Source: an archaeon (GTDB taxonomy: Archaea; Nanobdellota; Nanobdellia; Woesearchaeales; GW2011-AR9). Taken from it: DNA of 64,000 nt. The stretch spans positions 62,001 to 126,000 of the forward strand of contig JAUYKZ010000009.1 of NCBI GenBank assembly GCA_030704845.1, read 5' to 3'. Under the pieces are notes generated by a model. That model made no database searches and was not told the origin of the DNA. It saw only the letters and a program-made list of their open reading frames with translations. The translations under genes were made by a program, and so were the position numbers. Below are positions 1 to 64,000 of this stretch, in pieces (position 1 is the first letter of the stretch; each line of letters opens with the position of its first letter).

Positions 1-75
1 TAACAATCCCCAAAATGGATTAAAATCTATCAAAGGAAGCAGTACAGGATTTAATATTGAGTCTAAAAAGCCCAT
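1..75 (-). CDS. EMC3/TMCO1-like (DUF106) membrane protein, N-terminal fragment (runs off window)
   Basis: Reverse-strand ATG at 75 gives MGFLDSILNPVLLPLIDFNPFWGLL, open to the window edge; DUF106 genes commonly follow secY in archaea. Confidence 0.55.
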   Translation of the reverse strand, partial: MGFLDSILNPVLLPLIDFNPFWGLL

Positions 76-98
76 TAATTGTTACCTCGCCCCATTCT

Positions 99-680
99 TT
101 ATAAAAGTTGTGGGTCTACACGATAGATTCCTTCAGGATTAGATCTTTGCCAAGCAACTCGGATTTTGATTTCAAGTAATAAGTTTCTACCTAAACCTTG
201 TTTACGGTAAAAATCTATTAATCTATCGACTTGTTCTCCATGAAATAATTCTCCGCTAAGTTCAGTTCCCAAGTGAAAATAGTTTCCACTAATCACAACA
301 GAGGGCGGATCATTATGTCCCCATCCATCATGACGACAATAAACTCTTCCTGGAAAAAGAGAATCAGTATAAAAAGATAATAAAAATTGATGACTTAATT
401 CGTTTTTTTCTTCTGTCCCGTCTTCAAGGATATTATAAGGGACTATATCAAAAGTTGTGGCAATGGAATAATCTCTGGTTAGAAAGATAGTTCGTGATCC
501 TTCAACTTGAGGATCATTACGTAAGTCTATGACTCTTTTCCCTTGGATCAAGTTTTCTTTGTCAACAAAAATTTTAATGCCTAGCTTAGAAGAATTATCT
601 TCCAATTTTTTTAATTGAGAAGAAAAATGGACCGGACTGTTTTGCCCTAAATTTGAGATATATTCTTCAAGGGTATCCAT
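99..680 (-). CDS. hypothetical protein inserted between secY and the EMC3-like gene
   Basis: 193-aa ORF, no recognised family. Confidence 0.6.
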   Translation of the reverse strand: MDTLEEYISNLGQNSPVHFSSQLKKLEDNSSKLGIKIFVDKENLIQGKRVIDLRNDPQVEGSRTIFLTRDYSIATTFDIVPYNILEDGTEEKNELSHQFLLSFYTDSLFPGRVYCRHDGWGHNDPPSVVISGNYFHLGTELSGELFHGEQVDRLIDFYRKQGLGRNLLLEIKIRVAWQRSNPEGIYRVDPQLL

Positions 681-684
681 ATAA

Positions 685-2073
685 TCACTCCATGATTTTT
701 CTCAATGCAGGATGCATGTCCATCATGTGCTGTTTAGCAATTTCTTCATATAATTTATAGACAATCATTACCGCAAGTAAGATACCGGTACCATTAGCTA
801 AAGTACCCATCAAATCTGCAAGAGCTGCCAGTAATCCTATGGCTGCTCCTCCAACAATAGTTAAAGGCCAAATATATCTACTAAGTATTTTTTCAAGAAC
901 TCTTTCATCTCTTCTAAATCCGGAAATCTGAAGACCGGAATTCATGATTTGTTTAGCTTGACTTTTTGCATCCATTCCAGCTGTCTGTACCCAAAAGATA
1001 CTGAATATTACTGATCCAATCATGAAAACAACCACATAAATTAGAGCTTGCCCAATATTTGAAAGAGTAAAACTCCCTTGAATAATACTTGCGACGATGT
1101 TCGGCGGACTTAACCAATAGACTAAACCGCTGATAGGAGTATTACCCGCGAATGTACCAAAAATTGGATGACCCCAGTTTTCTAATAATCTTGCAAAGAG
1201 TTGGATGTTAGCCATTAACGCTGCAATTAAAATTACCGGGATGTTTGAAGTATAAAAGAAATTTAACGGCCATCTGATTCCATATCCTCTTGCCTTACCA
1301 AACGATAACGGGATTTCTACTTTCATTGCCTGACCAAAGACACAGACAGCAAAAATGATTATAGTTGCAACAATTGCTGCAATTTGTAAAGTTGCTGTAA
1401 TCGCATCACCAGCAGCTAATGATTGGAAAAAGGCAGGAATTGCACCGGAGGCAATATCTGGATTCGTAGGTGACGGGAAAAAGTTAAGAGTTCTAATTAA
1501 AATTTGCTGAGCTACACCTGCTACGATAAACAAACTGATCCCGGAACCAAATCCCCATTTGTTAACAACATCATCCATCAGCATGATTAATAATCCGCCA
1601 ATAATTAGTTGGATGATAAGCATAATTTCTAATTGACCAAAAAGAGATGTGCCCGCGAGAGCTGATGATGGAGCTAATCCACCCATTAATACGTAAATTG
1701 AAGCCTCAAAAATTACGAAGAATATAGAAGTTAATTTTTGTAAAGCCTGGAATCTTTGTCTTCCTTCTGTAGTCGTAGTGTCAATGTTTAATATTCCCGT
1801 CCCAGATAATAATTGAAGAACAATAGAACCGGTAACTAAAGGACCGATACCGAGAGAGATAATACTTCCAAAAGATGCACCCAAGATTATTGAAAGAAAT
1901 TCAAATTGTTGAAGAGCATTTTCTCCCAATCCAAAAAGAGGAACTAAACCTAAGATGTAAAATAGAACTAAACAGGATAACGTCCAAGTTAATTTTTGTT
2001 TAAATGGCAGTCGTTTTTCTCTAGGCCCTTTAACTTCAGGCAGATAGGTGAATATCTTATCAAGTAATGCCAT
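685..2073 (-). CDS. secY: Preprotein translocase subunit SecY
   Basis: Multi-TM protein with SecY motifs (GIGPLVTGSIVLQLL, GFGSGISLFI, PLNFFYTSNIPVIL); likely start MALLDKIF. Confidence 0.97.
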   Translation of the reverse strand: MALLDKIFTYLPEVKGPREKRLPFKQKLTWTLSCLVLFYILGLVPLFGLGENALQQFEFLSIILGASFGSIISLGIGPLVTGSIVLQLLSGTGILNIDTTTTEGRQRFQALQKLTSIFFVIFEASIYVLMGGLAPSSALAGTSLFGQLEIMLIIQLIIGGLLIMLMDDVVNKWGFGSGISLFIVAGVAQQILIRTLNFFPSPTNPDIASGAIPAFFQSLAAGDAITATLQIAAIVATIIIFAVCVFGQAMKVEIPLSFGKARGYGIRWPLNFFYTSNIPVILIAALMANIQLFARLLENWGHPIFGTFAGNTPISGLVYWLSPPNIVASIIQGSFTLSNIGQALIYVVVFMIGSVIFSIFWVQTAGMDAKSQAKQIMNSGLQISGFRRDERVLEKILSRYIWPLTIVGGAAIGLLAALADLMGTLANGTGILLAVMIVYKLYEEIAKQHMMDMHPALRKIME

Positions 2074-2112
2074 TTTATGTATCCTCAAGTTATCCTTGAA
2101 GGTTATTAATAT

Positions 2113-2577
2113 CTACGCCTTTTTAGATTTACTTGATTTATCTTGCCCAGAAGAAATTACTTTTCCTCCAGCAGAAGCAATCTTTTCTTCAGCGCTTGCG
2201 GTTACACTATCAACTTGTAAATTCAATTTAAGAGATGTATTCCCTGTACCAAGTAATTTACCGTAACCTAATTTACCTAGATTAATTGAGAAAGCATCAC
2301 CTTCTTTTACAGCTTTACCAGCTACAACTAATTTATTAACTTTTTGTAATGTGAAATATCCAACAGTTATCGCTTTAATTTCTGGTACTCCCCTTCTTGG
2401 AAGGAATCCGGTTCTACCTAATACTTTACCATATTTCTTATGACCAGCACGCTTTCCAGAACCAGCATTACCGCGACCGCCTCTAGACCCAGCTCCCCGT
2501 CTTTTTTTACGGTGGCCTCCTCCATGAGTGGTACTTCCTCGGTACTTGTTCACTTTTTTTGTTTTGCGTGTAACCAT
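2113..2577 (-). CDS. rpl15: Ribosomal protein uL15
   Basis: N-terminal STHGGGHRKKRRGAGSRGGRGNAGSGKRAGHKK; operon position. Confidence 0.95.
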   Translation of the reverse strand: MVTRKTKKVNKYRGSTTHGGGHRKKRRGAGSRGGRGNAGSGKRAGHKKYGKVLGRTGFLPRRGVPEIKAITVGYFTLQKVNKLVVAGKAVKEGDAFSINLGKLGYGKLLGTGNTSLKLNLQVDSVTASAEEKIASAGGKVISSGQDKSSKSKKA

Positions 2578-2599
2578 TTTATTTTTACCTTAAATAGTA

Positions 2600-3118
2600 T
2601 TAGATCATTCTTAATAAAAGATCATTAATTTTTTCTCCCCGATTTCCGAGAGCACCGCCTTTACTGAAAGGTATTTTAATTCCTTTTCTTCCAAATCCTT
2701 TTCGAGGTGGATTTAATCTGAAGTAAGGTTTGTATTTTTTCCCGTCAAATTCTAATGATTTATAGGAATATTTTTCTTTTGAATCTGTAGTTCTTGCCTT
2801 GAATTCTTCTCCCCTCTTAGCTACTAATTCAGCAAAGGTTTCTTTACTGATTGGGCCCCAAGTAACATAATCCTTTATTTTATGAAGCATACCGTTATTG
2901 GTAGGAGTATTTGTAATAACTACACAATAATTTTTTCGATTTAATCTAAGCATTTGACAAGTATCCTTGATTGGTTTCCAAACATCAACAAATCCTCTAA
3001 CAAGAACTACCGCAATCTGTTCACTAGGCGCAGGATTAGCTGCGGATTTAATAGCTTCTTTCTTTGCAGCTTTTTTCTTAACTGAGTCTTTATTGCCTTT
3101 TTTTGTTTTTTCTGCCAT
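2600..3118 (-). CDS. rpl30: Ribosomal protein uL30 with lysine-rich N-terminal extension
   Basis: AVVLVRG...KDTCQMLRLNRKNYCVVI; operon position. Confidence 0.93.
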   Translation of the reverse strand: MAEKTKKGNKDSVKKKAAKKEAIKSAANPAPSEQIAVVLVRGFVDVWKPIKDTCQMLRLNRKNYCVVITNTPTNNGMLHKIKDYVTWGPISKETFAELVAKRGEEFKARTTDSKEKYSYKSLEFDGKKYKPYFRLNPPRKGFGRKGIKIPFSKGGALGNRGEKINDLLLRMI

Positions 3119-3128
3119 TATCTTTTCC

Positions 3129-3914
3129 TTATGCTTCTGAATTTAAAGATTTATTTAAAGATTTATTTGAAACTCTTCCTTCAACAATACCAAGTTTATC
3201 AATATCTTCTGCTTTAATCTTAACTTCTGAAAGTTTACGAAGAGCATTCATCAAAGCTGTGATCATGTTTAATTTAGTTTTAGTTTGTCCTTCAGTTTTA
3301 CTCCAAATATCTTTAATTCCTGCAAGAGCAAGAATTTTTGCACATTCTCTCTCAACACAAAGACCTTTACCCGGAGGAGCTGGCATCAAGGTGATTCTTA
3401 CTGAACCGCATCTTCCTTGAACTGCAAATGGAATTGAATTTTGTTCTCTTGAATCTGTCTCCCAACTTCCACAACCACGACGGATCCTTATTAAATTTAA
3501 TCTAGCTTTTCTTTTCGCTTTGTCACGTGAAGGAACTGTTTCTTTACTTTTCCCGGTAGAAACTCCAACATACCCATCTCGATTACCGACAACAGCGCAG
3601 GTTGTGAATTGAATACGATTACCTTCTTTAGTTTTTTTCTGAGTTTGACGGAAAATTCTTCTTTGACCACCGCCAAATTTACCTTTAGCTTGACCGATTA
3701 ATAATAAATCTTCTTCTAAACCAGGAAGCAAACTGTCAACTATTTCTGATTCTTGAATAGACAAACCGTTGTTGAAAATTTCATCAATAGAAGTTATTTT
3801 TCCTTCTTTGACTGCCTTACCAAGAATTGTTTTTGGTTTCCAAGAATCTAATGATGGAGCTTCAGCTGCATCTCTTCTTGGGTTCTGTTTCATTTTATCT
3901 GAATATTCTGACAT
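3129..3914 (-). CDS. rps5: Ribosomal protein uS5
   Basis: GNRDGYVGVSTGKSKE, RRGCGSWE, PPGKGLCVE motifs. Confidence 0.96.
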   Translation of the reverse strand: MSEYSDKMKQNPRRDAAEAPSLDSWKPKTILGKAVKEGKITSIDEIFNNGLSIQESEIVDSLLPGLEEDLLLIGQAKGKFGGGQRRIFRQTQKKTKEGNRIQFTTCAVVGNRDGYVGVSTGKSKETVPSRDKAKRKARLNLIRIRRGCGSWETDSREQNSIPFAVQGRCGSVRITLMPAPPGKGLCVERECAKILALAGIKDIWSKTEGQTKTKLNMITALMNALRKLSEVKIKAEDIDKLGIVEGRVSNKSLNKSLNSEA

Positions 3915-3924
3915 TTTACTTACC

Positions 3925-4434
3925 TTACATTCCTTCTATTTTTTTCTTAACACTATTGAATAATTCAACAGCTCCTTTTGATGATAAATGTTCTCCCTGT
4001 AATCTTTCTGAAGTTGGGAAAATTTCTTCGCCATCTCCGTGAGGAACATTTAACCCACTGTCTAATACTCCTTTAAGGAAAGCATAAACTTTTCCTTTAT
4101 GAATTGCCTTTTTAAATCCTGTGTCAAATACAACTTCTTTTTGCCCTTTAGCTAAAGCTTTCTTTCCAAGCATAAATCCAGTCAGGTATGCTGCTGGAAT
4201 ATTTTTACAGGAACTTTTCCATCCCATTTTTTGTAATGATAATGAGTTTACTCCAACTACAATGATATCGCCAGCTGTTTTAAATTGAACTACTTGTCCG
4301 ATAACCTGTGTATTCGTGAAACGAGCAACAAGGCGAGGTTTCTTTGATAATAACAAAGATAATCTTTTCTTGTAATCAGTTCTTCCGTCTCTCCTTCTTC
4401 TGAAGGGTACTGGTTTTGGTCGTCCGTGTGTCAT
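3925..4434 (-). CDS. rpl18: Ribosomal protein uL18
   Basis: GPK/RP-type N-terminus with RRRRDGRTDYKKRLSLL. Confidence 0.95.
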   Translation of the reverse strand: MTHGRPKPVPFRRRRDGRTDYKKRLSLLLSKKPRLVARFTNTQVIGQVVQFKTAGDIIVVGVNSLSLQKMGWKSSCKNIPAAYLTGFMLGKKALAKGQKEVVFDTGFKKAIHKGKVYAFLKGVLDSGLNVPHGDGEEIFPTSERLQGEHLSSKGAVELFNSVKKKIEGM

Positions 4435-4464
4435 GGTATTTGTTTAATTTGTTTATTTTTTAAT

Positions 4465-4941
4465 TTATTTCTTTTTAACCGGTTCATTCTTTTGTTCTTT
4501 TTGTTCGATTAAACTCTTCTCGGTAATGAATAATTTAATGTGACGTTTGTTTCTGAAAAATCCGCCGCCACTTTTTGAATAAAGTACCCGGTAATTTCTT
4601 GGTGAAACAATACCTTTTTCTTTTAATTCTTTTAGGAAAGATCGTTGAGTTCTTATCTTTGCCATCCATCTTTCTTTTCTTGGAGTTGTAGCAAATTTCT
4701 TTCCTTTTTTACTTCCTGCTCCTTGCTGTCTACCTTTTCTCTTCTGAGCAGCATTTTTTCTTGCTCTTGCTTTGGAATGTTCATTCTTTCCTTTAAGAGT
4801 GATTTTTTTTACTGCAATAAGACCACGAATATCTGAACGGGTGATTGCTTTCTTGATTTCATCTAGAGCACCTTCTGCAAATTTAACTTTCTTAGGAGAG
4901 GTCTTCATGACCTTCGCTGCCAATTGTTTTTTTGCTTTCAT
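4465..4941 (-). CDS. rpl19e: Ribosomal protein eL19
   Basis: KRKGRQQGAGSKKGKKFATTPRKERWMAKIRTQR. Confidence 0.95.
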   Translation of the reverse strand: MKAKKQLAAKVMKTSPKKVKFAEGALDEIKKAITRSDIRGLIAVKKITLKGKNEHSKARARKNAAQKRKGRQQGAGSKKGKKFATTPRKERWMAKIRTQRSFLKELKEKGIVSPRNYRVLYSKSGGGFFRNKRHIKLFITEKSLIEQKEQKNEPVKKK

Positions 4942-4983
4942 TTGATGTCTTTACCTTGTGATTTTTGATTGGGATTTAATAGT

Positions 4984-5607
4984 TTATTGTTTTTGTTTGA
5001 TTGTTTTTTCTGCCATCTCTTTCTGTTTTTCAGATTCTTCTTTAGCTTTCATTTCTTTTTCTTCTTTACTAACATTTGCTTCACTTGCCTTAGCTTTTTC
5101 TTCTTCTTTCTTCTTCTCTTCAGCTTTTCTTTTTTTCTCTTCTGATTTTTTCTCTTTTTGTTGTTTATTTATTTTTCTAGCTGAAACTTTCTCTGCAAAA
5201 TCTTTAGCTGCTTTATCTAAATATTGAGCTACATCTTTTACATTAAGGACAGTTAAATTTCTCTTCTGAGCGGCAGTAAGCAATTCTAATTTCTTTTTAA
5301 GACCGACGGTCTTACCGATTATTACTCCGTGAGTTTCTGGTAAAAGTGATTCTAATTTTTTAACTGTGGATACAACAACTTTCTCCAATCCAGAGCGATC
5401 AAGACCCCTTACAGCTCTAGGGGAACCAAACCCAGGAGTAGGCATTACTGTTCTTCCTCGATCTTTTTGACGAATAGCGGAATGTTTACCACGAGGTAAT
5501 CTCCATCTTTCCTTAATACTAGCGGAAAATTTTGATTCTCTTTCTACAAAGTGAGGCTTTACCTTCTTTGCTTTCCGGCGTACGTCAAGTAATTGTTGTT
5601 TATTCAT
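4984..5607 (-). CDS. rpl32e: Ribosomal protein eL32 with long K/E-rich C-terminal tail
   Basis: WRLPRGKHSAIRQKDRGRTVMPTPGFGSPRAVRGL; likely start MNKQQLLDVRRK at 5607. Confidence 0.93.
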   Translation of the reverse strand: MNKQQLLDVRRKAKKVKPHFVERESKFSASIKERWRLPRGKHSAIRQKDRGRTVMPTPGFGSPRAVRGLDRSGLEKVVVSTVKKLESLLPETHGVIIGKTVGLKKKLELLTAAQKRNLTVLNVKDVAQYLDKAAKDFAEKVSARKINKQQKEKKSEEKKRKAEEKKKEEEKAKASEANVSKEEKEMKAKEESEKQKEMAEKTIKQKQ

Positions 5608-5609
5608 TT

Positions 5610-6152
5610 TTATGCAATATCCTTCCCTGCTTTTTGAGTGATGTAACACCCGTCTTGAAAAATTCTGCGATCTTTATTTGTGATTCTAGTTAACGATTCT
5701 ATTTTTGCTGCATTCTGGCCAGCAATTTCTTTGTTAGGGCTACTAACGGTGATCTCGCTACCATCAATTTTAACTTCTGAACCTGGTAACAATAAAACTT
5801 TACGAGGAACTGCTTCCCCGAGGAAATTTTTGATTGTCAATTCTTCGCCAGATATAGTCACGCTCATTGGAAAATGGCCGGAACATATCTTAACTTTGTA
5901 AATGTGAGGTTCTTGAACTCCTTTAACCATATTTTTGATATGTGATTCAAAAGAGTAAATTACTTTCTGTTCTCTTTTTGTTGCAGCTGCAGAAAATAAA
6001 ATAATTTTTTCTGGGCTTACAGAGACTGTAATTCTTGGATGTCTAAATAATCTTTCAACACTACCTTTTAGACCTTTAACTGACAATGTATCTGTAACTT
6101 CAGCAGTTACCCCATTTGTAAGTTCAATTTCCAAAGTAATATCTTCTTTCAT
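5610..6152 (-). CDS. rpl6: Ribosomal protein uL6
   Basis: VTVSSPNKEIAGQNAAKIESLTRITNKDRRIFQDGCYI. Confidence 0.95.
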   Translation of the reverse strand: MKEDITLEIELTNGVTAEVTDTLSVKGLKGSVERLFRHPRITVSVSPEKIILFSAAATKREQKVIYSFESHIKNMVKGVQEPHIYKVKICSGHFPMSVTISGEELTIKNFLGEAVPRKVLLLPGSEVKIDGSEITVSSPNKEIAGQNAAKIESLTRITNKDRRIFQDGCYITQKAGKDIA

Positions 6153-6162
6153 TAAGTTTGAA

Positions 6163-6552
6163 CTAATAACAATAAGCTAGTAGTCTTCCCCCGGTTTGTT
6201 TTTCTTTTGCTTGGAAGTGAGTAACTATTCCTACTGGCGTAGTTACAACCAACAATCCGAAATCTTTTGCAGGTAAGTATCTTTTTTCCCATTTCTCAAA
6301 TCCAGTACATTTTGTTGAAAATCTCGGTTTAATAACTCCGCATTTGTTTAAGTTTCCTAAAAGTTGTACTGTTAGGACTCCGCCTTTTCCATCATTGATT
6401 TCTTCATATGAACCAATATAACTATGTTCCTTCATGAGAGTAAGTACGGACTTAATCATGGCTGACGCTGGTTTAATCAATACTTCTTTCTTTCCTACTT
6501 TTTCCGCGTTCAGCATCTTTGACAATGCCGCTGCTAATGGGTCATTTAACAT
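6163..6552 (-). CDS. rps8: Ribosomal protein uS8
   Basis: NDPLAAALSKMLNAEK ... C-terminal GGRLLAYCY. Confidence 0.95.
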   Translation of the reverse strand: MLNDPLAAALSKMLNAEKVGKKEVLIKPASAMIKSVLTLMKEHSYIGSYEEINDGKGGVLTVQLLGNLNKCGVIKPRFSTKCTGFEKWEKRYLPAKDFGLLVVTTPVGIVTHFQAKEKQTGGRLLAYCY

Positions 6553-6567
6553 TGTTATTCACCGTAT

Positions 6568-6798
6568 TTAACTGTATTTTTTAAATCCTAATTTTGTTGC
6601 AACTTCCCTAAAACTTTGACGACAGATATTTAATCCATATTTTCGGATTATTCCGCCTCTTCTGCCGGTAATTTGACAACGGATTTTATTTTTTCCACAT
6701 GATCTTTCTTTAGGGGAGTTATGTTTAATGTATTTTGCTTTCTTTACTGGTTTCGCATCCAATTGCGTAAACATTTTTTTCCAGTCGCTTGCTGTCAT
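6568..6798 (-). CDS. rps14: Ribosomal protein uS14 with degenerate zinc-binding motif
   Basis: [29 protein letters not shown]; CxxC pairs appear as CQIT and CRQS. Confidence 0.94.
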
Positions 6799-6800
6799 TA

Positions 6801-7313
6801 TTAGTAAACCTCCACACCAAATTTTTCTTGAATAAATGTGATTGCTTGTTCTTTAGTAACTTGATGATTTTTTCCAATGTTCATAGAGCGAATTCTTCTT
6901 CTCTTAACTCTGTAACCAGGACGTTCTAAAGTTATCGCTACTTCTAATCCCAATATTTTCAAATCTGGATCGTATTCCAAACCACCAATATCAATGTACT
7001 CGGGGATACCGAAAGACATGTTACCTCTTTCGTCAAAACTCTTACTAGGTATTCTTTTTTCTTTAGCGACAAAAAGACGTTTTAGTAATTCATCGGTATT
7101 TTTACGGATTGTTGCTTTAGCTCCGATAGCTAAACCAGGACGTAAGCCCCAACCAGGAATCCTTTTATCGGTAATAGTTTTAACTGGTTTAATTGGAGAT
7201 AGCTTTTGAAGTAATTTAACTCCTTTAGTTAGGAGATCTTCATTTTTTCCCGCTCCAATGTTTAACGTAACTTTAGCAACGCGGATTTCCGTCATTTTAT
7301 TTGTTTGAGTCAT
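6801..7313 (-). CDS. rpl5: Ribosomal protein uL5
   Basis: [63 protein letters not shown]. Confidence 0.96.
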
Positions 7314-7335
7314 GGTATATTTGTTGTGATTTATT

Positions 7336-8019
7336 TTATTGTAAGGTAACTACTGGTTTTTGTTTGCCGACCACAAAAAGATATCTTTTAGCGGTTTCAA
7401 CATCTTGATTATCAACTTCAAGAGTAGCTTCATTCCCGATTAGGGATTTTAATTTGCCTGATTGTCCACTTTTCTTTCCATTAGTAAGGATAACAGCTAC
7501 CCCTGCCACTGGAGAGATTACTTCTTTAATCTCAAGTGAAGGTAAAGTAACGATTATTGTCTCGCCAACTTTAATTGGTTTGTCAGTAATGATATTTTTA
7601 CCATCATGTAAATTCAATTGGATTTTTCCTTTAGGAAGTAATTTTTTACCAACCACTTTGCATGGTTTTGTTGCACTTTCATTCTCGGGGATATCTATAG
7701 TAGTTAATCTACCTTTTTTATCCAAGGAAACTCTCCATTGTTTTTTGATTGTTGGAATTGAAATGGTGTCAAATAATCCTACGATTAAACGATGATCTTT
7801 TCTTCTTTTTCCGTCTACTAATACTTCTTGGTTATTCAATAATTTTTTTACTTCAGACATGGTTGAGGCCAAAGCAAGAGAGTCTCGAATGATAATTCCC
7901 AATGATATCCCATTATCTAAAGAGTGAGCACCTGGTTTAGGTCTAGTAATGAATGTTCTACTTTTCCTATCAATAACCCATGATCGTGGTGCTGCTATTC
8001 TTTTAAGATGATTTTTCAT
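7336..8019 (-). CDS. rps4e: Ribosomal protein eS4
   Basis: MKNHLKRIAAPRSWVIDRKSRTFITRPKPGAHSLDNGISLGIIIRD. Confidence 0.96.
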   Translation of the reverse strand: MKNHLKRIAAPRSWVIDRKSRTFITRPKPGAHSLDNGISLGIIIRDSLALASTMSEVKKLLNNQEVLVDGKRRKDHRLIVGLFDTISIPTIKKQWRVSLDKKGRLTTIDIPENESATKPCKVVGKKLLPKGKIQLNLHDGKNIITDKPIKVGETIIVTLPSLEIKEVISPVAGVAVILTNGKKSGQSGKLKSLIGNEATLEVDNQDVETAKRYLFVVGKQKPVVTLQ

Positions 8020-8477
8020 TTGGAATTACCTTCATTTTTATTTGGAGTTGTTTTTTGAATTTTTTTTGAATCCACTTTTGATACCGGTTGTTTTTTGTTT
8101 CCTTCCAATTTAGCTTTCCGTTTTTTGTCTGCCAATTGAAGTTCAATAATCATTACATTTGATGGTCGTAATCCGAACATTACTTTTGAACCATTTTTCT
8201 TAGCGTAGTCCACACCAGTAACAAACATTTTTCCATCTTTTAAGTCAACACGTTCAACTTTTCCTTCCTTGTTCTTAAATTGACCACGAAGCACTTTTAC
8301 TTTGTCTCCAACTTTAAGTTGGGTGTTTCTCGTACCATATTTTGTTCTCAATTCTGGTGAGAGGTGAGAGTGTACAAATTTTTGACGGAGATGTAAAGGA
8401 GCATTAAACACATACTTTCGTTGCTTTCTTGGTTGCGTGCTACTTTTCCATGCCGTTGAAAATGCTGATTTTACCAT
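8016..8477 (-). CDS. rpl24: Ribosomal protein uL24
   Basis: STQPRKQRKYVFNAPLHLRQKF; KOW motif VKVLRGQFKNKEGKVERVD. Confidence 0.95.
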   Translation of the reverse strand: MVKSAFSTAWKSSTQPRKQRKYVFNAPLHLRQKFVHSHLSPELRTKYGTRNTQLKVGDKVKVLRGQFKNKEGKVERVDLKDGKMFVTGVDYAKKNGSKVMFGLRPSNVMIIELQLADKKRKAKLEGNKKQPVSKVDSKKIQKTTPNKNEGNSK

Positions 8478-8505
8478 TTTTTTTGTGATTTTGATATGTT
8501 AAATA

Positions 8506-8907
8506 TTAAACGATCATACTCGCTACTTTTGCTACTGCTGGCCATCTTTCCGCAACTTCTTTTGCAATTGGCCCTTTGAAGATTGTACCTTTTGGATTTC
8601 CTTTCATATCTTTTAATACAACTGCAGCATTATCCTCAAATACAACTCTTGTTCCGTCTGGACGCCGGTATGGTCTCTTTTGACGAACAATTATTGCGGG
8701 AACTACTGTTTTTCTCATTTCTAATTTTCCTTTTTTAACTGAAGCTAGTATTAAATCGCCTACTCCTGCAGCCGGCATTCTTCCACGAACAGTTTTATGT
8801 CCTTTTACTGAAATTACCTTCAACATTTTTGCTCCAGAGTTATCACAAGTTGAAACATAAGCCTGAGATGGCAATCCTTTTGTTATTCTACCTTTAACTG
8901 CTTTCAT
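8506..8907 (-). CDS. rpl14: Ribosomal protein uL14
   Basis: STCDNSGAKMLKVISVKG; GTRVVFEDNAAVVLKD. Confidence 0.96.
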   Translation of the reverse strand: MKAVKGRITKGLPSQAYVSTCDNSGAKMLKVISVKGHKTVRGRMPAAGVGDLILASVKKGKLEMRKTVVPAIIVRQKRPYRRPDGTRVVFEDNAAVVLKDMKGNPKGTIFKGPIAKEVAERWPAVAKVASMIV

Positions 8908-8908
8908 T

Positions 8909-9355
8909 TTATTCAGTATCCGCTGGAATATCGTCCTTAGTTTCTTTATTCCTTTTTACACTAGTTTTTTTAGTCGATTTTTTAGTTGACTTATCGGATT
9001 GTTCATCTATTAATGAACCTTCTCCGCCAACCACGCCTAAGATAACATGATTTTTTGTTTTACTTAACGGTCTTGTTCTTGCAACAATAACTTTCTGTCC
9101 AACTTGAGCATTAACGCTTGTCGGATTATGTACGCGTAAAGTAAATCTTTTTACTTCATAACGTTCATATTTTGGAACAAATCTGGATCTTTTCCATTCA
9201 ATTGTTGCTGAACGATTAGTATCTTTTTTGATGATAGTTCCAACTATTGTTTCCTTTTTAACGACTAATTCGCCGTAAAAAGGGCAGTTCTTATCATACT
9301 GTTCTGGTTTTTGTGGGGCTTTTATCCCCAACACTTCTTGTGCCATTTTTTTCAT
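8909..9355 (-). CDS. rps17: Ribosomal protein uS17 with charged C-terminal tail
   Basis: GTIIKKDTNRSATIEWKRSRFVPKYERYEVKRFTLRVHNP. Confidence 0.94.
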   Translation of the reverse strand: MKKMAQEVLGIKAPQKPEQYDKNCPFYGELVVKKETIVGTIIKKDTNRSATIEWKRSRFVPKYERYEVKRFTLRVHNPTSVNAQVGQKVIVARTRPLSKTKNHVILGVVGGEGSLIDEQSDKSTKKSTKKTSVKRNKETKDDIPADTE

Positions 9356-9606
9356 CCTTTAATTCTTTCTTCGGGCCTTTTGAGGATGGTTTTTCCATCA
9401 ACAATCAGTCCGATTTTTTTTATTTTAAACGTGATTGTGTTCTTGAGCAATTTTCGTTCTTTATCATCCGTACATTGAATGGTAATCGTAGATTTCGTTT
9501 CATCAACGATCTTTCCTTTCAACCCTTGGTCCACGGAATTTGTTGCCGTAACCACTTCAATTTCTTCCCCAATTAATTCTTGAGGAAACGATGGTTTTTT
9601 GCTCAT
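9352..9606 (-). CDS. rnp1: RNase P protein component 1 (Rpp29/Pop4)
   Basis: FPQELIGEEIEVVTATNSVDQGLKGKIVDETKSTITIQ; conserved archaeal operon position. Confidence 0.88.
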   Translation of the reverse strand: MSKKPSFPQELIGEEIEVVTATNSVDQGLKGKIVDETKSTITIQCTDDKERKLLKNTITFKIKKIGLIVDGKTILKRPEERIKG

Positions 9607-9649
9607 GTTTTGTACTCCACCAGGAATCATTCCTGATGATTTTCACCCT

Positions 9650-9955
9650 TTATTTAATCTCAATTGTTTCCGGAGGGAAACCAAGTTCGACCATTGCGGC
9701 TTTAACTCGTTTTTTGTGATCTCCTTGTAACTCTACATGCCCATCCTTAGATGTGCCGCCACAAGCAAATTTGGATTTTAATTTTTTGGCAATTTCGTTA
9801 ACGTTAACTTCTTTTTTGAATCCGCTAACGATGGTATATTTTTTACCAAATTTCCTTTTTTCAATCTTGATCGTGATCTTTTGCTGTTCACGAGCAATTG
9901 TTTCACAGACGCATAGGTCCTGTGGTAACCCACATTGGTTACAAACACCTACCAT
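9650..9955 (-). CDS. SUI1/eIF1-like translation factor
   Basis: N-terminal CNQCGLPQDLCVC plus SUI1 fold (YTIVSGFKKEVNVNEIAKKLKSKFACGGTSKDGHVELQGDHK). Confidence 0.93.
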   Translation of the reverse strand: MVGVCNQCGLPQDLCVCETIAREQQKITIKIEKRKFGKKYTIVSGFKKEVNVNEIAKKLKSKFACGGTSKDGHVELQGDHKKRVKAAMVELGFPPETIEIK

Positions 9956-10007
9956 TGACGACCACCGTCAAGATAAATGCTAAACTGTATGATATTCATA
10001 ACATCCA

Positions 10008-10217
10008 TCATTGTTTTGCTGTTTGTGCCTCTTTTTCCTGAACTAAGGTTAATACGCGAGCAATATTCTTTTTTGTTTGTTTTAATTTTCCGGGATTTGC
10101 TGCACTGCCTCCCGTCGAAACTTGCACATTAAGTTTTAATAGCTCCTTTTTAAATTCTTCTAGGCGCTTTTGCAACTCGTTACTTTCCAAAGCCCTTAAA
10201 TCTTTAGTTACTTTCAT
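10008..10217 (-). CDS. rpl29: Ribosomal protein uL29
   Basis: LQKRLEEFKKELLKLNVQVSTGGSAANPGKLKQTKKNIARVLT. Confidence 0.94.
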   Translation of the reverse strand: MKVTKDLRALESNELQKRLEEFKKELLKLNVQVSTGGSAANPGKLKQTKKNIARVLTLVQEKEAQTAKQ

Positions 10218-11107
10218 TATTGTATGTCCTCTTGAGTTTCTTCAGTAGGTTTAGATTGTTCTTCGGATGTTGAAACTTCTTCCTTTAAATTTTCTTCAGA
10301 TTTATCTGATTCAGGAATGATTTCTTCAACAACATCTTCTGATTTTTCTTCAACTACTTTTTCAACAATCTGTTCAGCTGATGGTTCAGCAGTTTTTTTG
10401 GTTGTTTTTTTCTTTGTAGCTCTCTTCTTGGTTGTTTTTCCAGTTTCTTTTTTCCCTTCAGATTTCTCTGTAGATTTCTCAGGAGTGATTTCTTCTATTA
10501 CCTGAATTGGTTCTTGCAGGATTTCAATATGATCTGGGAGTACAAGATTTGGAGGCATGATTAATACTTTAATTCCGATTGATCCGCTTTTTAAATGAGC
10601 AGTTTTATGAGCTTTCAATACTCCTGAAACAGCAATATCCCCACATTTTTTTAAATATCCTTGATAAAAGCGCCAACTTCTTGCTCTTGCACTAGGAATT
10701 TTTCCGGAAAGGATTAATTCTACACCAATAGCGCCAGCGCTCATTACGTTGGTTAATGCTTTGTAACCAATACCTTTGAATCTAGCTGAACCAAATCTTT
10801 CTAATGAACCAGATATTTTCTCTGCAACTACATTAGCGTCAAGGAAAACGTTCTTAACTTCAACGATTTCAATCTGAGGATTTTCAAGTTTGAATTTTTC
10901 TTTAAGTACTTTTGTTAATTGTTTGATATTTGACCCTTTGGATCCAACAATTAAACTTGGACGACTAGCATGAACAATAATTTTTTCACCGAGAGGAATT
11001 TTTTTAAGACGGATTTCTGAAATACCTGCACCATGAAGGATACTTTCTACATATTCTTTGATGTAATACTCTTTCGTTTTCTGTGTGATGAATTGTCGTT
11101 CAATCAT
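10217..11107 (-). CDS. rps3: Ribosomal protein uS3 with ~85-aa acidic/lysine-rich C-terminal extension
   Basis: KH domain VHASRPSLIVGSKGSNIKQL; SARARSWRFYQGYLKKCGD. Confidence 0.95.
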   Translation of the reverse strand: MIERQFITQKTKEYYIKEYVESILHGAGISEIRLKKIPLGEKIIVHASRPSLIVGSKGSNIKQLTKVLKEKFKLENPQIEIVEVKNVFLDANVVAEKISGSLERFGSARFKGIGYKALTNVMSAGAIGVELILSGKIPSARARSWRFYQGYLKKCGDIAVSGVLKAHKTAHLKSGSIGIKVLIMPPNLVLPDHIEILQEPIQVIEEITPEKSTEKSEGKKETGKTTKKRATKKKTTKKTAEPSAEQIVEKVVEEKSEDVVEEIIPESDKSEENLKEEVSTSEEQSKPTEETQEDIQ

Positions 11108-11886
11108 TTACTTTCACCTGTTACAGGATTTCCTCTCAAGGTTCCCTTTTTTTTTAATTCTTCATATAAACGAGTTGCCTCGTTGTTATCCGCATCAGAT
11201 CCTCTCTCTGATTTTTTAGTTCCTACCGTAGCTTCTTTTTTCGGAGCTACTTTGACATTTTGTTTCATTGCTTTTTCAAGTAAAATGTCTGCTGATTGTG
11301 ATTCTTGTTTTACTACAGGTTCTTCAACAACTTTTGACGGTTTAACTTTTGGAGTTGTTGATTCAACTTTAGTTTCAGTTTTAATTTCAGTTTTAATTTC
11401 TTTAGGAGTTGTTTTTGGTTCAATTTTTTCTCCTTTTTCTGCTTTAACAGCTTTAGCTCTTGCGGTTCTTTCCTCAACCATGATTTCAATATGGGCTCTT
11501 TTTGAACCTCTACGGAAACGTCCACCTTGGAAAGGAATTGATGCTTTGTTAGCAAGTAGTTTAGTGATTGTTAGATTGGTTGTGCTTAATCCTTTATTTT
11601 GAGCATTGGCTTCAACTGATTTGATTAATTTTAAAAATTCTTTAGCTGCTTTCTGAGGGTAACGACCCGAAGACATACCTGCTTTATGACCAACATCTCT
11701 AATTGCTCTTTTGAATGGTACGGCTTTACGAAGAGCGATAACATCTTCTAAAAATTTCTTTGCGAAGGCAGTTTTCTTGTAACGCAAGTGTCGACTGATC
11801 TCAAAGCTCTGTTTTGAAGAGATTGGAACATTCAATGCTTTCGCTACTGCACTTTGTTCATTGATGCTATTTTGTGTCGTTTTCAT
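11104..11886 (-). CDS. rpl22: Ribosomal protein uL22 with ~100-aa low-complexity C-terminal extension
   Basis: AVPFKRAIRDVGHKAGMSSGRYPQKAAKEFLKLI; FRRGSKRAHIEIMVEE. Confidence 0.93.
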   Translation of the reverse strand: MKTTQNSINEQSAVAKALNVPISSKQSFEISRHLRYKKTAFAKKFLEDVIALRKAVPFKRAIRDVGHKAGMSSGRYPQKAAKEFLKLIKSVEANAQNKGLSTTNLTITKLLANKASIPFQGGRFRRGSKRAHIEIMVEERTARAKAVKAEKGEKIEPKTTPKEIKTEIKTETKVESTTPKVKPSKVVEEPVVKQESQSADILLEKAMKQNVKVAPKKEATVGTKKSERGSDADNNEATRLYEELKKKGTLRGNPVTGESK

Positions 11887-11894
11887 TTTTAGTT

Positions 11895-12275
11895 TTATCG
11901 TGCTGAAACAGCTTTACTTGATCTTGTTGCCCCAACTCCGGCTGAACTGTGAGTAACCATTTTTCTAGTATGGGAAAATTCTCCCAAACAGTGACCGATC
12001 ATTTCTAAAGTGATTGTGATAGGGTAAAAATCTTTACCATTGTATATTCTTAAATTCTTTCCAATCATACTTGGAACAATAACCATATTTCGGCAATGAG
12101 TTTTGATATTATTTTCGCCAGCTTCGATTCGTTCCATCAAAGCTTTTTGAGCTTCTGATAGTCCGCGTTTCAAAGACCTTCTTTGACGTGCGTTAACAAG
12201 TTCTATGAATTCTTTTAGATCCATACTTTTAACTTGTTCTTCCGTTAGTCCTTGCCACAATAATTCTTTTGCCAT
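11895..12275 (-). CDS. rps19: Ribosomal protein uS19
   Basis: RNMVIVPSMIGKNLRIYNGKDFYPITITLEMIGHCLGEFSHTRK. Confidence 0.96.
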   Translation of the reverse strand: MAKELLWQGLTEEQVKSMDLKEFIELVNARQRRSLKRGLSEAQKALMERIEAGENNIKTHCRNMVIVPSMIGKNLRIYNGKDFYPITITLEMIGHCLGEFSHTRKMVTHSSAGVGATRSSKAVSAR

Positions 12276-12289
12276 TTTTTTCCCTTAGT

Positions 12290-12997
12290 TTATTTTTTTC
12301 TACCTGTCCTTCTTGGAGCAATCTTACCAACTTTACGTCCAGGAGGAGCACTTCTTGGAGATTGGGTAGGTCGTCCTTTAATATGTGAACATTTTCCACC
12401 AAATGGATGGTCTACTGCGTTCATTGATATACCGCATACTTTTGGATATAGTTTATTACGAGCACGCATTTTCTTAAACCGAGTACCTGCTTTAAGGAAT
12501 GGTTTTTCTGGTCTTCCTGCACCCGCAAGAATTCCAATTGCTGCCTGACATTCAGGTAATAACATTTTTTCTTTCTTTGATGGTAAAAGAACTTTTACTG
12601 AGTTCTCTGTTTTTGCAACAACTTTTGCAAAAGCTCCGGAAGTTCTAACTAATTTTCCGCCATCTCCCGGTCTTAATTCGATATTATGAATCAATGTACC
12701 CTCAGGAATGTCACGAAGGCATAATACGTTTCCGCCTTTTAGTTCTGCTCCTGCTCCAATTACGATGGAATCTCCTACTTTTATTCCGTGTGGTGCAAAA
12801 GTTATTCGTTGATCTCCAGTAGTGGAATATTTCACTTCCATTAATGGTGCACTATGTCCAGCACAATGAACAATATCCATAACTCTTCCTTCGGTTTGCA
12901 CAGGGTAATGTTTTACTTTTCCTTTGAAGCGGAAGCTAGGAGAACGATAAGTGTTTGTTCCGCGTCCTCGCCTTTGTTGAATTAATCTCTTACCCAT
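12290..12997 (-). CDS. rpl2: Ribosomal protein uL2
   Basis: MGKRLIQQRRGRGTNTYRSPSFR; MNAVDHPFGG. Confidence 0.97.
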   Translation of the reverse strand: MGKRLIQQRRGRGTNTYRSPSFRFKGKVKHYPVQTEGRVMDIVHCAGHSAPLMEVKYSTTGDQRITFAPHGIKVGDSIVIGAGAELKGGNVLCLRDIPEGTLIHNIELRPGDGGKLVRTSGAFAKVVAKTENSVKVLLPSKKEKMLLPECQAAIGILAGAGRPEKPFLKAGTRFKKMRARNKLYPKVCGISMNAVDHPFGGKCSHIKGRPTQSPRSAPPGRKVGKIAPRRTGRKK

Positions 12998-13006
12998 TTT
13001 ATGAAC

Positions 13007-13336
13007 CTATATTAATCCCAAGTCCGCACTCACATCGGAAGCTAAATTTTCCGGAGAGAGTTTAACGAAAGCTCGTTTTTGTCCTTGGAATGAATTTTGA
13101 ATATTAACTTTTACAACTTTTACATTAAATAATTGTTCAACAGCCTGTTTAACATCTCGTTTAGTTGATCTAGTATGAACTACAAATACCAATTTGTTAT
13201 CAAATTCTATCTGTCTGATACTCTTTTCAGTAGATAGCGGATACTTGATAATCTCATAAGGATCAAAAGATGACTTTTTGACAGAATCGTCATTAGTTTG
13301 TTCTTTCTGTTCCTTCTTGTTGGTTTTTGCTGCCAT
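13007..13336 (-). CDS. rpl23: Ribosomal protein uL23
   Basis: IIKYPLSTEKSIRQIEFDNKLVFVVHTRSTKRDVKQAVEQLFNVKVVKVN. Confidence 0.95.
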   Translation of the reverse strand: MAAKTNKKEQKEQTNDDSVKKSSFDPYEIIKYPLSTEKSIRQIEFDNKLVFVVHTRSTKRDVKQAVEQLFNVKVVKVNIQNSFQGQKRAFVKLSPENLASDVSADLGLI

Positions 13337-13351
13337 TTTTAATTTTGATTA

Positions 13352-14158
13352 TTACATGAATAAATTCTTTTCTGCCACTAGATCTACAGCTTTCTCTGTC
13401 CATAACGCTACTCTTCCTGGTTTTGTACCTGGCGCGAGAAGATCTGCATTAAGTGCGGAAACAACTGCTATATCTACCCCAGGAATGTTCTGAGCAGATT
13501 TTACTAAAGGACAAATATCGCTAACTACAAAAAGAACACTTCGTTTTTTCTTATATCGTCGTCCTCTCATAGTTCCTTTTCCTGCTCTAACTTTTTTCTG
13601 TGAAGATCTTTCCATCTCATCATCGAAACCCAGTGTTTCCAATGCTTTTTGAACTTCGGATGTTTTTTCAATGTTTTCGAATGATGTAGAAATTATAAAT
13701 GGATACTCTGCAGGGATTAAATGTCCCCTTTCTGCAACAACTTCCTTATTTAGAGAAGCAGCTATTGCTGAACGGATTGCTTTTTGATTTTCTTTCTTAT
13801 TAATTTTAAGTGCGAATATTTTTTCTGCTTTTGGTTGATGCGCCCTTCTACCGCCCCTTGTTTGTGCAGAAAATGCCCCTACCCAAGAGAATCTTGTTCC
13901 TCTTCTGGAAAGAATTTTACGATTTACCCGAGAGATACCAAAACCATAACTGCCCCGGTATTTTCTACGTCGTTTACTTAATTTTGAAGAATGTCTGAAT
14001 CCTGCTTCGGGTGATGCTCCATATATTTGACGAGCAAGACTTTGTACAGCATGAACTGCCCTTTTAATTAAGTCTGGGCGATAGCTTTCGCTAAATTGGG
14101 CAGGCATAGATTTTTCCCCTGCGTTCTTTTTTTGTGTGTCGTATATTGGAAGTTTCAT
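13352..14158 (-). CDS. rpl4: Ribosomal protein uL4
   Basis: GISRVNRKILSRRGTRFSWVGAFSAQTRGGRRAHQPKAEK; KKRSVLFVV. Confidence 0.96.
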   Translation of the reverse strand: MKLPIYDTQKKNAGEKSMPAQFSESYRPDLIKRAVHAVQSLARQIYGASPEAGFRHSSKLSKRRRKYRGSYGFGISRVNRKILSRRGTRFSWVGAFSAQTRGGRRAHQPKAEKIFALKINKKENQKAIRSAIAASLNKEVVAERGHLIPAEYPFIISTSFENIEKTSEVQKALETLGFDDEMERSSQKKVRAGKGTMRGRRYKKKRSVLFVVSDICPLVKSAQNIPGVDIAVVSALNADLLAPGTKPGRVALWTEKAVDLVAEKNLFM

Positions 14159-14168
14159 TTTAGTTTTT

Positions 14169-15134
14169 TTATTTCACGATTAGTTTAATATCAAATGGAT
14201 TTTTTACAGTTTTAACTGGTGATCTAGTAGCCTTAGTAAGAACTATTTCTCTTTTCTTTGGTCCAACCAAAGAACCAGCTACCAATAAAAATTGATTTTT
14301 AACATTACCATATTTAGTAATTCCGCTTTTTTGGTTTACTTCTTCACCACTTGCCCCAACATGAAGAATTCTCTTATTATATTCTGTTCGAAGATGGTAA
14401 CCCATTTTTCCGGGTTGAGCAACGGTGAATTCCACTCTTTTAGGAGTCCATGAACCAAGGTTTCCAATACCCCGTTTAGTTTTCTCTGCTTTATGTTGTC
14501 TAATTGGAACCCCATAACGTTTAACTGTTCCTTGGAATCCTTTCCCGATCGTAATTCCGTGAACATCAACCATAGCGTCGTGATCGAATACGTCTTTGAT
14601 AGTGATTTCTTTTCCCAATACTTCTTTAGCATAAGCAAGTTTTTCTTCTTTAGAACCCCCGATAGCTAATTCAAGTAACTTTGGTTTTTTTGCACCAATA
14701 GAAGTACGTTTTGGATTAGTATGAACGAGAAGTCTTAAATCTTCGAAATCAGTGATTTCATCGAATTTTTTGACAGGTTTTTTAGGAACCGGAATTCTTT
14801 TGTTTAATTCTTTAGCCTGTTTTTCGGCCATAATAGAAGTGATTTTTCGTAAACCTGAATATGAACTAACTTTATAGAAGGAAACTCCGGCAACGGTCAT
14901 TGGTGGACATTCCACAATTGTAACCGGAAGAGCAATCTCTTCACCTTTGGTGATGGATTTTACCCGATTGTCTTTGGCCATAACGTGAGTCATCCCAGCC
15001 TTGAACCCAATAAAACCTAATGGTTTAGCCTTGTTTTCTGGAGACCATGAACGGATTCTTGCAATAAGATATTTAGCCCTACTTCTAGGCCAGAACTGTA
15101 AGCTTCCTCTTCGTGGATGACGAATGTTTCCCAT
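14169..15134 (-). CDS. rpl3: Ribosomal protein uL3
   Basis: RHPRRGSLQFWPRSRAKYLIARIRSW; KGFQGTVKRYGV. Confidence 0.97.
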   Translation of the reverse strand: MGNIRHPRRGSLQFWPRSRAKYLIARIRSWSPENKAKPLGFIGFKAGMTHVMAKDNRVKSITKGEEIALPVTIVECPPMTVAGVSFYKVSSYSGLRKITSIMAEKQAKELNKRIPVPKKPVKKFDEITDFEDLRLLVHTNPKRTSIGAKKPKLLELAIGGSKEEKLAYAKEVLGKEITIKDVFDHDAMVDVHGITIGKGFQGTVKRYGVPIRQHKAEKTKRGIGNLGSWTPKRVEFTVAQPGKMGYHLRTEYNKRILHVGASGEEVNQKSGITKYGNVKNQFLLVAGSLVGPKKREIVLTKATRSPVKTVKNPFDIKLIVK

Positions 15135-15143
15135 GTTATATAG

Positions 15144-15164
15144 TTAGGTCTTATCGACCATCAT
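15144..15164 (-). CDS. leader mini-ORF 3 (MMVDKT), possible uORF
   Basis: ATGATGGTCGATAAGACCTAA just upstream of rpl3. Confidence 0.15.
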   Translation of the reverse strand: MMVDKT

Positions 15165-15181
15165 CTTTTTATTACAACAGC

Positions 15182-15253
15182 CTATTTGGGACGCCCATCA
15201 AGAACCAATTTCTTGGTGATGGTTGCCTTATCAGACCAATAAACCATGCCCAT
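15182..15253 (-). CDS. leader mini-ORF 2 (MGMVYWSDKATITKKLVLDGRPK), possible uORF or microprotein
   Basis: 24-codon ORF whose ATG directly follows the stop of mini-ORF 1; inside the ~150-nt region between a TATA-like TTTATAAA and rpl3. Confidence 0.3.
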   Translation of the reverse strand: MGMVYWSDKATITKKLVLDGRPK

Positions 15254-15283
15254 TTACCAGATCTCGTCGGGTAGTGTGAACAT
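15254..15283 (-). CDS. leader mini-ORF 1 (MFTLPDEIW), possible uORF
   Basis: ATGTTCACACTACCCGACGAGATCTGGTAA, stop abutting the next ATG. Confidence 0.2.
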   Translation of the reverse strand: MFTLPDEIW

Positions 15284-15413
15284 GATTTCAGTTGTTTTAC
15301 CCTTGAGGATTAGGGTTATTTATAAAGGTTTCTATAGAAGTTTTCTTAGTTTAATTGTTAGTTTGATGGAGGATTGAACTACCGGAAACCTGAGATGGTT
15401 TCTAGGCCAGCAG

Positions 15414-16382
15414 CTACGCTGCCAGTACTCCACGAAGGCAGATATTACTATAGATGCCGTAATCAACTGCGCCGAAGCTAATGTTGTACAACCAGGACGC
15501 CCGCCCAATTGCTCCTCGAGAAGCATATTCTCTTACATAATCTAAATTCAAAACGAAAGTTCTTGTTGTAGACCACTGTTTAGCTAACATAGACATGACC
15601 TCATAAAATTTATCCTTTCCATAAACGCGGCGAATTAATCTTCTCTGATCATCATTAAGAGAATCTAGTTCAGGATTTTCAGTAGATAATTCTAAATAAG
15701 GATTCGCCTCTGAGTTTCTATTCAGAGACAATTTAGATAAATCAAAAACTTCCGTTTCAGGATCGGCGAGAGCGGACTCTAAATCTTCCTCTGGCAAACG
15801 ATAATTTCTTGTTTCTCTAAATTGCTTATATGCTTCGTCAGGATTTTTTAACAAAGGATTGCTTCTTTCTCTCGTCAGAGCAAAATAAGGTTTGCGGTCA
15901 CGCATGAAATAAATTGCTCCATCGGCAGTATCAAACCCCATCTCTCTCAGTTCATGAAGAACCAACCGATCCTCCCATAATTTATCAACGTGTCTTCTTG
16001 TGCCAGGAACTAACTTGGAAAATGCTCGATAATCTCCTTGAATAGTCTCAATAAATCGAATGAAAGGGTTCCATTTAACCAATTCAGTTCTCTGTTTATC
16101 ATTACCATTAAAATCAACATCGTGAGGAAGACCATGATACCAATCAAGAACACGTGAAACGCCTTTTTTTTTCAGATCTTCTTCTACATCATTCCGGGCT
16201 TGTTCTCTAGCTTTCATTAAAGCAGAATAATTATTCCCTTCAAGATGACTTGGTGAGAAAAATAAACGATGTTCTATGTTAATCAGAGCTCTTAAAGGGC
16301 CTTGAAGATGGTCAGAATACACAAGCCACGAATCCCAATCGTTAGGATTCTTTTTCAAGTCCCGAACAATATTATCAGTCAT
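15414..16382 (-). CDS. Hypothetical protein with TIGR02996-like N-terminal segment
   Basis: N-term IVRDLKKNPNDWDSWLVYSDHLQGPLRALINIE resembles the TIGR02996 repeat-companion domain; begins at the edge of the 97-bp repeat. Confidence 0.6.
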   Translation of the reverse strand: MTDNIVRDLKKNPNDWDSWLVYSDHLQGPLRALINIEHRLFFSPSHLEGNNYSALMKAREQARNDVEEDLKKKGVSRVLDWYHGLPHDVDFNGNDKQRTELVKWNPFIRFIETIQGDYRAFSKLVPGTRRHVDKLWEDRLVLHELREMGFDTADGAIYFMRDRKPYFALTRERSNPLLKNPDEAYKQFRETRNYRLPEEDLESALADPETEVFDLSKLSLNRNSEANPYLELSTENPELDSLNDDQRRLIRRVYGKDKFYEVMSMLAKQWSTTRTFVLNLDYVREYASRGAIGRASWLYNISFGAVDYGIYSNICLRGVLAA

Positions 16383-16478
16383 TTTATACTAAAGTGCCAA
16401 AGCTTTCGAACTTATTTTTGGCACTTTATATATATAAAATGCGTTAATATATTCGAAATCTAACGCATTTTAGTATAA
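16382..16478 (-). repeat. 97-bp two-hairpin repeat, copy A
   Basis: Exact reverse complement of 28493-28589; internal stems AAAGTGCCAAA/TTTGGCACTTT and AAAATGCGTTA/TAACGCATTTT, ends TTATACT/AGTATAA. Confidence 0.97.
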
Positions 16479-16546
16479 ACAGTAAACCAGAAAACCACCC
16501 AAAACATCTAATTATTAACCTTATTTAAAAAACTTAGTGAAACATT

Positions 16547-16789
16547 TCATTTCTCTGCAACACGATTAACAGTAGATTCTAAACCAGTATGAACCTTGCG
16601 CACATCTCCTTCGTGGCCAGATCCATGAAAATTTGCTTCAAACCAATTTTCTTCTCCACATCCGGAACAATCTTGAGATTTGTAATGCTTGCCCCAACTC
16701 CAGATAGATTTCCAACTTTCTTCATCAAGTGAATGAGAACAATATGTGCATTGAAAATCCTTTAAATGCGAAGGTAAATTATTCATCAA
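16547..16789 (-). CDS. Small zinc-ribbon-like protein
   Basis: CTYC...CSGC cysteine pairs. Confidence 0.6.
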   Translation of the reverse strand: MMNNLPSHLKDFQCTYCSHSLDEESWKSIWSWGKHYKSQDCSGCGEENWFEANFHGSGHEGDVRKVHTGLESTVNRVAEK

Positions 16790-16843
16790 TTGCTCAAAAA
16801 TCTAAGGAAAGTTTAAATACGTTACGCTTCTGGAATTCAGACA

Positions 16844-17722
16844 ATGAAATATCTTTTCACAAATGTCATTGGACGATTCATCATTGATGATAACGGCAGT
16901 ATCACTAAAGATAGTGCCCCACAGAAAACTCAATTGAAGGAATTGCCAACAGAAAAAATCAATCTGGCACTTGAAGCATTTAAAGATAAAAAGTATTTCG
17001 CTTCTTTTTCTGAAAAGAATAAAGAGATTACTAAGAAAGCCATTAAAGATTCAGTTAATGAAGACAACTTAATCACTCAAACCATCAGCAATATTACAGA
17101 ACTAGACCGAGCAGGTAATCTTTTAGTTAAAAGATTAAGAGAATGGTACGGGTTATATTTCCCAGAATTGTCAGAAAGAATTCAATCTCACGAATCATTC
17201 GTTGAAGTGATTTTAGCTAAATCAAAAACAGAACTGACAAAAGAGTTTTCTGTAGAAAATTTAATGGGTGCTGATTTAAGTAAAGCCGATGTTGATGAGA
17301 TGTTACTCTTAGCAACCCAAGTTAAAGCATTATATGAAGTAAGAAAACAGCATGAGATTTATTTAGAGGGAATAATGAAAAACTATTGTCCAAATATTCT
17401 TGAATTAGCTGGAGTGACTGTCGGAGCAAAATTACTTGAGTTAGGTAAAAGTTTGAAACATTTAGCAATGCTTCCAGCATCAACGATCCAATTATTAGGG
17501 GCTGAGAAAGCTCTTTTCAGACATTTGAAAACTGGGAGTAGAAGTCCAAAATATGGCGTTGTTTTCCAACACCAATTAATTCAAAATGCACCAAAAAAGA
17601 TTCGAGGGAAAGCTGCAAGAATGCTTGCTGACAAATTATCTTTATGTGCAAGGTTGGATTATTTCAAAGGAGAATTTAAAGCACCAGAATATAGAAAAAT
17701 ATTAGAAGAGAAAATCAAATGA
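16844..17722 (+). CDS. nop5: Nop5/Nop56-like C/D RNP core protein
   Basis: LLVKRLREWYGLYFPEL; LGAEKALFRHLKTGSRSPKYGVVFQHQLIQNAPKKIRGKAARMLADKL. Confidence 0.95.
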   Translation: MKYLFTNVIGRFIIDDNGSITKDSAPQKTQLKELPTEKINLALEAFKDKKYFASFSEKNKEITKKAIKDSVNEDNLITQTISNITELDRAGNLLVKRLREWYGLYFPELSERIQSHESFVEVILAKSKTELTKEFSVENLMGADLSKADVDEMLLLATQVKALYEVRKQHEIYLEGIMKNYCPNILELAGVTVGAKLLELGKSLKHLAMLPASTIQLLGAEKALFRHLKTGSRSPKYGVVFQHQLIQNAPKKIRGKAARMLADKLSLCARLDYFKGEFKAPEYRKILEEKIK

Positions 17723-18228
17723 AAGAAATTGAAGTGAAAATTTTGGAAGTAGATACAGCTGAGATAGAAAGAAAATTGTTACAGCTAGGCGCAGAAAAAA
17801 CTTTCTCAGGAAAAATTGAAGCTACCTTGTTTGATCATCCCGAATTAAAATTACGTGATAATGATAAAGTTCTCCGCGTGAGAACTGTTGGAGACAAAGT
17901 GGAATTATGTTTCAAAGGCAAGAAAGAAGGAAAACAATTCAAAATCAGAGAAGAAATTGAAGTGGAAACTAGCAATGTTTCTGACACATTACAAATTTTA
18001 AGATCTCTCGGATTCGTTGAAACATTTACAAATAATAAAGAAAGGATTTCTTACAAACTAGGAAATACCAAAATTGAATTTGATACCATCGCAGGTATAC
18101 CGACCTTCCTTGAAATTGAAGGAGTTACCGAACAAGATGTGATGGATTGTGTAGACAAATTAGGATATAGCATGGACGAGACAACCATCATCTCTGCAAA
18201 CGAATTAATGGAGCGTTATAAATCATGA
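17719..18228 (+). CDS. CYTH domain protein (CyaB/ThTPase-like)
   Basis: N-terminal EIEVKILEVD (ExExK), FDTIAGIPTFLEIEG. Confidence 0.88.
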   Translation: MKEIEVKILEVDTAEIERKLLQLGAEKTFSGKIEATLFDHPELKLRDNDKVLRVRTVGDKVELCFKGKKEGKQFKIREEIEVETSNVSDTLQILRSLGFVETFTNNKERISYKLGNTKIEFDTIAGIPTFLEIEGVTEQDVMDCVDKLGYSMDETTIISANELMERYKS

Positions 18229-18896
18229 GTTCAGAAATTAAATCACATAAAATCTTTGAAGTATACGAAGATAGAAAAAGATTATACACCCGTAACATGA
18301 TTAGAGGTAAAGCTCCTTTCGCTGAGAGATTAGTTAAAGAAAAAGGAATTGAATACAGAGAATTCGATCCCAGAAGAAGTAAATTAGCTGCAACCATCAT
18401 GAAAGGATGTACAAATGCGGGGATTAGAAAAGGGGATGTTATTCTTTATTTGGGAGTAAGCCACGGATATACTTCATCTTTTGTATCAGACATAGTTGGT
18501 GAAGAAGGATTGATTTTTGGAATTGATCCGGCTCCAAGAGTTATGCGTGATTTAATGTTCTTAGCTGAAGATAGAAAAAATATTGTTCCGATTTTAGCTA
18601 ATGCTAATAAACCAGAAGAATATCTTAATAGAGTTTGTAAAGCAGATATTGTTTATCAAGATATTGCCCAGAAAAATCAATCCGAGATTTTTATCAAGAA
18701 TTGTAATCTTTTCTTAAAAAGTGGTGGATATGGATTATTGGCTGTAAAGGCTAGAAGTATCGATGTTAAAAGAAAACCTAAAGATCTCTTTGTTGAAATT
18801 AGAAATCAGTTAGACAAACTTTTTACCGTAATTGATTACAAGATCCTAGACCCATTCGAGAAAGATCATTGCATGATCATCGTAAAGAAAAAGTGA
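18225..18896 (+). CDS. flpA: Fibrillarin-like rRNA/tRNA 2'-O-methyltransferase
   Basis: YEDRKRLYTRNMIRG...GDVILYLGVSHGYTSSFVSDIVG...ADIVYQDIAQ...YGLLAVKARSID. Confidence 0.96.
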   Translation: MSSEIKSHKIFEVYEDRKRLYTRNMIRGKAPFAERLVKEKGIEYREFDPRRSKLAATIMKGCTNAGIRKGDVILYLGVSHGYTSSFVSDIVGEEGLIFGIDPAPRVMRDLMFLAEDRKNIVPILANANKPEEYLNRVCKADIVYQDIAQKNQSEIFIKNCNLFLKSGGYGLLAVKARSIDVKRKPKDLFVEIRNQLDKLFTVIDYKILDPFEKDHCMIIVKKK

Positions 18897-18941
18897 TCAA
18901 TCAGTAACCCTTATAAGTCTCTTCAACTTTTCTTTCATCAG

Positions 18942-19979
18942 ATGAAAAAAGAAATGCCGGTAGATATAATCAGAATTAAAGTTAAAGATCTTAAACCGTA
19001 CAAGAAAACTTCTAAAGGCTGGGTAAAAATTAAGAAGGATTTTAAATCAATACAAGATGTTGTCAAACTTTACAAAGCTGAATCTAACCTTAATCTTTTG
19101 ATTGACAATAAAAACCCACAATTTCTTAAAGGAGCCATATTAGGAAATAAAGAACTCGGTGAAAGAATTGTTCTTCTTCCAAACGGAGAAAAATTAGAAA
19201 AAGCCTTCTCACTTTTTTCTGAAGGTCTTACCTTACATGATCAAAAATCACACGATCATTGGGATGTGATTTACAAGAATAAGGGGGGAACATGGTCATA
19301 TGTGTACACTCTTCAGAAAAGAAAAGAGCATCGGGATAATAAATATAGGAAAGTACATGAATTTGAGAAAAGATATCCCCAATTACTTGCTAAAGTAACT
19401 AAAAGTCTATCTGATAAAAATGATTCTATGGCTTTGCCAATGTACACTTTATTGAGGACATATATGCGTATCGGCAATGAGACTTATTTTAAAGCTCACA
19501 ACCATCAAGGATTGACAACCCTCACAAAGAAAAATGTTTCCGTCAAAGGCAATAATGTCAGTTTTAATTTCATTGGTAAAGATGGCGTGCCGATTACAAT
19601 CATTAAACGTTTTCCAGAAAGTTATGTTAAAAGATTAAAAGAATCTCTTAAAGAAAAACAGCCTTACCTTTTTTCAAAAAATGGTTCGTCATTACATGAG
19701 CACCATTTCAAAGAAGCTTTTGTGAGATATTGTGGAAAAGAGTTTTATCCACACATCGTAAGATCGCATCACGCAACAATTAAAGTTAAAGAATTTCTTT
19801 CCAAAAGAAAAAAAACTACTAAAAACGAAGTAGAAAATCTTTTCATGGGGATTGCTCACGATTTAGGACATAAAAAATTTAACAAAAAGAAAGGATTATG
19901 GGAAGAACATTATGCTGTTACCGTGAATAGTTATATCCAACCAGAGTTAGTAGAAAAAGTTCAAAGTCGAATAAAATAA
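18942..19979 (+). CDS. Type IB DNA topoisomerase
   Basis: LLRTYMRIGNETYFKAHNHQGLTTLTKKNVSVKGNNVSFNFIGKDG; PHIVRSHHAT (HxxR); C-terminal HYAVTVNSYIQPELV with candidate catalytic Tyr. Confidence 0.88.
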   Translation: MKKEMPVDIIRIKVKDLKPYKKTSKGWVKIKKDFKSIQDVVKLYKAESNLNLLIDNKNPQFLKGAILGNKELGERIVLLPNGEKLEKAFSLFSEGLTLHDQKSHDHWDVIYKNKGGTWSYVYTLQKRKEHRDNKYRKVHEFEKRYPQLLAKVTKSLSDKNDSMALPMYTLLRTYMRIGNETYFKAHNHQGLTTLTKKNVSVKGNNVSFNFIGKDGVPITIIKRFPESYVKRLKESLKEKQPYLFSKNGSSLHEHHFKEAFVRYCGKEFYPHIVRSHHATIKVKEFLSKRKKTTKNEVENLFMGIAHDLGHKKFNKKKGLWEEHYAVTVNSYIQPELVEKVQSRIK

Positions 19980-19988
19980 TAAGAATAT

Positions 19989-20120
19989 TTAGAATAAAGA
20001 AATAAGCTTGTTAAACCGGCGATCAAATTCTTTGCTGTGTTTATCATATTCATGTATTGCTTCATCAAAGCGAAGTTTACCTTCTTCTAAAAGCATACGA
20101 ATATCCTCTCTTTTCTTCAT
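19989..20120 (-). CDS. Small charged 43-aa protein
   Basis: MKKREDIRMLLEEGKLRFDEAIHEYDKHSKEFDRRFNKLISLF; ATGA overlap with stop of the upstream gene. Confidence 0.45.
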   Translation of the reverse strand: MKKREDIRMLLEEGKLRFDEAIHEYDKHSKEFDRRFNKLISLF

Positions 20121-20572
20121 CTGTCCACCTCTTTCTTTGATTTAATTGAAGCATCGGTATTATTTAAATGTTCCGAAATAGATACCATTGTTCGAGTAAA
20201 CTCTTTTTTAGCCTGTTTTAGAGAGGAATCCAAAGCTTCTTTATCAGAGCGTAAATTTATTACTTCATCTTCCAATAGTTTAATTCTAGAATTCATTAAT
20301 TGTTTATGAACACTAAAGGTTGTGATTACAATCAAGGCAAAAATTGACACTACAAAAGCGAGTTGAGTCACGTTGTTGATAATATAAGTAAACCAAATAA
20401 GAACGGCTTGTTCGGCGGTATATATCACAATAAATAATATCTCAAACAAACTACGATTATAGAACGCAAAATTTCGAAGATTTTTCCAAAAATATTGTAG
20501 TTCATTAAATAGCGTACCATGCCATGAGATCATAAATACACACCAAAGAATCTTGTTTTTAATCACTTCCAT
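20117..20572 (-). CDS. Hypothetical membrane protein with C-terminal coiled coil
   Basis: TM segments followed by LLEDEVINLRSDKEALDSSLKQAKKEF. Confidence 0.6.
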   Translation of the reverse strand: MEVIKNKILWCVFMISWHGTLFNELQYFWKNLRNFAFYNRSLFEILFIVIYTAEQAVLIWFTYIINNVTQLAFVVSIFALIVITTFSVHKQLMNSRIKLLEDEVINLRSDKEALDSSLKQAKKEFTRTMVSISEHLNNTDASIKSKKEVDR

Positions 20573-20609
20573 GGAAAAGAATATATATCGAAGTTCACTA
20601 TTAACCTAA

Positions 20610-20888
20610 ATGAACATCTCAAAAGAAGCAGCTTATTTGTATCTTTATTCTAAGGAATTAGTATCAATAAACAAACAACTTGAAAAGTATAGTCATAAAG
20701 CTGAGAAACATAAACGGAAACATGAAACTGCTACGGAGAAAAATAAAGAGAAACATAGGAAAAAGCATGATGCTGCTTTGTCTAAGTTGAGAAGTCTAAC
20801 TAAAAAGCATGATTTACTGATTAATAAGATTCATCATCATTTTCAGAATTTTCATCTAGGAATTAATAAACAACATAAATTGAAGTGA
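20610..20888 (+). CDS. Small Lys/His-rich coiled-coil protein
   Basis: 92-aa ORF, KYSHKAEKHKRKHETATEKNKEKHRKKHD. Confidence 0.55.
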   Translation: MNISKEAAYLYLYSKELVSINKQLEKYSHKAEKHKRKHETATEKNKEKHRKKHDAALSKLRSLTKKHDLLINKIHHHFQNFHLGINKQHKLK

Positions 20889-20892
20889 ATTA

Positions 20893-21663
20893 CTAATCTT
20901 CTTTTCTCTTTACCATCAATAACGAAGATTCATAGGGAATATTAATCGGTTCTTTTCGGGATTGCAACAATAGTTCTACTTCATTAAGTAAGTCATCTAT
21001 TTTATCTGCGGTGAGACTGTTAACCCAGGATAATGATTTAACTAAGTTCAAATATCTCTCTGAGGTGAATTTCTCATTCCAAATATAATCCACTTTTTGA
21101 TAGATTTCAAATAAGCCGGATCTTTCTATTCTATCTTCAATCGACTTCGTATCCTGTTGCGGGATATATTTTAGACAATTACCAATAAACAGTTGTTCTA
21201 ATTCTTGTAGAAATTCAGATATTTCATAGATTTCAAAATTCCAAAACAAGGCTAAAGAGCCACCTTTTTTTAACAATCTATCAGCTACATTATAACTTTT
21301 ATCTGGGTCAACCCAATGCCAAGCTTGAGCCGAGATAATAAGATCAAATGATTTATCGGGGAAACTATTTTCTTCAAAAGAACCAACCACATATTTAACT
21401 TCCGGAAAATCATAAGTCTTTTTTTCTGCTATTCTTAACAAATTTTCACTAATGTCTAAACCAGTAATATCATACCCTCTACCACCAAATAGAACTGTTG
21501 CTTTGCCTGAACCACAACCAACATCCAAGATTTCATCACCTTTTTTTATTTTAGACAAAGCTAAAACATCATTGATTAACACCGTAGGATAACTTGGACG
21601 AGAAGAATCATACAACTCGCTTACTTTACCAAAAGTGTTTTTTAAAGATCTATCTAATCCCAT
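20893..21663 (-). CDS. Class I SAM-dependent methyltransferase
   Basis: ILDVGCGSGKATVLFGGRGYDITGLDIS. Confidence 0.9.
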   Translation of the reverse strand: MGLDRSLKNTFGKVSELYDSSRPSYPTVLINDVLALSKIKKGDEILDVGCGSGKATVLFGGRGYDITGLDISENLLRIAEKKTYDFPEVKYVVGSFEENSFPDKSFDLIISAQAWHWVDPDKSYNVADRLLKKGGSLALFWNFEIYEISEFLQELEQLFIGNCLKYIPQQDTKSIEDRIERSGLFEIYQKVDYIWNEKFTSERYLNLVKSLSWVNSLTADKIDDLLNEVELLLQSRKEPINIPYESSLLMVKRKED

Positions 21664-21667
21664 TTAT

Positions 21668-21910
21668 TCACTCTTCATCCACATCTTTCACATGGATAAT
21701 ATTTACTGGACAAACATCTGAAGCTTCTTGATTTTCTTCAATGTCCTTCTCGTTTTCAATATCTAGGCGCCAATGATCGCCTTCTTCATGAGCTCCTTTC
21801 AATTGAGCCATACCTTCCGCATCCAACTCCCAAAATTTAGGAGAAACTGCGGCACATGCTCCACAGCTAATGCAATCTTTTTTGAGGTGAATTACTTTTT
21901 TTGGAGTCAT
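21668..21910 (-). CDS. Ferredoxin
   Basis: CISCGACAAVSPKFWEL ... CPVNII. Confidence 0.9.
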   Translation of the reverse strand: MTPKKVIHLKKDCISCGACAAVSPKFWELDAEGMAQLKGAHEEGDHWRLDIENEKDIEENQEASDVCPVNIIHVKDVDEE

Positions 21911-22057
21911 TTTGTGAAAAGTATCACCGTCATTTATAATACTTTTTGAATTGTGTTCGTTTTGTAAAAGACCAAATCACAAAATTTGGAAGGAAGAAAA
22001 TATTTCTGTGTTGAGTAATAGATATCTTTATAATTATCTGTCTTTTATTTTAGAATA

Positions 22058-22291
22058 ATGACAAAGACCATTGAAAGTTTAGAAGAACGCTTAGGAAGAT
22101 CGATAAGTCTTTTAGAACAGAACTACATTACTTGGAGAAATTCTGGAAGAGAACATCACATTTATGTTATCTGGAACGATATTTATGGTGACAGAAAACT
22201 CTGCGAAGAACTTCAAGAAATTTATAGGGCGTATCAAGAAATTCAAAAAGACCAGAAATCAGAAGATTCATCATCAGATTACCATATATAA
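22058..22291 (+). CDS. Hypothetical protein
   Basis: 77-aa ORF in a gap between divergent genes. Confidence 0.45.
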   Translation: MTKTIESLEERLGRSISLLEQNYITWRNSGREHHIYVIWNDIYGDRKLCEELQEIYRAYQEIQKDQKSEDSSSDYHI

Positions 22292-22329
22292 ACAAAAAGC
22301 TTATATACCGTTTTTCATTCATTTGTGAT

Positions 22330-23283
22330 ATGAAAAAGAGTTGGATGGTGTTTGCTTTACTTTTTACGATAGTATTTCTAATTACTTCCTGTTCCGGACA
22401 AGTTGCATCTGGAGAGAATGCTAGAGATACTGAAGCTATCTTAAAACAAGTTCAATCAGGCACCCAAGGAGTTACAATGACCTTCTTGCAGGATTTGCCA
22501 CCTGCGGTTGTTTATGATCAAAACGAACTGTTATCAATCGTAGAAGTAAAAAATAAAGGAAATCATGATCTTGGAGCTCAAGATTGTTTTATTCAAATTA
22601 CCGGTTTTGATCCAAATATTATCAGTCCTGTCTTTGGAGTAGCTAGATCTTGCGCTGAAAGCTTGGGAACTTTAGAAGGTAAATCCGTATTCAATACTGA
22701 TGGTGGATTTAATCAATTAGAATTTTCTTCAACCAACATTATTCTTCCAGATGGAATATTAGAATATAATCCTAATCTTAACTTTGTAACTTGTTATAAT
22801 TACGTTACAAGAGCTAATCCTCAAGTATGCATCGATACGGCATTACATCAAGTAACAGCTGAACAGAAAACTTGTGCAGTCAAAGATATTGGTATGAGCG
22901 GAGGACAAGGAGCACCAGTTTCAGTAAGTAAAGTAACTGTAGAAATGGCTGGTACGCAAGCTATCTTTGGAATAGATATCGTTAATAATGGAAATGGAAG
23001 AATTCTTCATCCCCAAACAGATATCCAATCATGTGCCCAAGCAACTCAGTTAACTCACCGAGATCTTGACAAAATTGAGTTTACAGTTTCCCTACCTGGT
23101 GCTGCGGTAAATTGTAATCCTACTTCCGGGATTGTTTCCTTGAATAATGGTGTAGGTAAAATTATTTGTAAAGCTGAGATGGGAATTTCTCCTGCTTTTG
23201 AAACCCCATTACAGATTATTCTGAATTATAATTACATCCAATCTATGCAAAAGAAGATTAAAATTATTAGCACCCCAAGGTAA
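22330..23283 (+). CDS. Predicted lipoprotein (paralog 1)
   Basis: Signal peptide with lipobox-like LITSC; shares GTQGV and CARF-like extracellular pattern with next gene. Confidence 0.7.
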   Translation: MKKSWMVFALLFTIVFLITSCSGQVASGENARDTEAILKQVQSGTQGVTMTFLQDLPPAVVYDQNELLSIVEVKNKGNHDLGAQDCFIQITGFDPNIISPVFGVARSCAESLGTLEGKSVFNTDGGFNQLEFSSTNIILPDGILEYNPNLNFVTCYNYVTRANPQVCIDTALHQVTAEQKTCAVKDIGMSGGQGAPVSVSKVTVEMAGTQAIFGIDIVNNGNGRILHPQTDIQSCAQATQLTHRDLDKIEFTVSLPGAAVNCNPTSGIVSLNNGVGKIICKAEMGISPAFETPLQIILNYNYIQSMQKKIKIISTPR

Positions 23284-23337
23284 ACTTTAAATATCTTAAG
23301 AGATTTTGTGTTCTTAGAACGAAAAAGAGGCGTGACT

Positions 23338-24240
23338 ATGAGATTTCAAAAACTAATAATAATTTCCTTGATGATAGGTGTATTTTTACTAACTGCGTGT
23401 TCTCCTAGAGCTGATAATTCAACTCAGAAAGGAGCTTTTATTGGAGGAACTCAAGGAGTTCTTGCAGAATTTGAAGCATTTGGGCCGGAAGAGAATGGAT
23501 TATATACCATTTTCGAAACAGAATCTTTCCCAATAGAAATCAGATTGAGTAATAAAGGAGAATATGATTTACAACCAAATGATATTACTGTAACTTTAGA
23601 AGGTCTTTCTCAAAACGAATTTGGTGGGATCCCTGCTCTTTCCTTAAGCAATGATGGAATTGTTGATAAAGTTTCAGAATTAGCTCCAACTGGCGGAGAG
23701 GAAACCGTTTCATTTTCTCAAGATGTTGAATATACCGCTGATGTTATTGGTTTTATTGATAGAAAAATCTTTGCAAATTTAGATTACAAATATCAAACAA
23801 CAGTTATCGTACCAGAAGTTTGCCTTAAACAAGATCTTACCGATACCAGAATATGTGATGTTGCTGAAGCAAAAAGTTTCTCAGTTTCTGGAGCTCCAGT
23901 AACCGTAACTAGTGTTGAAGAAGAAAGTGCAGGAAGAGGAATTGTAGCATTACGATTTAAAATTAAAAATGTTGGCGGCGGAAAAGTTACCATTCTTGGA
24001 CAAGAATTTAGTGCAACTGCTGACCAATTAGGATTCTCTTTAGATGACCCTGCTTGGGAATGTAAAGCTGCTGGTAGAGTAAACGAAGCTAGACTTCGTG
24101 ATGGCGAAACAGAAGTTGTTTGCCGTTTAACAGAAGCACTTTCAGACAAATTCCTTCAAGTAAAACAAGTTAAATTAGTTGTAGATTACACTTACCGAGA
24201 TTTAATACAACAAACTTTAAGGATCCGAGAAAGTTCTTAA
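23338..24240 (+). CDS. Predicted lipoprotein (paralog 2)
   Basis: MRFQKLIIISLMIGVFLLTAC lipobox-like N-terminus; start placed at the internal MRF. Confidence 0.7.
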   Translation: MRFQKLIIISLMIGVFLLTACSPRADNSTQKGAFIGGTQGVLAEFEAFGPEENGLYTIFETESFPIEIRLSNKGEYDLQPNDITVTLEGLSQNEFGGIPALSLSNDGIVDKVSELAPTGGEETVSFSQDVEYTADVIGFIDRKIFANLDYKYQTTVIVPEVCLKQDLTDTRICDVAEAKSFSVSGAPVTVTSVEEESAGRGIVALRFKIKNVGGGKVTILGQEFSATADQLGFSLDDPAWECKAAGRVNEARLRDGETEVVCRLTEALSDKFLQVKQVKLVVDYTYRDLIQQTLRIRESS

Positions 24241-24281
24241 TTAGAACGACATTTTATTTTTTTTTACTTTTTCTATATTTT

Positions 24282-25301
24282 TTATACTTTTTGACCAACT
24301 AAAACTACAAACGCCAGAAAACTTTCCAATTGCACATATTCATCTGAACCTTCCACCATTCTAAATTCAACCTCACCACATTTATCAACCAATTGAACTT
24401 TCCTTTGATCATCTAATGAAATATTCCAAATCTCTTTCTGGATTTGTTTAATGACATCTAAACCAGATAACCCATATTGTAACATAATATCAAGAAGTTT
24501 CTTTCTAGAACTCAAGAAATCACCTTTAGCGGCATAACTTAATACTTCATTAATCTCTTTTGGTTTGGCTACTGAAGCCATGGAATAAATATCTTCCGGA
24601 GTAAGAGAAATACCTTCCTTCTTTATAGCAAAACAACTTTGCATAACATTAGTTAATCTTCTACAATCTCCGCCACTTACTTCAAAAAGAGCATCTTTAA
24701 CTTCTGGAGAATTTGATTGACTTAAATCACTGCCTTCCTTTTTTATTATTTCATTGATTACTTCATTAATTTCCTCTTTTGATAACGGTTTAAATCTAAA
24801 TACAGCACATCTACTTTGGATAGGATCCAGAATTTTAGAAGAATAATTACAACTTAAAATAAATCGACAAGTTCGAGTATAATTCTCCATTGTCCTTCTC
24901 AAAGCTTGCTGGGCCTCTTTAGTAAGAGCATCACTTTCATCAAGGTAAATCAATTTGAATGGTACGTCGCCGATAGCTTTGGTTCTGGCAAAATCTTTTA
25001 CTTTAACTCTGATAACATCAATGCCCCTCTCATCAGAAGCATTTAATTCAAGAACATTCGCTCGCCAATTTTCTCCAAATAATTCTTTAGCAATTACTAA
25101 AGCTAATGTGGTTTTACCAACTCCGGCTGGACCACTAAATAAAAGATGAGGCATATTTCCAGATTTTACGAACGCTTCAACTTTCTCAACGATATCTTTC
25201 TGTCCACGTACTTCCGAGAAAGAAGTTGGCCTGTACTTTTCGGTCCAAATTGATGAAGTCATAATAGTTCTTTTATGAGAGTATTTTATAAGCTTTATCA
25301 C
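24282..25301 (-). CDS. rfcS: Replication factor C small subunit
   Basis: WTEKYRPTSFSEVRGQKDIVEKVEAFV; LLFSGPAGVGKTTLA; ELNASDERGIDVIR. Confidence 0.97.
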   Translation of the reverse strand: MIKLIKYSHKRTIMTSSIWTEKYRPTSFSEVRGQKDIVEKVEAFVKSGNMPHLLFSGPAGVGKTTLALVIAKELFGENWRANVLELNASDERGIDVIRVKVKDFARTKAIGDVPFKLIYLDESDALTKEAQQALRRTMENYTRTCRFILSCNYSSKILDPIQSRCAVFRFKPLSKEEINEVINEIIKKEGSDLSQSNSPEVKDALFEVSGGDCRRLTNVMQSCFAIKKEGISLTPEDIYSMASVAKPKEINEVLSYAAKGDFLSSRKKLLDIMLQYGLSGLDVIKQIQKEIWNISLDDQRKVQLVDKCGEVEFRMVEGSDEYVQLESFLAFVVLVGQKV

Positions 25302-25336
25302 TCTAAATAATAGATGTTAATACTCTTAGGATACCC

Positions 25337-25528
25337 TTAGAATATCCATAACAAGATTGCTACTCCCCAATCTATCGCATCTTTCCAAGTTATACCAAAA
25401 AATAAGATGAGAAGAAAGACCATAAATAATGTTCCAACGGCAAGTTTAACAAATGAAAGAAAGAAATGACTGATTAAATAAGCAACAATAATAGCCAAGA
25501 TGATTGTTGCAAACGTTACTAAAGCCAT
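25337..25528 (-). CDS. Small membrane protein
   Basis: 63-aa hydrophobic ORF. Confidence 0.45.
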   Translation of the reverse strand: MALVTFATIILAIIVAYLISHFFLSFVKLAVGTLFMVFLLILFFGITWKDAIDWGVAILLWIF

Positions 25529-25601
25529 ATAACCAGAAAGTAATTGGATTATTTAATAATTTCTAATATTCAGACTTCATCAAGAAAATATTTCTGGGGT
25601 G

Positions 25602-25988
25602 TTAATAGAAACTCGCTTTAACTAACCACCCGCCAAGGATAATCATCAAGATTAGTAATCCGTTTATTAATAATGATTTATCCTTGAAAAGTTTTATTGT
25701 TTTTCTGGTGAAATTAGGAGATCCTAATCTTACTATCCCTTTAGCGAGAGATAACCAACCAAAAATAGTCACAATCACCCGCCAATCTAAGGCCCACAAG
25801 TTATGTAGAATTAAGGTAATTAATCCTACAATCAACGACATGAAACCGGTTATTAACATAAAGGAATTATCTTTAGACATTATGAAAATATCTTTAAGAA
25901 GTTTCTTTCTAATAAGAAAAATTAATCCAAGAATTAATAAAAACAGTCCCCAAAATCTAGCCAATAATATTGAAATATCCGTTACCAT
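25602..25988 (-). CDS. Membrane protein
   Basis: Four hydrophobic segments. Confidence 0.55.
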   Translation of the reverse strand: MVTDISILLARFWGLFLLILGLIFLIRKKLLKDIFIMSKDNSFMLITGFMSLIVGLITLILHNLWALDWRVIVTIFGWLSLAKGIVRLGSPNFTRKTIKLFKDKSLLINGLLILMIILGGWLVKASFY

Positions 25989-25990
25989 TT

Positions 25991-27232
25991 TTAAACATTA
26001 TACGGCATTTTTATCTTCCTTTTTGCCAAGAATATTCTTAATGAACTGAAGATTATGGTCATAGTAATTACTACATAAGTCACTTTAGCAATAAGATCTG
26101 CTTGAGGAACAGCAAGTTCGATTGCCAATTGAGCAATTGCAGCTGCGGCTAAGCCTCTCGCAAACATGCTGTTTACAATAATTCTTTCTTGAGGTTTAAA
26201 GTGTGAAGACAAGAGCATTGAAGAAACTCTTGTAACCATTAAAATTGCCGAGATTACAACCCCAATAATAAGAGCTTTCCAGTCAGATAAATCAATTAAA
26301 ATTCCAATAAAAACGAAAAAGAATGTTTTAAGGAGGAAAGAAATTTTGTCATAAAAATCTTGTTCTGAAGGAGAGGTTACAGAAACTCCCAATTCTCCTT
26401 GCAATGCTTTCTTTTTATCATTAGCGGCGTGGGTGGTTATTCCTTTGATGATTGAAGATAACTGCTTTGAATTCTTTAACATTAATCCAAAGAATAAAGC
26501 AGCGATTGCTCCATTACCACTAAGAAATTCTGTTAAGACATAAATTAAGATTAAATAAGCTACAGTCATGATATAATTATGTTCCTTGAAAACATGATGA
26601 ATTAAAATCATCCAAAAAATTCCGCCTAGAATTCCTACCAGACCAGCTACGGCAAAAAGTGAAACTATTTGATTAGCTATCCCTATAAATCCAAACTGTC
26701 CAGCATTAATAACTTTAATAACAGTTAATGAAAAAACAATACAAAATACATCCGTTAGAGCCGATTCTAGAGCTAAGAGAGAATAGAGATTTTCTTTAAC
26801 TTTCATCTGTTGTAGAACAGGGATTACAAAAGCTGAAGAAACTCCACCCAATAAAAAGCCAGTCAATAAAGAGGTTAAGAAAGAACTTCCACTAAGAACC
26901 ATTACACCTGTTATCACCGCGGCAGATATAATAAAATTAAACATCGTTAAAATAAAACTTGCAGAAAACTCTCTAATTAAAGATGATAAATTGATGTTAA
27001 ATGCCCCGTCAAATAATAAGAATAAAAGAGTAAACGTGGTAAATATTGGAGCAACAGTCGATAAACTATCAAGAGTTACATAACCTAAAACATTTGGACC
27101 AAGAATGAATCCTATTACAATTAATAGAAGAATGTCTGGTAAACCAAATCTTTTGAAAATAAATTCAGCAAAGAAGCCGAAAAATAGTACCAAGCTTAAT
27201 CCAAGAAGGATTAGAGTTACAACATCTGCCAA
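25991..27232 (-). CDS. Cation/proton antiporter (CPA family)
   Basis: Multi-TM; LPDILLLIVIGFILGPNVLGY; SSAFVIPVLQQMKVKENLYSLLALESALTDVFCIV. Confidence 0.88.
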   Translation of the reverse strand: MADVVTLILLGLSLVLFFGFFAEFIFKRFGLPDILLLIVIGFILGPNVLGYVTLDSLSTVAPIFTTFTLLFLLFDGAFNINLSSLIREFSASFILTMFNFIISAAVITGVMVLSGSSFLTSLLTGFLLGGVSSAFVIPVLQQMKVKENLYSLLALESALTDVFCIVFSLTVIKVINAGQFGFIGIANQIVSLFAVAGLVGILGGIFWMILIHHVFKEHNYIMTVAYLILIYVLTEFLSGNGAIAALFFGLMLKNSKQLSSIIKGITTHAANDKKKALQGELGVSVTSPSEQDFYDKISFLLKTFFFVFIGILIDLSDWKALIIGVVISAILMVTRVSSMLLSSHFKPQERIIVNSMFARGLAAAAIAQLAIELAVPQADLIAKVTYVVITMTIIFSSLRIFLAKRKIKMPYNV

Positions 27233-27337
27233 AACATATCACCATCTTCATAGATACTAAAATATTTAGTTACCTACAATTTACTTTAGAAAGAAAGATT
27301 AGTTTAAATATATTTCGTCAAGATGAGATTTGAAGAA

Positions 27338-27433
27338 TTATGCAGCAACATTGAAAAAGTCTTCAACTTCTTCCATGTCACCTTGCAAATATTGATAATT
27401 TAATAAATGTTTAAAATGTTTTTGATAATTCAT
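27338..27433 (-). CDS. Possible 31-aa microprotein coupled to the PRC-barrel gene
   Basis: MNYQKHFKHLLNYQYLQGDMEEVEDFFNVAA; ATGA overlap with upstream stop. Confidence 0.3.
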   Translation of the reverse strand: MNYQKHFKHLLNYQYLQGDMEEVEDFFNVAA

Positions 27434-27705
27434 TCTTCTCCGTCCTCTGCTCCACTGCCACTTGGAATTGCGTTACGAGAGATTATAAGAATATCTCCTA
27501 CTGCACGAACAAGTTGATGTGGAACAATAACTCCTTTAGCACTACCTAACACTCTGCTTAAGAATGATGCTTTTGTTGCTCTGATTTTCCAGCCAGAAAC
27601 CTTATTTGAAGTAACGATACTGTCTTCAACATCACCAAAATAATCACCTGCATCTGTAAATACTTTTAAATCATACGTTTCCGAAACCTTCTTCATTTTT
27701 AGCAT
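27430..27705 (-). CDS. PRC-barrel domain protein
   Basis: DLKVFTDAGDYFGDVEDSIV...GVIVPHQLVRAVGDILIIS. Confidence 0.75.
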   Translation of the reverse strand: MLKMKKVSETYDLKVFTDAGDYFGDVEDSIVTSNKVSGWKIRATKASFLSRVLGSAKGVIVPHQLVRAVGDILIISRNAIPSGSGAEDGEE

Positions 27706-27775
27706 AGAGAATCACCTCACCCGAAAGATTCGAATTCGAGTAGGTTTAAATAGTTTTCTCTTTTGAAGAGATAAC

Positions 27776-28462
27776 ATGACGCTAGAAATCATTGGAACCT
27801 CCCATATTGCAGAACAGAGTATACGAGAGATTAAAAATGCTATTCTTACAAAAAAACCGGATATCGTAGCGGTAGAACTGGATACACAAAGAGTTGCTGC
27901 TTTGCTTAGCGGAGAACAAAACAGGATTACGTTTAGTAGCGCTTTCACTATCGGGATCAAAGGATATTTATTTGCAAAAATTGCCCAATTTGTACAGCAA
28001 AAGCTAGGAAAAACGGTAGGAGTAATGCCGGGAAGTGAAATGAAAGCAGCCATTGAATTAGCTAGGAAAGAAGAAATTCAAATTGCTCTTATTGATCAAC
28101 CAATTGCTGTAACTCTTAAAAATTTTTCTAAAGAATTTACTTGGAGAGAACGGTTTAGATTTGTGGGAGAAATTCTGGGCGGAATCTTTATGCCTAGAAG
28201 ACAAATCAAGAAATTGGGATTAGAATCTATTGATCTAAGTAAGGTTCCTACTGGCGAGATTGTTGAAAAGATGATGGATCAAATGAAAAGAAGATATCCA
28301 TCAGTGTACAAAACTATTGTTGAGGATAGGAATAAGTTCATGGTAAGAAAGTTAGTCAGAATTATGAGAGAACATCCCGAGAAAAATATTCTAGCTATCG
28401 TTGGAGCCGGCCATAAGAAGGGTATGGAAGAATTGTTATTGAAAGTGGATGTTGTACGGTAG
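27776..28462 (+). CDS. TraB/PrgY-family protein
   Basis: IIGTSHIAEQSIREI...PDIVAVELDTQRVAAL; IVGAGHKKGME. Confidence 0.88.
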   Translation: MTLEIIGTSHIAEQSIREIKNAILTKKPDIVAVELDTQRVAALLSGEQNRITFSSAFTIGIKGYLFAKIAQFVQQKLGKTVGVMPGSEMKAAIELARKEEIQIALIDQPIAVTLKNFSKEFTWRERFRFVGEILGGIFMPRRQIKKLGLESIDLSKVPTGEIVEKMMDQMKRRYPSVYKTIVEDRNKFMVRKLVRIMREHPEKNILAIVGAGHKKGMEELLLKVDVVR

Positions 28463-28492
28463 AAATAGATATATTAACCGAGGTTATTATAA

Positions 28493-28589
28493 TTATACTA
28501 AAATGCGTTAGATTTCGAATATATTAACGCATTTTATATATATAAAGTGCCAAAAATAAGTTCGAAAGCTTTGGCACTTTAGTATAAAA
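28493..28589 (+). repeat. 97-bp two-hairpin repeat, copy B
   Basis: Exact reverse complement of 16382-16478. Confidence 0.97.
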
Positions 28590-28601
28590 GGAGGCGATAA
28601 T

Positions 28602-28910
28602 ATGAGCAAAGATGTTAAAGAAATATTTTTTGATGAAGTGTTACGAAGTTTTTTTTATAGAAAAACTAATGAACGATATGATGGAACTAGAGTAACAGTG
28701 ATTAAATCAAAAACGACGCCAAATAGTTTTTCTTCGAGAATAGAAGCTGAAGATAGAGCTTTAGATTCATTACTTAGAGACCATGAAGAATTAAATGTTG
28801 ATGCGTTTGAAATAGTTTCTTCAGGTGCACATGATTCTAGACAGGAATATGATTCTACCCCTTTTCAAGGATATGTCTCAGCAATATTCTACAGCCGCGA
28901 ACAAAAATAA
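28602..28910 (+). CDS. Hypothetical protein, tandem paralog 1
   Basis: MSKDVKEIFFDEVLRSFFYRKTNERYDGTRV; GGAGG RBS; directly downstream of repeat B. Confidence 0.65.
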   Translation: MSKDVKEIFFDEVLRSFFYRKTNERYDGTRVTVIKSKTTPNSFSSRIEAEDRALDSLLRDHEELNVDAFEIVSSGAHDSRQEYDSTPFQGYVSAIFYSREQK

Positions 28911-28914
28911 GTTC

Positions 28915-29268
28915 ATGGTAAAAGAAGTAAGAGAGATCATATTCGATGAAACTAGAAATGGACTTATTTATAAAAACTCTAAAGAACCATATTCTGGAAA
29001 TCGGATCTCAGGGATTATAACTAAAACCAGTCCAGAAGGATATTACTCCCAAACAGAAGCAAGAGATAATACATTAGAGTCACTTTTAGAAGAAAATGAA
29101 AATCTCGGTGCCGATGCATATGAGATAGTCCATTCTAATCCGATTGGCTCTTGGCAAGATTTTTGTGCTGTTTATGTAAGTCCAGATCAAAATATATATC
29201 GAGCACAAGTAGCAGTAATATTCTACGGCAAAAAAGATCAGGAAAAACCGTTAAGTTTAAATACCTGA
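28915..29268 (+). CDS. Hypothetical protein, tandem paralog 2
   Basis: Likely start MVKEVREIIFDETRNGLIYKNSKEPYSGNRI, aligns with previous gene end to end. Confidence 0.6.
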   Translation: MVKEVREIIFDETRNGLIYKNSKEPYSGNRISGIITKTSPEGYYSQTEARDNTLESLLEENENLGADAYEIVHSNPIGSWQDFCAVYVSPDQNIYRAQVAVIFYGKKDQEKPLSLNT

Positions 29269-29270
29269 TA

Positions 29271-29688
29271 GTGCCCAAATAATTTGGCAGTAGTGGCAGG
29301 GAGCTTACGGTGTTTACACTGAGGAAAGTCCGCCCACCCAAGAAAAGGTCACTTCCAGAAGGAAGACGGAGAAATCCCGTGGCTCTGGTTTAGACACGAC
29401 ACGTCCTGCAGACATGGGAATGATGAGACATCCAGTAACAAAAGTTCATAACAAACTTTTGGAACAGAAAATCAGGATAAATAATATCATTGATTTTCTT
29501 GTAATGGCGAAGCGTGTTGAAAAGCACGCGAGTTAAGTCTTTGACGCCTCTGCAGGGACCGATGAAACGACGAATTCCCTGATCGGTGCAAGTCAGTATG
29601 ACGCTTAGTAGAATGCTCCAACAGACTATCGACAAGCAACGCTTGTTTTGGGTCTGACAGAAGGCGGCTTATGTCACTCTGCCAACTT
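29271..29688 (+). ncRNA. rnpB: RNase P RNA
   Basis: Conserved 5' GGCAGGGAGCTTACGGTG...GAGGAAAGTCC and 3' ACAGAAGGCGGCTTAT; terminal TTGGCAG/CTGCCAA pairing. Ends approximate. Confidence 0.95.
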
Positions 29689-29697
29689 TTTAAAAAA

Positions 29698-30312
29698 ATG
29701 TCAATAGCAATTCCTACTGAAAGAGAAATTCTAAAATGGTTTCTTCATACAGCTGTACATACTTACCATATTGAATATTATCTTCAACAATTCCAGATCG
29801 GTTCTGAAGATCCAGACAGACCACACGATATTGTCCATGATGGAAACAAGTTTGAATGGGAAGCAGTTAAAGGATTGGCCTTACAATTTAAGGAAAACGA
29901 AACAGAAGATTTCTCTGAAGAAATTAAAAGATCATTAGAATTCCATCGACAGCAATACCATCACCAAAAATGGAATCAGTATTATCCAAACGCTACTGAA
30001 GATGCAATGAGAGTAGGGGCTGTCGACACAGTATGTTCACTTCTTGAACCTAGAACTTATCAAGGTGGTTGCCATACTTTTGATCAAATTAGGAGACGTG
30101 CGAGTAAAAATCCTATCCATAAAATTGCCTGGATGAAACTTGCTGTCGTCGAGATGGAGCATATCACAAAACCAAACCTCGATGAGATTACTTCATTCTC
30201 AAAAATACCAAAAGAAGGTATTAGCGCAGAAACGCATGATACTATCCTCGACAGAGTTTATGAGGGGTTGAAAGTATTAGAAAAAGATTGGGGATATAAA
30301 TTTAAAGTATAG
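29698..30312 (+). CDS. Hypothetical His-rich protein, possibly HD-like or DUF5662-like
   Basis: MSIAIPTEREILKWFLHTAVHTYHIEYY...EFHRQQYHHQKWNQYYPNATEDAMRVGAVDTVCSLL; start moved to 29698 so it does not overlap rnpB. Confidence 0.6.
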   Translation: MSIAIPTEREILKWFLHTAVHTYHIEYYLQQFQIGSEDPDRPHDIVHDGNKFEWEAVKGLALQFKENETEDFSEEIKRSLEFHRQQYHHQKWNQYYPNATEDAMRVGAVDTVCSLLEPRTYQGGCHTFDQIRRRASKNPIHKIAWMKLAVVEMEHITKPNLDEITSFSKIPKEGISAETHDTILDRVYEGLKVLEKDWGYKFKV

Positions 30313-30371
30313 TGCGCCTCTTTTTAGGAAATATAGGAAATCTATATAAATAACGACAAGAATCAGCTCCC

Positions 30372-30545
30372 ATGGCAAAAGATAACCAAATCAGACTTCC
30401 TTCTGGACAAGGAGGATTAACCCGATTTTCTGACGAATTCAAATCACGAATAGAACTCTCACCAAAAGCCGTAATGATTTTAGTGTTCGTAGTTCTGCTA
30501 TTAGTACTTATTCTTCATCAAATCGGAGGAAGAATTTTCAATTAA
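30372..30545 (+). CDS. Preprotein translocase Sec61beta/SecG subunit
   Basis: 57-aa MAKDNQIRLPSGQGGLTRFSDEFKSRIELSPKAVMILVFVVLLLVLILHQIGGRIFN, absent from supplied ORF track (short). Confidence 0.9.
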   Translation: MAKDNQIRLPSGQGGLTRFSDEFKSRIELSPKAVMILVFVVLLLVLILHQIGGRIFN

Positions 30546-30547
30546 AT

Positions 30548-30892
30548 ATGTTTCCTGGAATGAACCCTCGGAAAATGCAACAAGCTATGAAACAGCTTGG
30601 CATCCAACAGCAAGAAATCCATGCTCGAGAAGTAATCATAAGGATGGAAAATAAGGATATTGTTATCAGAAATCCATCCGTGACAAAAGTTAATATGATG
30701 GGGCAAGAAAATTTTCAAATTTCTGGAGAAATTCACGAGGAATCAAGATCAGTAATTCCTGAGATTTCAGAGGAAGATATTAAAACAGTGATGGAACAAA
30801 CCGGCGCTACAAAAGATAAAGCGAAGGAAGCTATCGAGAAAGCAGATGGAGATCTTGCTGAAGCGATTATTAATTTATCGCAATCTGAATAA
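30548..30892 (+). CDS. nac: Nascent polypeptide-associated complex protein (NAC + UBA)
   Basis: MFPGMNPRKMQQAMKQLGIQQQEIHAREVIIRMENKDIVI...; UBA-like C-terminus. Confidence 0.95.
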   Translation: MFPGMNPRKMQQAMKQLGIQQQEIHAREVIIRMENKDIVIRNPSVTKVNMMGQENFQISGEIHEESRSVIPEISEEDIKTVMEQTGATKDKAKEAIEKADGDLAEAIINLSQSE

Positions 30893-31371
30893 TGCCCTCC
30901 CGTCACAAATTTCTAGAGAAAGCGGAAAAACACTACTTATCCGCAAACCACTTACTAAATACAACCTTGCCTGCAATAAAAGATCCTAAACTATTGCTAG
31001 GCGTTATCGAAAATATTTTTCTATGTCTTGAATCTTCCATTGATGCTCTTCTTTCTCATGAAAGCGAACTGTTATTGATAACTCCACCACCAAAAAATTT
31101 CGAGGGAAAATTAGCAGTTTTCCAGACTAGAACTGCTCCAAGAAATAAAATTGATTCTTCATTTGTGGATTTAGCTGTAACAATGAAAGAACTAGTTGAC
31201 CTTCACAAAAAAACACCAATGGAATTCAGAAGAAATGATTCTTTTGTCCTAACTAGTAAAGATTATCGGTTAAAAACCTTAACCGTTCCGCTTATAACAC
31301 AACATCTAGCGAAAACGAAAGAATTTTTGGAAAATACTAAACGAATTATTGAAAAGTATAGAAAGTATTAA
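30892..31371 (+). CDS. Helical protein, HEPN-like (paralog of next gene)
   Basis: KAEKHYLSANHLLNTTLPAIKDPKLLLGVIENIFLCLESSIDALL; overlaps NAC stop. Confidence 0.6.
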   Translation: MPSRHKFLEKAEKHYLSANHLLNTTLPAIKDPKLLLGVIENIFLCLESSIDALLSHESELLLITPPPKNFEGKLAVFQTRTAPRNKIDSSFVDLAVTMKELVDLHKKTPMEFRRNDSFVLTSKDYRLKTLTVPLITQHLAKTKEFLENTKRIIEKYRKY

Positions 31372-31416
31372 ATAGAAGTTTTCTATTCAAAGTTACTCAC
31401 TCCTAAGGAGTATACC

Positions 31417-31442
31417 CAAAATAGGCATTATAACCTATTTTG
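31417..31442. other. Intergenic hairpin CAAAATAGG(8 nt)CCTATTTTG
   Basis: 9-bp perfect stem between the two helical-protein genes. Confidence 0.5.
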
Positions 31443-31459
31443 TTATTTTTGAAATACCC

Positions 31460-31933
31460 ATGGAAGAATATCTGCTTGAAGCAAAAGAAGAACTAAAACG
31501 GCTTGAACACATTATTTACGTTAGTTTAAAATATACTAGAACTGTCGACGTGATAATTAACGCTCTTAACAGGATGGTTGGTACTTTTGATTCAATCGTT
31601 GAAGCATTCATGAAAAAAGCAGAGATAGATGGGACAATTGAATCTATGCCTAGAAGTCCGGCTTTAAAAGCTAAAAAGTTGCGAGAGCTATATCCTGAAG
31701 ATCCAATCTTACAAAAATACCTTACATTTTATGATTTTTTGAAGAAAGTTCTAAAGCATCCCTATCAAAAAAGACAAGAATATCGAAGACATGTGAATTT
31801 GATTGCTGATTTTGAAAATTCTACCGCGGAAATGAATATTGATAATCTTGTTAATTGCGAAAAGTTTGTACATCAATTTCTTAAATTTTCACAAGAAAGA
31901 ATTCTTGGCAAAAAAGATGATGATGATTCCTAA
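31460..31933 (+). CDS. Helical protein, HEPN-like paralog
   Basis: EAKEELKRLEHIIYVSLKYTRTVDVIINALNRMVGTFDSIVEAFM aligns with previous gene. Confidence 0.6.
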   Translation: MEEYLLEAKEELKRLEHIIYVSLKYTRTVDVIINALNRMVGTFDSIVEAFMKKAEIDGTIESMPRSPALKAKKLRELYPEDPILQKYLTFYDFLKKVLKHPYQKRQEYRRHVNLIADFENSTAEMNIDNLVNCEKFVHQFLKFSQERILGKKDDDDS

Positions 31934-32017
31934 GTTTATTGTTCAAATAGAACAAAAATATTAAATAGAGCTTTCACTTTGCATTCTAAAAATAGCTATT
32001 GTTTGGAGGGTTTATAG

Positions 32018-32737
32018 ATGACTAAGTTTATCACGATTGTTTCTGGAAAAGGAGGCGTTGGTAAAACTACCACCACCTTAAATGTGGGCCAATCTCTTAC
32101 TTCTCTTGGAAAAAAAGTTATTCTTCTAGATGCTAACTTAGTAACCCCCAATCTTGCAATTAATTTAGGGATGATGGATCCTAAAGGAACAATTAATAAA
32201 TATCTTAGAAAGGAAAAAGGGATTACAGAGATTACGTATCTCCATGAAAGTGGAATTTCGGTGATTCCGGCATCGCCGGCTTATTCCGAATATCAAAAAA
32301 CCAATTCACAGAAATTACCAAAGATTTTTGAAGATCTTGATGGCAGTGCCGATTTTGTTCTGGTAGACGCACCAAGTGGACTGGGATATGATGTGATTAA
32401 TTTAATTAAACATAGTGATGAAGTTCTGATTGTTACCAACCCCACCATCAGTTCGGTAATGGATGCCTTGAAAACTATTCAAATTGCTAATGCTCATCAG
32501 ATAGTTGTTGCGGGAGTTGTAATAAACATGAGTAATCGAGGCAAATTTGAAATGAAACCAGAAGAAATTGAAGAAACTCTCGGCCACACTGTTCTTGCTA
32601 ATATTCGTAATGAACGTAAAATGAGAAAGGCATCTTATAAAACCATGCCTGTAACTTATATTTATCCGAAATCACGTCCAGCTAAACAATTTAACAATAT
32701 CGCTAACCATTTAGCACTTAATTTTCCTACAAAATGA
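32018..32737 (+). CDS. MinD/ParA-type P-loop ATPase
   Basis: IVSGKGGVGKTTTTLNVGQSL; DFVLVDAPSGLG. Confidence 0.93.
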   Translation: MTKFITIVSGKGGVGKTTTTLNVGQSLTSLGKKVILLDANLVTPNLAINLGMMDPKGTINKYLRKEKGITEITYLHESGISVIPASPAYSEYQKTNSQKLPKIFEDLDGSADFVLVDAPSGLGYDVINLIKHSDEVLIVTNPTISSVMDALKTIQIANAHQIVVAGVVINMSNRGKFEMKPEEIEETLGHTVLANIRNERKMRKASYKTMPVTYIYPKSRPAKQFNNIANHLALNFPTK

Positions 32738-33258
32738 AACAGCAACATAAATCTAATTTATTAAAGAAAGGTTGGACTGTCCGAGAAATAAATAAAGCGG
32801 AATCGATTATAGAACAGAAGGGATGGTATGACGTTCATTTTTCAAAGATTGTTTTTTGGAGTGCATTAGTAGTAATTGTTTTTGCTAACGTGATTGTTTC
32901 ATTAGTGATGATCCCATTTTTGATTGTTCTCAATTCTTGGGTTTTGTTTAGCATTACAGTACTGCTCGCCGGAATGATTGGTTTTCTTTACAATTTTTTG
33001 ATTACAGATATAGGTCATCTGGAACACAAACATCATCTTATGGCAACGATTATTGTTCCCGCTGTAGCTCTAATTAATCTTTTTGTAGTTGTGATTACTT
33101 CAAATTCTCTTATCGAACAATTAGGTGCTGGAAAAAGTCAAAATAATCCTTGGTTGATTGCGATTGTTTTTGCTGTCGCTTTTACAATCCCAGCGTTAGG
33201 AGGATATTTGAGAAGAATAAAGGAAAGTAAGAAAGCTGCTTTGCATGATCATTATTAA
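32734..33258 (+). CDS. Membrane protein
   Basis: Four TM segments; overlaps MinD-like stop. Confidence 0.6.
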   Translation: MKQQHKSNLLKKGWTVREINKAESIIEQKGWYDVHFSKIVFWSALVVIVFANVIVSLVMIPFLIVLNSWVLFSITVLLAGMIGFLYNFLITDIGHLEHKHHLMATIIVPAVALINLFVVVITSNSLIEQLGAGKSQNNPWLIAIVFAVAFTIPALGGYLRRIKESKKAALHDHY

Positions 33259-33320
33259 ATGAAAAAATAGTTTAGTTGATTTCTAAAAATAAACTAAATA
33301 GACTAAAAATTCTTAATTAA

Positions 33321-34886
33321 TCATTCCAACAACTTCTCAATTATAGCTGCATAAGCTGGTCGAGCAATAAGTACACCGAAGGAGATACCAGCAATAGTTG
33401 TAAGAGCGAACCCTTTCAATAATCCTGCACCAGCCCAAAGTAACGGAAGCATTCCAAATACCGTTGTGAAATAAGCTCCCATAACAATAAACATGGCATT
33501 TTTTATTCTTTTCTTCCAATCAGAAACGGCTTCTCCGCGCATTGTTTCGTCGGTAATGACAATCAGATGATCGACTCCCGTACCGGCTACAATAATAATT
33601 CCAGCGATTGCTGCCAAGTCAAGATTCCAACCAACGAGAGAAGCAAATCCTAAAATTAAAATCATTTCTGAAATTAAGATAAGTACCATCGGTAAAACAA
33701 TTTTGATTTTTCGGTAACGTAAGAAAACAACTACAACTACTGATGAGATTGCAAGTAACCCAACCAGCATTACATTATTTAAAAATTCTTTACCTAGAGT
33801 TGGAGAAATGGTATCTAATTTTACTACATCCAGTTTCACAGGTAAACTTCCAGTGATAATAACGGTCTGAAGTTTTTTCATTTCAAGTAAAGTATTAGTG
33901 ATAGCTTCTTGCTGAGTTCTACCCACGCCTGAACCAGAGATTTGGATATTATTAGCTGCTCTTCCTTGAAGATCACAACTAATTCTTAGACGATCAACCT
34001 CGCTATCATCCAGAAATAGAACAATATCTTCACTTAAGTAACAAGATGTTCCATCTCTTTCTGTAGCTAAATTACGAGTGGCCTCAGCTTGACGTTCAGC
34101 TGCTTCCGGACTTAAAGTAATACTAAAGAAGAAACTACAAGCATAACCTTCACCAGTTTGAGAACAACCTTGAGATGGATTTATCCCGGAACATTCTGCG
34201 CTTCTACAAACATAAGTAATATCATCTTTACCTCCGGCCATTACTGTTTCACCGGAGATTTTTGCTTCAAACTTGCCTTGTTTAGCTAATAATTCTTTTA
34301 CTTCTTGTTCCGTAACACCGGCAATTTCAATCACGATAAAATCTTTCCCAGAAAGATCTTTAGCTGGACGAACAACCACATCACTTAAACCATAAACATT
34401 AAGTCTTTCCTTTAAACTGCCAATTGTAATATCAAGATCTTCAGGAGTAATTGCAGTTTCTGGTTCTAGAAGAACACGAATACCTCCTTCCAAATCAAGA
34501 CCCTTCCTTAAATTAGAAGTAGGAGCATCAGAAATTCTCAATCCAATGTTCTCGGTTGATTCCGGAGCTAAAAAAGTATAAACTTGTTTCGTTGTTTCCA
34601 AACGTACTGTTTGATTTTGTTTTAAATTACTTAACGCATTAAAATAATCTATTTCATTAGTTAATTTCTGCCCGTTGATTGAAAGAACTACTTCTTTAGA
34701 TAACGGTTGAAGTTTAGCCGAAGGATTTTCGATACCGGCATTTGCTGCTGTTGAATTAGGTATAACGCTTCTAATTACAACCCCATCATTACCAAAGATT
34801 TGAGGATTTATCGCAACAAGAGAGAAAACTATAAACATCATCAACATGATAACTCTCCAATTTAGTAAAGCTTTTTTTAAGGTCAT
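33321..34886 (-). CDS. secD: Protein export protein SecD
   Basis: LRKGLDLEGGIRVLLEPE; GTGVDHLIVITDE. Confidence 0.94.
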   Translation of the reverse strand: MTLKKALLNWRVIMLMMFIVFSLVAINPQIFGNDGVVIRSVIPNSTAANAGIENPSAKLQPLSKEVVLSINGQKLTNEIDYFNALSNLKQNQTVRLETTKQVYTFLAPESTENIGLRISDAPTSNLRKGLDLEGGIRVLLEPETAITPEDLDITIGSLKERLNVYGLSDVVVRPAKDLSGKDFIVIEIAGVTEQEVKELLAKQGKFEAKISGETVMAGGKDDITYVCRSAECSGINPSQGCSQTGEGYACSFFFSITLSPEAAERQAEATRNLATERDGTSCYLSEDIVLFLDDSEVDRLRISCDLQGRAANNIQISGSGVGRTQQEAITNTLLEMKKLQTVIITGSLPVKLDVVKLDTISPTLGKEFLNNVMLVGLLAISSVVVVVFLRYRKIKIVLPMVLILISEMILILGFASLVGWNLDLAAIAGIIIVAGTGVDHLIVITDETMRGEAVSDWKKRIKNAMFIVMGAYFTTVFGMLPLLWAGAGLLKGFALTTIAGISFGVLIARPAYAAIIEKLLE

Positions 34887-35770
34887 TTTCGATGCCCCTT
34901 TCTTTCAAGATATAAACGTAAGATTCCAACGTTTTGAATCCAGGTCATAATAAGATCGACTATTAAACCAATAAAAATAATTAACACAATTTGTTTTATA
35001 ATATCACTTTGAACAAATAATAAAGCAACCAATACCGCAATCAAAGTTGTACCAGTCATCGTAAATCCAGTTTTCATTGCGCTATATACTCTCTCCATTA
35101 CTGTAAGTTCAGTTCTTTTTAGAACTCTCGTACTTAAGAGAATGTCAGTGTCAACTGAATAACCAATCAACATCAAGAAAGCTGCAATCCCCGCTGTACT
35201 TAGTCTTTCTCCAGTAAGATTGAAAACGGCTAAAGTAACTACGATATCTGAAAAAGCTGCAAGAATCACAGCCATACTCGGAGCAATACTTCTAAAATAA
35301 ATAAACACAACCAAGCCCATCAATAAAAATGCGATAAGAAGAGCCATTGCAGTTTGTTTGAAAAAACTTTCTCCCAAAGATGAACCTACAATTTCAATAC
35401 TGAAATCATTTTTGGAAAGGCCAGTTTCTTTTTCCAGAATCTTAACGACTGAAGAAATCTCTTGTTCATCCTCAGCATCTGTATCTATAGCAATCGCTAC
35501 AACTTCACCAGCCGAATGAATTGTACGAACAGTAATGTCAGCTTTCTGGAAATTTGAAGACAGTTCATTTCTAAGATTATCCACATTAAATGAACCACTA
35601 TAAGGTAAGGTAATTGTTGAACCACCCTTTAAAGAAATCCCCTTATTAACAAAATCTCCAGTTGCAGAATATTGCAATCCAATCTGGATTAATGCGGCTA
35701 GAAGAATTATGAACGGAAGTAAAAGTAATAATTTGTACTTGTCCTCATAAAATTTCTTTATCGGATTCAT
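34883..35770 (-). CDS. secF: Protein export protein SecF
   Basis: KGISLKGGSTITL; GYSVDTDILLSTRVLK; adjacent to secD. Confidence 0.94.
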   Translation of the reverse strand: MNPIKKFYEDKYKLLLLLPFIILLAALIQIGLQYSATGDFVNKGISLKGGSTITLPYSGSFNVDNLRNELSSNFQKADITVRTIHSAGEVVAIAIDTDAEDEQEISSVVKILEKETGLSKNDFSIEIVGSSLGESFFKQTAMALLIAFLLMGLVVFIYFRSIAPSMAVILAAFSDIVVTLAVFNLTGERLSTAGIAAFLMLIGYSVDTDILLSTRVLKRTELTVMERVYSAMKTGFTMTGTTLIAVLVALLFVQSDIIKQIVLIIFIGLIVDLIMTWIQNVGILRLYLERKGHRK

Positions 35771-35899
35771 TCTTGGGATTAATAGAGTGGTCTTTTTATA
35801 AAGATTATGGAGATGAATGGATTCTTAAGTTGTAAACAGCTACATTCCAACTGTGAAAACATTTATATATGATTCAGCCCCCCTTATTATAGTATAAAT

Positions 35900-36847
35900 A
35901 TGGCAGACTTGCTAAGAGTAAAGGGTGTGACGAAAGAGTATAAGAAAGATCGTGTTCTAGAAGATGCTAACCTTGTTATCGAGGAAGGCGATATCGTAGG
36001 AGTAATTGGTCAATCGGGAAGTGGAAAAACTACCTTGCTTAGTTTAATTGCTGGATTTATCGAACCAACAGATGGCGAAGTGGTTTACATCTCTAAAGTA
36101 GACAAAGCTGAACATAATATTCATGAAAATCTTCATAAAATAAAAGGCCACATAGGTTTTACCCAACAGAGAAATTCATTCTATGGAAAATTAACCGTGA
36201 TGGAAAATCTTGTTCTTTTCGGGAGATTATGTGGATTACCTAATAAAACCGTTTTGGCAAACGCTAAAAATTTATTAGATTTCACCCATTTAACTGAACA
36301 TCACAATAAACTTGCTGAACAACTATCTGGTGGAATGCAAAAGAGATTAGACATCTCCTGTAGTTTAGTTCATAAACCAAAAATTTTATTGTTAGACGAG
36401 CCAACGGCCGATTTAGATCCAATACTACGAAGAGAAATTCTTAATTTATTGCAGGAAGTTAATAAACAAGGAGTTACCATAGTTATTGCTTCTCACAACC
36501 TTGATGAAGTGGAATCTATTTGTAACAAAGTTGCGGTTATCCATCAAGGAAAAGTTCATAGTTTCGGATTAATTGATGATGTGAGAAAACCATATCTCAG
36601 AGACCATTTCACCATAAACATTCAGCCGGGAGCTGATAAAGAAAGACTTTTGAATCATCTTAAGCAACTCCAAATATCAAAAATCATCGATCATAATGGT
36701 AATCTACAAATTTATCCTGAAAAATTGGAACATACAATGTCTAGTTTAATTGGATTCATCAGAGATGAACATCTTAATTTCCACGACTTAAACATCCAGA
36801 AACCAAGTTTAAGAGATGTTTTTGAGCAGATTGCTGGTAAAGATTGA
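35900..36847 (+). CDS. ABC transporter ATP-binding protein
   Basis: GVIGQSGSGKTTLLSLIAG; LSGGMQKRLDISCSLVHKPKILLLDEPTADLDP. Confidence 0.95.
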   Translation: MADLLRVKGVTKEYKKDRVLEDANLVIEEGDIVGVIGQSGSGKTTLLSLIAGFIEPTDGEVVYISKVDKAEHNIHENLHKIKGHIGFTQQRNSFYGKLTVMENLVLFGRLCGLPNKTVLANAKNLLDFTHLTEHHNKLAEQLSGGMQKRLDISCSLVHKPKILLLDEPTADLDPILRREILNLLQEVNKQGVTIVIASHNLDEVESICNKVAVIHQGKVHSFGLIDDVRKPYLRDHFTINIQPGADKERLLNHLKQLQISKIIDHNGNLQIYPEKLEHTMSSLIGFIRDEHLNFHDLNIQKPSLRDVFEQIAGKD

Positions 36848-36872
36848 GAATTTAAAAGAGAGGTAAGTATAG

Positions 36873-38588
36873 ATGAAAGCACTTTGGCTATTAACAAAAA
36901 AGAATCTTCAGATACTTATTAGATCAAAAAGTTCAGCGCTGATTGTTATTTTTGCTCCATTATTACTCATCTTAATTTTGGGATTGTCTTATGACACAAG
37001 TAACAATTTCTCTTTAACTATCGGAGTTCATGCTACTTCATTTAGTGATGATGTAAATTCTTTTGTTAGTTTACTTGAAGAAGAAGGATTTACAATTGAA
37101 AAATACGAAGATTCAGTCGATCCTTGTCGGAAAGATATTATTGGAGGCAAAGTAAACACCTGCATAGTTTTACCAGAAAGTCTTCAAGTTGAAGGGAACC
37201 AACCGAAAGAGGTTATATTTTATATTGATCCAAGCAGAATAAATTTGGTTTGGATTATCCAAGAATCTGTTGGAGAAAAATTTAATCTTAAAGCCCAAGA
37301 GATTTCCCAAGATTTGAGTCAAAATCTTCTATTAACCTTACAAGATACTCGCAATACGATTAATAGTAACATGAATACTATTGGAATAATTAAAGAAAAA
37401 AGTTCTTCCGCTTCCAGTTCTGCCTCTTCATTAAAATCAAGTTTAGATAGTGTAGATTTGATTGTTCCCGATACGACTTACAACATCACTTCAGTCGCAA
37501 CAGCAAGAACCGGAGTAACTAATGCACAAGGGAATATTGATCAAGCTTTAGATGCATTAAGTGATTCTAACATCAGCGGTTCGGAAAAACAAACAATCTC
37601 TAAAGCTTTAAATGACGCAGATGATGAATTGGGAGATCTTGCGATTATTTTCGCTTCGAACGGTAATGCTAGTTTAGAAATCATGATTAATACCATGAAT
37701 ACCGAACTTCAAAATGTTAAAGCAAGTTTGGGTACTGCTGCTGCGGCAATCGATGCAACAAGAACAGACATGAGTACAGTAGCAACATCATTACAAGAGA
37801 TAAACGTTAACATCGACAATATTGGTACTTCATTAAGCACAATTACGACACAATTAGATTCACAAAAAGTTACCGATGCCTCAACAATTTCTAAACCTCT
37901 CACGACCAGAATTGAAAATGTCGTCGAAGAAGGAACATTTCTTAATTTTCTTTTCCCAGCCTTATTAGTCCTGGCAGTAATGTTCGGTTCATTGTTGTTA
38001 GGAACTACGTTGGTAATGATTGAAAAAAATAGTCCTGCCTTCATAAGAAATTATTTCTTGCCAGTAAGTAAAATAAGTTTCATCTCTGCAATTTATTTAA
38101 CTAATGTTTTTCTATCATTGATTCAAATAGTCGTGATTCTAGGAATTGCTTTATTATTCCTTGATACACTTCTGACTTCAATACCCGCAGTGGCCTTAGT
38201 ACTATTCCTCGCTGCAACCATCTTCATTTTCTTAGGTATGATCATAGGATATCTTTTTGCTTCAGAAGAAACAGCCATTTTAGCATCAATCTCTTTAGGT
38301 AGTTTACTCTTATCATTATCAGGAGTATTATTACCATTAGAAGGATTATCACCCATTTTGAGACAAATCACAGTATATAACCCATTTGTTATTGCTGAAA
38401 AATTAATAAGACAATTTTTTATATTTGGTTCATCTTTCAGTAGCGTCTGGCAAGACTTATTATTGTTAGTTGGTTACGCGATAATCCTCTTCGTCGTAAT
38501 CATTTTAGTTGAGACTGTGCTCCACAAACATTTTGTTGCTAGGTGGATGAAACATCACAAGAAAGTTCACCACAAAAAGAAAGCTTAA
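36873..38588 (+). CDS. ABC-2 type permease with large coiled-coil extracytoplasmic region
   Basis: N-terminal TM, long helical Ser/Thr/Asn-rich region, C-terminal TM cluster. Confidence 0.85.
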   Translation: MKALWLLTKKNLQILIRSKSSALIVIFAPLLLILILGLSYDTSNNFSLTIGVHATSFSDDVNSFVSLLEEEGFTIEKYEDSVDPCRKDIIGGKVNTCIVLPESLQVEGNQPKEVIFYIDPSRINLVWIIQESVGEKFNLKAQEISQDLSQNLLLTLQDTRNTINSNMNTIGIIKEKSSSASSSASSLKSSLDSVDLIVPDTTYNITSVATARTGVTNAQGNIDQALDALSDSNISGSEKQTISKALNDADDELGDLAIIFASNGNASLEIMINTMNTELQNVKASLGTAAAAIDATRTDMSTVATSLQEINVNIDNIGTSLSTITTQLDSQKVTDASTISKPLTTRIENVVEEGTFLNFLFPALLVLAVMFGSLLLGTTLVMIEKNSPAFIRNYFLPVSKISFISAIYLTNVFLSLIQIVVILGIALLFLDTLLTSIPAVALVLFLAATIFIFLGMIIGYLFASEETAILASISLGSLLLSLSGVLLPLEGLSPILRQITVYNPFVIAEKLIRQFFIFGSSFSSVWQDLLLLVGYAIILFVVIILVETVLHKHFVARWMKHHKKVHHKKKA

Positions 38589-38621
38589 GATTTATAATAG
38601 AATAATCATTTCTTAGTTATT

Positions 38622-39101
38622 ATGACCACAATAATAATTACCGGAACTCCGGGTGTTGGCAAATCAACTTTAGCTGAGGCTTTAAGAAAAAAAGATTTTT
38701 GGAGACTTGATATTCACCATTATTATGAAGATATTTCAACGGCTTATAATCGGTCTAAACAATGCTATGATTTAGATATGAAAAAAGTAGAGAAACTAGT
38801 AAAAGAAAAAATTAAGGAGCATCCAAAGATAGTTATCGATTCTCACGTTGCCCACTTACTTCCGTCAAAATTAGTAGATTTATGTGTAGTCTTAGTTTGT
38901 TCAGATTTGAAATTGTTACAAAAAAGGTTAGAAAAAAGAGGATACACCCAGAAGAAAGTCAGAGAAAATTTAGACGCAGAAATTTTCCAAATATGTTTAT
39001 TAGAATCTTTGGAAAATGGACATAATGTTATGATATTTGATGTCGGAAAAAAACAAAGTTTAAAGAAAATGGTTGACGCGATTTATTTAAAGACAAAATA
39101 A
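38622..39101 (+). CDS. Adenylate kinase AK6/Fap7-like
   Basis: IIITGTPGVGKSTLAEALRKK; HHYYEDISTAYNRSKQCYDLDMKKVEKLV. Confidence 0.88.
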   Translation: MTTIIITGTPGVGKSTLAEALRKKDFWRLDIHHYYEDISTAYNRSKQCYDLDMKKVEKLVKEKIKEHPKIVIDSHVAHLLPSKLVDLCVVLVCSDLKLLQKRLEKRGYTQKKVRENLDAEIFQICLLESLENGHNVMIFDVGKKQSLKKMVDAIYLKTK

Positions 39102-39817
39102 TCTAGATATCTTAAATGAAATAAATCACTTAAATTAAAGTCTCTTCTTAACATAAATCCAACCAGGCTTTGCATACTGAGATCATAATCTACCTGTTTT
39201 GGTTCAGATAAGCCATCTGGAAGTCTAAAAGCAAGAGTGCCATCTTTTCTAGCATGAAAACTAACTTCTCCCTTGCCAGAATAAACACAACGACCACCAC
39301 CGGATACAGTTATTTGTGGATCTCTCTTGTTTGGTTCTGCTTGAGCATTATTTGATCGAGAAGGATAAGAAACTGTAAATGATGCTCCCTCTTTGAAGTT
39401 CCCATCACGTTGCATGTCAAATTTATAACTCAATTCCACATGAGTTATTCTACCCCTCATCAAAGTTATTGCGTAAGACATTTTGACAGGATAGTCTCTT
39501 CCAATAACTTTTTCAGCTTTAAATCTCTGTTCATCCCTAACCAAGGCTAAACAATCAATTAAATCAAATTCATGAGGAACTTCTAAAGAACCTTTTTTTT
39601 GAGGAGAAGCTCCCCATTGAACACGAGGATGATATAACTCACCTTCGTCATCGTGTGGAAGAACTAATGGTAAACCCCCGTTTGACCAATGTAAAAAATA
39701 ATTGGTAGCCTCATCATTCCTAAGTAATCTGCTTAAAAATGATTGCCGGGAAAATGGAAGTTTAATCCCCTGATTAACCGGTTCTTCAAGTTCCATCAAA
39801 TCTTCAAGGAAAGTCAT
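39083..39817 (-). CDS. Hypothetical protein
   Basis: 244-aa ORF. Confidence 0.55.
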   Translation of the reverse strand: MTFLEDLMELEEPVNQGIKLPFSRQSFLSRLLRNDEATNYFLHWSNGGLPLVLPHDDEGELYHPRVQWGASPQKKGSLEVPHEFDLIDCLALVRDEQRFKAEKVIGRDYPVKMSYAITLMRGRITHVELSYKFDMQRDGNFKEGASFTVSYPSRSNNAQAEPNKRDPQITVSGGGRCVYSGKGEVSFHARKDGTLAFRLPDGLSEPKQVDYDLSMQSLVGFMLRRDFNLSDLFHLRYLDYFVFK

Positions 39818-39912
39818 ATTAGGATTAGATTGGGGTTTGTTTTATAAATATTTTTGATAATTTATTGAACATCACCAAATCTTTATAAATCTCCGCTCGA
39901 ATTCAGGGTTTA

Positions 39913-41013
39913 ATGTCTATTGCACCCCAAGAACGGTTAAAAATTAAACGTTTAGTTAAAGAACTTAAGACGCACAAAGCTCCACATACTGAATTTGTTT
40001 CTGTTTATATTCCAGCCGGCTATGAACTATCAAAAATCGTCCAACATTTAGCTGAAGAACAAGGGACCGCTTCTAACATTAAATCGGCAGTTACAAGAAA
40101 GAACGTGCAAGGAGCATTGGAAAAAATGATTCAGCATCTGAAAGGATTTTCCAGAACGCCAGAGAAAGGATTAGTCATTTTTACCGGAAATATTGCAGCG
40201 GCTGAAGGTAAGACTGATATGAGAGTCTGGAGTGCAGAACCGCCTGCTCCTTTAAACATCAGGCTTTATCGATGTGACAAAGCCTTTGTTACGGATATTT
40301 TAGAAGAAATGATTGTTGATCACAGTGCTTACGGTTTAGTAGTTTTAGATAAAAGAGATGCAATGATTGCCTTATTAAGAGGAAAAACAATTATCCCATT
40401 ACAAAAAACTCATTCTGAAGTTCCTGGAAAATTTAAAGCTGGAGGACAATCCGCAGCTCGTTTTGCACGTCTTAGAGAAGGAGCTACGAAAGACCATTTC
40501 AAAAAAATTGCAGAATATATGAAAGACCAATTTTTGCCATTAGGAAATAATTTGAAGGGGATAATCATCGGTGGTCCAGGAATAACCGTTACCGATTTCT
40601 TAAATAAAGATTATTTGACTGGAGATATAAAGAGAAAAATTCTTGGAACAAAAGACCTATCTTACACCGGAGATTTTGGCTTGCAAGAACTTCTTGACAG
40701 AGCACAAGATTTACTTTCCGAAGAAGAAGTTGTTCAAGAGAAAAAAATTATGACCAGATTTTTTGAAACCTTTAGAGAAAATCCAAAAAAAATAACTTAT
40801 GGTGAACGTGAAACCATGAAAGCTTTGGAAATGAACGCGGTCGATGTTCTTTTAATTTCTGAAGTGGTTTCAGATGAAAAGATCATGGAATTAGAAGAGA
40901 AAGCTGAAGTTGGTGGATCAATAGTAGTAATGGTTTCCACGGAAACAAGGGAAGGAGCTCAGTTGAGAGATCTTGGTGGAGTAGCAGCAATCTTAAGGTA
41001 CGAAGTGGAATGA
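39913..41013 (+). CDS. prf1: Peptide chain release factor aRF1
   Basis: TASNIKSAVTRKNVQGAL; AGGQSAARFARLREGATKDHFKKIAEYM. Confidence 0.96.
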   Translation: MSIAPQERLKIKRLVKELKTHKAPHTEFVSVYIPAGYELSKIVQHLAEEQGTASNIKSAVTRKNVQGALEKMIQHLKGFSRTPEKGLVIFTGNIAAAEGKTDMRVWSAEPPAPLNIRLYRCDKAFVTDILEEMIVDHSAYGLVVLDKRDAMIALLRGKTIIPLQKTHSEVPGKFKAGGQSAARFARLREGATKDHFKKIAEYMKDQFLPLGNNLKGIIIGGPGITVTDFLNKDYLTGDIKRKILGTKDLSYTGDFGLQELLDRAQDLLSEEEVVQEKKIMTRFFETFRENPKKITYGERETMKALEMNAVDVLLISEVVSDEKIMELEEKAEVGGSIVVMVSTETREGAQLRDLGGVAAILRYEVE

Positions 41014-41702
41014 GAATGGACCTAATCCAAGAATCTTACCAAAGACTTTTTCCATTAAAAGAATTTGGATATCAAACTAAAATTGAATATAATCGAAGAT
41101 TGAGTAATTTTAATGCAAACATTTCTCTGCATAAGAATATTATCACCATCAAGATGAATCTTCTTTGGAAAAATATTGATGAAGAAATAAAAATTGGATT
41201 GATCCAACACTTGTTATGTAAAATATTCAAATCAAAGAAAACAACTACAAATATTGATATTTATACTAATTTCACAAAAAATATTCCATTACTTACTCCT
41301 AAAACAAATATTGACCCATTATTAGAAAAATCATTCTGCCGAGTAAATCTTGATTTATTGGGGGGAACTGTGGAAATGCCTAATCTGCGGTGGGGAAGAG
41401 ACTCTAAAAGAAAATTAGCGTGTTATAATTATCACAGTGACACGATAACTGTATCTACCATTTTTAAAGAAGCACAATCCGAGGTTTTAGATTTTTTGAT
41501 GTACCATGAAATGCTCCATAAACATTTTCAGTTCACCCATAATAATGGGCGACATTCATACCATAACAAAGATTTTAGAGATGCAGAAAAGATGTATCCC
41601 AACCACCAACTTATCGAGAAGGAAATCAATTCTATCATTAGAAAAAGCCGACGGATTACTCGAAAAGAAACCACGCCAAAATTGTGGAATTTTTTTCATT
41701 AA
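41010..41702 (+). CDS. Zinc metallopeptidase-like (HExxH) protein
   Basis: LMYHEMLHKHF...GRHSYHNKDFRDAEK. Confidence 0.75.
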   Translation: MRMDLIQESYQRLFPLKEFGYQTKIEYNRRLSNFNANISLHKNIITIKMNLLWKNIDEEIKIGLIQHLLCKIFKSKKTTTNIDIYTNFTKNIPLLTPKTNIDPLLEKSFCRVNLDLLGGTVEMPNLRWGRDSKRKLACYNYHSDTITVSTIFKEAQSEVLDFLMYHEMLHKHFQFTHNNGRHSYHNKDFRDAEKMYPNHQLIEKEINSIIRKSRRITRKETTPKLWNFFH

Positions 41703-41742
41703 GTGCGATATCTTTATAAATAACCATCTTTTTTAGCGTACT

Positions 41743-41952
41743 ATGGCGAAAAAGGGGTTTCTTTCGTATAATGCCATGGATAAGATTATGCGAGAGGTTG
41801 GTGCCGAAAGAGTATCCGATGATGCTAAAATCGCACTAGCAGATGTATTGGAACAGAAAGCTCGTGAACTTTCTGCAAGAGCAAAACAATTTGCTGAACA
41901 TGCAGGAAGAAAAACAATCACCGAGAAAGATATTCAATTAGCAGCCAAATAA
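41743..41952 (+). CDS. Archaeal histone
   Basis: DKIMREVGAERVSDDAKIALADVLEQKARELSARAKQFAEHAGRKTITEKDIQLAAK. Confidence 0.96.
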   Translation: MAKKGFLSYNAMDKIMREVGAERVSDDAKIALADVLEQKARELSARAKQFAEHAGRKTITEKDIQLAAK

Positions 41953-41962
41953 GGTGTTTTTA

Positions 41963-42355
41963 ATGGACGATCGAAAATTAGTTAGCGTTGGAACCTTGAA
42001 GAAAGGAGACACAATCATAATTGATAATGCGCCGTGTAAAATCACGGATACCGCAACATCCCGCCCAGGAAAACATGGGCATGCAAAAGTAAACCTTACT
42101 GCAGTAGGAATGTTGGATGGTAAAAAACGACAATTGGTCATGCCTGGACATGATAAAATAGAAGCTCCAATCATTGAAAAGAAAAACGCTCAAGTCTTAT
42201 CCGTTTCAGGAAAAACTGCAAGTGTTATGGATATGGAATCCTATGAAACATTTGAAATGGAAATCCCAGAAGATTTAGAAGGAGAAATGAAGGAAGGATC
42301 AGAAGTATTATACTGGGTTTTAACCGGTGTAAGAGTAATTAAACAAATTAAATAA
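41963..42355 (+). CDS. Translation initiation factor aIF5A
   Basis: TSRPGKHGHAKVNLTAVGMLDGKKRQLVMPG; start MDDRKLVSV. Confidence 0.95.
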   Translation: MDDRKLVSVGTLKKGDTIIIDNAPCKITDTATSRPGKHGHAKVNLTAVGMLDGKKRQLVMPGHDKIEAPIIEKKNAQVLSVSGKTASVMDMESYETFEMEIPEDLEGEMKEGSEVLYWVLTGVRVIKQIK

Positions 42356-42365
42356 GTGATGACTC

Positions 42366-42530
42366 ATGGGTAAATTCGCAGAAGCAGACGCACGATTATT
42401 CAAAAACATTTTTGTAGATCGTAAAACAAAAAGAAAAATCAGAGCTAATCCTCTTAAAGTTCAAGCTGGAAAAATCAGAGGAAGAGGAAAAAGTGCAGGT
42501 ACAAAATTACGACCTAAAAGGAAGAAATAA
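42366..42530 (+). CDS. Ribosomal protein eL40-like lacking zinc cysteines
   Basis: 54-aa MGKFAEADARLFKNIFVDRKTKRKIRANPLKVQAGKIRGRGKSAGTKLRPKRKK; eL40-like ends but no Cys; absent from ORF track. Confidence 0.78.
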   Translation: MGKFAEADARLFKNIFVDRKTKRKIRANPLKVQAGKIRGRGKSAGTKLRPKRKK

Positions 42531-42602
42531 ATTTCTTATATTTTATTTTTCTATTGTTCTATTTTAGAAACAAATAAAAACCCTTAGATATTGATTTAGT
42601 CA

Positions 42603-43787
42603 ATGATAGATGTATTAAGCTTTCTTTTGAGATTTAAGTATGTAATCATCTTCTATTTAGCTATTATCATCCTTTTGATCTGGAAACGTAAAAAAATTCA
42701 AACCCAAGCAAAAATTATTTTTCTTTATCGAATGAAATGGGGATTAAGATGGATGGATAAATATTCCCAGAAACATCGAGAATGGATTATTCTTTTAGGT
42801 TATATCGGGGTGGGAGTTGGATTTATTGGAATGCTTATCATTGGTTATTTCTTAGTAAAGAATCTTTACGACTTATTTACTATCCCCGCAATGGCATCCG
42901 GAGTGTCATTAGTACTTCCCGGAATAAATGTCCCGGGTTTAGGAATCTTACCATTCTGGCATTGGTTAATTGCAATTTTCTTTATTGCCATAGTACATGA
43001 ATTTTCTCATGGTATTGTTGCAAGAGCACATAATGTAGAAGTCAAAAACACAGGCATTGTTTTCTTTGGACCAATCATTGGAGCTTTTGTTGAACCAAAT
43101 GAAAAAAAGATGGTAAAAGAGAATGATATTGTTCAATATTCAATTCTCGCTGCTGGATCATTTTCAAACATAATGCTAGGTCTGCTTGCCCTTTTCCTTC
43201 TTGGATTTGCGGCTATGCCTTTACAAGATGCAATGACTGATGCAGTAGGATTTAGTTTTGAAAATTATTATGGAGAAACTTCTCCAGCCCAGATTGCAGG
43301 TATAAATCCTGGCGTTATTGTAACGGGCATTGACGATGTTACATCTTCTACGTTTCAAGAGTTCCAAGAAGAATTAATCAAAAATGGACCAGGAGACACA
43401 ATTATAATTCATACGACAGAAAAAGATTTGTCATTAGTATTAACCGAAAGCCCGGATGTTCCTGGCCGAGGGTTTCTAGGAATTAGCAATATCAAAAATG
43501 AAATTGAAGTCAAAGAACAATATTCGATGGGAATCATGAATTTGTTCTATAACACACTTGAAACAATCACCAGTTTCTTACGTTGGTTATACCTTCTAAG
43601 TTTAGGTATCGGATTATTTAATTTGTTACCATTACCAATCGTTGATGGTGGTAGAATGGTTCAAACATTCCTTCATAAATTGAAAGGTATTGATAAAGGA
43701 GAAAAAAGATATAGGCAGATTAGTTTATTCTTTTTATTAGTTCTAGTGTTCAGTTTATTCTTTCCTTGGTTAAGTAAAGTATTTTAA
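42603..43787 (+). CDS. Site-2 protease-like M50 metalloprotease with PDZ
   Basis: IAIVHEFSHGIVARAHNVEVKNTG; NLLPLPIVDGGRM. Confidence 0.94.
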   Translation: MIDVLSFLLRFKYVIIFYLAIIILLIWKRKKIQTQAKIIFLYRMKWGLRWMDKYSQKHREWIILLGYIGVGVGFIGMLIIGYFLVKNLYDLFTIPAMASGVSLVLPGINVPGLGILPFWHWLIAIFFIAIVHEFSHGIVARAHNVEVKNTGIVFFGPIIGAFVEPNEKKMVKENDIVQYSILAAGSFSNIMLGLLALFLLGFAAMPLQDAMTDAVGFSFENYYGETSPAQIAGINPGVIVTGIDDVTSSTFQEFQEELIKNGPGDTIIIHTTEKDLSLVLTESPDVPGRGFLGISNIKNEIEVKEQYSMGIMNLFYNTLETITSFLRWLYLLSLGIGLFNLLPLPIVDGGRMVQTFLHKLKGIDKGEKRYRQISLFFLLVLVFSLFFPWLSKVF

Positions 43788-43799
43788 AAGAGTTAAAAA

Positions 43800-44654
43800 T
43801 TAATTTTGAATACTGCTAAAAACTTCCCTAATTTCTTTTTCTCTCTGATTATAACTGACAGCGGAATTATAATAGTTCCAAAAAACATCCTGTAGCCAAG
43901 CTAACCAACTAGAGTCATAAATCTCATAAAAAATTCGCAAATTTTCCTCCAGTTCCCTTTTTTTATAAAAGGAAGTCAACTCTTCATTCTTAAAACGAGC
44001 AATTTTTTGATCAATGATAAAACCTCTTAACGGTTGATAGGTATGTCTTATTTCAAACAAATCTTCGTATTTATTTAATAAGTATTCTACTTTCTTCAAA
44101 TTTTTCATCGAACCGGCATTAACCCGAGTAAGTATTTTTATTGCTACGTTTCTTTTTAAAGCATTTTCTATATCATCCAATATGTTATAATTACCCTCTT
44201 GTAAATTAATAAAAGACAAATTACCGGAAAAGCAAAAAATGGTTTTTTCTGCCGTTTTGAACAGACGGCTGAAATCTTCTCTCCAAGTTTCACCTTGATC
44301 ATTATAGTTTTCTACAAAAACTTTTTTTTGATCATTAGGAACAAACTGATATAATTCCATAAAATCAAAATCTTTCTTATCTCTAGCCCTACTTATCTGA
44401 TTAAACAAATTTTTCTTAATTAAATCCGAATTTGATCCTATATTTTTATAGTAAACAACTTTTAAAGCCCCATAACTACCCTTTCTAAAAACTTTGATAT
44501 CTATCAGACCAGTTCTTTCTTTTAAATTTTGTAAATAAGAATTTGTTGTAACCCAACTTTTATTAATTATTTTAGAAACTTCCTGTATGCTCAACGGCTC
44601 GCTCTTTAAAGCAGAAATAATTTCCCTTTTCTCTTCTTCATTTAAGCCACCCAT
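43800..44654 (-). CDS. TrmB-like regulator: N-terminal wHTH plus PLD-like domain
   Basis: EKREIISALKSEPLSIQEVSKIINKSWVTTNSYLQNL; C-terminal LKRNVAIKILTRVNAGSMKNLKK...RGFIIDQKIARFKNEE. Confidence 0.65.
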   Translation of the reverse strand: MGGLNEEEKREIISALKSEPLSIQEVSKIINKSWVTTNSYLQNLKERTGLIDIKVFRKGSYGALKVVYYKNIGSNSDLIKKNLFNQISRARDKKDFDFMELYQFVPNDQKKVFVENYNDQGETWREDFSRLFKTAEKTIFCFSGNLSFINLQEGNYNILDDIENALKRNVAIKILTRVNAGSMKNLKKVEYLLNKYEDLFEIRHTYQPLRGFIIDQKIARFKNEELTSFYKKRELEENLRIFYEIYDSSWLAWLQDVFWNYYNSAVSYNQREKEIREVFSSIQN

Positions 44655-44711
44655 GAAAATAAAATTAATTTCTTTATATTTAAAAATTTATACTTTTGAA
44701 ACTACACACCA

Positions 44712-44725
44712 TAGTTTTAAAACTA
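44712..44725. promoter_or_regulatory. Perfect 14-bp palindrome TAGTTTTAAAACTA, putative operator
   Basis: In the divergent intergenic region; second dyad ATAAGTA(7 nt)TACTTAT at 44732-44752. Confidence 0.5.
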
Positions 44726-44759
44726 AACTAGATAAGTATTAAAACTACTTATTATTAAT

Positions 44760-45581
44760 ATGAAGAAAAATAGTTTAGGGATAAAATCAGATGTTGATTA
44801 CCACAAAGTTGCTAATGCCCTCGATTTTTATGAAGAAAAGGGTTATGAAAAAATAAATGTTCCTTGGATTATTTCTAAAGAAGCCTATCAAATTACTTCA
44901 AAAGGATACCCTCAAATCCTTAGCCGCTTAGGTTACCATGTTGCTTCAGCTGAACAGTCATTTTTGGAACTAATTTTAAAAGAAAAATTACCTCTGGGAA
45001 AGTTTGTTGCCTGCTCTCCTTGCTTTAGAGACGATAAAGTTGATAACTTTCATAACAAAAACTTTTTAAAAGTTGAGTTAATAAATCATCTTGGTTTTAA
45101 AAAACCGGATGACGGCGAAAACCTAGTAAAAGAAATGTTAAATGATGCTAAAGAATTTTTACAAAAATACGCTTCTTTGAAAATTAAGAAAACTTCCCAA
45201 GGATTAGATCTTTTTTTAGAGGAAATTGAAGTAGGTTCATACGGAATTCGCTCTCATGCTGGTTTTTATTGGGTTTACGGGACTGGATTAGCTGAACCAC
45301 GATTCTCTTACTGTTTAAAAAAACAAAAGAGAGGTTATCACCTTAAAGATATTGCTAAAGGAAAATTAGGTGAAAAGACTAAAATTTACGAAGAGATTGA
45401 AGAATTCAAAGATTCTCTTCAACAAAATAATCCCTTAATGGCATTACTAGAGCTTTCTGATTTAATTGGTTCTATTGAAGAATATTTAAATCAACAATTC
45501 CGAGGCACAATTAGTTTAGATGACCTTATTGCCATGAAAGATGTTACAAAACGAGCTTTTATTAATGGCCATAGAAAATGA
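44760..45581 (+). CDS. Class II aminoacyl-tRNA synthetase-like catalytic domain with C-terminal MazG-like helical segment
   Basis: Motif 2-like CFRDDKVDNFHNKNFLKVELI; motif 3-like YWVYGTGLAEPRFS; C-term LELSDLIGSIEEYLNQQF...LDDLIAMKDVTKRAFINGHR. Confidence 0.7.
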   Translation: MKKNSLGIKSDVDYHKVANALDFYEEKGYEKINVPWIISKEAYQITSKGYPQILSRLGYHVASAEQSFLELILKEKLPLGKFVACSPCFRDDKVDNFHNKNFLKVELINHLGFKKPDDGENLVKEMLNDAKEFLQKYASLKIKKTSQGLDLFLEEIEVGSYGIRSHAGFYWVYGTGLAEPRFSYCLKKQKRGYHLKDIAKGKLGEKTKIYEEIEEFKDSLQQNNPLMALLELSDLIGSIEEYLNQQFRGTISLDDLIAMKDVTKRAFINGHRK

Positions 45582-46264
45582 AACGACTCTACTTAGTCCC
45601 TGTCAGAGATGCATGTAACAGTAATTGTTCATTTTGTTATATGAAAGAAAAAAAAATCGACGTTTCTATTCCTCAATATATGGATTTTGACAAATTGGAA
45701 GAAATTATTGAAGAGATCCAAGATGAAATTAATGAAGTAGAAATCACCGGTGGAGGAGAACCGCTAATTCATAAAGAAATTGGACGAATTATCGAATTGT
45801 TTAAGGCTAAAAAAATTTATACTAAAATGTATACTAATGGTTTCTTATTAAAGGAAATTCCTCTTGTTGACGAGATTAACCTCTCCCGAGTTCACTGGGA
45901 TTCACAAATTAATAATAGATTTTATCACTCTTCACAACAAAATGATTTGGAAGCAGTTTTGAAACATTATCAAAAATTTGCTAAGAAAATCAGAATGCAA
46001 ACAATCTTATTGAAGGGGGCCATTGATTCCGCCGATAAAGCTTTAGAGTTTATTGAAAGATATGAAGATTTAGTGGACGTTTTCATGTTTAGAACTTTAT
46101 TTCCTGAATGTGATTTAGAGAAAGAACACTTTGTTCCTTATTTTGATTTAAATCATCCCAAAGTAAAAATGGATCAGACTTTGGATGCTTACGAGGGAGA
46201 ATTGTTTTTCTTAGACACATCTCACAAATTAAGGAAAGAATTCTATTTTGGTGTTAAGAGGTAA
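45578..46264 (+). CDS. Radical SAM protein
   Basis: RDACNSNCSFCYMKEK (CxxxCxxC); EVEITGGGEPLIHKEIG; ATGA overlap with upstream gene. Confidence 0.93.
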   Translation: MKRLYLVPVRDACNSNCSFCYMKEKKIDVSIPQYMDFDKLEEIIEEIQDEINEVEITGGGEPLIHKEIGRIIELFKAKKIYTKMYTNGFLLKEIPLVDEINLSRVHWDSQINNRFYHSSQQNDLEAVLKHYQKFAKKIRMQTILLKGAIDSADKALEFIERYEDLVDVFMFRTLFPECDLEKEHFVPYFDLNHPKVKMDQTLDAYEGELFFLDTSHKLRKEFYFGVKR

Positions 46265-46269
46265 GTAAA

Positions 46270-47187
46270 TTATTCTAATTCTACTAAATACTTCTCAACT
46301 TCTATAGCCGCCTGACACCCTGAACCAGCAGCAGTTATTGCTTGCCTGTAACGAGTATCCTGCACATCTCCTGCTGCAAAAACTCCTGGAAGATTGGTGT
46401 TAGTAAATCTATCTGTTTTAAGATAACCGTGATTATCTAAATCCAGTTTTCCTTGAAAGATGGTAGTATTTGGAACGTGACCAATAGCAAGAAAAACCCC
46501 GTCACATTTGAAATCGGATATCTCACCAGTTTCCAAATTTTTTAATTTAACTCCGGAAACTAATTTGTCACCAAAAATTTCTGCGACTTCGGAATTCCAA
46601 ACATAACCAATTTTAGAATTATTTTTTGCTCTATCCCGCATAATTTTAGATGCCCTCAATTCACTTCTTCTGTGAATTAGAGTTACTTTAGTTGCAAATT
46701 TGGTTAGGAAAATAGCTTCTTCCATTGCTGAATCTCCCCCACCAATAACAATAACTTCCTTATCCTTAAAGAAAGCACCATCGCATGTTGCACACGTTGT
46801 AACACCGCGCCCTTTAAACTTTTCTTCTGAAGGTAAACCTAACCACCGTGCAGAAGCCCCAGTAGAAATTATAATTGTTTTTGTTTGAAGTTTATCTCCG
46901 CCCATCAGAGTTAACTCATATCCTCCTTCAATGGGGTTAAAATCAGTAACGATATCGACCATGAATCTAGTTCCAAATCTTTCGGCTTGTTTTTTAGCCA
47001 TCTGTACTAATTCTGGGCCTTGCACTCCATTCGGAAATCCAGGAAAATTTTCTACATCGGTTGTTAAAGTTAATTGACCCCCATCTTCAGATCCGGAAAT
47101 AATTAGTGGATTAAGATTTGCTCGCGCAGTATAAATTGCGGCGGTACAACCGGAGATTCCAGTGCCAAGAATAATTACATTTTCCAT
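46270..47187 (-). CDS. trxB: Thioredoxin reductase
   Basis: IILGTGISGCTAAIYTARANL; CATCDGAFFKDKEVIVIGGGDSAMEEA; start at MENVIIL. Confidence 0.95.
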   Translation of the reverse strand: MENVIILGTGISGCTAAIYTARANLNPLIISGSEDGGQLTLTTDVENFPGFPNGVQGPELVQMAKKQAERFGTRFMVDIVTDFNPIEGGYELTLMGGDKLQTKTIIISTGASARWLGLPSEEKFKGRGVTTCATCDGAFFKDKEVIVIGGGDSAMEEAIFLTKFATKVTLIHRRSELRASKIMRDRAKNNSKIGYVWNSEVAEIFGDKLVSGVKLKNLETGEISDFKCDGVFLAIGHVPNTTIFQGKLDLDNHGYLKTDRFTNTNLPGVFAAGDVQDTRYRQAITAAGSGCQAAIEVEKYLVELE

Positions 47188-47188
47188 T

Positions 47189-47881
47189 TTAATTATACCT
47201 CTCAAATCGAATATTTTTTGGCTCAACTTGTTTATTGATCAATAACTCTTTCGTCTCCAACACCATTTCTTTTAAACCACAGATGTAAAATGTGGTATCA
47301 CTACAATCTTCCGGTAAATGTTGTTGGACTCTTCCTTGTTTACCTTCCCATTCATCACGACTTAACATAGGAATATATTCAAAATTAGGATATTGTTTCG
47401 CTAGTTGCTGAAATTTATCATGCAAAAATAATCCTTTCTGATGCCTCACTCCAAAAAGAAGAACAAACTTTTTTTCAGGCATAGATGGAAGGAATTCCAT
47501 AAGCATGCTATATAACGGAGTCACCCCAGTTCCGGTCCCGACCAGACAAATAGTTGGGGAGTTATCTTCTTCATCAAATATAAAATGGCCCAATGGCCCT
47601 TTAAATTCAAAGGAATTGCCTACTTGAGCATTATCAAAAATACTTGAAGCAAATCCTCCTTCAACTATTTTGATACATAAATCTAATTGGCCTTTCTGTG
47701 AGGGAGGATTAAGAATAGAATATGATCTTCTTTTGGTTTCTGATTCATTTTCAACTTTAACAGAAACGTATTGTCCAGCTTTAAACGTGAAATTTTCAGG
47801 ACATTGAAATGATAACAAAATTACATCTTCTGTGAGTTGTTTCCGATCAATAACTTTTGCAGTGAAGGTATTTATTTCCAT
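47189..47881 (-). CDS. FAD/NAD(P)-binding ferredoxin reductase-like protein
   Basis: FKAGQYVSVKV...RRSYSILNPP; CLVGTGTGVTPLYSML. Confidence 0.9.
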   Translation of the reverse strand: MEINTFTAKVIDRKQLTEDVILLSFQCPENFTFKAGQYVSVKVENESETKRRSYSILNPPSQKGQLDLCIKIVEGGFASSIFDNAQVGNSFEFKGPLGHFIFDEEDNSPTICLVGTGTGVTPLYSMLMEFLPSMPEKKFVLLFGVRHQKGLFLHDKFQQLAKQYPNFEYIPMLSRDEWEGKQGRVQQHLPEDCSDTTFYICGLKEMVLETKELLINKQVEPKNIRFERYN

Positions 47882-47899
47882 TAAAAAACGACATGAGGG

Positions 47900-48292
47900 T
47901 TACTTTAAATATTTTCCCTTTCTAAATTTATCTACAAATTTAGTGAACTTTTTCTTAGGCAGTTGCGGTTCCAAGGAATATCCCTGTTTTTTTAGATAAT
48001 CCTGAACTTTTTTTTCTCCCAATGGTTTAGCTGCAGTGCCTAGAGTGTAATAAATTTTTTCCACCGTACTTCCCCAGGAGAAATCTCCTTTTTCTTCTTC
48101 GATAGTATTTAATTCAATTTCTCTTGTTTTTTCACCTTTGCGCAGATGATAATAGATACTTCTTTGGGTTACCTCTGGAAAAATTTCATTATAAATTTTA
48201 GCAATCTGATACCCATAACCTCTACCGAGATAATAAAGAATTTCAACAACGTTCTGTCGGATCTGACTTTGAACTGGTCTTCCTGGTGGCAT
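47900..48292 (-). CDS. Winged-helix DNA-binding protein
   Basis: VVEILYYLGRGYGYQIAKIYNEIFPEVTQRSIYYHLRKG. Confidence 0.65.
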   Translation of the reverse strand: MPPGRPVQSQIRQNVVEILYYLGRGYGYQIAKIYNEIFPEVTQRSIYYHLRKGEKTREIELNTIEEEKGDFSWGSTVEKIYYTLGTAAKPLGEKKVQDYLKKQGYSLEPQLPKKKFTKFVDKFRKGKYLK

Positions 48293-48329
48293 AAAGTATT
48301 AAATAGAAACAGTGTTTATATTAGTTTTG

Positions 48330-48641
48330 ATGGCAAAACCGATTATTCCAAAACATAAACAAAAAGAAATTGCTAAAGAGCGGGTTAAAACACTTTTCGA
48401 ACAAGCAGCTATCCAGTTTCCTAAAAGGAAAGATTTAGCAAACAGGTATGTTGCCCTTGCCAGAAAAATCTCTATGAAAGTAAGAATGCGAATTCCTCCT
48501 AATTTGAAAAGAAGATTTTGTAAACATTGTTACAAATATCTCCAACCAGGAGTTAATTCTAGAGTCAGAACTAGAGAAGGTAAAGTAATTATTTCTTGTT
48601 TAGAATGTAATAAATTTATGCGAATACCAGTGAAAAAATAA
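48330..48641 (+). CDS. rnp4: RNase P protein component 4 (Rpp21/Rpr2)
   Basis: LANRYVALARKISMKVRMRIPPNLKRRFCKHCYKYLQPGVNSRVR...CLECNKFMRIP. Confidence 0.93.
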   Translation: MAKPIIPKHKQKEIAKERVKTLFEQAAIQFPKRKDLANRYVALARKISMKVRMRIPPNLKRRFCKHCYKYLQPGVNSRVRTREGKVIISCLECNKFMRIPVKK

Positions 48642-48656
48642 ATAGATTTGTTAAAT

Positions 48657-49433
48657 ATGAAAATATCAGTCCATTTTAAGAGTTGTTTGCTTGGTTTAGT
48701 TTCACTTTGTTTGACTGGGACATCAATAGAAATGACAAGCGTACGTGATGAACATAAAAATAAAATTAAACATGAAGCTTATTCTAACCTTGAAAGAATC
48801 ATGGAAGAACAGGAGGAAAGACTAGGCATAATTCATAAAGATAAACCAAACCTAGCATTTGAAGTTTCAAATTATGACGAAAGATTTTTTGCAGTCTATA
48901 CACCCGAGAATGATACTATTAACTTTAATTCTAAATCGCTAACATGTGAAACTGATCTGATAATCTATCAATTTATAAATTGGCTTGAAGGCAATGAAGT
49001 TGAGAATTATAGGATTGTTTTAGAACACGAATTAGGACATTTTTATGTTGATAAACTCAATGAAAGTTTAGGCAAAGGTAACTGGCCAATTTTTCCAGAT
49101 TCTAAAGATAGAGCGGGGATTATTGGTTTACGAATAATCTCAGAAGGAATTGCAGAATATTTTGAAAGAACCCATACTCAACAATTAGACTTATTTACTG
49201 ATTCAGAATGGCCAAACAATTTAGAATCATATGATGCCACAGATTTACCAAAATTCAAATGGCTGATTTATGGTGGTGGTTACCATTTAGTCAAACCAAT
49301 AATTGATAGTTATGGAAAAAATGGTATTAAATATCTCATGCTTAATCCCCCAAAAAATGACGAAATAACAAATTTAGAAAAATATCAAAATAAAATTCTT
49401 CAAGAACTTAAAGAAAATAAACTTGGTCCTTAG
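48657..49433 (+). CDS. Secreted HExxH metallopeptidase-like protein
   Basis: Signal peptide MKISVHFKSCLLGLVSLCLTG; IVLEHELGHFYVDKL. Confidence 0.6.
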   Translation: MKISVHFKSCLLGLVSLCLTGTSIEMTSVRDEHKNKIKHEAYSNLERIMEEQEERLGIIHKDKPNLAFEVSNYDERFFAVYTPENDTINFNSKSLTCETDLIIYQFINWLEGNEVENYRIVLEHELGHFYVDKLNESLGKGNWPIFPDSKDRAGIIGLRIISEGIAEYFERTHTQQLDLFTDSEWPNNLESYDATDLPKFKWLIYGGGYHLVKPIIDSYGKNGIKYLMLNPPKNDEITNLEKYQNKILQELKENKLGP

Positions 49434-50226
49434 CCATGACCCAACGTAATTGTTGAGGATAACCATATTGTTGTTCAACTTTTGTACCAACTCTGGTTAA
49501 TTCCTTTAACTGAGCATCATTAATATTCTGTGCTTCCCTACGATGTTTTGGAATTTCTTCGTTTTCAATACTACCATCGGAAGAACAAAACATCTTAAAA
49601 TGTTGTCGGCCACTTTCCCATTTAATAACTTCTCTGCTTTTTTTACTGACTAAATATGTTGCGGGAAGAGCTTCCCGATTACCGCCAACCCCTGAAATAC
49701 CCTTAATCGCGATTGTATCTTCCGCATGATCTGTAGACATTGTTCCAGAGATATCTGCATCAACCATCTGCTGGATGATTATGGCCGGAACAGAATCAAA
49801 TGATGAAGCCCAGCAAGCAATGATTGCTGCCATTAAATTGTCAGCTCCTTTAATGTTCAGGTAGGTCGCTCCTTTCGAAGATGAACTTCTCACTGCTACC
49901 CGGCACCCAAAAGTTTCAACGAGTTCCGAAGCTTTCCTTGGATCAGCACTTAGAAGTTCATAATTATCGGTAATTTCTTCGGCAAGATCTTCTGGCATCC
50001 TTGTAGAAACAATCATTTCTTGTTTCAAGGATAAATCTAAAGAAGATAATTTGTCATGAAGTTGGGTATCTTGAAGAAATTTAGCATAAACGTCGGGAGT
50101 TATCACAAACGCTTCTGGAACAGGAAAACTATGTTGTTTTAATTCAGCAAGACGAGCAGCCTTTTTTCCAATTATTGAATGACTTAATTTTTGACATTCT
50201 TTTAACCATACAATTCCTGACATCAC
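49408..50226 (-). CDS. PEP synthase/PPDK N-terminal-like ATP-grasp domain, stand-alone
   Basis: IIGKKAARLAELKQHSFPVPEAFVITPDVYAKFL; VAVRSSSSKG; no phosphohistidine or PEP-binding domain. Confidence 0.75.
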   Translation of the reverse strand: MMSGIVWLKECQKLSHSIIGKKAARLAELKQHSFPVPEAFVITPDVYAKFLQDTQLHDKLSSLDLSLKQEMIVSTRMPEDLAEEITDNYELLSADPRKASELVETFGCRVAVRSSSSKGATYLNIKGADNLMAAIIACWASSFDSVPAIIIQQMVDADISGTMSTDHAEDTIAIKGISGVGGNREALPATYLVSKKSREVIKWESGRQHFKMFCSSDGSIENEEIPKHRREAQNINDAQLKELTRVGTKVEQQYGYPQQLRWVMAKDQVYFL

Positions 50227-50328
50227 GACACCTCTTTATGAAAGAAGGTGGATGAATTATTTAAAACTTGTTGAAGTAGAAACTCTTAAACAAAAATAAA
50301 ATCATAAAAATATGTTAAACAGTCTTAC

Positions 50329-50452
50329 CTCGCCTTGAAAAGCAAGGTTTGAAAAACGCAGTTTTTAAATTACGCATTTTTAGGATGCAAAATAGCTAGA
50401 AAAATGTGCCATCCATTGACTTTAGTCAATGGTTTTCTGGCTATTTTTGCAT
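50329..50452. other. Cluster of consecutive hairpins, candidate structured RNA or 3' UTR
   Basis: CCTTGaaaagCAAGG, AAAAACgcaGTTTTT and a 68-nt hairpin 50385-50452 (ATGCAAAATAGC../..GCTATTTTTGCAT with apical CCATTGACTttAGTCAATGG). Confidence 0.4.
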
Positions 50453-50466
50453 AAAAGAAGAAAAAC

Positions 50467-50802
50467 TTATTCTTCATCTAATTCTTCGCCAAAATCTTCC
50501 GAATTCTCGAATTCTTGAGAAGGTTCTTCTTCTTTGTGAAGTTCTTCCATGGTCATGGATTCAAACTTCTTGCGAGGCCGTTCAACTCTATCTGGTTTCT
50601 CAAGTTGTTGAACAACTTCAGCGAATCCTACTTTTTGAAGAACTTTTGTAACTCTAATCCGCACATAATCGCCCGTTTGTACATTTGGTACAAATAATAC
50701 AAACCCTTTTACTCTAGCAATACCATCACCTTTCTCACCAACGGTATTTATCCACACATCATACGACTCGCCCGCTTTTACTGGAACTTCTGATTCATTC
50801 AT
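50467..50802 (-). CDS. TRAM domain protein with acidic tail
   Basis: GESYDVWINTVGEKGDGIARVKGFVLFVPNVQTGDYVRIRVTKV. Confidence 0.9.
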   Translation of the reverse strand: MNESEVPVKAGESYDVWINTVGEKGDGIARVKGFVLFVPNVQTGDYVRIRVTKVLQKVGFAEVVQQLEKPDRVERPRKKFESMTMEELHKEEEPSQEFENSEDFGEELDEE

Positions 50803-50906
50803 TTAAATATCCTCCTTAAGGTTTTTATTGAAAAATAAGCCCTATCTTATAAAAATGTTGCTTTTAAAATGGAAAATTAGAAAAAAAAGAAAAAAGTTAA
50901 AAAAAA

Positions 50907-51926
50907 CTAATTAGCGTCCCTTAGTCCGCCTTCCAGAACTTCGAAGCAAACTTCTCCATCAGCTAAATTTGGAGCATCGATTAATTTTGCAACTCTTGTT
51001 CCTTTCTTACCTTTTCTAAGATATATCCTGAAAGTAGATGCATGGCCCACGATATGTCCACCAATAGAAGTTGTTGGATCACCAAAGAATTGGTCTGGTT
51101 TTGCCATTACTTGATTAGTCACATAAACACATACATTGAATGAACCAGCAATCTTTGATAATTGATGCATATGCCTATTCAATTTCTGCTGACGTTCCGA
51201 AAGTGTACCTCTTCCAATGAACTCTGCACGGAAATGAGAAGTTAAAGAATCGATAACTACCAACTTAACTTTTCTTCCTTGCTCCGTAATTAAACTTTCA
51301 ACTTTCTCAGCAAGTAGCATCTGATGATCTGAATTGTAAGCTCGAGCTACAAGAATTCTTTGTAAAGCTTCTTCTGGATCAAAATCTGCACCGATAGCTA
51401 ATTGTTTAATTCTTTCTGGACGGAAAGTGTTCTCAGTATCAATGTAAACCACTGTAGCTTCTGGATCAGATTTAAGCGTAGTTATAGCTAGGATATGGCC
51501 TATTTGAGTTTTTCCTGAACCAAATTCACCAAAACATTCAGTGATTGCTCCGGTCTCGAATCCACCACCCATTAAGGTATTGAAACTATCACTACCTGTT
51601 GAAAGTTTAGATACATTAAGTCTACGTTGCATAACCTCAATTCCCGATTCAAAGCCCATCTTCATGCTATCTCTTGCGGCATTAATCATTTTACGCGCAA
51701 CCGATTCAGATACCCCTGCTGCTTCGCAAAGTTCACTAATTGTTGCTACGGCAATCGACAAAGGTTCATGAAAACCAGCACTTTCCAATTTTTCAGCTGT
51801 AGCTGCGCCTACTCCCGGCAAATCTTGAATTTTTATTCTAGGTTGTTCCATTTTAACTTCCAGTTGTAATTCTGCATTCATTTTTTTCACCTTTTTCATC
51901 TTATAAAAATATGGGTGCTTAAGCAC
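50907..51926 (-). CDS. radA: DNA repair and recombination protein RadA
   Basis: DLPGVGAATAEKLESAGF; GEFGSGKTQIGHILA; LVVIDSLTSHFRAE; exact start uncertain. Confidence 0.97.
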   Translation of the reverse strand: MLKHPYFYKMKKVKKMNAELQLEVKMEQPRIKIQDLPGVGAATAEKLESAGFHEPLSIAVATISELCEAAGVSESVARKMINAARDSMKMGFESGIEVMQRRLNVSKLSTGSDSFNTLMGGGFETGAITECFGEFGSGKTQIGHILAITTLKSDPEATVVYIDTENTFRPERIKQLAIGADFDPEEALQRILVARAYNSDHQMLLAEKVESLITEQGRKVKLVVIDSLTSHFRAEFIGRGTLSERQQKLNRHMHQLSKIAGSFNVCVYVTNQVMAKPDQFFGDPTTSIGGHIVGHASTFRIYLRKGKKGTRVAKLIDAPNLADGEVCFEVLEGGLRDAN

Positions 51927-52209
51927 CCACGTTAGTCACCACTAAATGTTCATATGCTCGTTGAAGAACAAGTGCAGCCTTTGGCAGATCATTTACTCGC
52001 ATGGAGTTAGTCGATTGCCATTTTCCTTCTTTATCAGTATAACTTCTTTCAATAGAAATTGTCCTATATTCAAGAATGTCTCCACTCTTCTGACCTTTGT
52101 TAAGCCAGACCGTTGCAGAAATAGATCCCGCACGAAACTTTTTCTCTGGGAAATTTTCTTTTTGTTGTGTTTCTTTATTTACTACTACCTTTTCATTTAC
52201 TGTTTTCAT
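51919..52209 (-). CDS. Hypothetical protein co-operonic with radA
   Basis: KFRAGSISATVWLNKGQKSGDILEYRTISIERSYTDKEGKWQSTNSMRVNDLPKAALVLQRAYEHL. Confidence 0.7.
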   Translation of the reverse strand: MKTVNEKVVVNKETQQKENFPEKKFRAGSISATVWLNKGQKSGDILEYRTISIERSYTDKEGKWQSTNSMRVNDLPKAALVLQRAYEHLVVTNVGA

Positions 52210-52367
52210 TTTTGTACCTCATTGCTATTCCGGTTTCCCGAAATCACGGGCGGTTTTTCCACACCATGTTCGCATTTTATTTCAACCGTCTCTTTCGAAA
52301 CGTTGAGGAGCAACCACTTTTAATGATTGCAGAACCTTAAGGCTGGGGGTGGTTCTTAAACTCTAGC

Positions 52368-52394
52368 CGTGGTTGACCAGTGGGTAGTGGGTAT
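52368..52394 (-). promoter_or_regulatory. Shared repair-gene motif, copy upstream of radA operon
   Basis: + strand CGTGGTTGACCAGTGGGTAGTGGGTAT, 24/27 identical to 63055-63081; TTTAA TATA-like element adjacent on the gene side. Confidence 0.5.
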
Positions 52395-52533
52395 AGAATT
52401 TACGAAGGAAATAAGCATAAAAAGAGTCGTGTCCAGTGGGGTGGAAGTGAGAAATTAAAACCCCGGCAAAATTCTGAATAACTATTTCTACAAAAGAAAA
52501 CTATATAAAGAATCGCCCGTAAAGACGTTTTAA

Positions 52534-52687
52534 GCGCCCGTCGCCAAGCGGCTAAGGCAATCGCCTGCAGATCCGCTAGAATGAGCCTTTTAGGCGATGA
52601 CTAGGAGACAGCGATCATTACGAGGGTTCGAGTAAGTTTCGCAGAAACTGAACGAGAAGCGAAGCTTCGACTATCCCTCCGGGCGCT
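52534..52687 (+). tRNA. tRNA-Cys(GCA) with two predicted introns (52571-52609 and ~52633-52673)
   Basis: Spliced GCGCCCGTCGCCAAGCGGCTAAGGCAATCGCCTGCAGAGCGATCATTACGAGGGTTCGAGTCCCTCCGGGCGCT forms all four stems; U73 as in tRNA-Cys. Confidence 0.85.
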
Positions 52688-52746
52688 CATTTTTCTATAA
52701 CTTAGTTTCATTAGCCTTAAATCATTATTTACTGAACAACAATTTT

Positions 52747-53268
52747 ATGGATCATTTAACTGAAGAAGAAAAACAAAAAAGAGATCAGGATTGGATTAAA
52801 AAAATAGGCACACTCGAATATAATACCTTCAATCTTTGTAAAAGTTCGGTTGACGGATATGAATCTAGACTAAATGATTATGAACGTTCCATTGAACAAG
52901 AAGAATTGTTCTATTCATGGGTGGGATATGAACATGATCGTCAATCCTTACTTTATGCAAAGATTAACTTGCAAAATCTTCTTGGTTATGATCCATCGTT
53001 CAGAAATCAACCAAAATTAAAAACTCTTGAAGAAGCCTTGCGGGAGGTAGAATTGGAAGAAGCAGAAATTAAAATAGAAACTGAGAATTGCCAAAAATAT
53101 GATCAAAAAGCTCATGATCTTCAAGAGAGATGTTCGTACTTAAGCGAACAAGTATTGGAATTGCAAAAAAGAGTTCTCACGGCAAAAATGAGAAGCGGAG
53201 AAACTTTAACTGAAAGAGAAAGGAAAGCCCTTGAATTTATTTATGATGTAGCAGACGCAAATCATTAA
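52747..53268 (+). CDS. Hypothetical coiled-coil protein
   Basis: 173-aa ORF, helical. Confidence 0.5.
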   Translation: MDHLTEEEKQKRDQDWIKKIGTLEYNTFNLCKSSVDGYESRLNDYERSIEQEELFYSWVGYEHDRQSLLYAKINLQNLLGYDPSFRNQPKLKTLEEALREVELEEAEIKIETENCQKYDQKAHDLQERCSYLSEQVLELQKRVLTAKMRSGETLTERERKALEFIYDVADANH

Positions 53269-53270
53269 AT

Positions 53271-53522
53271 TTATATAAGATTGGCAGACTTAAATAGGTC
53301 TGCTTTCTTTACTTTCAATTCTTTACATTGTTCGCTAGCATCATAAGGATGATTATAAAAACCGTGAAGTTCGATTACGGTTCCATCTGCCTTATGTAAT
53401 TTTGTCTGTTTATTACAAGATCTACATCGAAGGACTGCAGTTGATATCTGAGTAAATTGAATCGTCTGAAGAATATTACAACTAGGACAACGAGCAACTG
53501 AATATATCCTCTTTTCAACCAT
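53271..53522 (-). CDS. Zinc-ribbon protein (DUF1922-like)
   Basis: ARCPSCNILQTI...LRCRSCNKQTKL. Confidence 0.7.
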   Translation of the reverse strand: MVEKRIYSVARCPSCNILQTIQFTQISTAVLRCRSCNKQTKLHKADGTVIELHGFYNHPYDASEQCKELKVKKADLFKSANLI

Positions 53523-53604
53523 TTTTTGGAATGAATTGTAAAACTATAAAAAACTATTTAAAACAAGCTGGTATTAGATTACTAATTTAGAATTATTTAG
53601 AATT

Positions 53605-54690
53605 ATGCAGAAAAAAAACATCTCCTCACTTGAATTAGCAGCAATTGTTAACGAACTACAGTTTCTAGTAAAAGGAAAAATATCCCAGATTTATCATCAA
53701 GAAAAGACAGAATTACTTCTGCAACTTCATGCTATCGGTAAAGGCAAACAATATCTGAAAATTGTCCCAGGTAAATTCCTTTCGTTAACTACTGAAAAAG
53801 ATGCCCCACTTAGACCTACCGGTTTTTGTATGTTACTTAGAAAATATCTCAGTAACGCTTTTATTAAGTCAATAACTCAAAAGGATTCTGAAAGAATTTT
53901 AGTTTTTGAATTTGATAAAAAAGAAACATTTTACTTGATTATCGAACTGTTCTCTAAAGGGAATATTGTCCTTACAAATAAAGATTTAATGATCATTGGT
54001 TCCCTTGATCGACAGATTTGGAAAGACCGGATTGTTAGAGCAAAGGAAGAATATGTTTTTCCAACACCTGGAGTTAATTGGAAAGAAATTGGTGAGAAAA
54101 AACTACAAGAGATTTTGCGTACCAGTGATAAAAAAAATCTTGCCGTTGCTTTGGCTACCGAATTAGGACTTGGAGGAGTATATGCTGAAGAAGTTTGTAA
54201 ATTAAATGGTCTTGATAAGTCTATGGAACCTTCTCAGGTTTCCACTAAAGAAATATCTGGTATCCTTAATACTCTTAAAGAATTTTTACAAAAAATAAAA
54301 CAGCCAGCTGGTTATATTTATGAAGATAATATCACTCCGTTTGCTCTTAAAGATCAACAAGAGATAGAAAAAATTGGAATGTATAGTGAAGCTCTAGATA
54401 GAATTAAACCTTTCTTGAGAGAATCACCTTACGAACAAAAAATAAAATCGTTAAACAAAACCATTGCTACTCAAGAAGCTGCCATCAAAGAACAAGAACA
54501 AAAGATCGAAGATAATAGTCAAAAAGGCGAGTTGATTTATGAGAAATATACACCTTTACAGAAACTGTTGGATATCGTAAAGGAGTTGAAGAAAGAAAAT
54601 GGTTGGCAAGAAATCGAGAAAGAATTGAAGAAAGAAAAGAAGATTCAAAGTGTGAATCTTATAAAAAAATCTGTTGTTATTGAGTTATGA
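53605..54690 (+). CDS. RqcH/NFACT-family protein, short form
   Basis: SSLELAAIVNELQFLVKGKISQIYHQEKTELLLQLHA; PTGFCMLLRKYLSNAFI; coiled coil then stop. Confidence 0.85.
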   Translation: MQKKNISSLELAAIVNELQFLVKGKISQIYHQEKTELLLQLHAIGKGKQYLKIVPGKFLSLTTEKDAPLRPTGFCMLLRKYLSNAFIKSITQKDSERILVFEFDKKETFYLIIELFSKGNIVLTNKDLMIIGSLDRQIWKDRIVRAKEEYVFPTPGVNWKEIGEKKLQEILRTSDKKNLAVALATELGLGGVYAEEVCKLNGLDKSMEPSQVSTKEISGILNTLKEFLQKIKQPAGYIYEDNITPFALKDQQEIEKIGMYSEALDRIKPFLRESPYEQKIKSLNKTIATQEAAIKEQEQKIEDNSQKGELIYEKYTPLQKLLDIVKELKKENGWQEIEKELKKEKKIQSVNLIKKSVVIEL

Positions 54691-54788
54691 GTTCAATTTA
54701 TTTTAGCTCTCGATGTACTCTTAAGTAAGTTTAAGATTGCAGAAGCATTTTGCAGAAATCTTAAAAAGCTGAATTTCTTGTTGAGAAT

Positions 54789-55475
54789 ATGGCTAGAATT
54801 ACATTTAAAAATCCGATTATAACAGCTCCAGATATTATCTACACCGTTAGACATGGACAATCAATTGGCAATGCCCGCGGAATGGATGATGAATCACTAA
54901 CAAATCTTCCAAATCACCAATTTCCATTGACAGAACTGGGTCATGCTCAAATTGCTCTTTCAGCTAAGTTCATTTATGATGAGAGAATTATAAAAACAGA
55001 TACCGGCCTTTATACTTCAAACTTTTTAAGAGCGCAAAAATCAATGGAAGGTATTCTCCGGAATTATGACGGCTGTTTTGAAGTAACCGTTGATCCCCGG
55101 TTAGATGAATGGTGGAAGGGAATCTTCCACTCTTTACCCAGAGAAGATATTTCTAGGCATTATCCAATCGAAGAAAAGATATCTAAACGTGAAGGCTGGC
55201 ATCATTATAGACCATTGCAAGGTCAAGCTGGTAAAGATGTTGAGATTAATCTAATCTCGTTTCTCAATGATATTCCCGAGAAGGAGATAGTAATTACTGG
55301 TCATGGTAAAAGTTTTGCTTTCCTTTGTAGGCTGTTAACCAATCAACCGACCGACATTAATTGCGAATATGAATATCCAAAGAATGGAGAAATTTGGAAG
55401 TTTACAAGAAAAGAAGATCAATATTACCATTTTAAATCTCTTTTTACCCCTAACTTCAAAAAGATTAAATCTTAA
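54789..55475 (+). CDS. Histidine phosphatase family protein
   Basis: YTVRHGQSIGNARG; EIVITGHGKSFAFL. Confidence 0.85.
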   Translation: MARITFKNPIITAPDIIYTVRHGQSIGNARGMDDESLTNLPNHQFPLTELGHAQIALSAKFIYDERIIKTDTGLYTSNFLRAQKSMEGILRNYDGCFEVTVDPRLDEWWKGIFHSLPREDISRHYPIEEKISKREGWHHYRPLQGQAGKDVEINLISFLNDIPEKEIVITGHGKSFAFLCRLLTNQPTDINCEYEYPKNGEIWKFTRKEDQYYHFKSLFTPNFKKIKS

Positions 55476-55538
55476 AAATTAAGTGAAACATCTAAATAAA
55501 CGTATCTCAATCATGGACCAAATCTTACAAGAACTAAA

Positions 55539-56264
55539 ATGATTAAACAATCCTTTGTATTCCTAGAAAAAATTAGTCGTGGTAAAGAAAAATCTATCTG
55601 GAATCAAGGAATAACTGATTGGCATGGTTTTCTAAAAACTAAATCTATCAAAGGCATTTCGAAAGAAAAAAAACTATTTTATGACCGAAAGATAAAGGAA
55701 GCTCAAGAATCCTTAGAAAAGGATAACCCCAACTATTTTATTGGTAAACTTCCCCAGAAAGAGATGTGGCGGTTATATTCTCATTTCAAAGACAGTTCTT
55801 GTTTCTTGGATATTGAAACTGATTCATATGGAAAAATAGTTGTGGTAGGAATTTCCGATTACTATTCTACTAATCATTTCGTGAAAGGAGCTAATCTAGA
55901 TACTAATTTAATCGAAAAAGAATTAAGTAAACACAAGTTAATTATCACTTTCAATGGTTCATCCTTTGATCTGCCAAAATTAAAACTGTTTGGGGTTAAG
56001 ATGAATTATGCCCATATTGATCTTAAACCATTATGTGTTAACTTAGGATTAATTGGAGGACTTAAAGAAGTTGAAAAAGTTCTACAATTGAAAAGACCGG
56101 AACATCTTTATGGAAATCCAGTAGATGCTTGGAAAGCTTTTCATGCTTCCGGTGATCGGGAATATTTAGAATTATTGCTTGATTATAATAGGGAAGATGT
56201 CGAAAATCTTAATGGCGTTATGAATGTTGTTTACGAGAGATTGAAAAAAGTATATAAAGAATGA
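55539..56264 (+). CDS. RNase H-like 3'-5' exonuclease
   Basis: SCFLDIETDSYG; ITFNGSSFDLPKL; LLLDYNREDVENL. Confidence 0.85.
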   Translation: MIKQSFVFLEKISRGKEKSIWNQGITDWHGFLKTKSIKGISKEKKLFYDRKIKEAQESLEKDNPNYFIGKLPQKEMWRLYSHFKDSSCFLDIETDSYGKIVVVGISDYYSTNHFVKGANLDTNLIEKELSKHKLIITFNGSSFDLPKLKLFGVKMNYAHIDLKPLCVNLGLIGGLKEVEKVLQLKRPEHLYGNPVDAWKAFHASGDREYLELLLDYNREDVENLNGVMNVVYERLKKVYKE

Positions 56265-56280
56265 ACGCTACCACACTATA

Positions 56281-57402
56281 ATGTCTCAAAAAGTTACCCC
56301 CTGGGAAGTTAAAGGAAATGTTGATTATGATCGGCTAATCAAGGAGTTTGGAGTTTCTAAGATAGATAAGAAAATTCTGACACGAATACAAAAACATAGT
56401 AAAACTCTTCATCCATTTTTACGTAGGGGAATATTTTTTGCACATAGAGACCTAACGTTTATCCTAGATGAATTCGAGAAAGGTAATAAATTCTTTTTAT
56501 ACACCGGGAGATCTCCTTCTGGTAATGTTCATATTGGCCACATGATCCCTTGGATCTTTACTAAGTGGTTGCAAGATGTATTTAATGTGGAGCTATATTT
56601 CCAGTTTCCAGATGAAGAAAAATACCTCTTCAAGAATAATTTGTCGTGGGAAGACAGTCAGAAATATCTTCATGAAAACATGCTAGATGTTATTGCCGTT
56701 GGATTTGATCCAAAGAAAACCCATTTTATCATTGATACAAAACATGCTAATCTTTTATATCCTGAAGCTGTTAAAGTTGCTAAGAAAATTACTTTTTCGA
56801 CAATTAAAGCGGCATTCGGGTTAAAAGAAGATAGTAACATTGGGCAAATTTTTTATACGGCTATGCAAGCTGTTCCGGCATTTCTACCTTCAGTTTTGAA
56901 GAAGAAAGAAATCCCTTGTTTGATACCGCATGCAATTGATCAAGATGGACATTTTAGAGTTTCCAGAGATGTTCTTCCAAAACTTGGCCATTACAAGCCA
57001 GCTTCTATCCAATGCAGATTTCTTCCCGGATTAGGTGGAATGCATGCGGATGGAAAGATGTCTGCTTCAGAAGAAAATACCGCTATTTACATGATTGATG
57101 ATCCAGCTACTGTAAAAAAGAAAATTAACAAATATGCTTTCTCAGGAGGACAAGCAACCGTGGAAGAACATCGTAAGAAAGGTGGAAATCCAGAGGTTGA
57201 TGTTGCTTACCAATGGTTAATGTTCTTTGAAAAGGATGATAAAAGATTAGAAAAGATTTACCAGGATTATAAGTCCGGAAAACTTTTAAGTGGAGAACTT
57301 AAAGCAATTTTAATTGAAAAATTAAACGTATTCCTAGCTGAACATCAGAAAAAGAGAGAGAAAGCAAAAAAACAAATCGATTCATTTATCTTAAAAGCAT
57401 GA
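56281..57402 (+). CDS. trpS: Tryptophanyl-tRNA synthetase
   Basis: FLYTGRSPSGNVHIGHMIPWIFTKWLQDVF; HADGKMSASEENTAIYM. Confidence 0.96.
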   Translation: MSQKVTPWEVKGNVDYDRLIKEFGVSKIDKKILTRIQKHSKTLHPFLRRGIFFAHRDLTFILDEFEKGNKFFLYTGRSPSGNVHIGHMIPWIFTKWLQDVFNVELYFQFPDEEKYLFKNNLSWEDSQKYLHENMLDVIAVGFDPKKTHFIIDTKHANLLYPEAVKVAKKITFSTIKAAFGLKEDSNIGQIFYTAMQAVPAFLPSVLKKKEIPCLIPHAIDQDGHFRVSRDVLPKLGHYKPASIQCRFLPGLGGMHADGKMSASEENTAIYMIDDPATVKKKINKYAFSGGQATVEEHRKKGGNPEVDVAYQWLMFFEKDDKRLEKIYQDYKSGKLLSGELKAILIEKLNVFLAEHQKKREKAKKQIDSFILKA

Positions 57403-57608
57403 AATATTATTCTTATTATGTTGGAGAAATAGCAAGTTGCATTGGAGCTACCGTAAGTGGACTTATTTGTTTTGATGGTTTCATTCATAAAAATTATGAA
57501 CAAGTTGGATACGGCATTCTTACAGGAATAGTTTTTTATGGATTAAATAAAGCATTTTCCTCAGAACGTAATCGGTTGACTGGTCTTGAGAAGAAGATTG
57601 ATTCTTGA
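57399..57608 (+). CDS. Small membrane protein
   Basis: 69-aa ORF overlapping trpS stop. Confidence 0.5.
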   Translation: MKYYSYYVGEIASCIGATVSGLICFDGFIHKNYEQVGYGILTGIVFYGLNKAFSSERNRLTGLEKKIDS

Positions 57609-57635
57609 TTAATTTAGATTTATATTTTAAAGAGA

Positions 57636-58655
57636 TTAGATTTCTAAATCCTTTTCCTTTTTTTTCCCAAATAAGTTGTAGACAAGTTTATATTTCTGTT
57701 TTTGCATTTCTAAAGATAATGACCAGATAGATTTAATACCATATTTATCTTGACAAGTATGAGAATTAGTATCTCCTAGGATTTCAATAATATCTGAGTA
57801 CTTGAAATCTCTTCTCGCTTTTATTTTTTGATCTACTTCTTCATATCTCAATTTGGTATTATGCTTAGGATATTTGACCAAGATTTTATCTTCTTTTTTT
57901 AGTTCTGGATCAACAAAATGGTTTGTTACTATTAATCTATTGTCAACAGGTTCACGAATTTTGACCTTTTCTGAATTGTGTTCCACAACTACCATCCTCC
58001 CAGATTTATCCGCTATAAAGAAAAATTTAGGATAACATAATGGAACTTCCTTAAATATTTTCAAAGCTTCATCAACAGTTTTACAATTTTCTGCTATCAG
58101 TTTGATCATATGTGCTGGTCTTAATCCATATTTCCATTTATAAGAAAGAGCGAAATCTAATCCGATAAATAACCCTTTATCATTTATCGCATCATCCTCA
58201 TTATACAATAGAAAACTGGATTTAGATTTATTGCTATAAACTCCCATATCAGTTATACTAATGTATTTGTTCTTCTTTGGTGTGATTATTTTATAGATCT
58301 CAAATAAATTTTCTGTTGATTTCAACCAATCATAATTCCTTCCTACAAAAGATCCATTTTTATTCTTAACTCCAAAGATGGTACACGCTTTAGCGACATA
58401 AAACTTCCTAAACCAATCTAATTCTCCAGCTAAAAAAAAGAACAAAAGCTTTTCTTCGTTAATTTTTAGAATTTCATTTATTCCTTTCAGTTCTTCCAAC
58501 ACTCCCGGGAAATATTTCTGATAAATCGTCTTTTGATTTTCTAAAATATCTTTATTTACTTTAACTGATCCCAAATCCATTCCATTCTTTTTATAAATTT
58601 TCCCGAGTTGTTTTCCTACCTCAAAATAATTCCCTTTGAATGTTGTAATTTGCAT
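57636..58655 (-). CDS. C45/choloylglycine hydrolase-like Ntn hydrolase
   Basis: KACTIFGVKNKNGSFVGRNYDWLK; LRPAHMIKLIAENCKTVDEALK; VTNHFVDPEL. Confidence 0.8.
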   Translation of the reverse strand: MQITTFKGNYFEVGKQLGKIYKKNGMDLGSVKVNKDILENQKTIYQKYFPGVLEELKGINEILKINEEKLLFFFLAGELDWFRKFYVAKACTIFGVKNKNGSFVGRNYDWLKSTENLFEIYKIITPKKNKYISITDMGVYSNKSKSSFLLYNEDDAINDKGLFIGLDFALSYKWKYGLRPAHMIKLIAENCKTVDEALKIFKEVPLCYPKFFFIADKSGRMVVVEHNSEKVKIREPVDNRLIVTNHFVDPELKKEDKILVKYPKHNTKLRYEEVDQKIKARRDFKYSDIIEILGDTNSHTCQDKYGIKSIWSLSLEMQKQKYKLVYNLFGKKKEKDLEI

Positions 58656-58730
58656 ATGATATAAACAGGTATTCCCATAACCTTTAAATATTCTTTCTTC
58701 TTTCTATATCTAAAAGAGGTGATAGACAGT

Positions 58731-58988
58731 ATGGCTAAAAGAAAAAGCTCTAGAAGTAGAACGAAGAAAAAAGTTGAGAAAAAAACTTGGTTTTTGAGTG
58801 GTTGGAAACCAGCACCATTACCTTCCAGTTTCATGCTTACCTCCATTCTCGGATTAATCTTTACGATGTATATTATCATCCCATTAAGTGCCGATTTTGC
58901 AATAGCTTTCCTAATCATTTTCAGCGCAATGTTTGTCGCATCATTAATCAGCATGACTAAAGCGCCGTTGGTGGAGTTCAAAAAATAA
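58731..58988 (+). CDS. Membrane protein
   Basis: MAKRKSSRSRTKKKVEKKTW plus two TM; RBS GAGGTGAT. Confidence 0.6.
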   Translation: MAKRKSSRSRTKKKVEKKTWFLSGWKPAPLPSSFMLTSILGLIFTMYIIIPLSADFAIAFLIIFSAMFVASLISMTKAPLVEFKK

Positions 58989-59422
58989 TGGCACCAGCAC
59001 ATTTTGGATGGTCTTTCCCTAGGAACAAACTGTTATTTATGAGAATCGAAGCAGTAGCCGTATCAATTGTAGCAGTATTAATTTTCTTTGTTGCAATCGC
59101 TCAAACCGATTTACTTATCGCTTTAAGCTCAACACTAGGATTCATCTTATTATATACAATTGTTTCATTTATTATCCTAAATATAAGAAGACCGCATGAA
59201 GAATATCATGTGAAATCAGGAAATTTACATATTATCAGAAAAACAAGATTTTCTCAGAAAAGTGCAAAAATACCTCTTAAAGGAGTTAAGAGACATAAAT
59301 TTGACAAACTGTTTTTAGGCGGATATGTTCTAGCTGGAAAAAAACGCCATTCGTTATTTTTTAATACGATTTCTGAATTAAAGAAGTTTGAGAAAGAAAT
59401 TAAGAAACATATGAAAGGTTAA
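58988..59422 (+). CDS. Membrane protein
   Basis: Overlaps previous stop; two TM plus basic C-terminal domain. Confidence 0.6.
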   Translation: MAPAHFGWSFPRNKLLFMRIEAVAVSIVAVLIFFVAIAQTDLLIALSSTLGFILLYTIVSFIILNIRRPHEEYHVKSGNLHIIRKTRFSQKSAKIPLKGVKRHKFDKLFLGGYVLAGKKRHSLFFNTISELKKFEKEIKKHMKG

Positions 59423-59718
59423 TGATTAAACATTCTTTCAAATTTTTCTTTTGCTGCATTTTCTTTAGAGAATATAACATGAGAAGATCTTTTCTCAAAT
59501 AAGGCAATTGCTAAATTAGTTCTAATTTCATCGGTATTGATGCCATTCTTTATACCTAACACTTTAGCATCTTGTAAACATTCATCAAGAAGTTTAAAAT
59601 TAATTCTTCGACATTCTTCTTCCACTCGAGATTCCTCTTCCGAAGTAAGGACAACTTCTTCCCAGACAGGGGGAGAATTTTCACTTATTTTTCTCGGAAA
59701 TGTCTTTGAAAATGGCAT
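59419..59718 (-). CDS. Hypothetical protein
   Basis: 99-aa ORF. Confidence 0.45.
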   Translation of the reverse strand: MPFSKTFPRKISENSPPVWEEVVLTSEEESRVEEECRRINFKLLDECLQDAKVLGIKNGINTDEIRTNLAIALFEKRSSHVIFSKENAAKEKFERMFNH

Positions 59719-59770
59719 AAACTCATTTTTGGTAAGGAACGTTTATAAATTTGTATACTCTGGAGACATA

Positions 59771-60505
59771 ATGCCATCATTCTGGAGACATGTAAATCAA
59801 GTTCTAAAGGAAGCGGAAATCATCATTGAAGTAATTGATGCTCGTCACATTAAAGAAACTAGAAATCTTGAAATTGAAGAAAAGATTACTAAAGCTAAAA
59901 GAAGGATTTTATATGTAATAACCAAATGTGACCTAGTTAATATTGATAAACTTAAAAAAGAAATTTCAAACTTAAATCCGGTTGTCTTCATTTCAAGTAC
60001 TGAAAAATTAGGAACGACCATCTTAAAAAAGAAAATTCTAGAATTGTCAAAAGGAGAAAAAGTTACCGTTGGAGTAGTGGGATATCCAAATGTAGGTAAA
60101 TCATCTTTAATAAATGCTTTAACTGGCCGAGGATCAGCTAGAACTTCGTCCGAAAGTGGATATACTAAAGGATTACAGAAAATCAGAGTGGATGGTAAGA
60201 TCCTTCTGATAGATACCCCTGGCGTTTTTCCTTCCATGGAGAAAGATAACCTTAAACACGGTAAAACCGGAGCAATTGATTATAGTAAAATTAAAGACCC
60301 CGAATTGGTCGCATTAAACTTAATTGAAGAACAAAAAGAATTGATTAAGAAACATTACAAAATCTCTAAAGATGAAGGAGATGAGATCCTGGAAGCCATT
60401 GCCTTGAAATTTAAAAAATTGCAAAAAGGCGGGGGACCGGATATTGATGCGGCCGCAAGATTACTACTTAAACATTGGCAGACGGGTGTGATTACAGGTG
60501 CATGA
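59771..60505 (+). CDS. YlqF/MMR1-HSR1-type GTPase (circularly permuted motifs)
   Basis: EVIDARHIKETRN; YVITKCDLV; VGYPNVGKSSLINAL; LIDTPGVFP; start at MPSFWRHVNQ. Confidence 0.93.
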   Translation: MPSFWRHVNQVLKEAEIIIEVIDARHIKETRNLEIEEKITKAKRRILYVITKCDLVNIDKLKKEISNLNPVVFISSTEKLGTTILKKKILELSKGEKVTVGVVGYPNVGKSSLINALTGRGSARTSSESGYTKGLQKIRVDGKILLIDTPGVFPSMEKDNLKHGKTGAIDYSKIKDPELVALNLIEEQKELIKKHYKISKDEGDEILEAIALKFKKLQKGGGPDIDAAARLLLKHWQTGVITGA

Positions 60506-60797
60506 GAACGTTACGCCCCAACAAGCAAAGAAATTAATTGAATTAAACAGAGATAATAAGGATTTTATTATTTTAGATATAAGGACGCCTGAAGAATTTA
60601 ATGAGGTTCATGTGAACAATGCTTGGAATATCGATTTTTACAATCCAAATTTTCCTTCCATGATAGCCCAACTTGATAAGAACAAAACTTACCTTGTTCA
60701 TTGCAAAACAGGTGGACGAAGTTCCCGATCAATGGAAATCTTTTTAGAACATGGATTTGAAAATGTAATTAATGTTGTTGGGAAACTGTTTGAATGA
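60498..60797 (+). CDS. Rhodanese domain protein
   Basis: FIILDIRTPEEFNEVHVNNAWNID; YLVHCKTGGRSSRSMEIF. Confidence 0.93.
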   Translation: MHENVTPQQAKKLIELNRDNKDFIILDIRTPEEFNEVHVNNAWNIDFYNPNFPSMIAQLDKNKTYLVHCKTGGRSSRSMEIFLEHGFENVINVVGKLFE

Positions 60798-60812
60798 ACG
60801 TTCTGCTCAGTT

Positions 60813-63017
60813 TTATTTCTTTTGATACTCCTCATCAACAACATTCTTAATTCGGTCTGCAATCTTCTCACCGATACCTTCAATCTTGGTAAGATCTTCC
60901 TTGGGTGCATTAATCACATTTTTAACCGTTGAAAATTCTTCCAATAACTTCCGAGCATGTTGCACGCCAATTCCAGGAATGGAAGATATGACAAATTCTT
61001 GCTGTTCCCTCATTGATCTTGGTTTGATTGCATGATAAGAAAAATCGCGACTTTTATCCTGTTCTCTTTTTGCCATCACCGCTAGAAGAGATGCGGTATC
61101 TTTAGGATTTTTTGTGTATAATATTGGAACTCCAAAATCAAGAACAATTGCTGATAACATCCCACGAATAGCATTGGCGTGAACTTTACGTAAAGAATAT
61201 ATATCCTCCTCCCCTTCAATAATTAACACAGCTTTATCAAAACTCTTTTTAAGATCTCCAACTTGGTCTAAAAGTCTACCGTCAATGATAGACGCAACAA
61301 AATCCGGGACTTTTTTTAATTCTACCCCTACCTTCCCGGACACAACATAATCTGCAGTTTCTAATTGGCCAGTTTTAACCGAGATACCAAGATCAATCAA
61401 TTCTTTAACAATTCGATTATTCTTTTCTCGATGATCAGCAAGAACTGCAACAATCTGTTCTTCAGGAATGAACTGTTGCAAGGTAGCATTTTGATTTCGT
61501 TCTTGATGAAGGAGCGAGAATTCTGATTTCAATTTTTCTAAGTTGTGGTACATTCTTTTTTCTTTATGATACGAAGCCCAACGGTAAGCTTCGTCTCTCG
61601 TTGTTGAGGTTACAAGGATTGTTACTTCACCTTTCTCTAACCTACCTGTTCTTCCCCTTCTTTGAATTGCCCTAATCGCGGAAGGTACCGGTTCATAAAA
61701 AATAACGTCATCAACTTTGGGAATATCTAGCCCTTCTTCAGCAACCGAAGTGGCCACTAAAACTTGAAATTCTCCTTCACGAAATCTGTCCAGAATTTCT
61801 TTCTGCTGTTTCTGGGAAAATCCTATCCCTTTCTTTTTTGCTTGCCCAACAAAAACATTGTTTGAGACATTATAACTGTCTAACTGTTTGACAATCTCTT
61901 GGGCTGAATCTCTGAACTGAGTGAAAATAATTATTTTAGCATTTTTGGTTTTAGCGATAGCATCTGTCACTAACTCTTGAAGTTTTGCTAACTTTGGATG
62001 CTTAATACCTTTATTTATAACCTCGTTAGCACAATATACTGCTGATTTGAAATTGGCATCTAACACCAGATTTTGGACTGCTTTTATTTTAGAAGTTAAC
62101 GCCTGCTCTTGAATTCCTTTGAGATATTCGTAAGCTTGTTTTATTCCTTGAGATTCTAGTAATTCTAAACCATGCTCAATTTTAAGAGCTTCAGCGATAA
62201 CGGAAACCGAACGAAGAATCTCAAAATCTTTAATTCCTTGCGACAAATTTTTCTGTAATTCTCCTTGTGTTTTAAGAAGTTCTCCTTTGGTAACATCAGG
62301 CCCACGGCAATATCCGTTTTTCTGAGCTTCCAATAATTTTGATTTTCTACATTCCTGTAAGAATTTCTGGACTATCTTAAATTCCTCTGGAAATTCAACT
62401 TTCGCCCAATTAATTTTAACATGCTGGACATAAGGTTTAACATCCGGATCTTGTTCCGTCCTTACTTCAACTCGTTCAATTTTTAAATTAGCACAAACTT
62501 CTTTTATCTTCTCAAAATCACTTCCAGGAGAAGCGGTAAGAGCGAGAATTCTTGAGATAGAACTGGATTTTTCATACTGATCAGCAACCCAAACATAAGC
62601 ATATTCTCCCGTAGCATGGTGCGCTTCATCAAAAACAAGACAACTTACTTCATTGAGTTTGACCCGCTTGTTAATTACGTCATTCTCTAAACCTTGAGGG
62701 GTACTTATGATGATAGTTGCATCTTTCCATAATTCTGCTCTTTTCTCTGGTTTAACACTTCCCGTAAAAAGAACAACTTTCTCTGGTTCGATCTTCAAAT
62801 ATTTTCGGAAAGTTTCTACATGCTGTTCGCATAATGGTTTCGTCGGAGCCAGCATCAAAATTTTTGAATTGGGATATTGGGTTAAACGTTGGGCGGTGAG
62901 TAATAAAGCAAGTGCGGTCTTTCCTAAACCAGTGGGGAGAACAACTAAAGTATTCTTATATGCTGCAGTGCCTAGAATAGTCTGTTGATATAATCTAGGA
63001 CTGAAATTTCTAATCAT
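60813..63017 (-). CDS. hef: Hef-like helicase-nuclease (SF2 helicase + XPF nuclease-like + HhH)
   Basis: VVLPTGLGKTALALLL; LVFDEAHHATG; QRRGRTGR; DYVVSGKVGVELKKVPDFVASIIDGRLLDQ; C-terminal HhH; start MIRNFSPR. Confidence 0.95.
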   Translation of the reverse strand: MIRNFSPRLYQQTILGTAAYKNTLVVLPTGLGKTALALLLTAQRLTQYPNSKILMLAPTKPLCEQHVETFRKYLKIEPEKVVLFTGSVKPEKRAELWKDATIIISTPQGLENDVINKRVKLNEVSCLVFDEAHHATGEYAYVWVADQYEKSSSISRILALTASPGSDFEKIKEVCANLKIERVEVRTEQDPDVKPYVQHVKINWAKVEFPEEFKIVQKFLQECRKSKLLEAQKNGYCRGPDVTKGELLKTQGELQKNLSQGIKDFEILRSVSVIAEALKIEHGLELLESQGIKQAYEYLKGIQEQALTSKIKAVQNLVLDANFKSAVYCANEVINKGIKHPKLAKLQELVTDAIAKTKNAKIIIFTQFRDSAQEIVKQLDSYNVSNNVFVGQAKKKGIGFSQKQQKEILDRFREGEFQVLVATSVAEEGLDIPKVDDVIFYEPVPSAIRAIQRRGRTGRLEKGEVTILVTSTTRDEAYRWASYHKEKRMYHNLEKLKSEFSLLHQERNQNATLQQFIPEEQIVAVLADHREKNNRIVKELIDLGISVKTGQLETADYVVSGKVGVELKKVPDFVASIIDGRLLDQVGDLKKSFDKAVLIIEGEEDIYSLRKVHANAIRGMLSAIVLDFGVPILYTKNPKDTASLLAVMAKREQDKSRDFSYHAIKPRSMREQQEFVISSIPGIGVQHARKLLEEFSTVKNVINAPKEDLTKIEGIGEKIADRIKNVVDEEYQKK

Positions 63018-63054
63018 GTAACTCTTGGAGAAGGGGTTGTTTAAAAGGATTGTG

Positions 63055-63081
63055 CGTGGTTGTCTAGTGGGTAGTGGGTTT
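63055..63081 (-). promoter_or_regulatory. Shared repair-gene motif, copy upstream of hef
   Basis: + strand CGTGGTTGTCTAGTGGGTAGTGGGTTT; TTTTAAAC TATA-like element between it and the start codon. Confidence 0.5.
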
Positions 63082-63139
63082 TGTGATGAATAGAACCAAT
63101 CCTCGCAAATTTTATATATCATTAGAATATTAATCTTTT

Positions 63140-63502
63140 ATGTTATCGCTTGAAGAGCAAATTCGACGAATGGAGAGCGATATTAATACTCGTGGATTAG
63201 AAGCTAGGCCAGCTATCTTGGCATTTTCTCTTGAAAATCGAGATTTACGTGAATTTGTGGAAGCATATAAAACTACCTTACAAGGTTATCTTGCTACTTT
63301 TCCCAAAGTAATTGCGGATGCCATCAATGGTGGACGTAGTGTTGAGGATGTTGCTATAACTATTATGGTTCACGATTTTGATTCTTGCTCATTAGAACAA
63401 ACATACGTCAACGAAGGCGGTGTTATTCAAGTAAATCATGACCGCGATAAGGCAGAAATTATTAGAGCCTATTTAGAAAAGCAGGGATATATAACCATTT
63501 GA
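63140..63502 (+). CDS. Hypothetical protein
   Basis: 120-aa ORF. Confidence 0.55.
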   Translation: MLSLEEQIRRMESDINTRGLEARPAILAFSLENRDLREFVEAYKTTLQGYLATFPKVIADAINGGRSVEDVAITIMVHDFDSCSLEQTYVNEGGVIQVNHDRDKAEIIRAYLEKQGYITI

Positions 63503-63582
63503 GAATTCTTAAGAGATAGATTTAAAAAAAATCTTCTTATTTTTACTATAAAGCAGATATCTTAAATTTGAGATAAATCAAA

Positions 63583-64000
63583 ATGAATCCCTATAAAATT
63601 TTAGTTACCGGTGTTGGCATTTCTGGTAAAAGTAATCTTGCAAAAAAACTTGAAGAAAATCTCAGTAAGCTCTTTAATCCAATTGTAAATAAAGACGTGG
63701 ATTGGGACCATGATGCTTTGATTGTCCCTGAAGAAGCTATAGTTTACATATTACAAACCCCAAAAGGTTGCCAAGCAGAAAGAAGACATGGAATCTCCTT
63801 GGCTGATTTTAATAGGATTGTATACTGTAACCCAGATCTGGAAACTTATGCTAAACTTCTTGCAAGTAGAGGTTGTGCTTGGTTTAAGGAAGGTGTTATA
63901 GAAAAAGGATTAGACGAAAATCCAACACCATATTCGTTTGAGAAGTTGCCGAACATAATCGAGAGGATAGCTGAATATGCCCTTAGAAAAGAAAGATTAA
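63583..64000 (+). CDS. P-loop nucleotide kinase-like protein (partial, runs off window)
   Basis: MNPYKILVTGVGISGKSNLAKKLEENLSKL Walker A; open to window end. Confidence 0.65.
   Translation, partial: MNPYKILVTGVGISGKSNLAKKLEENLSKLFNPIVNKDVDWDHDALIVPEEAIVYILQTPKGCQAERRHGISLADFNRIVYCNPDLETYAKLLASRGCAWFKEGVIEKGLDENPTPYSFEKLPNIIERIAEYALRKERL

Follow-up and report, generated by a model that had tools for sequence, protein, structure and literature searches.

A probable MITE-like element with two hairpin ends and TA insertion sites in Woesearchaeota

The window, by which we mean the whole 64-kb stretch of DNA that was analyzed, belongs to a 1.0-Mb Woesearchaeota genome (97% complete, 24 contigs) and carries a repeat pair, 16382-16478 and 28493-28589, whose members match exactly as reverse complements. 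A sequence-only reading had described this 97-bp inverted pair, with two stems of 11 bp, a TTCGAA in each hairpin loop, and TATACT/AGTATA ends around a central TATATATA, and each of these features was recovered in both copies. Comparison across the copies in the genome sets the unvarying unit at 93 bp, TATACT...AGTATA, and the outer T's and A of the 97-mer are chance flank (Table 1). No confident match to Pfam, NCBIfam, or PADLOC was obtained for the neighboring proteins (15414-16382, 28602-28910, and 29671-30312), and a search of Rfam over 16200-28800 matched no described RNA family. Copy 2 is followed by two overlapping same-strand ORFs of 102 and 147 aa (28602-29268), possibly a frameshift or two small genes, and the AGGAGG before 28602 is a good ribosome-binding site.

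Table 1. Features of the two repeat copies in the window
Feature	Coordinates	Strand	Basis or remark
Family A element copy 1, TATACT...AGTATA, 93 bp	16385-16477	+	Boundaries are the part invariant among copies
Putative mobile part of copy 1, TACT...AGTA	16387-16475	+	Inferred
Copy 1, left TA of putative target-site duplication	16385-16386	.	Junction arithmetic, nested copies
Copy 1, right TA of putative target-site duplication	16476-16477	.	Nested copies
Copy 1 hairpin 1, 5' arm AAAGTGCCAAA	16391-16401	+	
Copy 1 loop 1, contains conserved motif TTTCGAAC	16402-16416	+	
Copy 1 hairpin 1, 3' arm TTTGGCACTTT	16417-16427	+	
Copy 1 TA-rich center, (TA)4	16429-16436	.	Place of B insertion in other copies
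Copy 1 hairpin 2, 5' arm AAAATGCGTTA	16436-16446	+	
Copy 1 loop 2, loop-1 motif on opposite strand (ATTCGAAAT)	16447-16460	+	
Copy 1 hairpin 2, 3' arm TAACGCATTTT	16461-16471	+	
Family A element copy 2, identical to copy 1, opposite orientation	28494-28586	-	
Putative mobile part of copy 2	28496-28584	-	Inferred
Copy 2 hairpin 2 (AAAATGCGTTA ... TAACGCATTTT)	28500-28535	-	
Copy 2 hairpin 1 (AAAGTGCCAAA ... TTTGGCACTTT)	28544-28580	-	

Across all elements the general plan is TATAC, a hairpin, a TA-rich center, a second hairpin, and GTATA, within 91 to 96 bp, and 100 of the 101 elements scanned fall in that length range (the structural scanner returned one coding false positive, L147). Each end comprises TATACTAAA, a stem, a loop with (T)TTCGAAC, the returning stem, and TTTTATATA/TTTTGTATA. 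This foot and the TTCGAAC-like loop are conserved between elements, while the stem sequence is variable yet paired. As in a MITE, both ends carry a terminal inverted repeat, TATACTAAA(G/A)TGC, and the outer 9 bases show 89 to 100% fold-back pairing in 73 elements.

Searching the genome with the 97-mer, a check suggested by the sequence-only reading, located about 41 distinct copies and part-copies of the sequence, which we call family A; the window copies, presented there as a pair, are two of these places. Full-length or nearly full-length copies account for 28 of them, most 98 to 100% identical and a few 92 to 97%, and the remainder are interrupted by a contig end or by a second inserted element. 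Copies differ chiefly in how many TA units the center contains and in single stem changes. The central units range from 4 to about 8 between copies, in the manner of a microsatellite (L037:4910-5010 and L044:2004-2100). The element found within interrupted A copies defines family B, another 93-bp unit (TATACT-hairpin-GTATATAC-hairpin-AGTATA) with an identical plan and no sequence match to A; it has 23 hits in the genome, 17 of them at 100% over the full length. A third family, C, is common to other genera (L114, L116, L146, and L171). One A copy (L051) bears a different second hairpin, so the halves of the element are exchangeable. The repeat is thus short, non-coding, multi-copy, and dispersed, as a MITE should be (93 bp; about 41 A and 23 B hits). 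Roughly a dozen contig ends lie inside A or B copies, indicating that the repeat breaks the assembly at those points. An assembly artefact was considered for the repeat itself and ruled out, given about 40 different flanks on most contigs.

Nested copies reveal the target. B copies occur within A at the center (L052), within A loop 2 at different TA sites (L023, L045, L047, and L050), beside an A end (L051), and also at the center of a family C copy (L184), and intact A copies serve as empty sites for the nests of B in A. Adding the TA units to the left of CT to those to the right of AG gives, for every nest, the intact number plus three (n + 3), irrespective of which side has more units, which amounts to the element plus one extra TA. 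This count agrees with placement of a TACT...AGTA unit at a single TA, with TA then flanking it on either side; such a TA duplication is indistinguishable from insertion of an element carrying one extra TA. In a relative, G070, a related element splits a reading frame, and joining the flanks with one TA gives an unbroken Ser_hydrolase match (PF06821, E = 1.5e-13). Filled and empty sites with TA on both sides, as in a MITE target-site duplication, are found for B in A, B in C, and the Ser_hydrolase gene. The sequence-only reading had proposed comparing empty sites in relatives, and element L212 of G065 is missing at the matching place in its congener and sister species G024, but the spacer around that empty site is poorly alignable, and the junction is only loosely aligned. 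Filled and empty sites together show that the element moves. Comparison of copies shows mobility, a TA target, the two-hairpin plan, a fixed length, and recent bursts in this genome. The many copies, the nests, and the empty sites support a MITE-like non-autonomous element, one of the readings offered at the outset.

The roughly 34 insertions in this genome that lie away from contig ends are all between genes, with none in a clear ORF; the sole overlap is that of one B copy with a doubtful 79-aa frame. Since only 15% of the TA sites in the window are intergenic and 85% are coding, insertions in genes are evidently avoided or purged. The G070 case shows that insertion in a gene can occur, and copies seem to be tolerated chiefly in intergenic DNA. 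The sequence-only reading had placed both window copies at gene starts in a shared orientation. Both do abut a gene start, but copies occur between divergent, tandem, and convergent gene pairs and near both 3' and 5' ends, so that neither placement at a gene start nor the shared orientation toward the next gene is a general rule across the genome. Flanks within 40 bp include more gene 3' ends (about 19) than 5' ends (about 11), which fails to support a portable promoter or operator as the general function. That the element is a portable promoter, an operator, or a structured RNA under selection for gene control seems to us highly improbable. The central TATATATA could serve as an archaeal TATA box, next to the gene starts that both window copies abut; however, copies are found equally between convergent genes and directly after stop codons, nothing in Rfam matches, and copy numbers range from 0 to 25 among congeners.

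We asked how the element folds. As DNA, the element strand forms two adjacent hairpins (-19.8 kcal/mol, z = -6.5 versus shuffles), and as RNA the same strand forms a single long fold-back (-29.9, z = -7.2 versus shuffles); two alternative folds exist because the two ends are mutual inverted copies at foot and loop while their stems differ. Ungapped clustering below 70% identity produced 26 groups, one of them a coding false positive, and two adjacent hairpins are the minimum-energy DNA fold in 23 of the remaining 25. In the end-hairpin alignment, 95.8% of stem cells are paired, 6 of 10 pairs have changed on both sides, and the stem covariation score is 0.489, compared to 0.151 for shuffled and at most 0.156 for slid controls. 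The 112 distinct hairpins include 81 distinct stems, with 1331 Watson-Crick, 32 G-T, 20 A-C, and 24 other pairs; the 32:20 ratio of GT to AC wobbles does not clearly mark either strand as the one that folds. That a hairpin forms during movement is suggested by stem covariation, the fixed length, and the conserved loop, and the two ends are probably equivalent. The chief caveat to the hairpin step is template switching between arms (quasi-palindrome correction), which can keep palindromic stems perfect without selection and could also flip loops. Given this alternative source of stem pairing, covariation is no proof that the hairpin is recognized. The loop change from TCGAAC to TCGTAC can hit both ends of one element (L086), and loop-flip variants found inside otherwise identical elements (L101, L143, and L159) are compatible with template switching too.

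Elements built on this plan, with diverged sequences, are widespread in the family. BLAST with the 97-mer matched 8 of 61 genomes, the source genome included. A covariance model (R1) for one of the end hairpins, built from 12 sequences, detected ends at E <= 1 in 30 of the 118 relatives; G030, G062, G065, G070, and G074 gave 13 to 25 hits each. Counts swing within genera, from 19 in G062 to 0 in G016 and from 25 in G070 to 0 in both G023 and G064, where zero means "not detected" at the sensitivity of this one model. A pattern scan of GTDB genomes returned 77 loci, all in Woesearchaeota, Nanoarchaeota, or Pacearchaeota records and most from two genomes, JAGVYH (RIFCSPHIGHO2_02_FULL_33_21) and JACQSP. 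IMG/VR, searched with two patterns for viral carriage of the element, gave zero hits.

We consider it likely that the repeat is a non-autonomous, MITE-like element with two head-to-head hairpin ends that inserts at TA and is moved in trans. Each copy would be about 89 bp (TACT...AGTA) placed at a TA dinucleotide, leaving TA on both sides, and each end consists of the invariant foot (TATACTAAA), a variable but paired stem, and the conserved TTTCGAAC-like loop. A trans-acting enzyme would most likely recognize the foot, hairpin, and loop of both ends, the hairpin presumably being present in single-stranded DNA or as a cruciform while the enzyme acts; it would cut at TA/TACT and reinsert the unit at a new TA. 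The predicted junction of an excised circle is AGTATATACT.

The sequence-only reading had suggested seeking a transposase or recombinase with matching TTATACT ends, and neither such a mover nor an autonomous copy of the element was found; the families tested were absent or had other ends. No hairpin ends were present near recombinase, DDE_Tnp_1, or Y1 genes where these were checked, and a scan of element-bearing loci totaling 554 kb for single hairpin ends on either side of an ORF yielded solo hairpins, arrays, and nests only. Neither of the enzymes tested across element-bearing genomes (Y1 and Resolvase) is present throughout them. The mover could lie in the remaining 3% of the genome, could have been lost recently, or could fall outside the families tested. 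The one DDE_Tnp_1 insertion sequence found in the source genome is degenerate and contains a stop codon (L222:1376-2309; contig C8, near 4144). Its gene (C8:4144; IS4/IS5-type) was rejected as the mover, being broken and having perfect 14-bp ends, GGCTCTGTCCAGAA, unrelated to the element.

RUP, Correia, and ERIC elements have TA termini, a TA duplication, A+T-rich sequence, a length of ~100 bp, and inverted ends (PMC2229807). The woesearchaeal elements resemble them (Correia also being called NEMIS) in all of these respects and in being gene-free, and could accordingly be ordinary TA-target MITEs of an IS630/Tc1-mariner transposase, in which only the terminal ~13 bp, with the inverted repeat TATACTAAA(A/G)TGC, would matter and the inner palindromes would be by-products. 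However, where RUP, Correia, and ERIC form one long stem, each end here is its own hairpin with a conserved loop 17 to 26 bp inside, a feature dispensable to such MITEs, and RUP's IS630-type partner is missing. The IS630-type DDE_3 catalytic domain was not found in the source genome and occurred in only 1 of 16 element-bearing genomes searched. We regard this origin as unlikely.

REPINs of Pseudomonas and other bacteria are inverted palindrome pairs with fold-back or two-hairpin forms, compensatory stem changes, and RAYT transposases, and their intergenic spread and solo remnants have been described (PMC3116915). The present elements likewise combine two inverted palindromic ends in one foldable mobile unit of ~100 bp, with fold-back or two-hairpin ("clover") forms, compensatory stem changes, intergenic positions, solo remnants, and clusters. 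Their movement might thus depend on a Y1 tyrosine transposase (RAYT/TnpA-REP or IS200/IS605) that works on hairpins in single-stranded DNA, and Y1 (PF01797) occurs in 8 of 15 element-bearing genomes. Even so, the elements are archaeal, with a conserved loop and a TATACT foot in place of the GTAG (or CGTC) tag, and they have TA on both sides of a TA target, a duplication that a REPIN-type element would not be expected to make. Furthermore, the source genome, 97% complete, has no Y1 despite its near-identical copies, and the Y1 loci of relatives, where examined, had no hairpin end, in contrast to the repeat-flanked Y1 genes of REPIN/RAYT systems. Non-autonomous elements derived from IS200/IS605 have a hairpin near each end, asymmetric non-inverted ends, and no target duplication. 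The present elements share the hairpin close to either end and differ in their inverted ends, in TA on both sides, and in a source genome without Y1. We consider a REPIN-type origin quite doubtful.

The only full-length mobile-type enzyme in the source genome, among the families tested, is a 260-aa serine recombinase that has Resolvase and Recombinase domains and is CcrB-like according to NCBIfam (L183:4935-5717, contig C21). In two or more genera its gene converges on a PAC2 gene (also L174 and L175). The idea of a site-specific recombination site, raised in the sequence-only reading, is retained only in the form that a TA-core recombinase could move the element. Exchange at a 2-bp TA core by this resident enzyme would leave TA on both sides, as observed, and the PAC2-neighbor arrangement recurs in G024 and G065. 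Resolvase was found in 10 of 15 element-bearing genomes, and strong hits within the family occurred in 12 of 22 element-bearing genomes compared to 6 of about 30 others (p about 0.017, from approximate counts uncorrected for kinship). Conversely, the recombinase is missing from the element-rich G030, G070, G019, G118, and G119, as well as from G009 and G026, which look complete, and no hairpin end lies near its gene; the PAC2-linked recombinase looks vertically kept. We find it improbable that this enzyme is the mover. A broader and speculative alternative, to which we give a minor share of our belief, is that the elements form a family-wide archaeal superfamily recognized through the shape of hairpin and loop, not through stem sequence. 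A host enzyme resident in the genome and of a class not known to act on such elements, such as the PAC2-linked serine recombinase, would then move them, and no autonomous element would exist.

In anatomy, the MITE-like elements described here are closest to REPINs and to the CIR repeats of Caulobacter. CIR (CerM-associated intergenic) repeats, known from Caulobacter and Brucella, have two arms, a linker, and 5'-TA-3' termini, with GANTC in the loop and, according to a review, no terminal inverted repeats (PMC2229807). Hairpin arms with a linker, TA termini, a loop-exposed motif, and intergenic positions are common to both. In contrast to CIR repeats, the loop motif here is TTCGAAC-like, the ends are inverted repeats, and mobility is shown by nested insertions. 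No such elements from DPANN archaea were described in the literature searched, which was covered in part. Despite the very small genomes of Woesearchaeota, dozens of these elements are present in some species, and they account for contig breaks in such assemblies. Many sequence families on one fixed plan, natural nests, and congeners with and without copies make it testable what moves a shape-defined, gene-free element.

Several related repeats were encountered in the same records. In JAGVYH, hairpins occur alone, in arrays, and in nests with small repeats unrelated to them. That genome also has a separate mobile repeat, longer and with GCCGAAAAC...GTTTTCGG arms, into which hairpin elements have often inserted (L107, L111, L134, and L164). 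Contig C15 of G062 (L203:684-869) contains a host element whose center is occupied by another 93-bp unit with two hairpins; the loop of this unit differs and its ends are of the TAGA...TCTA type, making it a further family built on the same plan. Lastly, a Pacearchaeota-binned contig (JAUYJY010000011.1; L096:7504-7644) ends with an exact A+B nest identical to that of the source genome, which may reflect a mis-binned contig of the same species or horizontal transfer of family A.
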